A stretch of 64,000 nucleotides of DNA, from assembly GCA_032718865.1 (NCBI GenBank), contig JALUTQ010000007.1, positions 1,798,001-1,862,000 of the forward strand. The letters run 5' to 3'. Of this stretch, positions 1-64,000 are shown in pieces. The notes under the pieces are model-generated. The model was not told the origin of the DNA. It was given only the letters and a program-made list of their open reading frames with translations, and did not search any database. Source of the stretch: Tilletia caries. Lineage: Eukaryota; Basidiomycota; Exobasidiomycetes; Tilletiales; Tilletiaceae. The translations under genes and the position numbers were made by a program. Each line of letters begins with the position of its first letter. The stretch's first letter is position 1.

Positions 1-104
1 AAGTCTGCTGATAAGGCAAGATGTGTGCAGTACTTCGAGGTCTTCGCGAAGGACCCGTTGCCGGGAGGCGAAGCCATCGTTATGGAGACTGCAATGGAAG
101 ATTG
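1..104 (+). CDS. partial exon of an unrecognised gene, cut by the window edge
   Basis: Frame 1 is open from base 1 to a GTAAGT donor at 105-110. It encodes about 34 residues (a stretch reading YFEVFAKDPLPGGEA) ending in E-D-W. The start and all upstream exons lie outside the window and no clear downstream exon is seen before the MITE at 498. I do not recognise the family. The only support is the open frame joined to a good splice donor, so the call is weak. Confidence 0.3.
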
Positions 105-497
105 GTAAGTGGTGAGCAAAGGATTAAGCGAACTTACGAGGCTGCTTGTCTTATATGCGTTGACTGGCCAAGGCTCCCGTGGGCATGCCAGGGGTATCAG
201 CGAGACCGCGCGAGTCGCGCGCGAGTAGGTGTAGCACAAAGTGTGCCCTGACCGTTGCAGATCGGCCCTTGGGAACCCGTTTCCGCTCTTTGGCAGTGTG
301 GGTTTTGGTGGTGGCGGCGGAGCCGACAAGGAACTCGAGATCGTCGTGGCGGTTTCACAAGGCTAACTATTTATCCGATGCACCCGATCTCAGGCTAGGA
401 ACTGCAAAACTTTAAATGGCCGCTTCCTCGTCGCGGAGACGTCGCGACGCGCGACGCGACCGAAGCGTTTGGAAGTCATTCACCTCTTCGATATTCA
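105..497. other. no gene recognised
   Basis: Only short open frames with no family resemblance are present. A CG-rich run of GTCGCG/CGCGAC words lies around 430-465. This stretch may include introns and further small exons of the gene entering from the left edge. Confidence 0.3.
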
Positions 498-1295
498 GGC
501 TACTACGAGAGTCCCGAATTTTACCCATGCCACTTTACCCACGCGGGGGTAAAAAGTGGGTAAAACTGAATAGGCGGCCTCTAAGCTTCCATTTTTACCC
601 ACCGTTACCCATGCAGACCCCCAAATTTTTACCCTGGAACTTTTTACCCCACGTGGGTAAAAATGGTGCCGGAAGGGGTAAAATTGTTCATCTCACTTGC
701 AAATCCTCACTTTTACCCACTGAGGAGCGGGTTTTACCCACAAGCGCTTTACCCCTTGAGACGAAGAGACCCCGAGTCTCGACCACGTGCTTGGGGGTCT
801 TCTCTATATGAGACCCCTCTGACCACTTCCGCTTCTCCGAGCCAGCACTCGCAGGGCCGCGGTATATTTCCGGTATCCACGACGATGAGCTCGAGCACTC
901 CCATCTCGACGAGGAGCCGCAGGGTGAACGATTTCTAGGCCCAGACGAGAAGGGAGGCAATCGTGGGGACCATAACTTCGATTTCAAAAGTAGTCACTGG
1001 GTAAAACTTGAATGGGTAAAATTCGAGGGCATGGGAGTGAGGAAATATTTTTACCCCAAGACTTACCCACAAGGGGTAAAGACTTGTGGGTAAAAGTCAG
1101 AGTCCACATCTCAACTCAGCACTTTTACCCATTTTCCTGAGCCAATTTTACCCCGAGGGGTAAAATGAGTTGGGTAAATTTGGGCACCCTGCGTGGGTAA
1201 GGATGGGTAAAAGTGGAGGTTAAAAAGGCGCATGGGCAATTTTACCCCCGAGTGGGTAAAACCTGGGGGTAAAATTCATGGGTGCCGGCTACTAC
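498..1295. mobile_element. motif-dense MITE A (TTTTACCC / GGGTAAAA)
   Basis: The segment 507-1286 (780 bp) is packed with GGGTAAAA and its complement in both orientations at irregular spacing. It is flanked by a perfect 9-bp direct repeat GGCTACTAC (498-506 and 1287-1295), read as the target site duplication. Near both ends the inverted words GAATTTTACCC and GGGTAAAATTC match over 11 bp, but the outermost bases match poorly. No transposase frame is present. It is one of seven motif-dense elements in this window, each with its own motif. Confidence 0.7.
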
Positions 1296-1527
1296 CCTTG
1301 TCTCTACTATGCTCTCGACGTTCTTGCTTCTGTCAGTAATCGAAACTTTTAATGATGTACAGTGTTGTGTAGTGGATTGTTATCCGCTGTATAGTAGGTC
1401 ATCACAACGACCAAGACTTCGTCTCTCAAACGTATCGAAGGCATCCGGAATACCACAAAGTACCCATACACTGTGAGTAGGAACCAATATAGGGGAAAAT
1501 GTGTACTGATCTTGATTGTCTGGGCAG
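1296..1527. other. no gene recognised; probable upstream region or intron of the next small gene
   Basis: There is no supported frame. A splice-acceptor-like CTGGGCAG ends at 1527, directly before the ATG of the following small gene. Confidence 0.3.
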
Positions 1528-1893
1528 ATGGTGATGCGGATGAACATGGGCTCGTTGGCCCCACTGGACTTTGCCGGTCGGGCCCGCCAGGCCGCCCGTC
1601 ATGACGCTGAGGTTGCCGCCCATCAAGCTCGCCTCGCGGCCGAGGCACATCAGGCCCGCCTCGCGGCCGAGGCACATCAAGCCCGTGCCACGCCACAGAA
1701 CCAACCTGGCGCCGCCGAGGAACCGCGAGTCAAAACCCCTGTGTCCGCCCCCAGCCCGCAACCCGGCACGTCCCCCCAAACTGCCATCGTCATCGAAGAC
1801 GATGACAAGGACGAAGAGCCCCGACCAAACGAGGAGGATGCAGAGGAGGAGGGGGCCTTGGGTTTGAAGAGCAACCCAATCGTGATTGAATAG
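1528..1893 (+). CDS. small acidic coiled-coil protein with SUMO-interaction-like tail
   Basis: ATG at 1528 follows an acceptor-like CAG, so this may be the last exon of a longer gene. The 121-residue product has an Ala/Arg/His/Gln-rich helical stretch containing a repeated QARLAAEAH unit (about residues 30-55), a Pro-rich linker, then an acidic tail. Two hydrophobic-acidic motifs, AIVIEDDD and the very C-terminal PIVIE, fit the consensus of SUMO-interacting motifs (two or three V/I residues next to acids). A second tiny gene at 3787-4151 ends the same way. The family is not recognised. Functional reading is inference from motif shape only. Confidence 0.5.
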   Translation: MVMRMNMGSLAPLDFAGRARQAARHDAEVAAHQARLAAEAHQARLAAEAHQARATPQNQPGAAEEPRVKTPVSAPSPQPGTSPQTAIVIEDDDKDEEPRPNEEDAEEEGALGLKSNPIVIE

Positions 1894-2328
1894 GCGGTGA
1901 GGGGGAAGACGAGTCAGCTTTCTTTTGTTCCACATCGAATCGAGACCGCTTTGACTGATTCGTACCATAGTCCACCTCTCCATACGAAGGCTGCGTGAAC
2001 TCATCTTGGGTGTGATTGATCTTGAAGGTGAGGGGGAGAAGGACCAAGCGGAGCCGTGATGTTGAACCCCCATAGCGACACCGGTAGGTTGATAGCGAGA
2101 CAGATGCGCGACTTTACGTAGAGAACGAGGTATAGTTTCTTGATGAAGTTGACTTCGGCCTCGACATCGGCATCAATACCGATACTGAGATACAAACGGC
2201 AGAGTATCAATCAGCATGTGGAAGATCAGATGCATGTTCGTCTCGATGTACTCACATTGCGTTGACCTTACTGCAATCGGCAGAGCCACCACCTGAGCCA
2301 TCGACCGAGGTTCTGACTCAGCCACTAC

Positions 2329-2386
2329 CGGAGACACTGCCGCCAACGCTGACGCCAACGCTGACGCCAACGCTGACGCCGCCCTT
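2329..2386. repeat. 12-bp tandem repeat (GACGCCAACGCT)
   Basis: Four to five copies of the 12-mer GACGCCAACGCT are arranged head to tail. Read on the plus strand it would encode Thr-Leu-Thr-Pro repeats. Confidence 0.7.
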
Positions 2387-3031
2387 GACACCAACACCTG
2401 CCGACAGCGACACCGGCGCCACGTCCAGGAACGGTTGCAGTTAAGCAAGCGTGACCTTGGGGAGCAGATCGGGGTGCTGTGCTCGGATGTTGCGCTCACG
2501 ATACAGTCGCCATCGACGGTCATACGCCCATGACTGTGGTAGCTGACGCAGTTTTCTTGGCCGGGAACGTTTTGGATGGCGTTGTCGGCTGCGAGGGACG
2601 AGGAACCGGATTTAAGAGATAGATATCAGGATGGAATCGCGCCGACAAGTCATTTGGGAGCGAGCTCACCTGCTGTGATATCATCCGACTTGCGATCGCG
2701 CTTGAAGGGCTTCGGGTTGTGGTCGTCACCAGACGTAGATGGTGTGGGCAGGCTTGTCATGGTGGGAGCGTGGTGAATGAAGGTCCTGCTGGTGCGTGAG
2801 GTCCTCCGCGTCGTCGGGTTGCCGCCCTGTCTTGAGCCTCGAGGGCGGAATCCTCATCGTGATGCACATTGCAGACGATTTACAAGTCAAGAAGAGTTAT
2901 GATGAGTGTTCAGAAAGATAGGGGGTATTGGAAACAGGAAAAGAAAATACTCACCGCCGTTGCATTGCTCTTGATGAAGACGAGACGACATGATGATGGA
3001 TCCTGTGTTCCATCGACTCAACGTCATCGTC

Positions 3032-3599
3032 CGCTTTTGAGTGTGTAAGACGGAATTTTGATCAGGCTATCGTCACAACGCACGGTCGGGAACTGTGGAA
3101 GAACTCACCATTGTCGGCATCAGTTCCTGAATCTCGACGGATCTTGATGGCGAGCGGAAGGGATCAACTCGAATCAGGTCCGGAAGGCTGTGGTTGGGTC
3201 GTGAGAGTACGCGTACGTTGATCAGCGCGTATTGCAGGCAAAGGCATGAACTGCTGGAGTAACCTACGCTTGTTGCTGTCGCTGTTGTCTGGCGACAACC
3301 TGTGCATTCTCCGAAACTGCCCGCCTTTTGATCTCATTCTGGATCCGGAGGGCATCTTGTTCCAGTCATTGGCGTGCGCCAGAGGGAAGGTGTCGCAAAG
3401 TCGGAGGAGGGGCCCGTTGGATGCTTGGATACCTCTAGAGGGAGCGAGACGCGTAACGACCGAGGCTACGTCGTTCTGCACAAGTTGGGGCAGATGTACT
3501 CCTCGTCATCGATCGCCTTTGAGAGTGTAAGACGGAGTTCTGATCAGCCTATCGTCACAACGCACGGTCGGGAACTATGGAAGAGCTCACCATTGTCCC
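3032..3599. repeat. pair of ~85-bp direct repeats
   Basis: The segment at about 3032-3116 and the segment at about 3514-3599 share the same text with a few substitutions, including the common core CGTCACAACGCACGGTCGGG. They are about 480 bp apart. On the minus strand both begin with a GGTGAG donor-like sequence, which suggests a tandemly duplicated exon. Confidence 0.65.
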
Positions 3600-3786
3600 T
3601 ACAAAATAAGTCAAGTTAGTGCATGTAGCGAGTGAAGCAGGAAGTCAAAATTATCGATGCCATGCCAAGAAGGGAATTGAGTTCAGTGTGAGAGCGTGAG
3701 TTTATCATGGAGAGGAAAGAAGAAGATGTTTGCGGTTGGGAGGTACGGAAACAGAAACAGAACTTTGGGGGAGAAGTTGGCCGCGA

Positions 3787-4151
3787 CTAATCGTCAATGA
3801 CAATGGCCTCATCGGGGCTCGAACCGGGACCAATGCGGAGTCTCATGTCGACGAGGTATCTGGCCTGTCGGATTGCTTGTCCGTGCTCCGGAGTGAATGA
3901 GGGAGGAGGCCTCTTTGAGGAGGCCTCACGAACAGCCGCCTGTTTTGCCCTCTCCTCGGCGCGCTCCTTCTTCTGCCTAGCCTGGAGGTCTTTGATCCGT
4001 GCCGCTTCTGACGCCTGGATCCATTCCTGGCGCTCTCGCATCCTTTGTTCGATAGCCGCCACGCGGGCGGCTTCGGAATCCTATAGGCGGAGGGATCAAG
4101 TCAGCAGGAAGTACTTGGGAAAGATACGGGAAGCGCCCCACTCACCGACAT
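3787..4151 (-). CDS. 99-residue coiled-coil protein ending in AIVIDD
   Basis: Two exons on the minus strand: a 6-nt first exon (ATG TCG, 4151-4146), a GTGAGT...TATAG intron (4145-4081), and a second exon 4080-3787 ending in TAG. The product starts MSDSEAARV, has a charged Arg/Lys/Glu/Gln-rich helix with two SEAAR words (about residues 3-55), a short Pro-rich part, and ends in AIVIDD, a good match to a C-terminal SUMO-interacting motif. The architecture (helix plus terminal V/I-acidic motif) resembles the small protein at 1528-1893. No family is recognised; the function is unknown. Confidence 0.5.
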
Positions 4152-4210
4152 GTTTGCAGTGTTGGTGTTGGCTGAGATGCAAGAGATAGAATTTAGCCGG
4201 GGGTTGCCGT

Positions 4211-4310
4211 GTGATGTACTGATTGAGAGAAGAAGATTGGCGTCGATGTTGGACGTGAAGGTGATGTACTGATTGAGAGCAGAAGATTGGCGTCGATGTC
4301 GGACGTGGAG
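4211..4310. repeat. two tandem 50-bp units
   Basis: Units 4211-4260 and 4261-4310 are exact-length head-to-tail copies beginning GTGATGTACTGATTGAGAG and differ at a few bases. They lie just upstream of the small minus-strand gene ending at 4151. Confidence 0.8.
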
Positions 4311-4430
4311 GAAGTGGTACCCCCGACCGGGTCAATACGGGGGTGTCGTCTTAAGGGTCGCGGTCCGCTGCCCTCGTAGTGTCAGAGTGCTTGGTTGATG
4401 GACGTGGATGAAATGATGGTTTCAACCGAG

Positions 4431-4520
4431 GTAATTGTTGGATATATGCATCATCCATGACACTTGGGTCGAGACTGGTCTCACCTTTTAGTATAGTGGT
4501 AGAATGTTCACAACAGTAAT
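4431..4520. mobile_element. solo 80-bp LTR of the TRIM family
   Basis: Positions 4436-4515 match the 80-bp terminal repeats of the TRIM at 30445-30800, starting TGTTGGATATATGC and ending GTTCACAACA. It is flanked by a perfect 5-bp duplication GTAAT (4431-4435 and 4516-4520). A lone LTR with a clean duplication is the expected product of recombination between the two LTRs of a complete copy. Confidence 0.85.
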
Positions 4521-4653
4521 GGATGGTGTTGTTGTAGGAGTCGCGGCCCTGCGCTCGTAATGGTTAGAGTGGACCCTTGTTGTGTTTGGGGTAGGCTCCT
4601 CCTTGCTTGCATGTACGCCCCTCCGTGCTTGCATGGAGTGAGATGAGATAAAG

Positions 4654-6198
4654 TCAAATGCGCTCAGGGTTGACGCTTGGAAGGATAAAGTCGACGTCCG
4701 TGAACTGATCGTGATCGTCAACGAATCGTCGCGGTTGTTCCCACGAATAGAACGGGTGCTCCTTACTGGATAACCGAACCGCATAATATGGGCGGACGGC
4801 TCGATGAGGTTGTACCATAACCCCTTCGAAGTGGATGACGGTACTCATCTCTGTAAGCAACGCATTTCCACGCCTCCGACCTTTGAATCGCTTGAGAAGG
4901 ATTTCGAGGTCCTGACGTTCTGCGGCTCCCTTTTTTGAATCCGGGTGGGTTATAGCTATGGTGTGAAAGGCCGCGATGACTTCTTTGATGAATTCTCGAA
5001 CCATGATGCCGTCTGGGGATCTTGGCATAAGAGAACCCATCGCTCCGTACGGCAGCATCCGTGCGGTGAAGAATGGGAACGCCGGGGGTTCGGAGGTCAA
5101 GAGTCGTACAGGTTGATGTATACAGAGGTCGGCATGGGTTAGGTATTGGGTATCTGGGGTCCCATACCCATACCCGAGGGTATACCCTTTTTCCCGACGA
5201 GACCCATACCCATACCCGAGGGTATACTCAAGGTATACCTGCTTATGTAATCAACCGATTTTTTGGCCATTTTTAGATTGTATTTACCTACGTTTACCTG
5301 CGTTGAACCTGGGTATACCTAGGTATACCCATCTTGTCTGGCTTCTGACCTTTTTTGTACACATACCCAGATTGTACACTTGTACCTAGGTATACCGTAT
5401 ACCCTGCATTTCATAATTATACTCAAGTAATGCAAGTGTACCCAAGCAAGACTCTGTGTATACCTGGAATACCCTGTGCATACCCAGATTATACCTGCGT
5501 ATACCCAGAATATACCTACGTGTATCCAAGATATACCTGCGTATACCCAAGATATACCTGCGTATACCCAAGTTATACCTGCGTATACCAGGGAGAACAT
5601 TCAGATGGGTATAAGGTGGGTAAAGGTCAGGTATGGTGGGTATACTCAAGTCATACCCACATACCCAACTTCTTAGGTATAGCGGACCCCATACCCAATA
5701 CCGTACCTGTACCCACAGGGTAGGTACTGGGTATACCCAAGATGTACCCATACCCACGCCGACCTCTGGATGTATAGGTGTATCGATCGCATGGAAGAAG
5801 TTGTTTCGGGGTCGGGGGGGCCGTGGTCGAAGACGCCCTTGTAGCGGCGTTGTTGCTCGGGAATTCGACGAATTGCTGGTTGTGGATCGATCGTTGGGGA
5901 TGTTTCCGTTCCTCGGTGGCTGCTGTTGCGAAGGTGGGTACGACCAATTTTTGCGGGTGTGTGCCGAGAAGAGTAGTATCCACGATGGGCATGTGGGTGG
6001 TGGTCGGAAGGGGCTCCAGATTGGGTTCAGCATCTTTGAGATGCGTGAACTGGGATATGAAAGCGTCTATGTCAGATTCAAGCATTTGTGAGGAACGAGT
6101 CTCGAATCCAGATTGAGGAGAGAAGGATAAGCGGATCGGTTCAAAATCGTTAACATCCGTGATAAATACCTCTGTAGTCACGATCCGGCAACTCACAT
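4654..6198 (-). pseudogene. unrecognised minus-strand gene split by a hAT-like MITE
   Basis: Two open stretches on the minus strand, 6196 to 5777 and 5114 to 4654, flank MITE B. The first begins after a probable GTGAGT...CTACAG intron near 6196-6171 and reads through VFITDVNDFEPIRL-like residues into the duplicated target site. The second contains a charged helix (residues like VREFIKEVIAAF) and ends in FILPSVNPERI. The two halves are not in the same frame after removal of the element, so there is either an unrecognised intron or a further frameshift. No known domain is seen. The target duplication shows that the MITE entered this sequence; that both halves were one gene is inference. Confidence 0.4.
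5115..5776. mobile_element. motif-dense MITE B, hAT-like (GTATACC)
   Basis: The element 5123-5768 (646 bp) begins CAGAGGTCGGCATGGGT and ends with the inverted copy (CAGAGGTCGGCGTGGGT on the other strand). It is flanked by a perfect 8-bp duplication GATGTATA (5115-5122, 5769-5776). An 8-bp duplication with CAG-starting inverted repeats is the signature of the hAT superfamily. The interior is filled with GGTATAC/GTATACCC words in both orientations and has no transposase, so it is non-autonomous. Confidence 0.9.
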
Positions 6199-7369
6199 TG
6201 GACCTCTTATCATCTCACCGAGAGTCACTCATGTACCGCATTGTACAACCACGTCTGGATAGTGGAGACGTATTCGATAGGCATAGCAGTAGACCTGGAC
6301 ACGTCGCGCGAAGCGTGACGCGTCGTAAAGCTTAACTTGATCCGAGGTCCTCGCTTAGCCATTGTGAACTTGAAGATGCTGCGGCCACCACCACGCTAGA
6401 TCAAAAACCATGGTCGTTAGCACATGTCTCCACTATAACCGCATCGGAAGAAAAGTCTAATACTTGCGCGCCATATGTAGAGTAGTATGGTCATGGCATA
6501 GGGAGCCTAGAAACGGAAAACGTACGCGAACGACCCGTATGTTAGCTTTGGCCTTGGTGATGTCGAGGCGTTTACCGGTGATTGAAAGTGACGACAAATG
6601 CCGACGTCATTGTGAACGTGCTGCGTTGGGAATCGATAGCAGACGGACAGACGAGCATGCCCTGTTGAGGTCAGAGCTTGACCCTGTGCAACAAGTCCAA
6701 CGCTCTGTATCGTCAGCGAGTGACCCGGTATGGCAGGTGACCACAACGCATTCGCAGCGTTGAGGAAGCGGATGATGAATTGGCTAGCATGCGCATCGTT
6801 GAGGAAGCGAATGATGAATTGGCCAGCGAGTCTCGTGCAGATGCCTTAACCAACGTGAAACGTGTCTAATGGGTCGTGCACCCCTCTTACTCACAAGACT
6901 GGACAAGGGAAAGGGAAGCAGAAGTCGTCAGTAATCTTCACCACATAAGTCTATGACGGGGATACGCTCACCACTCTGCTGCACGTGAGACCCTTGTGAG
7001 ATAGATGTGATTCCTATCCCGGAAATGCATGGGCCCCGGTTGTGCATACGGTGTTGAACAAGGCGTAACTGAATCGGTGAGTGCGGCCCATGCAGGCGTC
7101 CTTCACGGAAGTGATGCGTTACCCGTCATAAACGCCCTAGCTGGGTCGTACATTCACCGCACATGAAAGGCGTACTGGGAGCGCGAGTAGGAGAGACGAA
7201 AGGAATCAGCAGGGTATTCTCGCGCGTGCATGGAGCGGAGAATCTTACCACTCTGCGGGCGGACTTGATCTGCGCGCCGATAACCCGGTCATGTCTCTTC
7301 TTAGGTCCTGCTGGAGTTGACGTAGGGAGAGCAATGGCTGTGTGGTAACCTTCCTGTCGGAATGTAGAC
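6199..7369. other. no gene recognised
   Basis: About 1.2 kb with only short frames of no recognisable family. It holds a near-tandem duplication of about 35 bp (GTTGAGGAAGCGRATGATGA, about 6757-6826). It probably separates the disrupted gene on the left from the helicase region on the right. Confidence 0.3.
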
Positions 7370-8920
7370 CTATGACAGGCGTGCGCGTCTGTGAGGACGG
7401 TCTTCGTTGATGACTGTCTCGCCGACGGGCGAGATTAGTAACTTCCAGTCGTTGTGGCCATGTTCGATAGTTGTTTTCCGAGCGATTGCCTCTAGCCGTG
7501 CTAGTTCGTTCTGCAGATTTGTTGGCAGAGGTGGGGCGTTCAACTGTTTTCGACTGACCTCTCCGACGAGGTAAATATCTTGTCGACGAGTGGCTCTGGA
7601 TGCGCTGACATAAGCTGGAAATCCTCCTCGACATAAATCCACGACGACCCCGCCGTGACAGGTGATACCTTGGGCTGAATGAACCGTCATAGCGAATCCA
7701 GGCTGAAGAGGTAGTTGCTGGCGAGAGATGCGATGGACACTGTTCTCCCCGTCGGCAAACGAGAAGCTGAATGAAGACGCGCAGGGGTAGATCGGAAGAC
7801 ATCCGCGTTCAAGGCCGCTGAGCTGCCATGTAGCATTATCGTCGAACCGTATGATCGCAACCTTTGGAACAGTGAATCCAAGTCGATCCGTTGTCATCTG
7901 CCAATTGACGATTCTGCCGAAGGCACCGTTCGTGACCCCCAGGGGAATGCTTTGGTTGGGTCCCTTGTAAATGATTGGCATCCCGACAAAGAATGGTAGT
8001 CTTCCCATGCCAACTTTGGTGTCGCCTCGACCGTTATAGTTGAGCAGCGCCGTGCGAGCCTCGACATCTAAGACCGCAGACGTGTCATCGATGACATGGC
8101 TGATCACCAGATCCTGAGCCTGTACAGAGGCTTGGGAAGCTGCCTTCAGTTCGTTGAGACTGCGCACGGTCTGGTTTGTGGCGGCCAATACTACCAGATC
8201 CCGCTTGGTTTTGAGCCCAATACCGCTGGCGGAAAGGTGAGTGCGTAGAACGTTGGTATTCAAAAGCCGGGCGTCGTCCTCGGTGCATTGCCGCAGTCGC
8301 AAGCGCGCCAACGCCAGCGCCATATCGTCGTCCTTCATCCTCATTTGTTCAGTGAATTCGACCACGGTGTTGACTGATAACCAGCTTAATCGGCCGAGTT
8401 CGACCTTCGTCCTGATGTCGCCCGATAATGACGATCGACTTGTCCGCGTGTAGAGTGGGGCGGCACCTACGGGGGGAAGCTGGCATAAGTCGCCGGCGAA
8501 GATAACGTGCATCCCTCCGAACGGCTCGTCCAGTCGCTGCGTCGCAATCCGTAACGCTTGGTCCATTTCAGAGAACACTTCGCACGATGTCATAGACACT
8601 TCATCGAAGAATAACCAACGTACGGTGCCGAAGGCTTTCTGAAGGAAGTGTAACCGTTTCGCATGGTTCGCCGTTCGGGAAGCCTGTGTCTCGTCAGTTG
8701 TGAGGCCCCGGCGATGGACGTCCAACCCAAACGCGGAATGTTGTGTTTGACCGCCAATGGCAGACGCCGCCTTTCCTGTTGGGGCCAAAAACTTGATCCC
8801 ACTGCCATGCCCAAACCGATCCATCAGCTCGCGTAGCAATCTGACTACCACGGTTTTGCCGGTTCCTGCCTCGCCATGCATCAACATACGCAGTGGTTCG
8901 ACAGTGTTTCCTGGAGACAT
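7370..8920 (-). CDS. PIF1-type DNA helicase, C-terminal part of a Helitron-like gene
   Basis: The 516-residue frame carries the superfamily 1B helicase motifs of the PIF1 family: Walker A GEAGTGKT (about residue 17), Walker B LFFDEVSM, motif III FAGDLCQLPPV, and the late motifs TVHSAQGITCHG and VSASRATRR. Such helicases unwind DNA with ATP; this family forms the C-terminal half of Helitron rolling-circle transposases. It lies in the same frame as the upstream open stretch 8936-10240, separated only by an in-frame TAA at 8936-8938, so the two were probably one protein. The ATG at 8920 may be incidental. No N-terminal HUH nuclease is seen, so it is a partial or decayed Helitron protein or a captured copy. 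Confidence 0.75.
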   Translation of the reverse strand: MSPGNTVEPLRMLMHGEAGTGKTVVVRLLRELMDRFGHGSGIKFLAPTGKAASAIGGQTQHSAFGLDVHRRGLTTDETQASRTANHAKRLHFLQKAFGTVRWLFFDEVSMTSCEVFSEMDQALRIATQRLDEPFGGMHVIFAGDLCQLPPVGAAPLYTRTSRSSLSGDIRTKVELGRLSWLSVNTVVEFTEQMRMKDDDMALALARLRLRQCTEDDARLLNTNVLRTHLSASGIGLKTKRDLVVLAATNQTVRSLNELKAASQASVQAQDLVISHVIDDTSAVLDVEARTALLNYNGRGDTKVGMGRLPFFVGMPIIYKGPNQSIPLGVTNGAFGRIVNWQMTTDRLGFTVPKVAIIRFDDNATWQLSGLERGCLPIYPCASSFSFSFADGENSVHRISRQQLPLQPGFAMTVHSAQGITCHGGVVVDLCRGGFPAYVSASRATRRQDIYLVGEVSRKQLNAPPLPTNLQNELARLEAIARKTTIEHGHNDWKLLISPVGETVINEDRPHRRARLS

Positions 8921-8935
8921 GCTAAACCGCTCAGT

Positions 8936-10240
8936 TTAAAGGCGCGCGACGGCGTGAAATGTTGTGTGTTCACCGTGCATGACGTCGAAGAATCGTCGGC
9001 CTGCAATGCAGAAGGCCAGTCGTTGTGAAGGTGTCAAGTTCCGCTCCCGCACTAGTTCGTCTAGTAGTGCATGAGGAGGAAGGTCGCGCCAGTGAAGTCG
9101 CTGCGTAGGATGTGCGGGTAAACCGTTGACGAGGTCGAGCACATCGTTGGTTGCCGGTGCTGCGGATACAGGAGTGTCGAATGCGAGCTGCTCTGCCAAC
9201 ACACCAGATGAAGCTGTAGGAACCGTGAGATCCGCACGTGCTTTAGCTTCGAGAAGGTCTTGCTCCTTCTTCCACATCCTCCGGTTGATGGCAGATGTGA
9301 AGACAGGTGTTACAGCAGTCGAGATAGATTCCTGAGGGAACCCAGCGGTTTGGAACCAGCCGTTCGAGTCCAGGACTGAGACGAACTTGAGTGTTTCCGC
9401 GGACTGTTCGGCGCGGGAATAGAGTAAAGCCTCGACGTTGATATCCGCCATGCTGTCATCTACGGGTTCGGTTCCAGCCGCACGAACCTGCTGGTCGATC
9501 TTGGCGGAGTGGTTGGCTTCCCTTCGTCTACGCATGAGTTGATCAGCATCGCGGGCATCTTCACATTCGTTGAGTGCAGCCCAGTTAGCCATCGTTTTCT
9601 TGGCACGAGGTGAGAAAGTTGTCCGTTGGAAAGCGGCCTCCCATGTTTCGGTCCTGGTCTTCAGGGCTACTGAATCGCTGAAAGGGATGAAGTGCGCCAT
9701 CATAGCAGCACAGTATTCATCACCGTGCCCTTCAGATCCGTCGCTGCGAGGGAAACGGGATATGATGCATCGAGGAATGCCATGGGTATGGTTGGGTGTG
9801 TATCGGTGAATGTACTTTGGAAAGTTGGGATGTGACGCTCGTAGATCGTGGTGGTTTTTGTTGCGCTTCTTCGGAGGCGGATGCAGCTTAACGTATTGGA
9901 CGAATTGATAGAACGTGAGACTCGCCAGAGTCTCCCCTCTATGAAGATAGTCGTCCACTTGATGAGCAAGGCCTTTGGTGTTCAACGGTAGCATTCCGCC
10001 TTCATCAAAACCATCGTCTTCTTCATCGTCGTCTGCGTGTAGATTGGAGCAGCTCGATTCGTCCACGGTGTCGCGTCCAGGCTGAACCGCAGTTAGGTCT
10101 TCCGGTGCGGAAACGACGGGAGGATAGTCGTCTGGCGCGCCTGAAGGGCCGGTACTGCCGACGTCGGGCGACGCTCCGTTCAAATCGCGCAGTGAGCCGT
10201 ACAAAGCAATCACCGTCGCTACCAATTGGCCACTCATCAT
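8936..10240 (-). CDS. Helitron-like protein, region upstream of the helicase
   Basis: This 434-residue frame starts at a real ATG (10240) with an acidic stretch near residue 70 and then shows text typical of the middle of Helitron Rep-helicase proteins: a DDYLHRGE word, an RFPRSDGS...EYCAAMMAHFIPF region and a WAALNECEDARDAD region. It ends LTPSQRLAFCIAG...FFD, the segment that normally leads directly into the helicase Walker A. The frame is closed by a TAA (8936-8938) and continues in the same frame into the PIF1 domain. It is either a recent pseudogene caused by one base change (for example CAA to TAA) or two genes. The HUH nuclease is missing. Confidence 0.6.
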   Translation of the reverse strand: MMSGQLVATVIALYGSLRDLNGASPDVGSTGPSGAPDDYPPVVSAPEDLTAVQPGRDTVDESSCSNLHADDDEEDDGFDEGGMLPLNTKGLAHQVDDYLHRGETLASLTFYQFVQYVKLHPPPKKRNKNHHDLRASHPNFPKYIHRYTPNHTHGIPRCIISRFPRSDGSEGHGDEYCAAMMAHFIPFSDSVALKTRTETWEAAFQRTTFSPRAKKTMANWAALNECEDARDADQLMRRRREANHSAKIDQQVRAAGTEPVDDSMADINVEALLYSRAEQSAETLKFVSVLDSNGWFQTAGFPQESISTAVTPVFTSAINRRMWKKEQDLLEAKARADLTVPTASSGVLAEQLAFDTPVSAAPATNDVLDLVNGLPAHPTQRLHWRDLPPHALLDELVRERNLTPSQRLAFCIAGRRFFDVMHGEHTTFHAVARL

Positions 10241-10613
10241 GGCGACGGTAGGATGACTCTGTTCGGTGTCACCTAAATCTCGTACGTAAGTTGCTGCTTG
10301 TTTATGCGGGAGCGGAGTAATTCACCTGAGACAACTGGACAATAAAGTCAGTGATGTTCTATGGGAAAAGGCTGAGTGAATTCGCTTATGAGGTACAAAG
10401 GGAACTCGGCTATTTATGGGAATGAGAGAAGCAGAAGGAAGAAGAGAGAAGCCGAGGCGTGAGAAGAAGGAAAAAGAGAAGAGCCGGCTGCCACGCCGTT
10501 GCGTAACGATCTGAGGGCAGAAAGGGGAAGAAACGTGGAGTGATCGATCGAGTGTGAGAGAGAGAGAGAGCGGAACGGAACGGAACGGGAGAAGGTGATC
10601 ATGATCAAACTAG
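10241..10613. other. no gene; simple repeats
   Basis: This holds a GA-rich tract with (GA)n at about 10,556-10,571 followed by (GGAAC)n at about 10,572-10,588. It separates the helicase region from the 3' end of the F-box/RNase H chimera. Confidence 0.5.
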
Positions 10614-11910
10614 CTACTTAGTAGTAATGGTCTGGCTCGCCAGCACATCCCCACCGCCAGAAGCTGACCGTCCCTGGTCAGGGATAAGGCGGGAAAGGGC
10701 ATCAGCGTTGGTATGCCGGGGTCCGGGGCGGTAAACGAATCGGATGTTGCCGAGGTGAGGCATAATAAAAGCCCGACAGCGTGTGACTGTGGGCCCATAC
10801 GTCGTGTTAGCCGAGGACCGCAGCATCCGCTCCATAGGGGCGTGGTCGGTCACGACGGTCAGGTCGGCGCCTTCCAGGAGGTGCGCGAGCTTATGGAAAG
10901 CCCAAGCGAGGCAAACCAACTCGAGCTCCGCCGCGACAAGCTTTTCTTCGGCCGGGGAGGTGAGCCGCGAGAGGAAGGCGACGGGTCGCTCGGTGAGGAC
11001 GAGGAGGTGAGGCCCTTCCTGGAAGGATCGGGGCCGCGGAAGAGGCCCACGGAGCAGGTCTTGGAGCTCCGACGACGGGGCGGGGCGAACGGTGCCGACC
11101 TGGAAGTCCCGGAGACTCTCAGGCAGGTTTCGGACGCGACGCGACGAAGGCGGAACGACGGCGGCAGAGGCGTCGAGGAAGTCGACCGTGTCTCTCTCCC
11201 CAGCGACCGGTAAGGTCGATGAGTCGACCTCGATGCGCACAATCCGTAGTCTCCTGTTGCGAGCAACGAGCTCGTGGACGATGTTGAGGAGGTCTTGCTG
11301 TGGCGAAAGCCGCAAATTCAGCTCTTCGATACCGAAAGCCCCAGCTGCGATTCGTGCGAGTATGAGTGTGGTCTGAACTAGTCGTGGAGCATGTAGGAGC
11401 TTCCAAGTGCGTAGGCTCGCCCGTCCCATGGGCTCCATAGCCCGCACGTCCAGTGAAAGGCAACGAAGTGTTGGTATCCGAGGAACGGTCAGGGTCTTGA
11501 CGATATCACCGAAGAGCGGAATGCGGACAGCAGATGCGCCTTGAAAGAAGGTCCAGTAGTCTCGATGCTTGTGATGGGCGTGGTTGGGGCTGATGTGCCA
11601 AGGGGCATGATCCGTGTGAACTCCATGATGAAGCGGAAGGGCGAAGGTGTGGAAGTGCAATCCGATGACCACATCAAGGGCGAGCTTGAACTTGCGGGAG
11701 AGACGTTGGAGGGGGATGGTGCTGGCGACGAATGACTTGAGCGACTGTCGTCCTCGAGGGCGTGCGTCCAAAAGATGTTGAACAATGGAAAGGACGACTT
11801 CTCCCGGCAGTCCTGAAGGTCCAAGAACGGTCAGCTACGTGGATGAACAAAGAGGTTGAACCACGGTACTCACGATCGAACATGGACGGGTTCTGAATGC
11901 GACGCGGCAT
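10614..11910 (-). CDS. F-box-like gene with a Ty3/gypsy RNase H 3' end (chimera)
   Basis: Exon 1 is 11910-11874 (MPRRIQNPSMFD...). The intron 11873-11813 runs from GTGAGT to CTTCAG, and exon 2 is 11812-10614. After splicing the N-terminus reads DRLPGEVVLSIVQHLLD, an F-box-like motif (substrate-adaptor subunits of SCF ubiquitin ligases). It is followed by an LRR-like region (residues about 100-210). From about residue 285 the text changes to a Ty3/gypsy RNase H domain: PVAFLSRLTSPAEEKL, VTDHAPMERML, and YRPGPRHTNADALSR. The frame is open across the join. A retroelement fragment has therefore replaced or extended the 3' end of a host gene. Whether the chimera is expressed cannot be told from sequence. 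Confidence 0.55.
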
Positions 11911-12691
11911 ATCTTCGAACGGTGAGATAGTGAGAGCCTAAAGCAACTGGACCGATGAGTACGATGCTGAATGTCTTGAGGACGGGGAGATTCCAGTCGT
12001 TGGTTTATAAGAAAGGTACTCGGTGCTTCGCGTCTCGTGGTGAAATGGCTTGGCGGTATTCCATGCCAAAGACGTGCATACCTTCTGCGGCCCTGAACTT
12101 TGGCGTGGAAGAGGGACGACGAGGGGCAAAGTTGAAGTGCGGAGAAGATGCGAATGCAGGTGCCTGCGACAGCCAGAAGTCGTCCGAACTGGAGCTGAAC
12201 ATGAACGCCAACATGAGTCCGGAATGTTTGAACCTGGGGCAGGCGTAGATGTGTGTGCGCGGGGAACCTACTAGTCGGGGGACACTAGGAGTTTGGGGTT
12301 GCATAGCAGAGTGAGTGAGCTGGCTTCTGGGTCCGGAGAATGGAGGTGGGTGAGATGAACAGACCTTTGAAGTGTTCCGGTGAGCTGTACCATGTGGGGT
12401 GTTCGGGGACACGGCGGGGGTCGGGTAAACCCCAGATCCTAGCGTACCCCACCGCCCCAACCCCCCACATTAACCCCGTCATTATGCGCTGGAGCCTCCA
12501 AATCGCCTTCGCCGCATGACAAATGGGGAAACAGAAACAAGGCAGCGAGGCCTATGGGACGTAGTGGTGGCGAACGCCCGTATCATACACATCGTTTGGC
12601 CGCAGCGACCCTGTTCAAGGGAAGCGTCCCATTGCCAGTCCCGCGACCTGTAAAGGAAGTCTGATATAGTTGATATGTTCAAATAGAGGTT
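11911..12691. other. no gene recognised
   Basis: This carries the upstream region of the F-box chimera (minus strand) and the leader of the plus-strand gene that starts near 12692. Open frames here are short and overlapping on both strands, with no recognisable domain. Confidence 0.3.
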
Positions 12692-14158
12692 TTGGAGTGC
12701 CTCGCCTCGTACGTGTCCCGATTGAGGTTGCTTCTGGCATACGAAGAAAGCATGAAGAACGCAACAACATTCCAAACTCCGTACATACTGTATTGGCGCC
12801 GGTTGGACGTGTCCCATCTCAACCTGGACGACCGCATATACTGGGTTATGCAGTGGGTGTTTAACGACCCTCGTGGTGACCTAAACGGAGGCATGCCCGC
12901 GACGTTAACCAATGCCTGTCGCGAACTGGCATGGATCGCCCGGACGTTCGGCCAAGAACCAGAACCACCTCGACGGTCAATGGACGAACTGATCCTTGAA
13001 GTCCGGCGCGGAGACGCACGACGAGCGAGAGAGACCAATCTCCACGCCATCGGAAGGTCCATTCCGACGAAGAAGATCAGGACCCGCTACGATCCAACTC
13101 TGACATCAGCTACGGCTGAACGGCCAATGTCCACGACTGGGGGCGTTGACGACGGCAACGATATCCAGGACAACTGCGGTCCCTCTCGATCCTCTTCGGT
13201 GGCTGTGTCGGAAGACCTGCGATTGGTCAAGGACGACGTAGCGGCAAGCAGCGACCTGTTTCGGATTGATGGAATCTCACTCCAAACTATGAAGGACGGG
13301 CTAGACTTTTGGCATCAGCAATACGCACTAAGGTTGTCCCCGGATTTGACGCGGAGCTGGGGTTTTGCGGACTCCGCACTCCTCCGACGGAGGGCTCCGC
13401 CGGAGGCGGAGCGCGGAGCTCACTTTCGAGAAATTTTTGATCTTAAAAAAGCACGGAGTCCGCTTGGAGGACTCCGCCGGAATTTGTGCGGAGGCGGAGC
13501 CCAATCCTGGGCCTACTTGCCAAAAGTGCGGAGCGCGGAGTCGTCAAAATTGTGTGAAAATTCCGGCGGAATTTCCGCGGAATTCCGACGGAGCTGTGAG
13601 GTCACGTGATAGTCGAAAATTAGGGTCACGTGACCTCATTTCGGGTGCGCTCCGCCGGAATTCCGCAAAATTTCCGCGGAAAGTGCGGAATTCCGAGAAA
13701 ATAGGCATCCTCGAGACACCCGCAGGGGATAAAACAGGCATCATCATCCGTTGAGAACTTCAAAATAGCACTGGAGTCAATACCGCAACAATGTCGGATG
13801 GTGAATGTATAGCTCTGAGTGTATTAGAGTCATTCTGAGAGCAACTTATACCACCACTGCGCTCCGACGGAATTCCGCGGAATTCCGAGCTCCGCATACA
13901 CGGAGCACGGAGGAGCATTATGAAAACGCACAGAAAAAACGCGGAGCGCGGAGCTGGGATTTCAACTTTTGTATAATTCCGTCGGAACGCGGAGCTGGTT
14001 TTTTTCCGCTCTGTCTTAGTCTGCGGAGGCGGAGCTCGCCTCAGAAAGTCAAAATTCCGGCGGAATTTGGAAGTGCGGAGGCGGAGCTCTCCGCGTTACT
14101 CCGGGGACAACCTTAATACGCACGGGATACCACACTATCTGAAGATTCGGAGGACTGA
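12692..14158 (+). pseudogene. unrecognised gene interrupted by MITE C in its last codons
   Basis: An open frame from about 12692 reads into the duplicated target site at 13321-13328. The protein has an N-terminal part rich in aromatic residues (LRLLLAYEESMKNATTF), a central ALTNACRELAWIARTFG segment and a Ser-rich part, ending FWHQQYA. After the element (13329-14115) and the second target copy, the frame continues for a dozen codons (RDTTLSEDSED) to TGA at 14156-14158. The insertion therefore replaces only the last residues with element-encoded ones. There is no ATG at 12692, so the start or an upstream exon is unresolved. The family is not recognised. Confidence 0.45.
13321..14123. mobile_element. 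motif-dense MITE C (GCGGAG / CTCCGC)
   Basis: The element 13329-14115 (787 bp) begins TAAGGTTGTCCCCGGA and ends with the perfect inverted copy. It is flanked by an 8-bp duplication ATACGCAC (13321-13328, 14116-14123). The interior is dominated by GCGGAG, CTCCGC and AATTCCG words in both orientations. There is no transposase frame. The 8-bp duplication fits hAT-type elements, but the terminal bases differ from those of MITE B, so the mobilising enzyme is uncertain. Confidence 0.88.
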
Positions 14159-14296
14159 GAGGATTCGAATGTGTGACTCACATGACCTGTACCACAAACA
14201 CCGCGCATACGTAACAAACATGCCGCTACCAGAGGTTCCTAAGCTACCGCTACCATTTGCCCCAACAGAACCGCGCTCAGCAGGTGCTCCCAATGT
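14159..14296. other. short spacer before the synthetase relic
   Basis: No feature is recognised between the stop of the interrupted gene and the 3' end of the asparaginyl-tRNA synthetase relic. Confidence 0.3.
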
Positions 14297-16200
14297 TCAA
14301 CACGGTGAGCAGTGTAGCCTCGGAGGACCCGACACGGGTGCTGGCGGAGACGAAATGGGTGTTGCGGTAAAGCCCTGGTCGGTCATCTTGCGCTCGGCAG
14401 CCTCGGAAATGTCATCGCCAACCACGTGGTCAGAGCCGTCCTCTTTGGTGATCTCGTGCTCGTTCAGGTACGCAACCGCGTCCTTGTAGTCCATCCGCTT
14501 GAACGGTCGTTGGCACATCTAGAAGCCGGGGTTGAGCTGGTCCAGGAGCGCCTTGGTGGTGGGGTCGGCGAACAGTTCCGACAAAGTTCCGCACATCTGT
14601 TGAAGGGGCATTCGTCAAAAGGTCAAAAAGTCTGCTTCCTGAGCCGTGTCGCTGAATGACACAAACTCACAAGCTCCTCAAGATGCTCGAACAACTCCTC
14701 GAACGAGATAAACGCAAGCTCGCCCTCCGAGTGCGTGTACTCGCTCAAATGACGTCGAGTGTGACTCTTCTCCGCCCGGAAAATTTCCTGAACACAGAAC
14801 ATGTCTCCAAGCGAAGGCAGACACGTCTCGAGATGGAGTTGCGAACTCTGCGTCAAGAAAGCCTGCTGTCCGTAGTAGTCGAAGGTGAACAACATCGAGC
14901 CGCCTTCGACCTGAGTCTGGACCATGCAGGGCGGGGTGACTTCCGTCAAGCTCATTTCCTCGAACTGTGCTCGGAAGGCGCGAGGAAGGGGCGCGCGGAC
15001 CTTCAGAACGGCCGAAGACGTCTCGCCGCGAATGACAAGATGTCTGTTGTCCGCTAGAATCGAAGGGTCCGCGTTCTGTGTTAATAGAGAATAAAGCATT
15101 TAGTGGGGAAAATTCAGACTATGAGAGAACCCCGTATCCATAAAGCTCGCCTCTGCAATCTGGTTGGTGAAGGCATCGTCTCCGCTGGGCGCCTTGCCGA
15201 TGACCTGCCACCAGTCGGCAACCAGTTTGTGGTTGTCTGGCGCGTTCTTACCCTCAGGCAGAGCCTTGATCGTACCTTGGCTCGAGAGTGAGGGTGATCG
15301 CGTCGTACGTCTCCGCCTATTCAAGTTGTGACAAGCAAGAGAGAATCAGCCATACGCGTCGAGATGAACAGAAAGATACTTGCTCGCGCGCTTTCGCATT
15401 CAGAGGGCACTTACCAGCTTTCCAGTTAGAACACACTGCATGTATCTGTGACCGCCGCGCAGGACAAGAAAGGTGATGTTGCTCTGCTGACGAAGACGGT
15501 GAACCCAGCCCTTGACGCTGACGCGTCGGTCGCGGTTGTTGAAGCCATCTCCAATCTTGATCTGCACAAACAAAGGGAGTCCAAAAAGGCCAAAAAGGCG
15601 GTGAGCTCCACAACAGACGCATAATAGAATAAATGAGCAAGCCGCCGATCGCTCACCTTCTTGACCTCCGTCGTGAGCTGCTCCAACACGACGTTCTTGC
15701 TGTTATCGAGCTTCTGCGAATCTATTTGCTGCGACTCCTTCTCATTCGCAGCGGTCTCCTCGGCCTTGCGCAACTTCTTCTGCTGCTGCTCCCACAGACT
15801 CTTCGCCGTCCTCGTCACGCTCTTAGTCATGGGCACGTAGCCGTCTGCGTCGGCTTCAGAGGCGGGACCGCCGGCTGCTGCTGCGGCGACGGCGGCGGCT
15901 TATTCGGCGGTGCGCGGTTGGAGAAGATAGCGGCGTCGGGGCCCTTCTTCATCATGGCGCCGAGCGCGGTAACGTAGGGAGCTGCCTTGGAGCCATCGCC
16001 ATGCTCGTCAGAGCCCTTGACGGGGTCGATCTAGACTGTTCAGGGTGAAAAAGATAAGAGAACAAAGGGTGTGAGCGCGGGAAGTGGGGCGTGCGAGCGA
16101 GAGCGCGTGTAAGGTGCTTACTGGTGGGACCGGTGGGAGCCTGAAGGCTGATGTGGAGAGCTTCTGCGGCGGTCGAGAGCACGTCCTTGATAGCAGCCAT
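14297..16200 (-). pseudogene. decayed copy of cytosolic asparaginyl-tRNA synthetase
   Basis: Minus-strand blocks match the class II AsnRS order: an N-terminal extension (MAAIKDVLSTAAEAL, 16200 on), a Lys-rich linker (DGYVPMTKS, near 15835), the OB-fold anticodon domain (VSVKGWVHRLRQQSN, near 15540), the DDAFTNQIAEAS segment (near 15150), then the core LADNRHLVIRGETSSAVLKV, PPCMVQTQVEGG and SQLHLETCLPSLGD. Introns are retained, so it is not a processed copy. It is broken several times: frames do not join near 15,880 and 15,265, a TAG sits at RPFKRM (LNPGF-stop, about 14,521-14,523), and text is lost after ERKMTD, so class II motif 3 is missing. A functional copy of this essential gene must lie elsewhere. 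Confidence 0.8.
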
Positions 16201-16524
16201 GACGATGTCGAGGAAGGGAGAGCGTGGGTCGGTGGTGGTTGTGGAGGTGATGGCAGTCCGACACGGCAGGAGTGCGAGAGGCGGCCAGGAAGAAAGGCAA
16301 CCGAGGCGAATTACGAGTGGGTGGGTTGTGAGTCATGTGGTAGTACGATGCTGATGTTAATCTGTGTGAATGGTGATGGTGGCAGTTTGGAAACGGGGGC
16401 ATCGATTCCGGGAAGGAGTAAGTACATGGAAACGACGGCCAGAACAAGGCGCAATTCAGAGAGTAGGCGGCAGTGATCCGGTCGTTCTGCACAATCTATG
16501 GAAGGTTCCCCAGTGTAGTCCAAG

Positions 16525-17070
16525 TTAAGGGATCTGTGTGGGAACATTTCCTGAGCATGGGAGAGGCTGGTAGGGTATGAGACGAAAGTACTTACCTGAA
16601 TTGGTCGAGGATTCAAACAGGCAGTGAGAAGAAGGAGTCGACAGGGCGGCTCGGGCGAACGCGGGGTCGGCTAAGCCAACATTGGGAGAGGGAGACACCG
16701 GCGGGTGATGGGAGAAGTCGAATTGGTTGCGGGGGGGCGGAGTCGATGGGGGCGCCGCTCCTGCTGGTAACGGGCAGTATGGGAATGCGCGGAAAGGCCC
16801 TTGTTGTTGATGCTCGCTTCGAAGGGGGGTACGCGGAGACTGTGACTGGAGCAAGTATGGCGACAGGCCTGATGTTGAGTTTGGAAGGGCGCCATGATAG
16901 GGGTGCGGCGCGTCTGTGTCACCGCCGAGGGCAGCAAAGATAGCCTCGAACTTGCCGTCGGATCTGGGAGGCTGTGCGGGCGTGTGAGGTGTAGTCTGTT
17001 GTGCGCCGTTGCGCGCCGCGAGTTGTAGCAACTGGAGGAGTTGGGGCATTGTCAAAGTGATGGTTTCCAT
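16525..17070 (-). CDS. hypothetical Pro/Gln-rich protein, first exon
   Basis: ATG at 17070 opens METITLTMPQLLQLLQLAARNG, an amphipathic Leu-rich N-terminus. A long Pro/Ser/Gln-rich disordered stretch follows. A GTAAGTAC donor occurs near 16,598 after SSTNS, so the last residues of the open frame are probably intronic and further exons may lie toward 16.2 kb. No domain is recognised. Its neighbours on both sides are decayed genes, so it may also be a relic. Confidence 0.35.
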   Translation of the reverse strand: METITLTMPQLLQLLQLAARNGAQQTTPHTPAQPPRSDGKFEAIFAALGGDTDAPHPYHGALPNSTSGLSPYLLQSQSPRTPLRSEHQQQGPFRAFPYCPLPAGAAPPSTPPPRNQFDFSHHPPVSPSPNVGLADPAFARAALSTPSSHCLFESSTNSGKYFRLIPYQPLPCSGNVPTQIP

Positions 17071-17301
17071 CTTGCCAGTTGCCAGAGAGACAAGGAGTTG
17101 CTGATGAGAAAGTGATAAACAGGTGTGCGATTTAGGACGTTCTCCCTATCCATACATCACGTTTTGTACGATAATATCTCCAGGCTACATGCTTCACGTT
17201 TCACGCTGTACGCTCCACGCGCAACGCTGGCTGATGCGCCCGTGGGGGACATGAGAAGATTCGGGGCAGCGGATTCAGATAGGATTTAGGTTATATACCG
17301 A

Positions 17302-18530
17302 TTACAGATAGCCTTGGATGATTTGGCGATGTGGGGTACAAGGTTTTTGTCCCTTGTGCTCCAGATTCTCCCCGCTATCGTCAATCGTGTTCCATCCCAC
17401 GTAGCTTATTCTCCACGTGCGATTTGAAAGCCAGGCGTACTTGATGCCCGTCTGGTATGACTGAACGGCAAAGGCGAGATGCTGCCAGTTCCAGAACATC
17501 CGGCCGTCCCTTCTTCGAACAACTGCTGCTGCGCCCGGAAGTTGATGACCAGGAATTGCATGTAGCACTGCGTGAAGGGGTACTTGTTCGTGTATGCGAA
17601 GGTGACCTGGTCCGACGCCAGCAAGTCACGCAGCACAGAGAAGTTATCCCCGTTGGGAGCCCCGATCGACCACTCGTCCGCCACGGTCGGGTAGTACCGC
17701 TGACTCTGGCTGGTCTTCGTGCCGTACTGGCAAACTTCATACGGCTGGAAGGTGTCCGACGCGTTGACCTCCTGTGGGCCGTAGACGAAGTACGGAGGGG
17801 GCATCCATGACGACTGGCTCGGACTGCTGGGCGTTGTAGAAGTTCTGCCAGTATCGCTGGCAAGCGTCGTGGGTGACGAGCATGGTGTTGGAGATGAGAC
17901 CGGCGTTGCCTGAGGGATAGGCAAGGGCCTGCCAGGCCCAGAGGTAGTAGGTGTTGACGAGGTTCTGGACAGGCTTGGAGTACGCTCCCACGGCCTCGTT
18001 CACCGGCTGGATGGCAGCCACGGTTCCCTTGTAAGTGTCCTGGGTGAACTCGGCCACGAGGTAGTTGAACGCCTTCTCAGTCATGTCCATGTAGGTTGCG
18101 TTGTTAGACCAGTGAGCGCCTCCCGCCCGACCCGAGCCAGGGTATCCGTTCTGCGAGCCGGGAGTTCCGTGGAGGTCGATCCAGACCTTGATGTTATACT
18201 TCTGCGCCGAGCGGACACCCAGCTTGAGCAAGTCCAACCAGACGAGGGCCTGGTAGGCCACACCTGATTCAATGCAGTCTGGGAAGGCCCAGTGACCGAT
18301 GGGAACGCGGACATGGCTCAAGCCGGCAGCAAGAGCCGGCGGAAGTCGTCCTCTGTGATCCAGCTGTCCAAGTGCTCTTGGAAAAACTGGCCGAGGAACT
18401 CGGGATCGAGGTAGAGGCCCATGGTGTATTCGTCGATGACGACATGGTTACCGGGTGCGTTAATGGCGTTGGCATTGAGGACGTTGGAAGCGATCTGGTC
18501 CATCCAAGGTTCCAATGGTCCCCCTCCTCG
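17302..18530 (-). pseudogene. relic of a glucan 1,3-beta-glucosidase (GH5 exo-glucanase)
   Basis: Blocks in GH5_9 order are found on the minus strand. First come LEPWMDQIASN and VVIDEYTMGLYLDPEFLG...HLDSWITEDDF. Then follow HVRVPIGHWAFPD and KVWIDLHGTPGSQNG, with the acid/base region QPVNEAVG (families usually have NEP). Next are YFVYGPQEVNA and VADEWSIG, which contains the nucleophile Glu, and FWNWQHLAFA. The frame changes near 18,323, 17,830 and 17,500, and the usual N-L-G-G-W start block is missing before LEPWM. Working members of this family are secreted or wall-bound enzymes trimming beta-1,3-glucan. The remaining order of motifs makes the assignment firm; the breaks make it a pseudogene. 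Confidence 0.75.
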
Positions 18531-19622
18531 TCCATGTCATCCTGTCCGCTCCCCGGCAATTCGATCTCGCTATTGATGAAGTCGGAGTCATCGGAACCGG
18601 GGACGATGACCGCTTCGTAGAACTGGGTGGATAGCGTTCCCCGTCGCAGTATCGCAGGCCCTGCGCCCGGACCGCTATGCATGACCTGATTGAGCAAGGC
18701 CGAAAGTACCGGTGAGCCCATCCGTGCGATGGAAGGGTCCCCGTTGCGCCCGTGCCATGGAAACAGCCCTGGTGCGGAAGTCCGCAGCCGCGTGTATGGA
18801 TCGTTCTGGATCGGGTAGTCGTTCTGGTACAGCATTGACGTCCGCGATCCGACCAACCCCGGTAGTGGTTCGTGCGCTCCGCCGTGACGTTGGGAGGAGA
18901 CAACGAGGGGGGCCGGGGGCGGGCTGCGCTGGGCGGCATGCCGAGTCCGCTGAGCATGGAGCCTGTGCGTCTGTGCTGTCGCGAACTTGGTCCGCGTCGT
19001 GGGCGACCTGAGTCTATCGCCGCAGGTGTACGCGCGGAAAGAGAGAAGTCGAGGAGAACGCGGGACGACAGCGCGACGAGGGGCGAGACGAGAGCGCGGC
19101 GAGGGGCGAGACGAGCACAACGCGAGGGGCCGGACGAGAGCGCGACGAGGGGCCAACGAGAGCGCGGACGAGCCATTTGCCGCTGTGGAGATGACAGATA
19201 CGAGATGGGATGGAAAAAGACCACTGGTCAACAATGACTAAAGGTCTAGACCCAATTACGAGAAAGGGACTGTACTCACAGGTTGACATCGCGGACCTAG
19301 TCGCTGACATTAACGAAGCCGGAGGAAGCAAACTGACCGATGGAGCCGATGGCCCGCTTGACGGTGCTGTCAACGGATGCTCCCATTGGCAGGCCGCGTC
19401 GTGCATGCTGTGTATCAGAGAACTGATGGGACTCTCCATACTGTGCGCGAACGTGGAGGGAGCTGAGATGTTGTTGCCGGGCGTGGAGTTCAGCATGTGC
19501 GTCGCTGCAGTAGAGAGACGAGGCCGCTGCTGATGAGGCGTGAAGAAGAGAAGTGAAGATGGTGGCCGTCTTGTGTCCGACTCCTGGTCATTCTTGAGCC
19601 CTGTGAGGATGGGGATGGTCAC
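18531..19622 (-). other. upstream region of the glucanase relic with open frames
   Basis: Minus-strand frames here, one starting MTIPILTGLKNDQESDTRR at 19622 and another containing YQNDYPIQNDPYTRLR, could be the N-terminal exons of the exo-glucanase (membrane forms have long N-terminal extensions). I see no transmembrane helix or conserved block that settles it. Confidence 0.25.
19066..19174. repeat. degenerate GA/CG-rich minisatellite
   Basis: Five or so imperfect copies of a 20-24-bp unit reading AGCGCGACGAGGGGCGAGACG lie head to tail with small indels. Confidence 0.6.
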
Positions 19623-19782
19623 GGCTACTTCGGCTGCCTGAGGAACTCGACTAAGCAGGGCGAGATTCGATAGGGGGGTGCTGATCTCGCGACTGAGCAG
19701 ATCGAAGTTCGAAGGGAGTGTCTAGAACTTCAACGAGGATGCCGGAGAGCTTCAAGTACCAATGGGACGCGCGGTGCTGGGA

Positions 19783-20136
19783 GATCGTTGCGCAATGAAC
19801 CCCATGAACCCCCCCCCCCCTCTGCAACGACGCATTACCAACATTCACGCCTTAGCGGCGTCAATTCGCCACCGATCAGGATGATATTTGGAGGGAATGT
19901 GCGTATCGTAAATCTATGCAACTTCTATTGGATGTGCAGCACGAACTTAGTGAAGATACGAGGTGTTTCCAAAGTTAGTAACGCTGGAGCTCGTGGTGTG
20001 TGGCGATCGTTGCGCAATGAACCCCCCCCCCCCCCCCCCTCTGCAACGACGCATTACCAACAAACTCGCCTTAGCGGCGTCAATTCGACACCGATCAGGA
20101 TGATATTTGGAGAGGATGTGCGTATCGTAAATCCCC
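19783..20136. repeat. 222-bp direct repeat with poly-C tracts
   Basis: Two copies, about 19783-19914 and 20005-20136, both start GATCGTTGCGCAATGAACCC, carry a long C run (about 10 and about 16 residues), and share CTCTGCAACGACGCATTACC and GGATGATATTTGGAG. The spacing is 222 bp. No coding role is seen. Confidence 0.75.
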
Positions 20137-20739
20137 GCGGGGCATTCTGATTGTGCAACGTATGTTTAGTGAAGCGGCGAGGTACTTCGCAAGGAATTGT
20201 TGGTAATGACTAAATAAAAAAATTTCAAAACCCACCTCTAGAATCCCATAATTAAAATTCTGGGGAATGAACAACCAACGATCATGGTATGATCGCGGAT
20301 CGGGAGGGGCTCACGTGAACGCGCCGGAGATAATTATCAAATGCTTACTTCAGCACGTTTGCGACGGAAAGGCTCCGGAACCATCAATTCTCGTCCGTTG
20401 AAGCTCATCTTTTGGGAGCAGAAAGCGGCAGCAAATGGACGGATGAAAAGTAGTTTTTCGAAGGGGTACTTGCTTGCAAAAAATGCATGTTTGCAAGGAA
20501 TTGTTGCTGTTGAGCCTACGGCCGTAAGAGAACCGGTTCTAAAACCCCAAACTATAAGTCTGGGGAACTGAGACTACTGGGAGACCCATAGACCACGCCC
20601 AGAGGCCGTCTCACAACTCGCCGGCGCCAAAATTGAAGAATACCAGACACACTTGACTGACTCACAGTATCTCGTGCTCTACCACCACTTGCAAGTGACC
20701 TGAGACGACGACAACCAACTGCAAGCCCACGATCTCAAG
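20137..20739. other. no gene; probable promoter of the trans-sulfuration gene
   Basis: No recognisable frame. Two short CCCCA...TGGGGAA inverted words occur near 20,250-20,275 and 20,545-20,570; a similar one is found near 29,945-29,965. The next gene starts at 20740. Confidence 0.3.
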
Positions 20740-22670
20740 ATGTCTGACGTTCCAGACCTTTCAACCCTCTTGATTCACGCTGATGATGTGAGGCTTTTCA
20801 CACTTCTGGTGACCCGATATTGCACGCTGACAACCCTTTCTAAATTGGGAGCAGGTGAACATCGATGCGGATCCTTACCATGCCGTGGCACCGCACCTCG
20901 AGCTTTCTACCACATACAGGTGAGAGCGTTCGCAAGCTAATATGTACTCATGCGTCTTCCCTGGGCTGAAGATTTCTACAGGGCTCCCCATCCGGACTCG
21001 GAGCTTGGCATTGCCATGGCCACTGGAAAGCTACAGAACTTCTACGATCTCCAGAATCCGCCTATGAACATCTACTCGCGCTACACTTCGGATACCCGGG
21101 GACGCGCTGAAAAGGTGCTGTCCCAAATCATGGACGGTAATGCGGTGACTTACGGGTCTGGGTGAGTTTCAACGTATGGTGGAGCGCGCTGTTGATCAAA
21201 AGGGTGCTTCGTTGACGACTTCATCCGCTCCTGTGTTCAGTATGGCGGCTGTATACGCTGCACTGATGCACTACTCTCCTGCAGTTATAGCCCTGCGCAA
21301 GGGTTACCACGGAGTGCATGAAGCCATTCGTGTCTACAAGCGGGCTAAATCTGATCTGGTTAGTGGCGCTTCACAGCTCTTCGAGATTGTTGCCCTTGCT
21401 CACTCCCTCGAATGATGCACAGGTTGTAATTGACCTCGACGACGATTATCCGTCCATAGAGCCAAAGAAAGAAGTTCAGCCGACAGGCGGACTCTTGGTG
21501 TGGGTCGAGACGCCACTGAATCCCACCGGCGAGGCTAGGGATCTACGCAAATACTCTCAAAAGGTACGTTATCATGAAGATCAAGTTGACATTGCACAGC
21601 CGACTGATACGTGCTCGAAACAGGCCCATAATGCTGGAGGTGTCCTTGTCGTGGATGCCACCTTTGCACCCCCGCCGCTTCAGAACCCGTTTCTTCAAGG
21701 TGCCGACATGGTCATGCACTCTGGTACGTTGTTTGGCCATAAACATATTGAGCAAGATCATGATCGAACTGAAGCCAACATAAATTCATCTGCTATAGCC
21801 ACAAAATATCTGGGCGGACACTCTGATCTCCTCGTTGGCGTGCTCGCTGTGAAGGACAAGAAGGAGTACATGGTCGTAAGTTTAATGCTTTGACCGGATT
21901 CATTTGGGTCATCGATCATTTCTGACAAAAGCTGGAATATCCTTGTAGCTTCATTTCGATCGCTGCTTTTTGGGCTCGACTCCCGGCAATCTCGAAGCGT
22001 ACCTTCTGCTACGCTCGCTTCGCTCGCTCAGCCTGCGCGTCACTCGACAGGCCGAAACAGCGACAAAGCTGGTTCAGTGGCTCCATTCTCTCACAGCCAC
22101 ACACCAAGGCGAAGTTTCTCCTGAAGATTCTCAGCTCGGTATTGCAAAGGGTGCGGTCATCAATCGTGTTTGGCATGCGAGTCTGCAGCCTCGCCAGGAT
22201 GCAGATCCCAATCTTGAGGCGAGGTTGGAGGAGGGGGCAGGGTTCGATCCAAAGGAACAGATGCCTGGCGGCTTCTCTCCAACTTTTGCAATTCGAGTGA
22301 GTGTTTGTTATGACGCAAGAGTAATCTTTACTGCTGATCCTGATCTCTACTTCGCAGACTTCGAAGCAGCGTTATGCGAGTCACTTGCCTCACAGCACAG
22401 AGTTTTTCATCGTAAGTACCGCATGATGTCTGGTAATTCGCTCTGTGACCTGATGCGGACAACTTATCTTCCTATCAGCCCGCGACATCGCTCGGTGGCG
22501 TGGAATCTCTGATGGAGTGGCGCCGAAACTCCGACCCGCGCGAAGAAGACCAGTGCCTTGTTCGGTTTTCAATCGGTCTCGAATCATTCGAGGATCTCAA
22601 AGGCGCCTTGCGGAAGGCCATGGTATCTCTGCTCTCGAACGATCAGGCTGAGAAGCCTGAGGTTGTGTAG
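20740..22670 (+). CDS. Cys/Met-metabolism PLP enzyme (cystathionine gamma-synthase/beta-lyase type)
   Basis: Ten exons (20740-20787, 20855-20919, 20982-21161, 21241-21358, 21423-21563, 21624-21723, 21799-21875, 21949-22296, 22358-22411, 22479-22670) join in frame to give 440 residues, with 60-79-nt introns. The fold-type I PLP enzyme blocks are in order: an N-terminal STLLIHADD, the HLELSTTYR block, IYSRYTSDTRGRAE, the DLRKYSQKAHNAG region, VVDATFAPPPLQNP (the PLP-binding Asp) and the Schiff-base lysine in ATKYLGGHSD, then a C-terminal GGVESLMEW and RFSIGLESFEDL. Members move sulfur between cysteine and homocysteine in the cytosol. The exact reaction cannot be fixed from motifs. All catalytic blocks are intact. 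Confidence 0.9.
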
Positions 22671-23440
22671 AGCAAGATAGAGACTATTCGAGTATAGTGA
22701 CAAGTATAGTCGTACGGAATTACCTGCTTGGTACATCGACTTTCTGGTCATCAATAGCCTTTGGCCCTCCCAGTGGTGCGCGGTAACGATGGCATTCAGC
22801 ATTCGCCTCATTTCTACCGCCAGCGAAGTCAGTAGTCAGAAGTCAGTCCTGACCGCCTGACCTCAAGCCTCAATGCCCAGATTTGCTTATAACAGGTTCT
22901 TCTTTTGCCGTGTAGCAAGCTCCAGTGGAAGCTGTAGTGGAAGCGATGCACTCTACCGAGACGTGGGCATTCGCCGTAGCCTCCCAAGCCCTGACTTTGC
23001 TCCACGCTTCACCACTTGGCGCTTCACCGCTTCACCATCTCAGTGAGTAAGATAGCGAGCGAGGCACTGAAGCAGTACATATGCCTTGCCCGAGAGCCGA
23101 ACCGGTCGGGCTGCTGAAGAGACCGCTCATGATATACATGTATGAGACGACGATCGCGGATCGACCCTTTCTCACGGACCCCCACTACTCAGACCCTTCC
23201 GTTTCTTAACCAGCCCCCGGAATCCCCATCTACCCGGCTTCTGGATAAGGACTAACTTTGTATTCCGCCCAAAAGCTATCAGAAGCTCTCCCCTTTTTTC
23301 TGGTGGCATGCAAGTCAACCGAGTGAGAAGTGTTCTGCTTCTGCCTGGCCTAACGTGAAGGTACTGGGTCCGTGCTGACTGCTGTGTGCTTCTCATTCTG
23401 ATCTCCCGCTGAAGCTTCCTCTTCTCCCTACCCTTTAAAG
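22671..23440. other. no gene recognised
   Basis: A 770-bp spacer between two plus-strand genes, with only shadow frames. The right part is probably the promoter and leader of the 7-TM gene. Confidence 0.4.
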
Positions 23441-25405
23441 ATGCACAGGTCTCCATGTGCTGAGCCCCCGTCGGTGCTTCCCTCGGCTTCAGGCTTCGAC
23501 ACCGCCTTCTGCGAGCCCCGTCAAGAAGTAGCAGCTGATCCGATGTCTGCCTATCCCGAATTTGAGCTTCTGGCCCCGCCGCCGCCGACATTCCTCTCGA
23601 CGTCGTCTCCCCAACGCGCGCAGCTGCCGCGGTTCGCGAACGTCGATGAGGTCGTACAATTTGCTCGGGGTCAAGTTCTGGCGCGACGCGATCCGGTACT
23701 GGAAGGTTCGTTGCTTTTCGTGGTCATCTACATCGGCTTGCTCGTCGTGCTGGCTATCTCGGTCGTCATCCGACGTCTCCTCAATCGCAACTTCTGGCTG
23801 TTCCGCATCGTCCGCCGACCCGACGGACTCCTGCTTGTGCCACATCTGCACAGCTGCTGGTCGTTTATGGCCGGCTCCTTTGGCTTCATCTTTACAGTCT
23901 ACAACATCGTCAGCCTGGTGAATTTGTCCAATCAACAACCACCGAAGTACGCCTGTATTACACTTGTATACGTGTGGAGCCCGCTCTACGTGGGTCTCTC
24001 GTGGATGGCATGGGCTGCCGCGGTCGCTGGTACTCAAGACTTTCACATTCGGATCCCGATCACAAGACGATGCGTACTCGACTTTCGGGTTCCGCCCTGG
24101 GTGGCCAACCTGATTGGTATCGGTGTACCTTTAAGCTGCGCGGTAGCGATATTCTTTCCTGTTCTACTCGGCACTCATCATTCTGAGAACGCAAGGCGGC
24201 TCTATCTCAAGTGGAACAAGCAATTCTCCACGCAGGATGTAATCACGGAGGACATGCTGATTCAGCTTCAACTGGTGAGCGGACATGCAAAGCCGTAAAT
24301 GTGAAGCGTGGACGCTGATCGTGGCAACCCCCTTCCATGCTTTAGATCTGGTTCCAGACCATTCGACATGCCAACTATCTTGCAATCGCAGCCATGCTGT
24401 GGTCCGTGTTCGCATCCATCACCCTCGTCATCTACTTTTACTTCAGCATTCGGCTCATTCGGACCTTACGAAGTCACCTCAGGAAAAAGACGGGGAAGAT
24501 GAGCCCGATTCAAAATGCCATGACCATGTCCATGGGTATATTCAATGCTGAGGATGGCGCCCGAGAAGAACGCGAACACGTGGATGACACCGTGCAGCCC
24601 AGGGATGCTCATCATAACTTGGGCGGAAAGTCGGCCATCGCATCATCATGCGTCCTGCACTCACGAGTCGAGGCCACCATCGAGCACGCCAGGTCCGCTG
24701 GAGCAACCGCTGGCGCAAAGGGTCAACAAATGGAAAGGGTACCGTCACCATCGCCAGTGACGCCGCCCTCGAGGCCGACACCACCCCAGGCACCCGATCA
24801 GGGAAATCCAGCGAGCTCGGTAGAGCGCGCCGTCCTATATTTCATCATTCAAGCTACCAGCCTCAACCTCGGAACGTTCCTAATGGTATCTGGCGCATCG
24901 GTCATGGCAAATATCACGGTCGCTCAGGCAGAACTAGGCCGATTTCAGAACACGGAAAACGTTTTGTGGATGGTCCTTACCTTCACATGCGTGGTATTTG
25001 GAACCACGACCCTGTGTTCGATGTGAGTCATGATGCTTGGTCCAGGTTCAAACAGAAAGGTACCGGACTGGCTGATACCTTCTTTTTGAACGGCATCACA
25101 GAGCTCACGAGACGTATGAAGAAAGTCTTGCATCGTTGATCCACCCAAGTAGGAGAAGCCACACCGACTCTGCACCTTTCAGGCTCAGCCCCGTGACGAT
25201 TTCTGTCGTCGAACGCCGGCGTCGAATGCCTCAGCACGAGATTCGAACGCACGAACTTCAAACGGAGATGGAGCATCACATCGAAGACGAAGTCGCTATT
25301 CCAGGGAACCTGAGCACGGCAGATGCTATGACATACAACGATAAGCAGCATCCTTCGACCAGCGGCGAGCTTACAGATCGGGAGGGGTCACTGCTGGATT
25401 CATAA
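23441..25405 (+). CDS. fungal seven-transmembrane protein, GPCR-like
   Basis: Three exons (23441-24274, 24346-25022, 25102-25405) with 71- and 79-nt introns give 604 residues. After about 90 polar residues there are seven hydrophobic segments: LLFVVIYIGLLVVLAISVVI, FMAGSFGFIFTVYNIV, ITLVYVWSPLYVGLSW, LIGIGVPLSCAVAIFF, ANYLAIAAMLWSVFASI, FIIQATSLNLGTFLMVSG and VLWMVLTFTCVVFGTTTL. A long charged loop (about 130 residues) separates helices 5 and 6, as in many receptors. The tail is hydrophilic. I recognise no specific receptor class, so the ligand and partner are unknown. The 3' end converges on the YIH1 gene, 177 bp away. Confidence 0.75.
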
Positions 25406-25582
25406 TCCGATCTGAGCAGGCTTTCTCAGGACGTTATCGATTATGCGGAGCGAGGATTTTTACCCGTTCTCCCCTATATGAAATGCTTATGTATATGTTG
25501 ATTTACCAACTCGAATGTTGTGCTGAGTCTGATGTCTGCTTCCAGTCAGAGTATCGGAGGCAAAAATATCATGCACCAGCCA

Positions 25583-27341
25583 TCACGTTGCAACGAGGCC
25601 TGCTAGCTCGAGACCCGACCGAGCCACACGGTTGATGTGTTTGAAGCGATCAGCTCCAAGAAGAATTCCCCCGTAGTAACGGGTTACCACGACTATAGCG
25701 TTAGGGACGTCCTGAGGAGCGTAAGATCATGCAGTAAGCGCGATGGAATGGCCATGTCAGTGCGCCAACACAGCGAGAGCATCCTCGACGGGCGCAACAA
25801 ACTCACTAGGAGGTCTAGCAAATGCGCCAACCGCCCTCCTGCCGCTGTCTCTCCGTCATCGTCATGGTCCCTATGTACCGTTACCGCCGAGCCAACTTCG
25901 CCCTTGGACCTGTCCTCGGTAGGAACTGTGCAGACCCAAGCATGAATGATCGGATGCGTTGCTCTGGCAATCTTGCGATCGGAGAGGATGTGGGAGAGAA
26001 CGATTGGGACCTAGTGTGTGCCATGGTGGAGAGGGAGAAGAATTACGCTGTCAGAACAAAGTGGTACTTCCTTTCGGGGAGCTTCGTTCCGCTGCCAGGG
26101 ACATTACCTCATCTGGATGGTCAAGACGGGCGGCATGCGCGATGAAGACGCTCTTGCGCTCTGTGACAGGTTCCGTACGCACAAGGCGCTTCAGAATGAG
26201 AGATCGCTGCTTGTCATTCAGGCCAGCGGGTACCGAGAATACGGTCGTCTCAGCGAGCGCTCCGCCACGGTCACCGTTTTGCCGCCTCGAATCGACATGT
26301 ACCTGTCCCGATACCTGTACATTGACTGATGGCAACCGTCGTTCCATGGCTCGTTTACGGTCAAGGTGCCTCCTATTCTCGTACCAATTGGCCACGAGCT
26401 CTCTGACGTACTCGATACCTTCGTAGAGCAAAGGCTCGCCCACCATCCATGGCACGCCTTCGTTCCTACCGCGCTGTCCTTGGTCGTTTCGAAATGTCAA
26501 CGGTTTCTCATCGGAAGGCGAAGATGCAAAGGTGGAAACTTGAGCGGCGCTCGCACCCGTCCGGTCATCTGTGGCTGGATGATAGTGCAGGAAGGTTCGT
26601 AGAACCGAGCCAAACAGGGTGGGATCTACGGCGTATGGCCCGACGAATCGGCTTAGTAGCTGAAGCTGCGGCGGAGCACTTTGGCGTTGAGCCTCCTCGC
26701 TGGCATTGGTGTGACTCGGATATGATGGTGGGATTGTTATGGCGAGCCGGATCGGGATCGATCGAGAACGTTCCGGGTCTTCGCCGTCGCCTGAATCGTC
26801 TGCTGAGCTAGGCTGAAAGGATGTGTTGAGCATCAAGCGAAGTCGGCAGCCGGGTTGCCACTGGGTGATCACATCGACAGAGGGGACATCGCCTGCACGG
26901 AAAAGATCAGTCATTTGGTGGACAGACCGAGACTTTCTCAAACTTGACCAGTGTACTCTTACCTTCCTGAGCCTGAGCAATAGTCGGACTCCTGAATTTC
27001 GATGTTTGAATAACATTCTTTAAAAGTGGATACGTGGTTAGAATAACTCTTCCACCTTGCGCATTTCCAGACATTATAAAGAAAGGCGGGTAACATACCG
27101 GAACGTCGATCTGCAACACATGGAAGGCGCCGGTTCCGATTTCCTCCCCACCTTCGCCGCCGTCTGCGGAGTATTCCTGAGACGGGTCATCGTCGTGGTC
27201 GTTCGTAAAGATGGCCGCCAGAGCTTCGAGTTCTTCCGCCAGAGCCTCTACATCGATGGTCAACGTGCCTTGAGCGGCCGGACCCTCGTGTTGCGGGGCT
27301 GCATAGGTGCGAATGTGCTCGGAAAGTCGCTTGAGTGACAT
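25583..27341 (-). CDS. YIH1: IMPACT/YIH1 homologue (RWD plus UPF0029 domain)
   Basis: Five exons (27341-27099, 27017-26963, 26892-26108, 26010-25807, 25711-25583) join to 471 residues. The N-terminal half is an RWD domain with a long acidic insertion (EALAEELEALAAIF ... LQIDVP ... RLAITIPPSYPS ... LYEGIEYVRELVANWY). The C-terminal half is the IMPACT/UPF0029 domain: ERKSVFIAHAARLDHPDE, LSDRKIARATHPIIHAW, DHDDDGETAAGGRL and RYYGGILLGADRFKHINRVAR. In yeast and mammals this protein binds GCN1 through its RWD domain and limits GCN2 activation in amino-acid starvation. The second exon and its TTCTAAC branch site were chosen because they keep the frame. The gene appears intact. Confidence 0.88.
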
Positions 27342-28501
27342 AACGCGAATCGCTTCCTCAGTTGCGTGACTGATAGACGGAATGGATCGACCTGCAGGTG
27401 CCTATCTTGACCCTGTCCAAACTTCGGATAGAGAGGTGAAGTGAGGAAGACTGAAAAGGGCGCACAACGTAACGCTAGATGGCTCTGATAAAGTGCTCCT
27501 GAACCCGAGCTCCACTGAGGATTCCGATTTCGAGACCTGGCGCAAAATATGGTCAGGCTATCGAGAAGCGACAGTAACACCAGCTTGGCCCACAGAATCA
27601 AAGCTCGCCGTGCAACTGTGTGCTCACCTTCAGGAATGTTGGTCGTTCAGAACTTGGTAGAAAGCCGCGGTGCGGCTGCCAGTTTCCAGGTGTACCGATA
27701 CTACGTGATTATGCCGGGGGCTTGAAGCGTCGAGGATCTGGAAAAAGGAGATGAAGAGAAGCAAGGAAGGAAGGATGGATCGTCCACACCCACATGACAG
27801 GAAAGAGGCTGACAATTACGTAATAGCGCACAAGTTATGGGTCGTTTGTTTCCCGACACACATACTGCCGGAAGCCCGCCGTATCCGGCAAATACGGGAT
27901 TTCTGGCTGCACCGCTGTTCCCTCCTCTCCTACTGGAGCCTGGAGACCGCGGTCCGGAGCATTGCTGAGTGCACGCGGTGTTGGGGGTGTGGTGCACGAT
28001 ATTGAGGCCGAGGTCGAGCTCTGGCAACCTACAGGTGATAGTAGTGAACATCCTTCTGGGATTGGCACAAGCTTAGCGCCATCAGGCGCTCACATCTAAA
28101 TGTGTCAGCAAGGTCGCCTGAACGGAATTGAAGGGAAACTGGACAGCAGAGGCTGGACTTGATGACATGAAAGTTTGGACGTCAGGAGTTGGAGATACAG
28201 ACGAGGGCGAGGCCAAGATCGCTGTTCGCTGACTGGTTCGAAGCAGCGCAGCTAGGAGAATCTAAAGTCCCAAGCTCTGGAGGAGTATATAGTGGTCAAC
28301 ACATGTGTGTCCTTCTACCTAACATTTGTCGAATCATAACGTCCATCAAGGTCTGCCCCTGATGAACACGTCCTCATCTCTGATCAGCTTATCGCTCGCT
28401 ATTTGTTCAGCTGAGGTATCCACGGACTCCTGGGCCTCAAGTCGAGATCCCGTTCGAATTGGTATTTGGTACATCTCCCTGGCAGCTGGCAGTAGCTGAC
28501 C
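27342..28501. other. no gene; upstream region of the YIH1 homologue
   Basis: About 1.2 kb between the start of the YIH1-like gene and the Tc1-type element. The frames are short, on both strands, with no recognisable domain. Confidence 0.4.
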
Positions 28502-29006
28502 TACGAGGCCGTTGTCAAAAGTATCCGGACACTAAAATTTTAACCATACGTTTACTAAGTGTTCGCCTCTATTGAGCTCTCGATGCAACTCAAAGACATG
28601 GATATGGAAGACGCTCAATGATGGGCCATTTGGAAAGCCTCTATACCGGAGAACAACTTCTCTCTGTGGAGTTTTCCCAGCTCTGACTTGGAAGACAGGT
28701 TGCTCTAAGTGGAAAGAGGAAGAAACGATTGCAATTAGTATCCCACCGGCCTGGCTTTTGTGCCAGAGTGTTCCCCAGACTTTTTGAGGCCATGAGTTTA
28801 TAGAAATTAGAATATGGACGGGAAATGAAAAGGACCAAGAAACATGCATGTCTTGACTCTTGATGACTGATATTGCTTAATGCTTGGTCTGGATATCTGA
28901 GACTCGAATTCTCAAAAGGCGTGCTCAATGCTGTGCCTGTCGGATGTGGATTGCATACCTAAACAACGGCCCAGAAGCACAGTCAATCATTCAAATCACA
29001 TAGACG

Positions 29007-29345
29007 CCCTCCGCGCCTCGCTCTCAGGGTAGCGACGCTACCCTTTGAGCTCTCCGCAATGATTTTCCACACAACATAGGTGATGAGCAGATAGACATAG
29101 AACTCCCCAAAGATATTATGTAACATGTGTATTGCGGACCTGATCGGTGACCCACAGGCCACAGTTGACAAATCGATATGGACCAACTAGTGACGCTTAC
29201 CGCGCCTCGCTCTCAGGGTAGCTTCGCTACCCTTCGAGCTCTCCGCCATGATTATCCACACAACATAGATGATGAGCGGATAAAGCTCCCCAAAGATGTA
29301 ATGTAACATGTGTATTGCGTACCTGATCGTTGACTCACAGGCCAC
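29007..29345. repeat. two copies of a ~190-bp satellite-like unit with a hairpin
   Basis: Each unit starts CGCCTCGCTCTCAGGGTAGC and contains AGGGTAGC-TTC-GCTACCCT, a perfect 8-bp hairpin with a 3-nt loop (the first unit has a slightly altered loop), followed by GAGCTCTCCGC. Copies start near 29,009 and 29,202. Three further copies lie near 61,230-61,690. Confidence 0.8.
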
Positions 29346-29372
29346 AGTTGATAAATTGATATGGACTGACGA

Positions 29373-29424
29373 GTAGTCAGTAGTCAGTAGTCAGTAGTCA
29401 GTAGTCAGTAGTCAGTAGTCAGTA
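29373..29424. repeat. 7-bp tandem repeat (AGTAGTC)n
   Basis: About seven head-to-tail copies of AGTAGTC lie inside the Tc1-type element. Confidence 0.9.
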
Positions 29425-30439
29425 GCATTCTGGTCTTCTGGAGCACCATCCCCTGGTGGATGTAGGCGTGTATCTCAAGCAACTTACGACTGGCACGACT
29501 TGTAAGTTGTAGGCAGGTCAGGGTTGAAGGTTAGTGAACGCTGGAGTAAGTTGTGCAGTTGGTACTTGGTAGCTGCGTAGTGCGTAATGCGTTCGTCAAA
29601 AAGTTGAAGACCTTTCAACATTCTCGGAGGGTTTTGGAGTTTTTGACTATGGCTATGAACTTCCTCGGAGGGTTTTGACTTTTGACTATGGCTATCGAAG
29701 GCGTGGGAAAAGTGGAGGTGGAAGAGAGACAGAAACGGGCAACGAACGGAGGAAGGACGGCATGTGAACAGCAAATTGCTATCTTCATAAGGAAAACTGG
29801 GAGAAATCGAGAGCGTCGATGGATGCTTAGAACACGGACACCCAGGCGACGTTTGAGAAGATTTAAAGGAGTTTTGAAGAATTTCATTCGAAGGATGTTG
29901 CAACACTTTTTCTCGGCCGTAAAAATCTAAGGGGCAGATATAACCCCATACTAAAGTCTGGGGAAATCTACTAGGTGATTTCAAACTCTTTCACACCCAC
30001 CTTACTCAACCCAGCTCCTCATTTTTTCTCAATTTTTTGAGTCACATATTCCGATGCTTCTGCACTCGCGCTAGAAGGTCAGCTAAGAGGTGTATTTTTA
30101 CAGATTTTACTGACCAAGTTTGACTTAAGGTGAAATAGAGGCGAACACTTAGTAAACGTATGGTTAAAATTTTAGTGTCCGGATACTTTTGACAACGGCC
30201 TCGTACGTACGACAGGTGGACGTCTAGATGTCACCCCACCAGCTCGGTTCCCAGGCCCCCCTTCTTTACAAAGGGACAGCTGTCCGCTGATCACGCCAAC
30301 CATCTGCCTTTGAGCATCCCAACTTCGCGACAAAACATTTAGAGTGTAGGTCTTGAAGGCTCGAGGCTTGAGGACGCGTCGCGCGATGCGCCTCGCCTGT
30401 TCTTTTATGGCTCATATCTCATATCTCATAGCCCTATCG

Positions 30440-30805
30440 CTGATTGTTGGATATATGCATCATCCATGACACTTGGGTTGAGACTGGTCTCACCTTTTAG
30501 TATAGTGGTAGAATGTTCACAACAGATTAAGAGTCTGATCGACTCTGTCGTGAGTTCGATTCCCGGTATCTCGAGATTTCTTTTCCGACCATTTTCTTGT
30601 CGGGTGCTTGTCGGGTTTTTCCACAGCACGTGCTCCGGGTACTCCGGGCCGAAAGAGTCTCACCCCTAGTCCTATGGGGTCTCGCGTCTCAGACCAAAGG
30701 GTCATGATGATGAGAGGGAGTGTTGGATATATGCATCATCCATGAAACTTGGGTTGAGACTGGTCTCACCTTTTAGTATAGTGGTAGAATGTTCACAACA
30801 CTGAT
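30440..30805. mobile_element. TRIM retroelement with 80-bp LTRs
   Basis: Two 80-bp direct repeats (30445-30524 and 30721-30800), nearly identical, start TGTTGGATATATGC and end TTCACAACA, so both have TG...CA termini. The pair is flanked by a 5-bp duplication CTGAT (30440-30444, 30801-30805). A purine tract GATGAGAGGGAG lies directly before the right repeat, in the position of a polypurine tract. Just inside the left repeat is GATTAAGAGTCTG, the complement of the tRNA-Lys(CTT) anticodon arm. The whole element is 356 bp and encodes nothing, which is the definition of a terminal-repeat retrotransposon in miniature. Confidence 0.88.
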
Positions 30806-31082
30806 GTACGAGTATGTACATGTCGCGCATGCATGTCCCTCCTCCGGCTGAAATCAGTAAGTGGAAGCCACTCGCATTTACTGTTAATGCGATTGTCACG
30901 GGACTCGTCACTCGGGGCTCGCGGCTACCTTAAATCGAAGCAATTGGTGTCGGCCTCGTTCGCCCCATCTGGCGTTCCTTGCCAAGGCCAGGCCTAACCG
31001 CCGGCAGGGCACCGACGCTCTCTTTGGCCAAGCCTAACTTTAAAGAGAGCGGGGCCCCGGCTCTCAGATCTCAGATCTCAGA
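30806..31082. other. spacer with (AGATCTC)n repeats
   Basis: No gene. A run of AGATCTC words (about 31060-31089) leads into the target duplication of element D. Confidence 0.5.
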
Positions 31083-33053
31083 TCTCAGCCTCAGTAAAAA
31101 ATGAGGCGCTGTGGGTACGCTGCTGAAACACTGTGACGCTGCTGAGACGCTGCTGACACGCTGCTGATACGCTGCACGAAAATGTAGAAAAGGTGATGCC
31201 TTTTTGAATTTTCTGACCACGCTGTCGACACGCTGCGGTCACGCTGGGACGATTTCATTAATTTTTGGCAGCACTGAGACGCTGCCAGCACGCTGCTGAT
31301 CCGCTGTATGAAATCAAAAGCTCAATTTTGAAAAATGATCCATTCACCTCTCCACGCTGTCGACCCGCTGCTCAACAGTCAGTGAGTCAACACCCAACTC
31401 GTCGCATCCCAGCCTCCCTATCCCCTCATCAGCATCGGCATCTCGTACCGCAAGCAACTACCAACCTCGACATGGGCGCTCTCCTCCCCGTGCCGGTCTC
31501 TTCCTGCCCCTCGCATCCGTCAGTTTCGGCGGACTAACGCCCTCGTCTCACGACCGCCTGTTCGGGACCGACGCCGCCAACCTGGCATCCCGCTTCCCCA
31601 CCGACAGCTTCCAGGCCACCAAGCTCCTGCTCGGTATCCCCTGCGACGGCGCCTCCGTAACCCCCTCCATCGATCGCGCCTCCGTACTGCACGGTACCAA
31701 CGTCGTGCCCGCCCCCAACAACCGCGCAGCATGTGCGTACCAGCGCGGCAACGCGAACAACACCGTCAACTCCGTCGAGGAACTCGTCGGCATGCAGCTC
31801 GCCACGCCCGCCGCAGCAGCCGTGGCTGGAGCAGCGCCCTCCCCTTGACGTCGATCAGAACCGCATCTTGTGGGACAGCAAGCGCAGGTCTCGTCTCCAG
31901 CATACAATGACCCATCCCGCCCGTCTCCACCAGATCTTTCTCCGACATGTGGTGGTTCTGGGCTCTGGCTGATCTTCACAGGCGCATTCATCGGCGCAGT
32001 CACCAGGTACGTCTGCGCTCACCTTCCTCCTGCTACCTTCCTATTGACTACATCTGTCATCTGTCCAGGCTCGCTGACGCCACCAGTAGCAAAGGCCAGA
32101 CACTCTTCGAAGCCGCGCCATGGTTCGATCCGCCTCGCCATTCAATCACGGTCAGTCTCTTACTACCTCACCCCACAGTCTCCTCAATCCTTCCTTTGCT
32201 GAATGCTGACTACTGGCCCTTTATTCCATCCCTCTCAACACGCCATCTTCTCTTGTGCGCACAGCACACGCGGCTCACCGACTCGCCGTTCTTGCCTACA
32301 TCCTCTGCGTCTCTTACTTCCGGCTTCAGCTCACCACTCGTCTCGGTCGTGCATCACAGCTGATCCTTCTCCCGTTCTACTAGTGTCCATTGACCTTCTG
32401 ATTTAGATTGACGTTGAATGTTCTATTGCTAACTCTTCTCTTCATGATGACAGATGAGCTCTCCTTGCGATCAGCTGACTCTGGCTTTGGCTCTTTCTCG
32501 CTTCTGCATCCATGTACAGCCACGGTATCCACGTCCCCGCCAACTAGCGACGTGAGTACATGCGCATACATCGGACCCTTTCTCCCTCTCCAGCTCCTGT
32601 ACCCCTCAAAGATCATGCCTCGCGTGTCAGGACCAGAAGCTCGTGAGTAACATGGTTCTATCCGTCGTTCAGCAGCGCTGACCGCGTCTCTCTCTCTTTG
32701 GCAGGACTCTCTTAAGTGCATGTATGCGTGTTTATCTGATGTGTACTGCCAGCGTGTGGGCAGCGTGTGGGCAGCGTAATACAGTAATTTTCTATCTATT
32801 AACTAGCAGTGTGAGACCAGCGTGTGGGCAGCGGAAGAGCAGCGTATCAGGAAAAAAACATGACAGATTTCGAGAGATGCGACACGCTGCTTATACGAGT
32901 GATTTCTGTCCACAGCGTATCGACACGCTGCCGACACGCTGCTGAGGCGCTGGCGCTCTGTATGGGGTCACAGAAGTTCCGGCAGCGTCTCAGCAGCGTG
33001 TCGGCAGCGAGAAGGCAGCGTACCCCGGCCGAAATTTTTTACTGAGTCTCAGC
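31083..33053. mobile_element. motif-dense element D (ACGCTGC / GCAGCGT) with internal cargo
   Basis: The element 31090-33046 (1957 bp) starts CTCAGTAAAAAAT and ends with the inverted copy; a 7-bp duplication TCTCAGC flanks it (31083-31089, 33047-33053). The left 290 bp carry ACGCTGC words and the right 300 bp carry GCAGCGT words, so the motif is mainly subterminal and inverted between the ends. The central 1.3 kb lacks the motif, is GC-rich and looks like captured host sequence. Confidence 0.82.
31495..32330 (+). CDS. possible captured gene fragment inside element D
   Basis: A frame of about 115 codons (31,495-31,848) reads FLPLASVSFGGLTPSS and ALASRFPTDS-like text of unusually even codon use and ends in TGA. 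Downstream, blocks such as LADATSSKGQTLFEAAPWF lie between plausible GTACGT...CCAG and GTCAGT introns (about 32,010-32,155). I cannot name the family. It may be a fragment of a secreted-protein gene carried by the element, or chance. Confidence 0.3.
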
Positions 33054-34084
33054 ATCTCAGGCTTATTTGGAAGTTTGGAACCCTTTCGAAAATCGAAAAT
33101 CAGGCACAAAAATTGATCGATTCGTTCCCGCGTTACCGAATCCTACCGACTACATATTACCCGTTGTCGATTCTTCACAGCTGTTCCAACTTGGGTGAGT
33201 ACATAATGTATGTCCTCGACGGCCTCGACGCCTCGACCCTTTGTCCGCTTTGTCCCTGCTGGAGAGTAGAAGCGCTGAAGCACTACCCCGATCATCCGGT
33301 TCTCTGGGTGCCATGGACTGCAATAACGTTAAAACTTACCAACAACCTTCCCGCTTCCCAGCATCAGCTTCAGCTTCCGAAGCCTGGCCTAGGCCTGGAC
33401 CGCGAGTTCGCAAGGATTAGCATTGTTGACAAAAGCCTTCGGGGCATCGGCGTAACCATTGTACGCGCATACGCATCGTACAGTAGTATGCACTGCCTTC
33501 CAACTTTCCAGTACACATGCTATTGAATTGGGCAGGCAACATCGCATATCCACAATGTCATTCTCATCTCTGTGAACTTGAGTGCCTCTCTCCTCCCCTC
33601 GAGTCGAAGCGCTTGATCATGTTTAGGGGCGTGTCCTGTACATACTGCGAAGGAACGCAGCTCCTTATTGACTCAACGCACGGCGGACAGGAAAGGAGAA
33701 GAGGGGTTGTACTGATGCGTGTCTAGCATGATCGATGATCGCATACGACTCCTCCCCCCAGCACCGACGGACACAACTCCGTCTGACGCAAACAAAGGCA
33801 AGAATGCTGGAGCGCGCTTTGTTGGACAAGGAAAAAGGAACCAAACAATCACTCTTCTCACCCGCACTGGGGACTGGGGTCGGTGGGCCACCATGCCAAC
33901 CGCGATCATCCTGCGCCGACGTTGAGGGCTTTCCTTCAGTTTTGCACCACCCACCGCTGTGCCGGACACTGTTCTGAGAGATGAGAGACTGGTCAAGGCA
34001 TGTCAACTGTATCTCCTACTGTCGAGGCAGCAGGTTCGTTCATGATCCAGCTGGTGCGTGATGGTGCTCGTGGCAGACGCCAAG
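33054..34084. other. no gene recognised between two motif-dense elements
   Basis: About 1 kb with short frames on both strands and no domain. Possible splice-like words exist but give no coherent product. Confidence 0.35.
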
Positions 34085-34740
34085 CAGGCAGCACTGCTAG
34101 CAGGGGGGGTGTTTTAACGGGGTCAGAAGGTGCGCTAAAAAAATGTTTTACGCCGGTTTTAGGATTCGGTGTAAAACAGGGCGTTTTACACTTGTTTTAC
34201 ACTTTCTTAAAACAGGGTTGATTTGGGTGACTTTAGCACCCGTAAAATGCCATGCTAAAACGATGACGTAATGTCTGGATCGGGGTTAGTGCCCGCCTCG
34301 GTTGGAAGCCGTTCAGCTGTTCCTCCGCCCGAGAGTAAGTCACGTGCACTCTCTCGAGTCGTCCCTACCGCAAAAGTGAGCAAAGTGACTGAGGAAAAAA
34401 AGACGCAACAACGTCGTTTGAAGCAAATTTTACGCAGGTACGACCATGGTGAGGGCACCCTCCCACCGCAAGGATGCGTGCGCTGGGGGCGAAGGGGTAC
34501 AGGGGCTCCACTCTGTGCAGGACGGGGAACGTACGAATGTCAAACGGGTGCCGCTCGTCAGGAAGAGGAGCTCTAATTAGGGTAACCATAAAACAGGCAT
34601 GTTTTACACTGTTTTACACCCTGGGTTTCGATGGCCTAAAATCGGGACAAAATGCAAAAATAATAATGTAGACATAACTCGCCTGTTTTATCGCTGTTCC
34701 ACACAGCTTAAAACACCCCCCCTGCTAGCAGTGCAGGGAG
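34085..34740. mobile_element. motif-dense MITE E (TTTTACA / TAAAAC)
   Basis: The element 34092-34733 (642 bp) has perfect 26-bp inverted repeats beginning CACTGCTAGCAGGGGGGG. The flanks CAGGCAG (34085-34091) and CAGGGAG (34734-34740) match at six of seven positions and are read as a slightly changed target duplication. Words such as TGTTTTACAC and TAAAAC fill both subterminal regions; a central 290 bp (about 34,265-34,570) lacks them. No transposase is present. Confidence 0.8.
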
Positions 34741-35719
34741 ATGCGGAGATGGTCCGCTACTGGTTCATGAATTTAAATTTAACTGCGGTTTGTTTGTGTC
34801 TCAAACTTTGACGGAGGGTTCTCTCGAAGGCCACGTGTGTCCCCCAATCCGTCAGAAATCCTCTGCTTGACCATTGATTGGTGCCGACACGGAAGCGAAG
34901 TGGCAGTTGTCGATGCAAACAACACCACTTGCTTTTCCAAAAGGGCGAGCTCGGTCATCGTGGTCCAGCACTGCACAGCTTCGAGTTGCGAGCATCGAAC
35001 CATCGAGCGCACGGACGAGTCGACCAGAACGCTGATTTCCCTGGCGCCTGCCATCTCGCTCGACCTATCATACTGCTGCGTTCCCAATGATCTCTGAAAC
35101 GCGCCAAACGCGACGCCATTGGCAGCGCTCCTCCCCCAACTCCCAAGGTATCTCGGCCCTCTTTTGTTCCCGGTTCTGCTCGAGTTGTTCCTGCTCTCCT
35201 TCGTTGCGGAATGGGAATAAGCAGGCACTCCCGGTCAAAATCCAAAGATGCAGCAATTGCTCTCTTCCAAGAGATGCACCACCGCCTTGAAGCACGCGGT
35301 ACAAGTGGTGGGAAATAGAGCACACAGGTTGAGAGGCTGTTATCTCGGCGCAGGACGAGCGGAGTGGCCCAATACCGACGCCGGTGTGTTGTGTATAAAA
35401 GTTAGGACTCAAGAAGCCACAGGGTCCACCAAGCGTCATATGCATCTATTCTGACTGCACCCAGGATTTCCCATCCTCATCAGTCACCACCCTCTTTCTC
35501 CTCTGAGGCCAAAGACAAATCCGCAAGCATCGGACACCCACAGTTCATCATCGTGGTCTTTGCCACACTTGGTGAGTGCACGCACGACAGGAGGTATATA
35601 ACGGGGTCCTCCGTCCTCAGACTTACCCACGCCTGTCCTCTCCTCAGCGCCTCAGCTTTGACGACCTTGTCTGGCCAGTCTCCTCTGCCAATCCTTCGAT
35701 AAGAAACAAGTCTGGTACC
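34741..35719. other. upstream region and probable 5' UTR intron of the GATA gene
   Basis: No separate gene is supported. A GTGAGTGCACG donor at about 35,571 and an acceptor CCTCTCCTCAG ending near 35,646 outline a probable 5' UTR intron of the following gene. Confidence 0.4.
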
Positions 35720-38700
35720 ATGTTCGCCACAACTTCTGCACGGGCAGCCTCGCACCCCGTGCTTTCTGCGGGAGCCACCAACATCTTCCACCAAGAGACC
35801 GACCAATCATACCGGCCTAGAGTCTGCAACGATGCTGCCGCTTCGCCTTTTCCTCTAGCCCCGCGTGCTCGGATCCAGGAATCAAAGTCAAGCTCTTTGC
35901 CGTCTTTGTCACAGACGCAGAGCCCAGCTGTTCCTCCACGCTGCCGATGCTACTGGGCCATCCTTGCGTTGCCCGAGGCGGCTTCGCCCGTGTCATCTGC
36001 ACACATCCAACCGTCTGATATCGCTGTTTTAGAAATCGTTTATGTGGATCCGACTTTGCAGGCCCATCTGGGTCCACTAGCCGCCTCCCTCGCCCCCGGT
36101 CAGCACTTCTTCGATGTTGTCCATCCAGACGATGTTCAGCAAGCACGCGAGAACATGAGCGATCTTCTCGGCCCCGGCAAAACAACTTTCGGAAGCGTTA
36201 TCCGCTGTCGGCTGGGCAACGTCAATGCAATGCGAACTCAAATTCTTCGACGAGGATCCAACGGGACGGAGCCCGGAACCATATACCCATCTTTTTCAGA
36301 CGAAGACAAGTTCCCGACCGTGGACCTGGTCATCAGCTACGTTGGCGATGGCCTGGCTCTGTGCTTCATGCATAATGTTGTTGGTGAGTTCTGCGCTGAT
36401 CCTGTTTCGCAGGAATAATCTACAGTCCTGACGGGGCTTTCCTTCCGCGCGACATAGACGAATCCCAACACGACTCAGAACAGCACAACCAGTCAGAATG
36501 GTCTAACTGGTGCGGCATGCCTACCGGGCTGTTTACCCCCGAGGTGAGTGCACCGTTCGGCTTCTTCCGTCGGCCTCCGCTCGGCAGGTACAACCTTACG
36601 CTGAAATCGCTGCACATGCGTTCATCGTGTGGCATCACAACAGCAAGGGGACATGCTCTGGCGTCAACTGTCCCAAAAACGAAGCAAGACTCATCGTCAA
36701 TCAGCTCCAGAGCACATATTCCAAATCTTGCGATCACCTGCAAATGGAGGTGATATCTTGTTCAGCTGGCCACCGCCTCGCCTCTTTCCCCCCATCCACT
36801 GTGACAACAACAATGAGAACAGCACACGGCAGATGTCGGCGGCCTCTGCCATTGGGAACAGCACTCTAGCCCGCTACGACGATGGCAGCTATTTTGCTGA
36901 TGATTTTGCAACCCTCGCTCAAAGTCTGGATCCGGGCCTCTTCACCCTATCTGACGCCAGCACGACTTGCACACGCCGGCTTCGTGCCAGGCACACGCTC
37001 GCCACCGATGGTTTGATTCGGACCCTGGAAAGCGTCGTCATCGGATATGGCGATACTCTCATCGCCATGTTCACCACCGTCGCCCAGGAACTCATTGCGG
37101 ACGCGTCCGAATCGATTGCTTCCCTGATGCCTTTCCCTTCATTGGTTCCTACTCCCAGTCAACTGCAGCAGCCGACAGACTTTATCTATGGGGACACTGC
37201 AGCGGCTTTGGAAGCTCAAAGTCAACTTGCACTCATGTCACAGTCAACCACCACGCTCAGCCCAGCATTACTCCAGCAGACTCTGTCGCCACGGCAGATC
37301 TCTTTCGGCTTCACAGCTGGCGACGGCGCTCCGCAGGCTGGTCTGATGCACGACGTTGACAATCTGCCATATTCCGCGCCGGCAGATGCAACATCATTCA
37401 GTCAGGGCAGTAGGGCACAATACTCGCGTCATCAAGAGGACCAACCAGCTGATGGCGACTCGTGCAAGCACGCAGGCCGTCGAAGCTTCGACGAGAGCAT
37501 GCTGAGCCCCCAGAAACGGATGAAATCCTTCGGTGGACAGGCGACCACGGGAGACGACAGACGTATGAGCGACGTATCCTTCTCCCACAAGAGAGCGGTC
37601 ACCTTCAATCCCGACCTGCTTCAGACGTCCAGTGCGCTCTCTCAAGACCAGCAATTGCACATGGACTCCGAATTAGACGGGGCCTCTACATCGCGGAGAT
37701 ATCGCAACCACAGTCATGGCTCCTTTGCGAGTTCCACCTTCCGCCAATCATTGGGCACGATCATCTCCTACGACTCGCTCAACGCCAGTCTGGCGTCTAG
37801 CGAAACCATGTTCTCCCCACGTCAGTCGATGAAGTGGGACAGCATCTCGGGCGAAAGTGTGCAAGGTGGTCCCCACCGCGACTCGTTTGCGAGTTTGGCC
37901 AGCACAACTGGATTGGATGCTGCAGCCGTCGCGGCAGCTGCTTCCGCCGCTTCCGCTATCTCGACGCGCCGGCGCAGTCGTCAAGAGACTTGGCCGCTCG
38001 CTCGGATTGGCGATGAATCCACTTCCGCGCTGACTTCGGGCGCTTCGTCGGTGGCAGGAGAAGCAGGTGGTCTGTATCAACCTCCTTCGGAACGCTTCCG
38101 ATCCAGGTCGGCTGCCTTCATTCATACGCACGCAGAGACCCTGTCCAGCCAGATGAATGCCCATTTCCGGCCGGAAGATCATTCCGGGTCGCGCCTCGCA
38201 TCATCCCCTAATTTGCCTCTCGATCCTTCCAGCACCGCAGCAAGTGCAGCTGCTGCGGCCGCCGTAACTGCCATGTGCAGCAATGGCAACCACAATGGCA
38301 ATGGTAACGACGAGACTGCTAACACCTCGATGTTTGCCATGGGTATTCCCGGAAATTCGTTGAACCCTTATGCGGCCGTCCCTTCGCCGACCGGCCCGTC
38401 ATTCTCATTCGGCGCGTCACCCGATGTTCGGCCCTCACTGGAGCTACCGTCGGTCGGAGTCGGCTCTACGACCTATGACAGTACTTTCGGTCTACAACAC
38501 AGTCGGGCTTCCCTTCCGACGCTCCTCCCTGAGTCATATGATCGCTTATCCGGCCCGCCCAGCGGCGTTCCGCTCGTCACGAGCTTTGCACCGCACTGCC
38601 GGGCCCTGAGCGCGCCCGGGATCGTTTATGGCGATGATATGATTTACACCGGCACCAGCAGAGCACAGCAATATGCCGGACATCTTGCCTACGGCGGACA

Positions 38701-39637
38701 TGTTCAGGCCCGCGGCGGGCCCGGGCAGAAGGCATGTCAGAGCTGTGGAACGACGAGCAGCCCAGAGTGGCGACGCGGGCCGACGGGCCACAAGACCCTT
38801 TGCAACGCGTGCGGCTTACGGTACAGTCGTAGTGTGCTTCGCGCCAAAAAGAAGGCCGAAAAGCGGAAGGCCGCCGAGTCATCGATCCGTCGGGCTAGTG
38901 ATGTAGCTGCGGACGCAACCATAGCTGCGGCATCTGCGGCCGCCAATGCCGCCGCCGCCGCCGCTGCCAACCCTGCATCCGCCACCGCCTGTGCCGATGA
39001 ACCCATCCGCAGCGAAGACATGTTGGCGAACGACGAACCGGCTCGACAGGAGGTGTTTAACTCTTCGAACTTCCACTTCAATGGCATGGTCACCACAGCG
39101 GGACCCAATGCGGAGGCGATGATGGGTGTGATCAGCTCAGATGGCTACCCCGGAGGAGGGCCTATGGACCTCGCTCTGGGGCTCCAGTTGGACGGTTCAG
39201 GCTCCGGCCCCCAATCCTATGCAGCCAACGCGCTCGGCTTTGAGCCGCCGTTCTTGAGCAGCAGAACCACCACGGCGGCAAGTGGATACAGCTTCGCATC
39301 GACGGCGACGAGTTATGCGTCGTCTGCCAGCTCCGTACTTGGAGTAGGACCGACTGCAACCGATGGCGCCCCGGGCCCGCACGGATCCTCATCAAGCAGC
39401 TTGACCACGTCGGCCTCGAATCACTCGACTGGCAATGTGGTTTCTGACGGTGGAGGCCATCCCCGTTTCTTCGGGTCGACGATGATGGACTTGTGTGCCA
39501 AGAAGGACCACGGGTTGCCTGTCAGCATGTCGGAAGGTGCGGCGGAGATGGAGCGAACGACGACAGCCGATTTCATGCCGTTCTCCACCTTCGGACATGC
39601 CGTCTCGGAAGGCTACGAAGTCGAAACCGTGATGTAA
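35720..39637 (+). CDS. PAS-GATA transcription factor, white collar-2-like
   Basis: Three exons (35720-36383, 36413-36543, 36644-39637) give 1262 residues. A PAS-type region lies near residues 95-225 (ending [11 protein letters not shown]) with HPDD at 135-138. A single GATA finger, C-X2-C-X18-C-X2-C, lies at about 963-987 ([15 protein letters not shown] ... [10 protein letters not shown]), followed by a basic stretch. This spacing and the EWRRGP word are those of the white collar proteins. WC-2 pairs with the photoreceptor WC-1 and binds GATA sites for light and clock responses. The protein is much longer than Neurospora WC-2 because of Ser/Ala-rich linkers. The first intron is only 29 nt. 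Orthology to WC-2 rather than another PAS-GATA protein is inferred. Confidence 0.82.
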
Positions 39638-39983
39638 GATCCTTTTGCAGCTTCTTTTACCTTGGACGACCTTTCTCCCTCCAATCCAGTCAAGCCGATC
39701 CTACTTCTCTCTCCTCTTTTTCTCGCTAACCCTCTCTCTGCTCGTACGTCTCCTTTTATTCAACCATGTAGCAAAAGTGTTTAGAGCATCAGCAACGCAT
39801 CTTTGACAAGAGATCCTATACCCCAGCGAAGCAAACGTCTGACTCGAGAGCTACTTGCGATCCCTTGTCACATGTCACACCTGGCCGAGTCACGCGATGC
39901 GACGGAAAGCCATCAGCAGTCAGAACTCGAATGACCAGAATTTATTAGCAAGGGCCGGGCCAGACAGCTAACCATGGCGGACC
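39638..39983. other. intergenic region between two convergent genes
   Basis: 346 bp holding both 3' ends. A pyrimidine-rich stretch (about 39,645-39,760) follows the GATA stop. No gene is seen. Confidence 0.5.
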
Positions 39984-42900
39984 TCATTCCAACTCGAAAA
40001 TGGCTTCATCGAACTCCTCCTTCGTAGAGGTGGGCAGCGTCAGTGGACTGTTGCTCGCGCCCGCTCCACCATTGCCACCTGCCGCTGCGTCCTGAGCCCG
40101 AGATTGCTGATAGTGATGATGCCGGGCCATCAGACCGCCACCGTACAAACCACCCTGGCTGAGCGATTCTTCCGCCGAGGATGTCCCGACGCCGCCGCCG
40201 CCGCCGTTGCCAGAACCGATTTCGCTGTGGAAAGCAGAAGAACGGCCCAAGCCTGCACCAGGACCCGTCCCGGCCTTGTTCCCTCCGTTCGGAATCGCAA
40301 TCCCACCCCAGGCAGAAGACGTAGCATTCGAACTCCCACCCGCTGCAGGAGACGCAGCACCAGAGCGTGTACTCGGCCCAAGATGAGAGTGTGCGTCGCC
40401 GGCAGTCAATGACGTTGATGCCGAGCTGGAGACAAACGAGCCGGAAGCCGAGCTGGGTAGATATGCGCCGCTGTCGGTTCTCCGGATTCCGGCCCCTGCG
40501 GCCAGACTAAGCGGACTCGGTCGATGCGGCAAAATGGATGAAGGCGCAACAGGTCCAAGTTCATCGTATGCGTTTGAGCTCGGCAAGCCCAGATAACCGC
40601 CGACGCCACTGTACCCGCTTCTGGTATTCTGATTGCCGCCCTCGCCTTCCACTGCAGCTGCAGCGGCCGCGTGGTTGCCGAACGCGACATTGAGCAAATC
40701 GGTCGATGAAGCGTGCCGATTCGCGCTGCCCAGATGGGCCTGTGCGGCTCGTGTGCTCAGGAACGAATCAGCGCCACCGCTGTAGGCCAACAGGTGGGAC
40801 AGGCCATGACTATTGCTCTGACCGGCGCCACTGGACATTCCCGCTCTCGAGGCAGAAGGCACACGACCCGACTCTTGACTTGCCCACGGAGACAGATCGC
40901 GTGGAACGTTGCCAGCCGAGGTGGCAGGATCATCGCCTGCGGGTATGCTTGAATGGGAGCCCAGATGCATGCGGCTGATACCTGTCGCCAAACCTGGCGG
41001 AAGCGACTGAGGAGCCTGGTATGGAAGGCTCGGTGAAGCACTGCCGGAAAGGAACTCGGCAGAATTGATCCCGGAGGCGGCCGTCGCGCGACCTTGGCCA
41101 TACCTGTTGGGCGTCGGCTGATTTCGGCCGTACAAGTGATGCATCGAGGACAACGCCTCAGCGCCTGATCCGGCACCGCCCATTCCCGTACTGATCGACC
41201 GTGAGGTTGCGCTTGGTCCCGGGTTATTACTGAAGCCGGGGGGCCATCGGCCGACAGAGCTTGGTGATCGGCTCAGTGCATCTGTGCCGTTGAAGCGCGA
41301 GGCGGCCGATGCGGAAAGTTGGCCCTGTCGGTGACCTGACACCTGAGCTTGTAGGCCGGAGTAGCCAACGAACGACAGCGGTCGCTGGCTCAACGTCTGG
41401 CTCGCTGATCGTTTTCGTCTCTCGAGCTCGGCAGGCGTTAGCAGATCCGAGAGCGAAGACGGCAGGAACTCTTCTCCGTTTTGATCATGTTCCCCTTGTC
41501 CGATGTGCAAGCCTGGCCGGCCGTCCTCGCCCCTACCCGTTCGAGCGGCATTCGACCATCGTTCTCGGGCCTCCAGATCGTCCAATCGGCTCATGCTCCG
41601 TGCAGATTCGATCTGTTGCCGCATGTACTCGGATTGCGCCCGGCTGTCACTTTCATCTTGACTTGCGCTGTAGAACACGCTCGTCCCTGCGGGGTGGCTG
41701 AATGGACTTGTTCCGAAGGCTCGGGAAGCGAGGGCGGGTGAACCCGCCATACTATGCGCATGATCCTCCTCTCGTGATCTTGCGTAGGGGACGGACACAG
41801 GTCGTGTCGCAGAGGAACCAGGGGTGACGGATATTGCAGCAGAAGAGACAGCCGCAGGATGAAGAGACGCGTTTGTTTGAGCAAGGCTGACGTGCTCATC
41901 ACCAACGAGCGACCGAAAGAAAGGTGGGGGACCATTCGCTTGAGCCATATGCATGGCATTCATGTGTGGGAAATTGGTTTGCGTTGGAAGGTCCTCGGAG
42001 AAAGGAGACGGTGGGTATAATGGCCGCTGAGCGTAGCCGCGTGGTGGTTGGAACTGCTGAAGATCGTCAGGAATGCCGAAAGGTAGGTCCATTCCTGCTA
42101 CGTCTCCCATGTCGAAGGAGGGATTCGGAGGGCCCATGAGGTTGCGGCTTGGATTGAGAGGTATCATGTGCCCGTTCTGAAAGTTGGCTAGTAGTGCGGC
42201 TGCTGCTTGTGGCGGTACTCCGGGAAACCACGGCGCAGGGCCTGGAGGACCGTGCAGAGCCTCGGCGGGAAGGTTCTCAGAAAGAGGAAGCGGAATAGGG
42301 GCATGTTGTGAAAAGTGGTGTTGAGGTGGAACTGGATGTGGAAAGGGTGATTGAGATGAATTGGGAAGATTTGATGGGGGCATATTCTTTGATGGTTGTC
42401 TTTGATGGCCTCGCGAGTCTAGCCTAGTCCCGGCCTGGCCCATATCTTGAAGTGTGCCGGTATTTTGTGCCTGTTGAGCCGCTCGCTTATTTTTGCGATC
42501 CATCTGCAAAGGTAAGAGGCAAAAATGTCAGCATTGACATCCTGTCGCGTAATGAGAATGGTGAGGGAATGCCACTAACGCTGACGGGCTGCCCGGGCAA
42601 GATGTGAAGCAAGGCGCACTTGTGGCCAAATTTGCATTGTCCCTTGGCCCAATACGCGCAGATGGCCTTCTGGTGACCATCACCTGGCATGGTATGTGCG
42701 AAGGGACAAGCTGCGCCCGCAGAACAGCCATTGCTTCGGAAGAATTTGCAAGGCACCTGGCCAAGTGCCTCCTTCTTCTTCACTGAAAGCTTGGCATTGG
42801 CTAGGGTGCTGCCTGCATTGCTTTCCAGGGCACCAGACCCATCGGCATCTGTTCCATATTCGGACATGTCCGGATCTGCCTCGGCATCGTCTGCATCGGG

Positions 42901-44801
42901 ATTGGCTACAGTGGGGTCGGACGTACCTCGGTGGACTTGCCGATGCTGTAGATACTTGGGGAGGACCGGTTCTCCATCCCAATCGCTCAGTCCTGTCTTG
43001 TTCCCACTGTTCTTGACCGGAGCCGGTTGGGAAGCCGCAGTAACGGGTGATGGTGAGGATCCACTCGGTTCATTTGGAGCCTGACCACCTGCTGCCGCTG
43101 CCGCAGCATCGGCCTCCGCTTTGCGAGCCGCCTGTATGCGAGCGAGCCGTTTTTGACCTTCTGTGATAAGACCAGCTTCAGCCTCAAGCTCCCATGCGTC
43201 CTTGACGACTGCAGGCTTAGGGGCAGCTGGAGCGATTGCCTCTTTTGTGCTTTGCTTGGAGCTCGAGCCGCGATCCTGTTCCGAGCCAACTGGAGGCAGA
43301 TTCGACTGCTGTGTTGAAGTCGGCTTCTGACCGCGTTTTTGCTTGAAGAGTTCTTCCCGTAAAGGATTGCCCCCCAGCAACACATGCAGGCGCCGCTTGC
43401 CTGGCTCCGATTGTACCTTCGACCGATCAGAGATTTGGACAAGTTCACGAGACGCGGATGGATCGTTGCCCGCGCCGAAACGAGATCCGAAAAAGGCCTC
43501 GAATTTATCCAAGTCGTCGATTTCGCACCGCTGCAGGTCCAGAATTGAAAGGGACTGCATGCCCTCGAAGGCACTGGTAGATACCTCGCCTCCTGTCGAT
43601 TGGAACACCTCATCACTGATGCCGTTCCCAGCGAAAACAAGCTCCTTCAATGCTGGAAGTCCAGTCAGCCCGTTCGGACGAACGTGCAGCACCACGGGCG
43701 AAAGCACAGCATTGTTGCTGAGGTCCAACCGTTCGAGCTGTGAGGGCCAGCTGATCGATCCCGAATCCGTCGCAGCGAGACCTAGTGCAGCATTCGTGAG
43801 CTTGTTCGAACCGAGGTTGAGCGTCTTCAGAGCGCGGAGGGGCATCGAACGCGGCCGCTGCGCCTCCAGAGCTAATGCCTCCTTCTCCTTCCGCCCCTTT
43901 GGCTGATCACGACCCAGACCCGCCCAGATTCCTTGATGTTCACTCTCCTGTTGTGCCTTGTCCCACTGCTCTCGTTCATCCCGTGCAGCTTCCACGGTTT
44001 GGTCGGTCCACAGCGACACCAGCTGGTTGTGAGAGATGTCAAGGGTGATGAGGTTGTCCAGCGCATTGAGCGCATCCGGCCACGAGGTCAATTTGTTGTG
44101 CGAGATCGTGAGGGATGTGAGGTTTTTGAGCTGGAAGAGACTGTGCGGAAGGTTGAGAAGGCGGTTATTGCGGAGCTGCGCCGTGCGGAAGGGGAGATAT
44201 CAGTCAGTCATCCTTCAAGTCGCGCCATAATGCAGCGGACAGCACTTACATCCAAGCTCGCCAGTGCGCGGAACGCATTGATCCGCTCGTCGATCTCCTC
44301 GAGCTCTCCGTTTGCTGCAATGAGCCCTCGAAGATCCTGTCGCTCCCACCACCGTAAACCGGGAGCCGAGAACCATCCTGGTGCGTCATCATCACAGAAC
44401 GAGAAAAGCTCTGCCGGAAGCTTCTTCAGCGCAGGAGAGCGCGAGGAGAGATTGATGCGACCTGAGGACGTAGATAGAACCATAATCAGCCGACAGCTCG
44501 GGGGTCGTTGGAACGCTCTCATCATCAATGCATCGGCCTTCTACCCACCATTTTGGCAAGCCTTGTTGAGGAGACCTTCGACAGAGGTCTGCACGAATGC
44601 AACGTCCTCCGTCGCAGCGCTCAGCGAGGTTGAATCGTACTGCTCGGACATGAAATCATTGCGAGTAAACGATGATGAACCGGAGCTCAGTTTTGGAGAC
44701 GCCGCCGTGGAGTCGAGCGCGTCCCGTTTCGTAGGAGATGAAGCTTTTGTGCGCTGCTGTTGCCGCGCTGCGCGGATCGCAGCCTTCACTGCCTCTGACA
44801 T
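39984..44801 (-). CDS. LRR domain fused to a two-finger CCCH protein
   Basis: Four exons (44801-44549, 44461-44250, 44175-42580, 42503-39984) join in frame to 1526 residues. Residues about 85-330 are a leucine-rich repeat domain (GRINLSSRSPALKKLP, NLTSLTISHNKLTSWPD, LITLDISHNQL, LKTLNLGSNKL, LERLDLSNNAV). A helical DAWELEAEAGLITEGQKR block typical of fungal LRRC40-like proteins follows. At about 628 come two CCCH fingers of C-X7-C-X5-C-X3-H type (CKFFRSNGC..., CAYWAKGQCKFGHKC...) and the HILPGQPVS-MDRKNKRAAQQ block of Lee1-like RNA-binding proteins, then a Ser/Gly/Pro-rich tail of about 800 residues. The LRR and CCCH parts lie in one exon without a stop, so this looks like a true gene fusion. 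Confidence 0.82.
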
Positions 44802-45144
44802 TGGGGTCGGAGCAGGCGTTGGACGTGGGACTGGGTGGGAAGCTCGCAAGTGTGGGCAAGACTCAAATGAAAGGCACCCCTTTGCTTTGCGCTTCCTCGC
44901 AGAAGGGCAAAGATCCGAGCAAAATTTCTCGGCCGTAGAGCATCCAGCGACTCACTCACTCACTCGGCGCCTGTGCAGGCTTGGAAGTACAGTTGGAACT
45001 GACTTGGAAGTCAGCACTCAGCAAACGAAGGAACCCGGACGATTATGGAGAAGTGTTGGAACGAGAGTGGAACAGACGGACGTAACCTGGCTGCTAGATC
45101 TAAATGAGAGGGATCGACGAGAAGAGATATTCGAGGGAGAATGG
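44802..45144. other. intergenic; promoter of the LRR-CCCH gene
   Basis: 343 bp between the start of the LRR-CCCH gene and the stop of the monooxygenase gene, both on the minus strand. A CACTCACTCACTC run lies near 44,950. No gene is seen. Confidence 0.45.
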
Positions 45145-47630
45145 TTACTCGGCCTTGTTGTGCGCTACCTCAATCGAGTTTGGCGCTTGTATCGCCAAGG
45201 GGGCAGCATGTCGCCGGAAAGGGATGAGCTTGGAAGTCGAGAGATGGAAGCTGGGCTCGCCCAATGCACGTCCCTTCTTGTCAACTTTGTCCGTGGACCG
45301 TTCCCAGAATCCGTAGCCAAAGAGAATGAAGAAGAAGTACTGGATTGGCGGAAAGCACATAAAGTCAATTCAAATGCTCTCCAAAAACGGTTGCAGGCCG
45401 CCGGAGGTGACAAACATGGGACACTTACCCGTGTACGCCGCGGAACAACGAAGATAAAGCCGACCAGCCAGACCATCAGCTCAGCGTAGGTAAAGAAGGT
45501 CAGACCGGGGGCGGGCGATTTCTCCTTGATGAAGCGAATCAAATCTGTCCAGAGACGCTGTATAATGGGGGCAGAACTGTCAGCCCGAACGATCTTCAGA
45601 CTGGCCAGAAAGAGCGACACTTACCATGTTTCGGGGGTGAGGCCTGCATTTCTGATCCATGAGAAGCTGTGAGACGTAGAGCGCGCAAGAAGATCAGCAC
45701 ACAGACTCAGGCAAAGGCGCTTCGATACACATTACTCACCACCATAGCGATACGAGCGTAAATTCCGATGTGCCTGAGAACATCATGATACGTGAGATAT
45801 TGGAAGGGACGAAAGTGTGCCAAGAATGGAAGGACTCACCAGTTTCCAACAGTTCCGATGGCATTCTTGTAGGTGGCATTGGTCAACAGCACGGAAGGGT
45901 CCTAATCGAAAACTCCCACAGTCAGCAAGAGCTCGCTTGGTCCAACAGGTCAGGGGAATAAGGTGGCTCACCTGAACCGGGAAGACTTGCAGGTAGCAAG
46001 AAGGAGGCGTGTAGTCTTCTGGGAACAAGTCTTTGGGCAAGAAGTCCAGTGTGGGACGATTGAAACCGGTAGCGACGACGATGACATCCGCTTCGTACTC
46101 CACATGTTCTCCCTCCTCTCCCTTCTTCTGCGTCTTTCCTCGCTTGTTAAAGAGCACGCCGTGCTCCTGGACTTCGATAAGATCTCCGCGTTGGTAGTCG
46201 GCTTTGCCTTCGCGGATATGAGTGAGAGCAGAGTTGTTGACTATGGGGGTTCCGGCAAAGAGGGGAACCTTGTAGGGCGCCATCTTGTCCTCAAGATCAC
46301 GGTAGTGCAGCTTGCGGATGAGGAACTGGGCAACAGGACCCATCAAGATTCCCTGGCGACCGAATGGGTTCAGAGCCAGCACAATGTCTGGACGATCAAC
46401 GACGTCCGAATCAATAGACTTTCGGTCAGCTTTGTTGTGTATGATGCTTTGGAATGACTGAAAGCTCACCAATGATGGTAGAACGGGGGATGATCCACTT
46501 GTCACTTCGAGCGAGAATGATCGCACTCTTGGCTTGCTTCTCGACGGCTAACTCGAGTGCTTCGATTCCGGAGGCTCCGCCGCCTACGACGATGACACGC
46601 TTCCCCCTGAGGTCGACGCCGTCAAGTTCGGAAGAGTGCACGATCTTGCCCTTAAAGTTGTCCTGTCCTTTGAGGTCCATGCGGTGAGGCGTTCCGCAGG
46701 TGCCGACAGTGGCGACAACTGCGTCGAAGATCTCGCCTTCATTACCGTTGACGATCCAGCGGGCGTGGCCTCCCTCTGTAGGATCGGTGGACGACTTGTG
46801 GCGCGTGACAGAGGTGACTTTGTGCTAAGGGAAGGAAGAGGAATTTACTCGACCGGGTTAGCATCTATCCGCACCGTCAAACGAAATACTCTCAAGTCTA
46901 CGTCACTCACGTGGAAGCGTGTCTTCTTGTCCAGGCCGTAGGCTTTCCAGATCTGCTCCAGATTGTCGAGAATCTCATCCCGCTTGGGGTAGGAGTGTGT
47001 GTACATGACCGAAGGAAAGAAACTGAAGACGAGGTTGCGTCAGCTTCATGAGAGCCTCTGCAACTCTGCATTTCGGCAGACTCACCGGTACATCAAGCTA
47101 TTCAGCTGGAGACCCGAAGTAGAGTTGACTCTTTTTTTGCCCCAGATACCACCAAGCTCCGAGGCTTCATCGAAGATGACGACGTCAAAGCCATGGCCGA
47201 CGAAGTGGGCGGCACTAGAAAGACCGGTCACACCGGCGCCGATTATGGCGATATGTCCAAGGGGCTTTTGGCGGAATTGGCGGTCTACACACGTCAAAAT
47301 GCGAATTGGATCAGCCGGCAACACAGTGAGTATACTCGGGAGGCCGCAGCATCACTTGTCCAAAACTCACCAGGTGTTGGGGGTGCGAAAAGGTATGCGA
47401 GGACGGCTGATGTACGATACGTTTTCCATGATTTAGCTCGGGAAACGATGACCCTATAACACCTGTCAATACTCACCCTGGTAAAGCTGGTAGAACCACA
47501 CCACGACCTGGATCGGCTGTCGGCGAGAATAAGGAGAAGGTATCAGAAGTCGAGAGCACACAACAAGGCGAGGACGAGTGAGATCTAAACTTACGTGGAG
47601 AGGATGCGAGTTTGGGTCTGGACGCGCCAT
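45145..47630 (-). CDS. flavin-containing monooxygenase with C-terminal membrane segments
   Basis: Many short exons on the minus strand. The start is taken as ATG 47630 (MARPDPNSHPLH), the next exon is 47516-47477, and the stop is TAA at 45145-45147. Blocks in family order: the FAD Rossmann motif IAIIGAGVTGLSSA, FDEASELGGIWG, SYPKRDEILDNLEQ, the NADPH motif VIVVGGGASGIEALELAV, DKWIIPRSTIIG, and the VIVVATGFNRPTLDFLP block. A tail with hydrophobic stretches (TYAELMVWLVGFIFVV, YFFFILFGYGFW) suggests membrane attachment. These enzymes use NADPH and O2 to oxygenate small nucleophilic or ketone substrates. The substrate is unknown and no secondary-metabolite neighbours are seen. All main motifs are intact. 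Confidence 0.85.
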
Positions 47631-47866
47631 TCTGGAAGAGACGGCGGGAGGAGAAACGCGCAGAGGGGCCTGAGGAGATGGTGGACGCGTTGAAGTAGAA
47701 GAAGAACGATCACCCTCAGGCCTCAGCGAAGCCCTGAGCACCTCCCTACATCGAATAATGCATGATGACGAGTAAGTAGTACAAGAACGGCGCAGGAACT
47801 GCTTGAAGCCTTAAGGGTCTCTAAACTCTAAATTATCTTATCTTATCTGACGCACACCTTCTGGAG
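47631..47866. other. upstream region of the monooxygenase gene
   Basis: 236 bp up to the LTR boundary. A TATCTTATCTTATCT run (about 47,832-47,848) holds GATA-type sites (rc AGATAAGATA), plausible for a GATA-factor target. Confidence 0.35.
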
Positions 47867-49095
47867 TGTGGTTGACCGAAAGGCCGATGGGGTCTCGCTT
47901 AGTGCGGGTCTGTGCGGTTCGCTCGGGCCGGAAGAGGTGGGCTCGACCAGTCGGAGCAGGGCCAAGCAGGAGGGATAAGACTTGCGAGGCGATTGAAGAG
48001 GGTGAGGGTCGTATGAGGAGTAGGTGAATGAAGGGTAGAGTTGAGAGGGATCTTTGTAGAGTCAGGAGTCAGGCAATTCAAACGAGAGAGAGATTCTGGG
48101 AGAACAAGGTGTGGATTTCTTCTGAGAGTGAGGAAAGAGACAGGGTTTTTATAGCTAGGGGAGGGCAGGATTGGTAGCTAGGGGCGAGTGTGCGTGTGGG
48201 TGACTGAGCAGGATGGAGGGTGGCCTTGGTGCGATCGAGCAGAGGAGGATGATGGCCTTGGTGCGATCGACCAGAGGAGGATGAGACTGGGATGGTTGAG
48301 CAGGATGGAGGGTGGCCTTGGTGCGATCGAGCAGAGGAGGATGGTGGTCTTGGTGCGATCGACCAGAGAAGGATGGTGGCCTTGGGCGATCGACCAGAGG
48401 AGGATGAGACTGGGGTGGTTGAGCAGGATGTGTTGACGGTCTTGGACTTTGCTCAAGACCTTCGCCTCTTGGGGAGTGACGAGGTTGAGGACCGCGTCTT
48501 CATGGTGGGAGAGGGCCGCGGCTTGATGGGAGACGCTGACTTGAGTGCCGGGGGTGTGGATTGCTTCTCGATGGGGGGTGCTGACTTGGATGCCGGGGGT
48601 GTGGACGGCTTCTCGATGAGGGGTGCTGGCTTGGGTGCCGGGGGTGTGTTTGGGTTGGGCGAGGACTGCTTCCCGATGCGGGAGATCTCGTTGGTCTTGG
48701 CTCGTTGCTGCGCAAGCGGAGGCTCGTCAGGGCTCGGGGACGGGGTTGGCGAGCGGGAGAGGGTGAGAGTAACGACGAGTGTGGGTGTTGGCCTGCGACC
48801 ATCGGGCGCCGCATCCGGAGAGCCTTGCTGAGCCATTGTGAAGGCTGGTCGGTGTCCGCATGTAGGATAGCTGTGATGAGGTGAGAAGAGGGGTCATGTT
48901 GGAAGGAGAGGAGGGGAGATGATGGAGCTGCGTGAGGGAACGGAGATGAGGAGCAGGCTTGGGTGAATGCATGAAGCAGGGTTCAGGAATAATGAGATGT
49001 TCTTTGATCGGGATGAGTAGCGTGGTTGGCCATTTTATCCGGGAGAGATGAGACTGGAGTGACCTAGCCGCGAGGGGGTCTGAGCGGCTACCACA
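47867..49095 (-). mobile_element. 3' LTR of the large Ty3/gypsy element
   Basis: Positions 47867-49095 start TGTGGTTGACC and end GGCTACCACA, so the ends form TGTGG...CCACA. The block to 48998 is repeated nearly identically at 58598-60968. A poly-purine tract on the element strand (G-rich, plus-strand 49096-49109) lies directly inside. It contains 45-bp tandem units (about 48,200-48,420; GCAGGATGGAGGGTGGCC) and, on the element sense strand, a Pro/Ser-rich open frame (48836-48453, MAQQGSPDAAPDGRR...) conserved in the other LTR. Confidence 0.85.
48200..48420. repeat. ~45-bp tandem repeats inside the LTR
   Basis: Four to five imperfect units contain GTGCGATCGAGCAGAGGAGG (or GACCAGAGGAGG). The other LTR has fewer units (about 58,940-59,045), which is a normal copy-number difference. 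Confidence 0.8.
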
Positions 49096-50720
49096 ACCCC
49101 CCCCCCCCAACTAATGAGGTCGAGCCGTGGTCGACCAGGGTCGTGTAAAGGTCGGGGTCGAGGTCGAGGGCAGGTCGGCAGCATGGCGGCGTGCAAAAGT
49201 AGCAGTCGTTCGGGTGGCTAACGTTTTCGGTCGTCGGAACGCTTTCTGGAACGTTCGTTTGTGCGTTGGGGTCGATTGAGCATTCAGCTTCCTCGCCGTT
49301 GTAGCAGCTGGGGTGGTTAGGAAGCTCTCGGAGCGTGCCCGGGTTCGGGTCATCGAACGTAACAGTGGCCCCAGGCCCAGGCAAGTCGTTAATCATCGCT
49401 TGAGGTTCATGGATGAGAGTAGGTTGGGGTCCAAGCGTTGTGTTGAACGTTCCGTCGACTGCGTCGTCCAGGAAAAAACGTTCCTCGTTGATCACACGAG
49501 GCCTTGGAAAGTATTCGCGCAGGCGATCGGAGCCGTAGTTTCGTTCGAGGGGGGTACCATCGAGCTCTTGAAGTTCGTACGAACCGGAATGGGTCTGTCG
49601 GATGATCGCGTAAGGTCCCTTCCAGCGATCCTCAGCCTTGGCCATGAAGGTGGAGGTTGACTTGATCAGTACCATCGTACCGGGAGCAAGAGGTTCTCGC
49701 CGTTTGTGATCCTGTCGTCGGTCCATATAATCCCGTCCTTGCGCCCGTGCTTGGTGTAATAGTGCAGCGGCCGTCTGAAGGTCTTCGTCCCGTCTTCGAA
49801 GTTGGCGGGCTCGGGCACCCAGGAGGTCCGCTCGGGTGTGAATCTGAGCCCAGTCAACGATCTGGAACGAAGTGAGGTCGTGATCGATGGGCAGGAGCGG
49901 GCTGTATCCGAAGACAAGTTCGAAAGGGGATCGTCCGGTCGTTCGTCGGGCGGTGATGCGGTCTGCCAGGAGGATGTGTGGCAGGTAAAGATGGCATCGT
50001 TCACGGTCATCGTAGGAAGCCTTAAGCAGTCCTTCGACGATTGGGGCGTGTCCTCGCTCCACAATTGCGTTCCCTTGAGGATGGTTTGGTGTGATTCGCG
50101 CATGTCGTAGACCCAGGCGTCGCAATAGTGCCTCAGTTTCTCCCGAGTTCTCTGGGCCGTTGTCGGTCAGGATTTGCCGTACCATGGGACCGTAGCGTGC
50201 GAGGATGTCGTCCTCGATGAACTTGGCGACAGAGGAGGCAAGCTTGTTCGGGAGGGCGCGGGCCTCGACTCATCCTGTGAGAAGGTCTCGTGCGATAACA
50301 AGGTATCGACGTAGTCCCGTACCAGTTCCGGTGTCTACGATGTCCAGGGCAAAGTCTTCGAAGAGGCGGGGAATTGGCGTGCTTCGCTGGGCCTCTACCT
50401 CGGTCTCTCGGCTTCTTCGTTGGCAGGTAGCGCAGGACCGAGCGTGTTTGGCGCAGTCACCTCGAATGGATTCCCACCAGAAACGTTCGAGTAGCAGCGC
50501 CGTCATCGCATCTCGACCGCGGTGGCCTAGCTCCTCGTGTGCGTAGGCCATGACCTTGACCTTGTCGTCTGGATTGTCGATCACGAGCTGCGGGCTCCTT
50601 TCTGGGTTCCTGCGATACAGTCGTCCTTGACCCTTGTTCCATGAAGAAACCGATGAGCTGCCCGCGGATTCTCTTTCGTTCCTGTCGGGACAGTTTGGAA
50701 AGGTCGGGATGGGTCCCTCC
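49088..50720 (-). pseudogene. integrase region of the Ty3/gypsy element
   Basis: The zinc-binding HHCC part (HEELGHRGRDAMTALL ... CATCQR) is followed by the catalytic core with Asp in FALDIVDTG, Asp in ILTDNGPEN and Glu in NAIVERGH, then a C-terminal part with KAEDRWKGPYAI and YGSDRLREY (GPY/F-like module). The core joins new cDNA to host DNA. The frame is broken by TGA at 50270-50272, where families usually have Trp (LTG-stop-VEAR), and by a frameshift near 50,635. It overlaps the polypurine tract by a few bases. MITE F separates it from the RNase H region. Confidence 0.85.
49096..49109 (-). other. polypurine tract of the Ty3/gypsy element
   Basis: On the minus strand this is TTG followed by a run of 12 G residues and TT, directly upstream of the 3' LTR start (TGTGGTAGCC). 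Its position matches the plus-strand primer site of LTR retroelements. Confidence 0.65.
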
Positions 50721-51496
50721 GGTGGAGTAAGGATGAGCCCGGAGCGCCCCGGAGTGCTCCGTACTCCGGGGCCCAAACTCCGGGGCGCTCCGCTGACTTT
50801 CTGTGGTGCTCCGTGCTCCGTCTCTTTTCAGAGTTACACCAGCATCTTACTCCGTACTCCGTCACTATAAGGAGCACAAGAGAAAACTTACTCCGTGCTC
50901 CGTCAAATTATGAAGTGTTTGAGAAAGTCTACTCCGTACTCCGTAGCTACGGAGCCCGGATAATCCGGGGGAGCTCCGTACTCCGGGAGATGAGATCACA
51001 AATCCCAAAATATGGTATGATTTCAGAAATGTGTATGCTGGTGATCAAGCTTGTAGCAGCTGTGCTTAAGAGAACAGCCTGAGAGCGCTTGAAAAGCTGT
51101 TTTGGCGAGATTTAGACTACGAGATGAGATTTGTGAAAATAATTTTTTTGAAAATTGACCCCATAAAACCCATGTTTATAGCAAAATACCTTCCTCATGA
51201 GAAAAATGTGGAGGCCCCGGAGCGCCCCGGACTCCGGGGGTAACTCCGTACTCCGTCACATTTCGCAGGTATTTACTCCGTACTCCGGGGAAATTCTGCA
51301 AAGCCCATAGGTCAGCTCCGTACTCCGGGGAACTTCGTACAATACTTAAGCGTCAGCTCCGTACTACGGCAACGGTGAGGTAACCTCCCAATTCTCACTC
51401 CGTACTCCCGGCTCCCCCGGAGTGTGGCCCCGGATAACCGGGGCGCTCCGGCAAAGCCGCTCCGGGGCTTACTCCGTGCTCATCCTTACGGTGGAG
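50721..51496. mobile_element. motif-dense MITE F nested in the Ty3/gypsy pol gene (CTCCGTACTCCGG)
   Basis: The element (about 50727-51489, 763 bp) starts GTAAGGATGAGC and ends with the perfect inverted copy GCTCATCCTTAC. It is flanked by GGTGGA (50721-50726; 51490-51495; one more G can be counted). The interior is full of CTCCGTACTCCG and CCGGGGCGCTCCGG words in both orientations. Removing it rejoins the pol frame between the RNase H and integrase zinc-binding parts. There is no transposase. Confidence 0.88.
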
Positions 51497-53940
51497 AGCC
51501 ATAGTGCGAGTCCTCCGAAGCGTTGGACGTACTTGTTCTTCGCGAACTTGTAATCGGGGACGTCATTGTTCGTGTCGATCGATTGCGTGAGAACGGTGTG
51601 TTCGATTGACCGTACATGTCCGTCCTCCGGCCACGCTTCCGCTTCCTCTGCGTTGTTGAAGTTTGTTCGTGAGAGGCCGTCGGGAATAACGTGATGTTTG
51701 CCGGGGATGTGTCGTATCGTAAAGTCGTATTCCTTGAGGTTGGCGATCCACCGAATCATGGTGGCGTTACCAACGTCGGGCTTGTTGATCATCTGCCGGA
51801 GAGACATGGCGTCGACCTCAAGGATGAAGCGTGTGCCGATCAGATGGTACCGTAGTTTCCGGATGGCCTTGTATACTCCGCACAGCTCGAGTTTTGGTTG
51901 GCTATATCGTGCCTCGGTCTCGGTCATGGCGATGGAGTCGTACAGTACCACTACTCGTCCTCGAGGAGCAGGGTGTTCTTGAAGCAACGTGTACCCTACT
52001 GCGATCTGGGAGGAGTCCACGGAGACAACGATGGACGAGGTCGACTCGTAATCGATCACTCCGAGATAATGGTGCGCCGCGGCCGCCGTTTTTGACGTTT
52101 TTCTACCGCTGCCGTTGCCTCCGGGTTCCATTTGAACGTTCGTCCTACGAGCTTTCGCAGAGGCTCGTCGATGATGGCCATGTCCTTGATGAATGGGCGA
52201 AGGAAATTCGCGATCCCGAGGAATCCTCGGAGCGATGATTGGGAGGGACAGGGATTGGGCCATTCCTGGAGCTTGTCAATCTTGTCCGGGCCGGCGCTCT
52301 TGCCCTCGAAACCGACTCGGATCCCGGTGATATCGAGTTCATCCGTAATCACCACCAGCTTCGCTCCAGAGACGGCCAAGTGGGCGTGCTCGATTCGATA
52401 CAGGAATCGTTCGAACGTGATGGCATATTCGAAAACCCATCGCCTGATGGTTGAGTCGGGCAGCGTTTGATCATCGTATCGTGTTCTTGGTCCCTTGATA
52501 CCGAAGTCGTCGATGAATGGGACGATGTTGTCAGGCACGTCGTCTCCTCCTACGTGGTCGCTGACCCGCTGTGCCACCGCCGGAGAGTTTGTTCCTCCCT
52601 GTGGTAGTCCGGTTTTCTGAAGCAGGCCGAGGGGAGTCCTGAAGGCTGTGAGTAGTCGAGAGCCGGGATCCAAGGGTAGCTGGTCGAAGAAGGAGAGTAA
52701 GTCGCCCAAGCCGTAACATACTCTTCCCACGAAGCCGTCGACGTAATCAGGTAGGTAGGGTGGGATGTTGGCATCCCGGACGGTGTATTGGTTGGCCGTC
52801 CGCATGTCAATGATCATTCTGAGGTCTCCATTCTTCTTCTTGACGAAGAAATGTGAAGTGACATAGGGGCTCGTGGATGGCTCTAGGTCGCCGTCTCGAA
52901 GTTGTTCTCTGAGGAGTCGGATTGCTGCTTCTCGATCTGCTCTTGGATATGGGGGGGATGGGTCCGTCCACGGTTCGTGTTTCGAGAGGTTGATGACGAA
53001 GGGGTCAGTGTAGGCCGGGTTAAGGGACCGTTTGTCCTTCTTGTCGAAGGCAATCGCTTTTTGACGGAGCGTGATCACATGGAGTAGGAGGTTGCGTTCT
53101 TCGTCGTTGATGAATCCTGGGGGGCCAAAGCTGAGATTGTTAATTCGTTCAATGGTCAGCTTTTCTGTGGGTCGGAAGGGAGGGACGTTAGCAGTCAATG
53201 GTGTGCTGTATGGATCGCGATCGTATTGAATCGTTCGCAGAGTTTGGTGAATGAAGTTCGAGGACGGCACGGCGGTGGGTCGGATCTTATCCTCCACGGT
53301 TTTTCGCTTCGTATTAATGTGGTGAGTCATCGGAGTCGTCGTCCATGCTCCAGAGCTGACGAGCCTGTGCTGATTGACCTGTAACTGAAGGTGGTTAGCT
53401 TCAGCTTTCGTTCGTAAATGTCCCGCACCCTCAAGTGTATCGGTGTGAGCAGGGTCGTCAGGGTCGACCACCTGTAACTCCACGATCTTGTTGTCATCGG
53501 TCGTCATCGTAGCATTTCCTGACACACAGTCAATGCTGATTCGAAGGGCGTTGAGGGCTGGCATTCCAAGCAAGATATCGTATCCACATTTCTCTTGAAC
53601 GAAGAAGTGTACTGTTGCCATGACCGAACCGATTCGGATGGGACAATGTTCGACCAGTCCGTCGAGGACGCTCTTGTTCTGCCCGGCACCGACCACGACA
53701 TGTCGTCCATCGTAACGGAGTGGGAATCGGTGCTCCTGTTGTATTCGGCTTCGCATCACATTGATCTGGGAACCGGAGTCGAGTAGGGCTCGGTATCCCC
53801 GGTTGCCGATGTAAACTGTTCCCATCGGTAGTCCACGAGTGTACCAAGATGGTCCATCTTCTTCCCCGTGGATGGTGGCGTGGTTGATTTGGTGCACGAG
53901 GTGTTCCGTCACTTCTTCCTGGTTGTGGGGGAATCGCGTT
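51490..53940 (-). pseudogene. protease, reverse transcriptase and RNase H of the Ty3/gypsy element
   Basis: From about 53,940 the frame reads the aspartic protease (ALLDSGSQINVM, catalytic DSG). It is followed by the reverse transcriptase (SHFFVKKKNGDLRMIIDMR; GLGDLLSFFDQLPL; TGLPQGGTNSPA; catalytic FIDDFG) up to 52,056, then, after a frameshift near 52,085, the RNase H domain (VSVDSSQIAVG; KLELCGVYKAIRKL; RFILEVDAMSL; HIPGKHHVIPDGLSR). Family members use FIDD or YVDD at the active site. The order PR-RT-RH-IN is that of Ty3/gypsy (Metaviridae). A +1 frame change joins it to Gag. Apart from the frameshift the catalytic blocks look intact. Confidence 0.9.
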
Positions 53941-55900
53941 CATTAGCTGGCTGTATATGTGGGCTGCGACCGTTTGCGGGTGGGTGTCCTCGCTTGTGTC
54001 CCAAGGCACCGGCCGTCCAGTGACGGGCCAAGGTAGCATCTCTCCGCGTAGCTGGGCGAGAATGGCCTTCTGTACGTCAGGGGATAGACCGACGATCGTC
54101 TGCCAGGGGAGCGTTACTGGTGCGTTCATCAGACTCTGGGCCACATCTTGAGGTTGGGAGAGCCGAGTAACCTTGCTTCGTCTTGCTCGTTTCCACAGAT
54201 TCGGGAGCTTCGGTGTCTTTGGGTCTTGCATCATGTCCTCCTGGTCCTCGTCCTCCATCTCATCCTGGGCTCTCGGGGATTGTCCAGGCAAGTCGGGAGG
54301 ATCTGACAGGCTTGAACTTGGCGAGATCTGAGGCGTTGCAGGTTTGGATGCAGCCGGCGTGGGAGGCAGATCGAATCGAACCTGTGGTCCCTGCCCTTGT
54401 CCTCCGGCGGCATGGCTCCTTGTGAGGCGAGGTCGAACGTTTCGGTCGTCGATGTCTTTGTCGGGTGATCGTTTTTCTGCTGCCTCCACGTTGATTGAGT
54501 GGGTATGGCACCCTCGGTCTTCGGTGTCATCTGGGGGGAACACAAACGTGAGATAGTTGGCCTGCATTGCATCCACCTTGCTGGCAGGAGTCGGAGGGGG
54601 TCCCTGTTGACGCAATCGTTCCATTACCGGGTCTTGAAGATGGCCGGTTGGAGCTGAAATCCGGGTTCCGTCATTCCAGCAGACCGAGTTGTTGACCAGT
54701 CGCACGATTCCTTGTTGAATGTGGGAGAAGAGTATCGGGCATCGGTCTCGAGCATGCTGTGGGTCGTTGCAGTATACACATGATGGCGGTCGTTGGATGG
54801 GTTGGGCATTGGGTCCTGTGGCCGGATAGCTGGTGTTATTGTTGTTGGTCGGGCCGTTCCAGGTAGGCATCGGTGCGCTTCCGACGTTTCCCTGAGGTGA
54901 AAGTGTCGTGTTGTACCCGGCATATGGCTGGGTTCTGACTGGTCCTGGAAAGGGGGGTGGGACAGTGTTCGGGTTGCCTGCGAGTTCTTGGGGAGGCATT
55001 GCGTGGTGAAGAACCGTAGGGCCAAGTCGCTCCATGGCCTGGGCAAAGTTGAGGCTGATTTTCTCAAGTTGACGCACCACTTCGTTGGAGCTCGAGTTCT
55101 TGGAAGTTGTTCCCTGCTGAGACAAGTTTAAGGCCGGCCCGTGTGTTGGAGCTCGGTGATCGATCTGAGCTCGTTCTCGTTGCATCTCGAGCGTCGCCTT
55201 CTTGAAGAACGTCTCGGGTTGGAAACAGCGTTGAACCTCTTCTAGGACTTGTTGGAAAGTTGCGTCCTCGTCCCTCAGAGATGAGTTCTGGAGCGTGCTG
55301 AGCAGCTCAATCGGCAGTCCTCGGACAAAGTATTGCAACAGCTGCTTCGCCCCAATTTGTCCTCGTTGGACGAGCTTGTCTCAGATGTCCTTGAAGGCCA
55401 AGCTGTAATGGTTGAGTTCTGTGAGCGTTCCGATGGTTCGGTTTCGGAGGACGAAGGCGCTGAGATCGTGCTCAGTGTACTTGTCCATCTCGGGCCCTTC
55501 GAATCCCGTCATTATGAAGTGCCGTACTGCCGTCCAGTTCCCCGCTATGTACGAGGAGTGAGCCTCGATGAGGCTGAAGATGTCGGGATCCTTGTCTTCG
55601 ACGTAGAAGGATAGGTATTTCAAACGTTCCTCGTCCGAGATGTCCAGAGCCTCGAACTTTCGCAGAAAGGCTTTTGCGTTTCGTCCCTCGAATTTCCCGA
55701 CTGCGTCGATCGTTCCTTTCGTCGGAGCCATCCCGTACCTTCGCCCTGCGGGCGCAGGCAACGTTTCTTGGGGGCTTGCACTCAAGGGCGGTCGTGACGC
55801 GCTGGAGAGGATGGTTGGACTCATGGCTCGCTGGCTAACCGGAACTTGATCTTGTTCGCCTCGGGTTTCGCTGTACCGATCGAACTCGTTCTCGTCAACC
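53530..55900 (-). pseudogene. Gag (capsid and zinc knuckle) of the Ty3/gypsy element
   Basis: After the SUMO-like region the frame reads through a Ser/Pro linker into a Ty3-type capsid region (VGKFEGRNAKAFLRKFEAL; YIAGNWTAVRHFI), is stopped by TGA at 55381-55383, and goes on in the same frame (LVQRGQIGAKQLLQYFVRGL ... FQQVLEEVQRCF). A zinc knuckle C-X2-C-X4-H-X4-C (CVYCNDPQHARDRC) follows near 54,770-54,730, then an acidic linker. It overlaps pol, which lies in another frame, at 53530-53912. Gag forms the particle that packages element RNA. The single TGA is the only clear break in this part. Confidence 0.82.
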
Positions 55901-57552
55901 GACGGTCCTCCTCCAGTTTGCTCGGACAGGACATCGATCTCGTCCATGTTGTCGAGATCGTTTTGATAGATTGTCATTCGTTCCAAGATTCGCTGTCCGT
56001 CGATGATGTACCTGAATGTTTCTCCATACGCCTGATTCAGGTGGTTGGCGATGAGAGAGAAGGAGGCCGTGGTCTTGATAGTAGCGGTCCAGGTTCCGAT
56101 CTTTTCACCCTCCAGCCTCAGTTTTACGTATCCAGGCGGAGGCGGCGGAAGGGTGGTGAGAGCTCCTTTCTGAATGAGCCTAAGCGCATTGGGGTCCGAG
56201 CTCGTTCGTTCGGGGGTATCTTCCTCGAGGTAGTGCTGGTACGAGATTGCGTCGAGAGTGTCTCCGTCTTGAAGATGTGGGCTGGGGTAATTCGGGTTGA
56301 TTTCCTTTTTCGTTCTTCAGATACCGAAACGTTCGACCATAGGTGTATTCCAGATAGTTCGTTACGGTGGACAGAGGGCTTCTGGGGGGGGGACAGGATG
56401 AGCGTCCAGAATCCGGTTGCCGGTCCTCGCAGTTGGAGTCGAACAGAGTTGCTTTGGGCAGGGACTTGTCCAATGTTTCCTCGAATGATTCCGTGCCCAG
56501 CGCCGATGTAAACGTCCCCAAAAATGCAACGTTGGTTTCCGCTGTCGAGAGAGATGCTTTGGTGGACCGGGGGAACTGATTTGTTAGTCTGGTTGGGTTG
56601 TGTCATTCTCGTGCTAGGTTGGATGATCCAGGATGGTTCGATGCCCATTGCGACCGAGATTTCGTACGTCTGCCCTTTTTCGAAGGCCGTGTCCGCTCAA
56701 GGGAACGTTCCTGAGTAACCGTAGCCCATGGTATGCGTACAGGGGCATTCCCGCTTGGTCGAGGTGAAGCCGGAGCCAGGTGAGTAAGTCATCCCCGTTG
56801 ACTTCCGATCCTACGCACATGGAGAACGTTCGCCGTTCCCATTCGACGTCGACTTGAAGGTATATCGGCTCACGGTCCCCATCAACTCCTGGGCCAAGGA
56901 AGAGCTCGTGGGTGGTCAATCGTGCGTTAGGTCGTTCGATCAGCTGGCTTCGGCGGAAATGGAGCAAGATCGTTCCGGTGTTGAGGGTTGAGAGTGGAAG
57001 GTCGTCGTCTGGTTCGCCTTCGTAATGTTGGAGGTACGTTCCTTCGAGAGCGAGTTCGAAGGCTCGTTTGACGTTGCCGAGAGTCAGCTGGTTTCGGGAT
57101 CGTAGATGTACGGCGGTGGTTGGGATTCCGGGCCAGAGGTCGGTCAGCAAGACTTGTAGGCGTACTTCGTCGTTTCTCGTGGCAGGTCCATCGTAGTGAG
57201 TATACACTTCTCCTTCCGATCCGACGGGGCTTAGTTGGAGTAGAAGGCGAATCCACTCGGGCTTTTGGAAAGGGATAACTCGGGCTGGGTTCATGACTAC
57301 GGTCAAAACGTCCCCATTCATCAGAGGTAGTTGTCGGATCTGTTCGTAGGTGCTGACGGGGACTGTTCGTATCGTGAGAAAGAAATCAGCTTCGTTGGTT
57401 CGGGTAGCCTTGGCGTAACTTGCGGCCATCGAGCCCAAGGTCTCGTCTTCGGTTTTGATCCAACTTCGTTCGTATCTCAAGTCATCTTTCAAGGAGAGGT
57501 GGATGCTATCGTTTTTCATGGTCATCATTCTGCTATGTTTTCGTATGTTCAA
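55900..57552 (-). pseudogene. tandem SUMO/ubiquitin-like domains upstream of Gag
   Basis: This stretch lies between the first open frame of the element and Gag. Read with frame changes near 56,705, 56,385 (a G9 run) and 56,320, it shows about five repeats of one pattern. Each begins with a beta strand of V/I-x-L-x-L type (IHLSLKDD; VRLQVLLTDL; IYLQVDVEW; VRLQLRGP; VKLRLEGE), has a helix and an F-R-Y or similar strand, and ends with an L-x-x-G-D-x-L/I-x-V element (LMNGDVLTVV; FEKGQTYEISVAMG; LQDGDTLDAISYQ; LDNMDEIDVLSEQ). The last repeat closely follows SUMO (FRYIIDGQRI ... DEIDVLSEQTGGG) and runs into Gag. The SUMO-like fold is inferred from pattern; the intact form was probably a single Gag N-terminal extension. 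Confidence 0.65.
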
Positions 57553-57832
57553 ATTGGTTTTGATTTCGTTCGTAGAGGTTGATCGTATAATACTCGGGGA
57601 ATTCGGGTTCGTTCGTTCTCGTTCGGTGTTCCTGGCTCGTCTTTCTGGGTCCTAGGGTCGGTTTGTCTTTCGGTTGTTGATGGTTGGAGCCTTCTTGCTG
57701 CTTGGGTCCGCGAGGTCAGGTCGTTCTGTTTTGTGTGTTTTTGATGTTTTCTTGAGGAGATCGGCTGGTTCGGAGGCTCGTAATCGTATCCTGGTCTTTT
57801 GATTCGAATCGTATCGGGTGGGGACGGCCTAT
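57553..57832. other. spacer inside the Ty3/gypsy element
   Basis: 280 bp without a supported frame between the first small frame and the SUMO-like region; on the sense strand it may hold an intron or the start of the long frame. Confidence 0.3.
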
Positions 57833-58515
57833 TTAGTCGACGAGGTCTAGATTCCGGATCGCGTTCTGTAACTGCTGGGCGTCGGTCTGTCGGGAAGGGC
57901 GCTTAGTTGGTTCTTGAGAGCGGTCCCGATTGCGTCGGTTTTCCGAGGGTCGGTATACGTCCGAGGGTCGGTAGTAGGGTCGGGTTGTTCGGTAGTCGCG
58001 GGATCGAGTACTGGTGGTGTCTTGGGGTCTTCGTCGAGGCTCGGGGGAGGGGGATCGGTTTGACCGGCGGTACTGACACCTTTCGGTCGTTCTGGCTGCT
58101 CGAGGGGTTGGCGTGTATCGCTCGTTCCGTAGTCGAAGCTGGTGGGCCTCAAGGCTCTCCAATCTTGATTCGAGGTCGGAGTTGAATCGATCGAGGCGTG
58201 GAGCGTGCTTCTCGATTCCTTGTAGCGCTCGTTGAAGTCGCTCGGCGGTCTCGCGGAGGTGATCGAGGTCGATGTCCTTGAGTAGCTCCTTTAGGGGCGC
58301 TACGATGTCTTGGAGTTCGTTGGAAGGGGCCTTTTCGGAGGTCGTGGGAGCGTCAACGTCGGTGTCCGATTGCTCTAGCTGGTCTTGGTCCTCGTATTCT
58401 CCGTAGTCAGAATGAGGTGAGGAGGGGGGGTTGGCTGGTTGTCTTCGGGGATCCAGTAGTCGGGATCTTCCTCGATGGATCGAGTTGGTGTGTCGAGGTT
58501 GTTTGCGCTGGTCAT
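57833..58515 (-). pseudogene. 5' open frame of the Ty3/gypsy element, charged coiled-coil protein
   Basis: ATG at 58515 (MTSANNLDTPTRSIEED) opens a frame that shifts by one base at a G7 run near 58,425 and then continues to the stop at 57833. The product has an acidic N-terminal part, a Leu/Glu-rich coiled-coil-like segment (LKELLKDIDLDHLRET ... RLQRALQGIEKH) and a basic Arg/Ser/Tyr-rich tail ending NAIRNLDLVD. No family is recognised. Its place just after the primer site suggests it is the first product of the element. Confidence 0.45.
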
Positions 58516-58577
58516 GAACCTTTTTGAACGTTTTTGCTGGAGTGGAACGTTACGTGGGTCGTCCTACTTGGCACAAC

Positions 58578-58594
58578 TCATGCAGTCTCCACCA
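58578..58594 (-). other. probable primer-binding site of the Ty3/gypsy element
   Basis: Three bases inside the 5' LTR, the minus strand reads TGGTGGAGACTGCATGAG. TGG complements the CCA end of a tRNA. The tRNA cannot be named with confidence. Confidence 0.5.
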
Positions 58595-59499
58595 ATATGT
58601 GGTTGACCGAAAGGCCGATGGGGTCTCGCTTAGTGCGGGTCTGTGCGGTTCGCTCGGGCCGGAAGAGGTGGGCTCGACCAGTCGGAGCAGGGCCAAGCAG
58701 GAGGGATAAGACTTGCGAGGCGATTGAAGAGGGTGAGGGTCGTATGAGGAGTAGGTGAATGAAGGGTAGAGTTGAGAGGGATCTTTGTAGAGTCAGGAGT
58801 CAGGCAATTCAAACGAGAGAGAGATTCTGGGAGAACAAGGTGTGGATTTCTTCTGAGAGTGAGGAAAGAGACAGGGTTTTTATAGCTAGGGGAGGGCAGG
58901 ATTGGTAGCTAGGGGCGAGTGTGCGTGTGGGTGACTGAGCAGGATGGAGGGTGGCCTTGGTGCGATCGAGCAGAGGAGGATGGTGGCCTTGGGCGATCGA
59001 GCAGAGGAGGATGGTGGCCTTGGGCGATCGACCAGAGGAGGATGAGACTGGGAGGTTGAGCAGGATGTGTTGACGGTCTTGGACTTTGCTCAAGACCTTC
59101 GCCTCTTGGGTAGTGACGAGGTTGAGGACCGCGTCTTCATGGTGGGAGAGGGCCGCGCCTTGATGGGAGACGCTGACTTGAGTGCCGGGGGTGTGGATTG
59201 CTTCTCGATGGGGGGTGCTGACTTGGATGCCGGGGGTGTGGACGGCTTCTCGATGAGGGGTGCTGGCTTGGGTGCCGGGGGTGTGTTTGGGTTGGGCGAG
59301 GACTGCTTCCCGATGCGGGAGATCTCGTTGGTCTTGGCTCGTTGCTGCGCAAGCGGAGGCTCGTCAGGGCTCGGGGACGGGGTTGGCGTGCGGGAGAGGG
59401 TGAGAGTAACGACGAGTGTGGGTGTTGGCCTGCGACCATCGGGCGCCGCATCCGGAGAGCCTTGCTGAGCCATTGTGAAGGCTGGTCGGTGTCCGCATG

Positions 59500-60834
59500 T
59501 ACGAGGTGGAGGGCAGAAGTCTTCGAATGAACACAACACCAAACACCATAATTCTCATACTCTCTGCGTTCACCACAATACCAACCTCACACTTTCCAGT
59601 CACAACCACACATATGACAATAGTAGAAGTTGAAGCAATGGAGATGTTTGAGAGTAAACATTACTCGGAAAAATTGACCGTGGCGCTGCCTGACGACCTT
59701 GACACGTCGGGGCATATCGTCGATGTACTTGTTGAGATGAGCTACTTCGATCTTTGCCCACTCCTCTTTGGCCGCCTCCCAAAGCTCGTCGGGCTTGGTC
59801 TGGCTGAGGTTACGAGCACGAAGACGGGACTTGAGCAGGCGCCAAGCCTTTTCGATCGGGTTGAGATCCGGAGAAAGTGGCGGGTGAGAATGGCGCTGAA
59901 TACCCGCCTCCTTCCGAGCCTTGTTGGTAGCCTTCGAGTTATGAATGGAAGCGTTATCTTCCACGACCTTGTAGGGCGTGAACACCTCGAGCTCACACTG
60001 CAGCACAAAGGGGCGTAAGGCCCCATTAATGACGTGCTCAATGTAGCGTTTCGAATCGACCTTGCGGTAGCCCGTTCCCGACAATCGTACCAGTGGAGAC
60101 TTCTTCCCGTAGGCGATTGCTGCCCAGATCATAACCGTTTTTGCGAGCCGTTCTGAAGCTCCTAGAAGTGTTCTGAGGAACCGCAGCGGCTCCTCGAAAG
60201 CGGCTGACGAAGGGCTTGCGCCTAAGGTTAGAAGTGTCCAAAGAACACTCGTCCGTGAAGATAATTCGGCGCCAGTCAGTAATCCGGTTCTTATTTGCCC
60301 AGATTTTTCGCTTTTTGACCGCAGCAACACTCAGTGCTGGACGTTCGCGGGCGATATAGCGCGCTATGCCATGCTTGTGAGCAATGCGCCTAACCTTCCA
60401 CGGCTTGATGGGTAGGCCGTGTCGGGTCAGATTTTCGGCGACGCCTCGCCATGTCGCCCATCGCATCAACAGCACGGTGCGGACTACCCGACGACAGTCC
60501 CGTGCAGACAGCGTAGGAGGACGGCCGCTGCGCGGGAGTGTGTTATGTGACTTTGTCTTTTCCCAGCGTGCCTTTGTGTAGGCAACGGTACTGGGGCTGC
60601 AGCCGATTTGTTTGGCAATGTACTCGTATGTATGGCCCATTTCAATCATATATCGAATACGGCCACGCCTGGAAGGCGTCAGAGGAGGTCTACGAGCAGC
60701 AGCAACACGCGGCATTGTGTTTGTGTAGAGAAAATGTAGAGATGCTAAGTGTGTGAAGTTGGGAGAGGGTGTGGTGAGGTGGTGGTTTTGGTGAATTTTA
60801 ATTTCATTCGAAGACTTCTGCCCTCCACCTCGTA
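59500..60834 (-). mobile_element. Tc1/mariner element inserted in the LTR
   Basis: Inverted repeats start CGAGGTGGAGGGCAGAAG and extend about 30 bp; TA at 59500-59501 and 60833-60834 is the target duplication. The 3' LTR carries the undisturbed site (GCATGTAGGATAGC, TA at 48863-48864), which proves the ends to the base. The element is 1331 bp with one transposase gene. Confidence 0.95.
59587..60715 (-). pseudogene. Tc1-type transposase (DD34E) with one frameshift
   Basis: ATG at 60715 (MPRVAAARRPPLTPS). An N-terminal helix-turn-helix pair binds the element ends (YEYIAKQIGCSPSTVAYTKARW; GRPPTLSARDCRRVVRTVL). The catalytic triad is Asp in FTDECSL, Asp in VVEDNASIH and Glu in NPIEKAW, with 34 residues between the last two, the DD34E spacing of Tc1-like enzymes. 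The frame changes near 60,195 (after KPFVSRF), between the first and second Asp, so the enzyme is inactive unless the base is an assembly error. All three acids are present. Confidence 0.88.
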
Positions 60835-60967
60835 GGATAGCTGTGGTGAGGTGGGAAGAGGGGTCATGTTGGAAGGAGAGGAGGGGAGATGATGGAGCTG
60901 CGTGAGGGAACGGAGATGAGGAGCAGGCTTGGGTGAATGCATGAAGCAGGGTTCCGGAATAATGAGA

Positions 60968-61690
60968 TCCCACCGGCCTGGCTTTTGAGCCAGAGTGTTC
61001 CCCAGACTTTTTGAGGCCATGAGTTTATAGAAATTAGAACATGAACGGGAAATGAAAAGTAGCAAGAGACTGCATGCCTTGTGGACTGATGTTGCTTAAT
61101 GTTTGGTCTGAATATCTTAGACTCGAATTCTCAAAAGACGTGCTCAATGCTGTGACCTGTCAGATGTGGATGGCATACCCAAACAATGGTCCAGAAGCAC
61201 TTGGCACAGTCAATCATCCAAATGACATAGACGCCCTACGCGCCTCGCTCTCAGGGTAGCTTCGCTACCCTTCGAGCTCTCCGCCATGATTTTCCACAAA
61301 CCATAGATGATGAGCAGATAGATCTCCCCAAAGGCCAAAGCTGACAAGCTGTAATGTAACATGTGTGATGCGTACCTGATCGGTGCCCACAGGCCACAGT
61401 TGATGAATCAATATGGACTGACGCTTATCGCGCCTCGCGCTCAGGGTAGCTTCGCTACCCTTCGAGCTCTCCGCCATGATTTTCCACACAACATAGATGA
61501 TGAGCAGATAGAACTCCCCAAAGGTGTAACGGAACACGTGTATTGCGTAATGATCGGTGCCCACAGGCCACAGTTGATAAATCAATATGGACTGACGCTT
61601 ATCGCGCCTCGCTCTCAGGGTAGCTTCGCTACCCTTCGAGCTCTCCGCCGTGAGTTGTCACACATGACGTATATGATGAGCGGATGTGTG
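60968..61690. mobile_element. fragment of the Tc1-type element interior with three satellite units
   Basis: From CCCACCGGCCTGGCTTTTG onward the sequence follows 28741-29345 of the non-autonomous Tc1-type element, then adds one more hairpin unit. Units start near 61,232, 61,430 and 61,604, each with AGGGTAGC-TTC-GCTACCC. The terminal inverted repeats are absent, so this is a truncated copy fused to the broken 5' LTR. Confidence 0.8.
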
Positions 61691-62865
61691 CGAACACAGG
61701 ACGAGATAGTCTAATCACCTAGCTTTCACTAAGGACTGTGTTCGGAGAGAACTGAGATGAAACAAGTATGCAGTGTCGGACTAATTACAAGAGGGACGCG
61801 AGGAAGAGAAAAGAGGTAACTGGAAGAATGGCGTGGGAAATGTGGAGGATGAAAGTGTTGCTATGCGGAGGTGTGGGAAAGGGAAGAGAGGAAGATAGAG
61901 ATAATAGATAAGATAACTGGCCATGTGGCGAAGCCACGTGTTGCCAGCACATCCCCACCCAAAAAGAGACAACTGTCCTCAGTTGTGTATGGGCGAGAGA
62001 AACTGCAACGGCATGAAGTCAGAAGAAGAGAGGATGTGATGCGCATGGAGGGGCGGGATGTGGGTAGAACTCGGATGATGTAGCTGTCAAAATTGAAGGC
62101 AATAGTGACGAGAAATACGACCTCCCGGACCGAGTACCGAGGTCGATACCGAAGTTGGTATCAGTCGGGACGGGGTCGCGGGGATAACGTGCTGCAGGCT
62201 GCTGACGGGGTGGATGATGCTTTAGCCGTTGTCCCCACTCCCCAAAGGAACAGGTCGAGGGATGAGAAGAGAGCGTCGTTGAGTGATGGCGGCCGAGGAC
62301 GACACAAACGGCCGTTGTGTGATGGTGATGGTAAACCGAATCGAGCGAAAGAGGAGCAGTGGTGAATCGTATGCGCTCCCCGTGCGTGAATCCGTCTCGA
62401 CGACCAACGTTGTATCTCTTGTCGCTTGGCAGTGGACCAGCTCCGTGAGTACGTCATTCTTGGCCCTGTCTGCGCGTCTGCCATCCCTGGCGTGCATGTA
62501 TGCGCGGACGGAGTAGCGGGAAGTCATGACGCGCGCGACTTTTGTCGGCCAGTCCGCAGCAGCCCCGTGCGTGTTCTTTTCGGGATGCTCGTATGAGTCG
62601 GTCGAGCGACGCGCACCGCGCAGCTGTTGTCGTTGACCCTGAATGAAGGAAAAGCCGGGCAGGCCAGCTGCGGCGCGAAAACGTGGCGGCCAGCGCGAAC
62701 GGCGGAAAAGAGCGTGTCGCGACTGGTAAAGTTCATGTGGCCGTATCGTGAATCGTCCACAGTGGCTCGGTGCATGACGGCGCTCTCGAGCGAGAGCGCG
62801 GCGTGGTACGATCGAACTGTCCGGGAGAAGCCGTGGGCCGGCGACGCGGAGGAGTGCGGCTGTCG

Positions 62866-62960
62866 TCTGTCGGGCAACGCGGAAGGAGGAGAAGAGCAGC
62901 TGTTCGTGATCCGTCTGTCGGGCAACGCGCGAGGAGGAGAAGAGCGGCTGTTCGTGATCC
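62866..62960. repeat. ~50-bp tandem duplication
   Basis: Two head-to-tail units start TCTGTCGGGCAACGCG and contain GGAGGAGAAGAGC and CTGTTCGTGATCCG. Confidence 0.75.
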
Positions 62961-63202
62961 GCGGAGTCCGTCAAGATTGAGTCCAGTCTTCCGCAGCAGC
63001 CCGGTGCTTGTCCTGTATTCGACGCGCACACGAGGTGGTGTTGATCGAGGCTGAGTGTGCGGGATGCTGCTGATGCCAGAGAAAGTAGCCAGGGTCTCCC
63101 GAAAGGAGAAGGGCGGTAGAAGAAGCCGTCGTGCGGCGCGCGAAGCGGAAAGAAAAACTTCGGACCCGCGGAAGATGTTGTACACTCGTACGATCGTGTG
63201 GT

Positions 63203-63668
63203 CCAAAGCTGGTGGGCCGGTCAACCCAGGGAAAACGGAGGACGAGGAGATGCCTCAACTCGACGCATCTACTGCGATGGCCGCCGCGGAACCTTGGAGA
63301 GCACGCGACCGAGATAATATCGTCCATCGTTGCGTGTCGATGACGAAGGGAAGCTGACCGAGAGAGAACAAGGAAGCTGGCCGAGGAAGAACGTCAGCGG
63401 TCCAAGTGATCAAAGGACCCGATCGTCGTCTCGCCGAGCTCGGAAGGTGTAGAGAAGGAGTTGTGGTCGGTAGTCGCAGCTGTTGTCCAGACTCCAGCGC
63501 GCGAAAGGAAAAGAAGCTTGTCCGACCCGCGGAGTCGATTTCGTCCAGTCGGCGGCTCGAAGCTGCTGGGCCGGTCCACCCAGGGAAAGCGGAGGAGATG
63601 CCTCTACTCTACGCACCTACTGAAATGGCCGACACGGAACCTCGAAGCGCACGCGACTGAGACGATAA
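63203..63668. repeat. ~115-bp dispersed duplication, 350 bp apart
   Basis: Segments at about 63,203-63,320 and 63,555-63,668 share GGGCCGGTC-ACCCAGGG, GAGATGCCTC and GCACGCGAC in the same order, with substitutions and small indels. Confidence 0.6.
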
Positions 63669-63713
63669 ACAGGCCAGCTGCTGCGAAAAAAGAAGGAGAA
63701 GGTAAGGCTGGCA

Positions 63714-64000
63714 TGCGGAGTAACTCATTTTACACTTTTGCGGAGTACTCCGCAATTTTTAATGTTTTACTCCGCATTTTTACTCCGCACAGCACTCCGC
63801 AAAAAGTACGGAGTGACTGCGGAGGGGCCAAAAACTCCGCGGAGTACTCCGCATAACTTGGGGAATTTCACCAAAATCTGCGGAGTACTCCGCTTCAAAT
63901 TCCCCAAAATTGTGCGGAGGACGGAGGAAGCTCGCCGGAATGTTCCTCCACCAGTGTGGAGTAGGGAGTAAAGTTGTTCGGACCGCCAAAAATGCGGAGT
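63714..64000. mobile_element. motif-dense element G (GCGGAGTACTCCGC), cut by window end
   Basis: From about 63,714 the sequence is dominated by ACTCCGC, GCGGAGT and the palindrome GCGGAGTACTCCGC in both orientations. It resembles the interiors of MITEs C and F but with its own word. The right end lies outside the window, so no target duplication or inverted repeat can be tested. Confidence 0.5.

What the first reader, a model, noticed from the sequence alone, without database searches (positions are those of the whole stretch)
55900..57552. LTR retrotransposon with a run of SUMO/ubiquitin-like domains before Gag
Between the primer site and Gag of the Ty3/gypsy element there are about five repeats of a beta-grasp-like pattern: a V/I-x-L-x-L strand, a helix, and a final L-x-x-G-D-x-L/I strand. 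The last one reads FRYIIDGQRI then DEIDVLSEQTGG, extremely close to SUMO. Gag proteins of Ty3/gypsy elements are not known to me to carry such arrays. Possible roles are recruiting SIM-bearing host factors, acting as decoys of the SUMO system, or nuclear targeting. The element is broken by frameshifts, so an intact relative is needed.
Basis: partly seen in the sequence, partly recalled or inferred. Interest (0 to 1): 0.93.

Follow-up and report, generated by a model that had tools for sequence, protein, structure and literature searches.

The report
Retrotransposon Gag with SUMO-like array
A jumping element of a wheat bunt fungus carries, in front of its shell protein, a chain of domains related to the cell's SUMO tag, and the last one ends in the same two glycines at which cells normally cut SUMO precursors.

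Summary
The window (minus strand) holds a frameshifted Ty3/gypsy element of a Tilletia species. Three other copies in the same genome (C1, C6, C21) read the array and at least the first part of Gag in one open frame. A second family, about 27% identical in Gag, carries a duplicated two-domain cassette (a-b, c-d) before Gag: one open copy in this genome, and annotated proteins of T. laevis, T. indica and T. controversa.

Profiles of two domain classes hit SUMO chains of the PDB over nearly full length: b/d/d5 at about 2e-7, a/c/d4 at about 1e-6. In the window element d5 is clearly SUMO-like, d4 only through d5 and class a/c, d1 and d3 weakly, d2 not at all. Both AlphaFold models were too poor to use. 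The array is translated: dN/dS is 0.08 in frame, about 2 in the other frames.

The b, d and d5 domains all end in GGG, 13 of 13 (near-identical copies included), at each cassette end and before Gag, as SUMO precursors end in GG plus a tail. I infer, untested, that a host SUMO protease cuts there. The SIM-decoy idea is weakened. Seven paper searches aimed at such an element listed none.

The parts
47867..49066 (-). 3' LTR of the window element
   Evidence: blastn to the C21 LTRs; 97.8-99.3% identical in the main blocks to the window's 5' LTR
58598..60968 (-). 5' LTR as far as it aligns, interrupted by a Tc1/mariner-type insertion at 59500-60834
   Evidence: 32-bp perfect inverted repeats; DDE_3
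58578..58597 (-). primer-binding-like site (contains TGGTGGAGACTGC), directly after the 5' LTR
   Evidence: follows the LTR in the window and C21; the same sequence is present in C1 and C6, whose LTR ends were not mapped; tRNA not identified
57833..58515 (-). ORF0: separate upstream frame, acidic/coiled-coil-like with an Arg-rich tail (226 aa in C21); its frame is broken near the start in the window
   Evidence: dN/dS 0.21 in frame against 1.3 and 2.0 out of frame, C21 vs C6; the C1 comparison did not run
57283..57513 (-). d1, N-terminal domain of the array; beta-grasp only weakly supported
   Evidence: no relevant PDB hit; model unusable
56643..56877 (-). d3, weak SUMO/UBL resemblance; broken by a frame change in the window
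56218..56453 (-). d4, related to d5 and to class a/c; spread over three frames in the window, open in C1, C6 and C21
55906..56139 (-). d5, SUMO-like domain ending SEQTGGG
55903..55914 (-). GGGP motif: SUMO-precursor-like diglycine junction before Gag
   Evidence: GGG in 13 of 13 class b/d/d5 domains
55165..55719 (-). Gag region in the place of the capsid, with an in-frame TGA in the window copy
   Evidence: placed by position and by alignment with family B; no Pfam capsid family hit
54739..54780 (-). zinc-knuckle motif CVYCNDPQHARDRC of Gag (C-x2-C-x4-H-x4-C, motif recalled)
   Evidence: no Pfam zinc-knuckle hit
52056..53939 (-). aspartic protease and reverse transcriptase frame
   Evidence: RVT_1 2.3e-12, Asp_protease_2 1.1e-6
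51469..52275 (-). RNase H frame
   Evidence: RT_RNaseH 3e-18
49088..50827 (-). integrase, in two frames in the window
   Evidence: Integrase_H2C2 8.4e-15 (50270-50827); rve 0.0011, below its cut-off (49088-50269)

Best explanation
Ty3/gypsy elements of Tilletia acquired SUMO-like domains and expanded them into an N-terminal leader of the Gag frame. Shown: the array and Gag are read in one frame in relatives; SUMO-like domains of two classes are present; one class ends in GGG in every case seen; in family B the two-domain cassette was duplicated, so that a GGG closes each cassette and the last one stands before Gag; the array is under strong purifying selection in family A. Inferred: a host SUMO-specific protease (Ulp/SENP, peptidase C48; C48 matches are present in this genome) recognises the last half of the domain and its diglycine tail, as in SUMO precursors, and cuts after GG. 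This would release the leader cassettes and give Gag a new N-terminus, usually Gly-Pro. The leader would hold Gag soluble or prevent early assembly until it is removed, independently of the element's own aspartic protease.
For: One frame: C21 1802 aa, C6 1212 aa, C1 973 aa (the last two break off within Gag or just after it), C23 1386 aa; P0001, P0002 and P0004 run from SUMO-like domains to protease in one annotated protein, P0003 (partial) to the start of the protease. SUMO identity: profile A4 (b, d, d5) hits SUMO-1 chains over positions 2-78 of 79 at 2.3e-7; A5 (a, c, d4) hits SUMO chains at 1.2e-6; A6 (b, d only) hits single SUMO-2 chains at 2.7e-4 over positions 21-78. Rad60-SLD is over its cut-off in P0003 (3.5e-11) and P0004 (8.7e-7), both on domain c. 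Column-shuffled d1-d5, 20 each, reach at most 8.4% hhalign probability. Cassette duplication: a-c 99%, b-d 99.8-99.9%. GGG tail: 9 of 9 b/d domains and 4 of 4 d5 copies; in A1 the C21 row is 22% identical to P0003, yet GGGP is invariant in all 5 rows. Class a and c domains do not end in GG, 0 of 9. Host SUMO, exons read by eye, ends DEIDAMVEQVGG-ARTSRTA. The arginine of the RF-x-x-D-G strand is invariant in 11 of 11 rows of A4; I recall it as a Ulp1 contact, and the search meant to check this listed nothing useful. Host C48 matches: 13 places, two of them in one frame. dN/dS 0.080 in frame.
Against: No cleavage is shown. GGGP could be a flexible linker. Residues before GG vary (EQT, EQH, GMH, EQA, RQV, EVE, EIE, MME, EQR, GMT), and in five of these ten the Q found before the last residue in SUMO is missing. 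The residues after the cut would mostly be Gly-Pro; Ulp acceptance was not tested. The host C48 matches were not shown to include the true SUMO protease. The element has its own aspartic protease. The structure models were useless (pLDDT 36 and 35). C1 has Thr, and P0002 domain b has Asp, in place of the Pro after GGG. d4 has no direct match to SUMO1. The copies are not 13 independent lineages.
Confidence: 0.42

Rival explanations
1. The array stays on Gag and works as a structural or targeting part of the particle (assembly spacing, solubility, nuclear or chromatin targeting); GGGP is only a flexible hinge.
For: Three of the five d-domains of family A (d1-d3) are weakly or not recognisably SUMO-like, as expected if only a fold or a spacer is needed; only one GGG per array in family A; the element has its own protease.
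Against: A mere hinge would not need GGG at the same place in 13 of 13 domains while the linker after it changes about three times faster than d5 (dN 0.098 against 0.029, C21 vs C6; the linker is still constrained, dN/dS 0.15).
Confidence: 0.3
2. The domains are SUMO mimics that bind SIM-bearing host factors or swamp the SUMO system.
For: Clear kinship with SUMO; several copies per protein.
Against: The basic segment of SUMO (host KVKRHT; by recall the SIM groove) is IKTTA in d5 and mostly VPCGAT or APCGAT in b/d. Invariant positions sit mainly in the last half of the domain and the tail.
Confidence: 0.13
3. After cleavage, the GG-ended cassettes are themselves conjugated to proteins as element-encoded SUMO-type modifiers.
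For: Exposed GG is the requirement for E1 activation of SUMO (established knowledge); cassettes are self-contained units each closed by GGG.
Against: The best-matching domain, d5, is only 28-31% identical to SUMO1 and the others match by profile only, so E1/E2 recognition is doubtful; nothing tested.
Confidence: 0.1
4. The region is not translated or is an annotation artefact; the similarity to SUMO is chance.
For: Only the broken copy was visible in the window; low Pfam score for the window's d5 alone.
Against: Open in 3 of 3 other family A copies and in family B; dN/dS 0.08 in frame, about 2 out of frame; profile hits to SUMO.
Confidence: 0.02

Closest known systems
Ty3/gypsy LTR retrotransposons (Metaviridae-like)
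   Same: LTRs, primer-site-like sequence, Gag with zinc-knuckle motif, aspartic protease, reverse transcriptase, RNase H, integrase in that order
   Different: Gag is preceded in frame by SUMO-like domains; a separate ORF0 lies upstream
SUMO precursors (SMT3, SUMO1-3; Pfam Rad60-SLD)
   Same: Sequence kinship over nearly the whole domain; C-terminal diglycine followed by more residues
   Different: Tandem inside a Gag polyprotein, no introns (the host SUMO gene appears to have them), divergent, SIM-facing basic residues not kept
Polyubiquitin and ubiquitin-ribosomal fusion precursors
   Same: Tandem or N-terminal modifier units with GG at each junction; frames of both kinds are seen in the host
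   Different: Here SUMO-like, alternating two classes with GG only on one, fused to a retroelement Gag
Pestiviruses with cellular ubiquitin insertions in the polyprotein
   Same: A captured cellular modifier acts as a processing signal cut by host hydrolases; passages of PMC8310069
   Different: RNA-virus recombinants with ubiquitin; here a heritable, duplicated, conserved SUMO-like array in an LTR element
DNA transposons carrying Ulp1 or OTU proteases (Ginger1, Mutator-like)
   Same: Mobile elements that engage the SUMO/ubiquitin system; passages of PMC2836005
   Different: Those carry the protease, this one carries the substrate-like modifier

Membership tests
Ty3/gypsy LTR retrotransposon | paired LTRs | tested here: met
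   window 47867-49066 and 58598-60968; C21 98.7-99.3% and C23 99.8% identical LTRs
Ty3/gypsy LTR retrotransposon | aspartic protease, RT, RNase H, then integrase | tested here: met
   Integrase_H2C2 over its cut-off, the rve core below its cut-off
Ty3/gypsy LTR retrotransposon | Gag with capsid and zinc knuckle | tested here: inconclusive
   zinc-knuckle motif seen by eye in all five rows of A1; no Pfam capsid or zinc-knuckle hit in the element proteins
SUMO family (Rad60-SLD / SMT3) | sequence profile match | tested here: met
   A4, A5, A6 hit SUMO chains. Rad60-SLD: over cut-off in P0003 and P0004; below it in the window and P0001; no hit at E <= 1 in P0002; C21 below it as a whole protein (19.7 bits) but above it in the genome scan (24.9 bits)
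SUMO family (Rad60-SLD / SMT3) | beta-grasp fold | tested here: inconclusive
   AlphaFold mean pLDDT 36 and 35
SUMO family (Rad60-SLD / SMT3) | C-terminal GG followed by a removable tail | tested here: met
   GG plus following residues in 13 of 13 class b/d/d5 domains; 0 of 9 class a/c domains; removal not tested
SUMO family (Rad60-SLD / SMT3) | cut by Ulp/SENP and conjugated | not testable with these tools
   needs biochemistry or proteomics
SUMO family (Rad60-SLD / SMT3) | basic SIM-facing residues on strand 2 / helix 1 (recalled) | tested here: not met
   alignment with host SUMO, SUMO1 and SUMO2

The most novel reading that the evidence does not exclude
A retrotransposon has turned the host's SUMO-precursor maturation into a Gag maturation step: SUMO-like cassettes, each closed by a diglycine, are cut from Gag by host Ulp proteases, and the released GG-ended cassettes may act as element-encoded modifiers.
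Probability: 0.3. Interest if true: 0.87.

Novelty: new variant of a known kind. Interest (0 to 1): 0.7.

Why it matters
Gag of LTR elements is normally matured by the element's own protease (established knowledge). A conserved SUMO-precursor-like junction would be a route by which a host modifier protease sets the Gag N-terminus. It would also be a case of SUMO capture and domain duplication by a retrotransposon. It makes a directly checkable prediction: Gag N-termini and free GG-ended fragments in fungal proteomes.

Tried and rejected
AlphaFold of the window's d1-d3 piece without an alignment (pLDDT 36.3) and of P0003 with five sequences (35.2): both too poor; not used as evidence, and no fold search was run on them. 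Protein search with the C21 frame, residues 1-900: 6820 candidates, none at E <= 0.001. The alignment search (only the 7998 candidates sharing most words were scored) gave one further Tilletia piece and a Chara Gag protein; the latter aligns to 5% of the query and shows protease, weak Gag and zinc-knuckle hits but no SUMO-like Pfam hit. IMG/VR scan: 30 stretches matched a pattern, none encodes a relative. Ubiquitin as the nearest relative was rejected: hhalign with ubiquitin is at most 12.3% for any element domain, while SUMO1 gives 55-96% for a, b, c, d and d5. SIM decoy downgraded. Non-coding artefact rejected. A Rad60-SLD scan of the genome gave 20 matches: mostly ubiquitin frames, a SUMO exon, a Ddi1-like frame, the elements and a few short or unclear frames. 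Paper searches: ten, all used. Seven were aimed at SUMO- or ubiquitin-like domains in retroelements, one at Tilletia elements, one at pestiviruses, one at Ulp1 contacts. None of the listings showed such an element; the library is open-licence PMC only. Of papers I saw listings and abstract beginnings, plus passages of PMC2836005, PMC8310069 and PMC9172201 (the last speaks of gypsy elements as most common in bunt fungi and has no 'SUMO').

Full report
WHERE. The window is part of a 38.1 Mb, 40-contig genome (G000:C7:1798001-1862000). One element frame of the same genome (C23) is 100% identical over the searched region to a protein named Tilletia laevis, with further relatives named T. indica and T. 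controversa, so the host is a Tilletia bunt fungus; the exact species is inferred. The element lies on the minus strand: 5' LTR 58598-60968 as far as it aligns, interrupted by a Tc1/mariner-type element at 59500-60834; primer-site-like sequence from 58597; 3' LTR 47867-49066. The main LTR blocks are 97.8-99.3% identical to each other. Protease, RT, RNase H and integrase follow Gag in that order.

THE OBSERVATION. The region 57528-55903 precedes Gag and is broken into four open pieces in the window. Domains placed by coordinates: d1 57513-57283, d2 57177-56947, d3 56877-56643, d4 56453-56218, d5 56139-55906, the last ending SEQTGGG followed by PSVDE.

OPEN-FRAME RELATIVES. A search of the own genome with the d5-Gag piece found five places: the window, three copies of the same family (C1 and C6 98%, C21 93% identical) and one divergent place, C23 at 27%. 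In the three other copies the array and at least the first part of Gag are in one open frame (973, 1212 and 1802 aa); C21 continues into protease and RT. C23 is family B: its 1386-aa frame carries four SUMO-like domains before Gag and runs to the protease. The annotated proteins P0001 (T. laevis), P0002 and P0003 (T. indica) and P0004 (T. controversa) have the same plan; P0005 (T. indica, 325 aa, partial) covers a, b and part of c.

SUMO KINSHIP. d5 alone: PDB SUMO-1 at 0.0019, a tandem SUMO-2 chain at 4e-7 as the sum of two weak stretches; Rad60-SLD at 7.6e-4, under the curated cut-off. Two classes appear, a/c and b/d, which do not match each other (at most 2.1%). hhalign: a-c 99%, b-d 99.8-99.9%, d5 to b and d 82-92%, d4-d5 93-94%, d4 to c 24-48%; to SUMO1 d5 95-96%, d 81-87%, b 78-80%, a 73-77%, c 55-73%, d4 only 0.2-0.3%; column-shuffled d1-d5 reached at most 8.4%. 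Profile A4 (11 rows, b/d/d5) hits SUMO-1 over positions 2-78 at 2.3e-7, A5 (9 rows, a/c/d4) hits SUMO at 1.2e-6, and A6 (9 rows, without d5) still hits SUMO-2 at 2.7e-4 over positions 21-78. Ubiquitin is far weaker. Rad60-SLD is above its cut-off in P0003 and P0004 (on domain c), below it in P0001 and the window, and absent at E <= 1 from P0002; C21 is below it as a whole protein but above it in the genome scan (24.9 bits). Against a count of five: d1 and d3 rise only slightly above shuffled queries and d2 does not; none of the three hits a relevant PDB chain.

TRANSLATION. C21 against C6 over the 539-codon array: 111 synonymous and 32 non-synonymous differences, dN/dS 0.080; read in the other two frames the ratio is 2.03 and 2.16; against C1 0.079, and 1.84 and 2.40. 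By domain, C21 vs C6: d1 0 (only 3 differences), d2 0.13, d3 0.06, d4 0.03, d5 0.05, capsid-place region 0.08, linker after GGG 0.15. dS varies along the array (0.06 in d1 to 0.62 in d5), so the copies may be mosaic. C6 and C1 are too close to each other to be informative (7 and 6 differences).

THE DIGLYCINE. Every class b/d/d5 domain seen ends GGG: b in 5 of 5 and d in 4 of 4 family B proteins, d5 in 4 of 4 family A copies (the latter near-identical; P0005 is 90% identical to P0003). Pro follows in 8 of 9 and 3 of 4. None of the 9 class a/c domains ends in GG. The GGG closes the first cassette (a-b), the second (c-d), and in family A the whole array, directly before the linker to the capsid-place region. 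The host SUMO gene, exons read by eye at C4:1683227, ends DEIDAMVEQVGG with ARTSRTA after it and appears to have introns, whereas the element domains have none. The host genome has 13 peptidase C48 (Ulp-type) matches over the cut-off, two of them in one frame; which of them is the SUMO protease was not worked out.

MECHANISM. Shown: one frame, SUMO kinship, cassette duplication, purifying selection, GGG at every cassette end seen. Inferred: host Ulp-type cleavage after GG. Most invariant positions lie in the last half of the domain and the tail; the arginine of the RF-x-x-D-G strand is invariant in 11 of 11 rows, and I recall it as a Ulp1 contact, unchecked (one search gave nothing useful). 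The SIM-facing basic segment (recalled) is not kept, which speaks against the decoy idea. The element also encodes its own aspartic protease, so a SUMO-type cut would be an extra or earlier step. Pestiviruses with captured ubiquitin are a working parallel: cellular hydrolases cut behind the ubiquitin and give the authentic NS3 N-terminus (passages of PMC8310069).

WHAT FAILED. No relatives outside Tilletia with the array were found, within the limits of word-based searching and capped candidate lists.

VERDICT. A real variant of a Ty3/gypsy element that none of seven aimed paper searches listed (open-licence PMC only). Kinship with SUMO is well supported for d5 and for a-d of family B, and indirectly for d4; a count of five in the window is not. 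The cleavage mechanism is my leading but unproven reading.

Noticed in passing
window 59500-60834: Tc1/mariner-type element with perfect 32-bp inverted repeats inside the 5' LTR; its DDE_3-bearing frame (59587-60330) is overlapped by a second frame (60038-61024) that looks like the rest of the transposase.
   Followed up: partly
window 50728-51482: About 755 bases present in the window copy between RNase H and integrase but not aligned in the C21 copy.
   Followed up: no
window 57833-58515; C21, C6: ORF0, a separate frame upstream of the SUMO-Gag frame, dN/dS 0.21 from 21 differences.
   Followed up: partly
G000:C23:665149-667890: Tandem array of nearly identical units of about 330 bases inside the family B element downstream of Gag; real expansion or assembly artefact.
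   Followed up: no
C23 element ends: LTRs 99.8% identical, TG...CA ends and TTGT on both sides: a recent insertion.
   Followed up: partly
G000, e.g. C5:1486758-1488665, C35, C36, C28, C40: Several C48 peptidase matches in long open frames (383-947 aa) that might belong to DNA transposons.
   Followed up: no
window 61198-61698: Three copies of a 137-base direct repeat beside the element, 65-83% identical to the first.
   Followed up: no
G000:C21:68268-80353: Short diverged ubiquitin-like frames clustered on C21, possibly ubiquitin pseudogenes.
   Followed up: no
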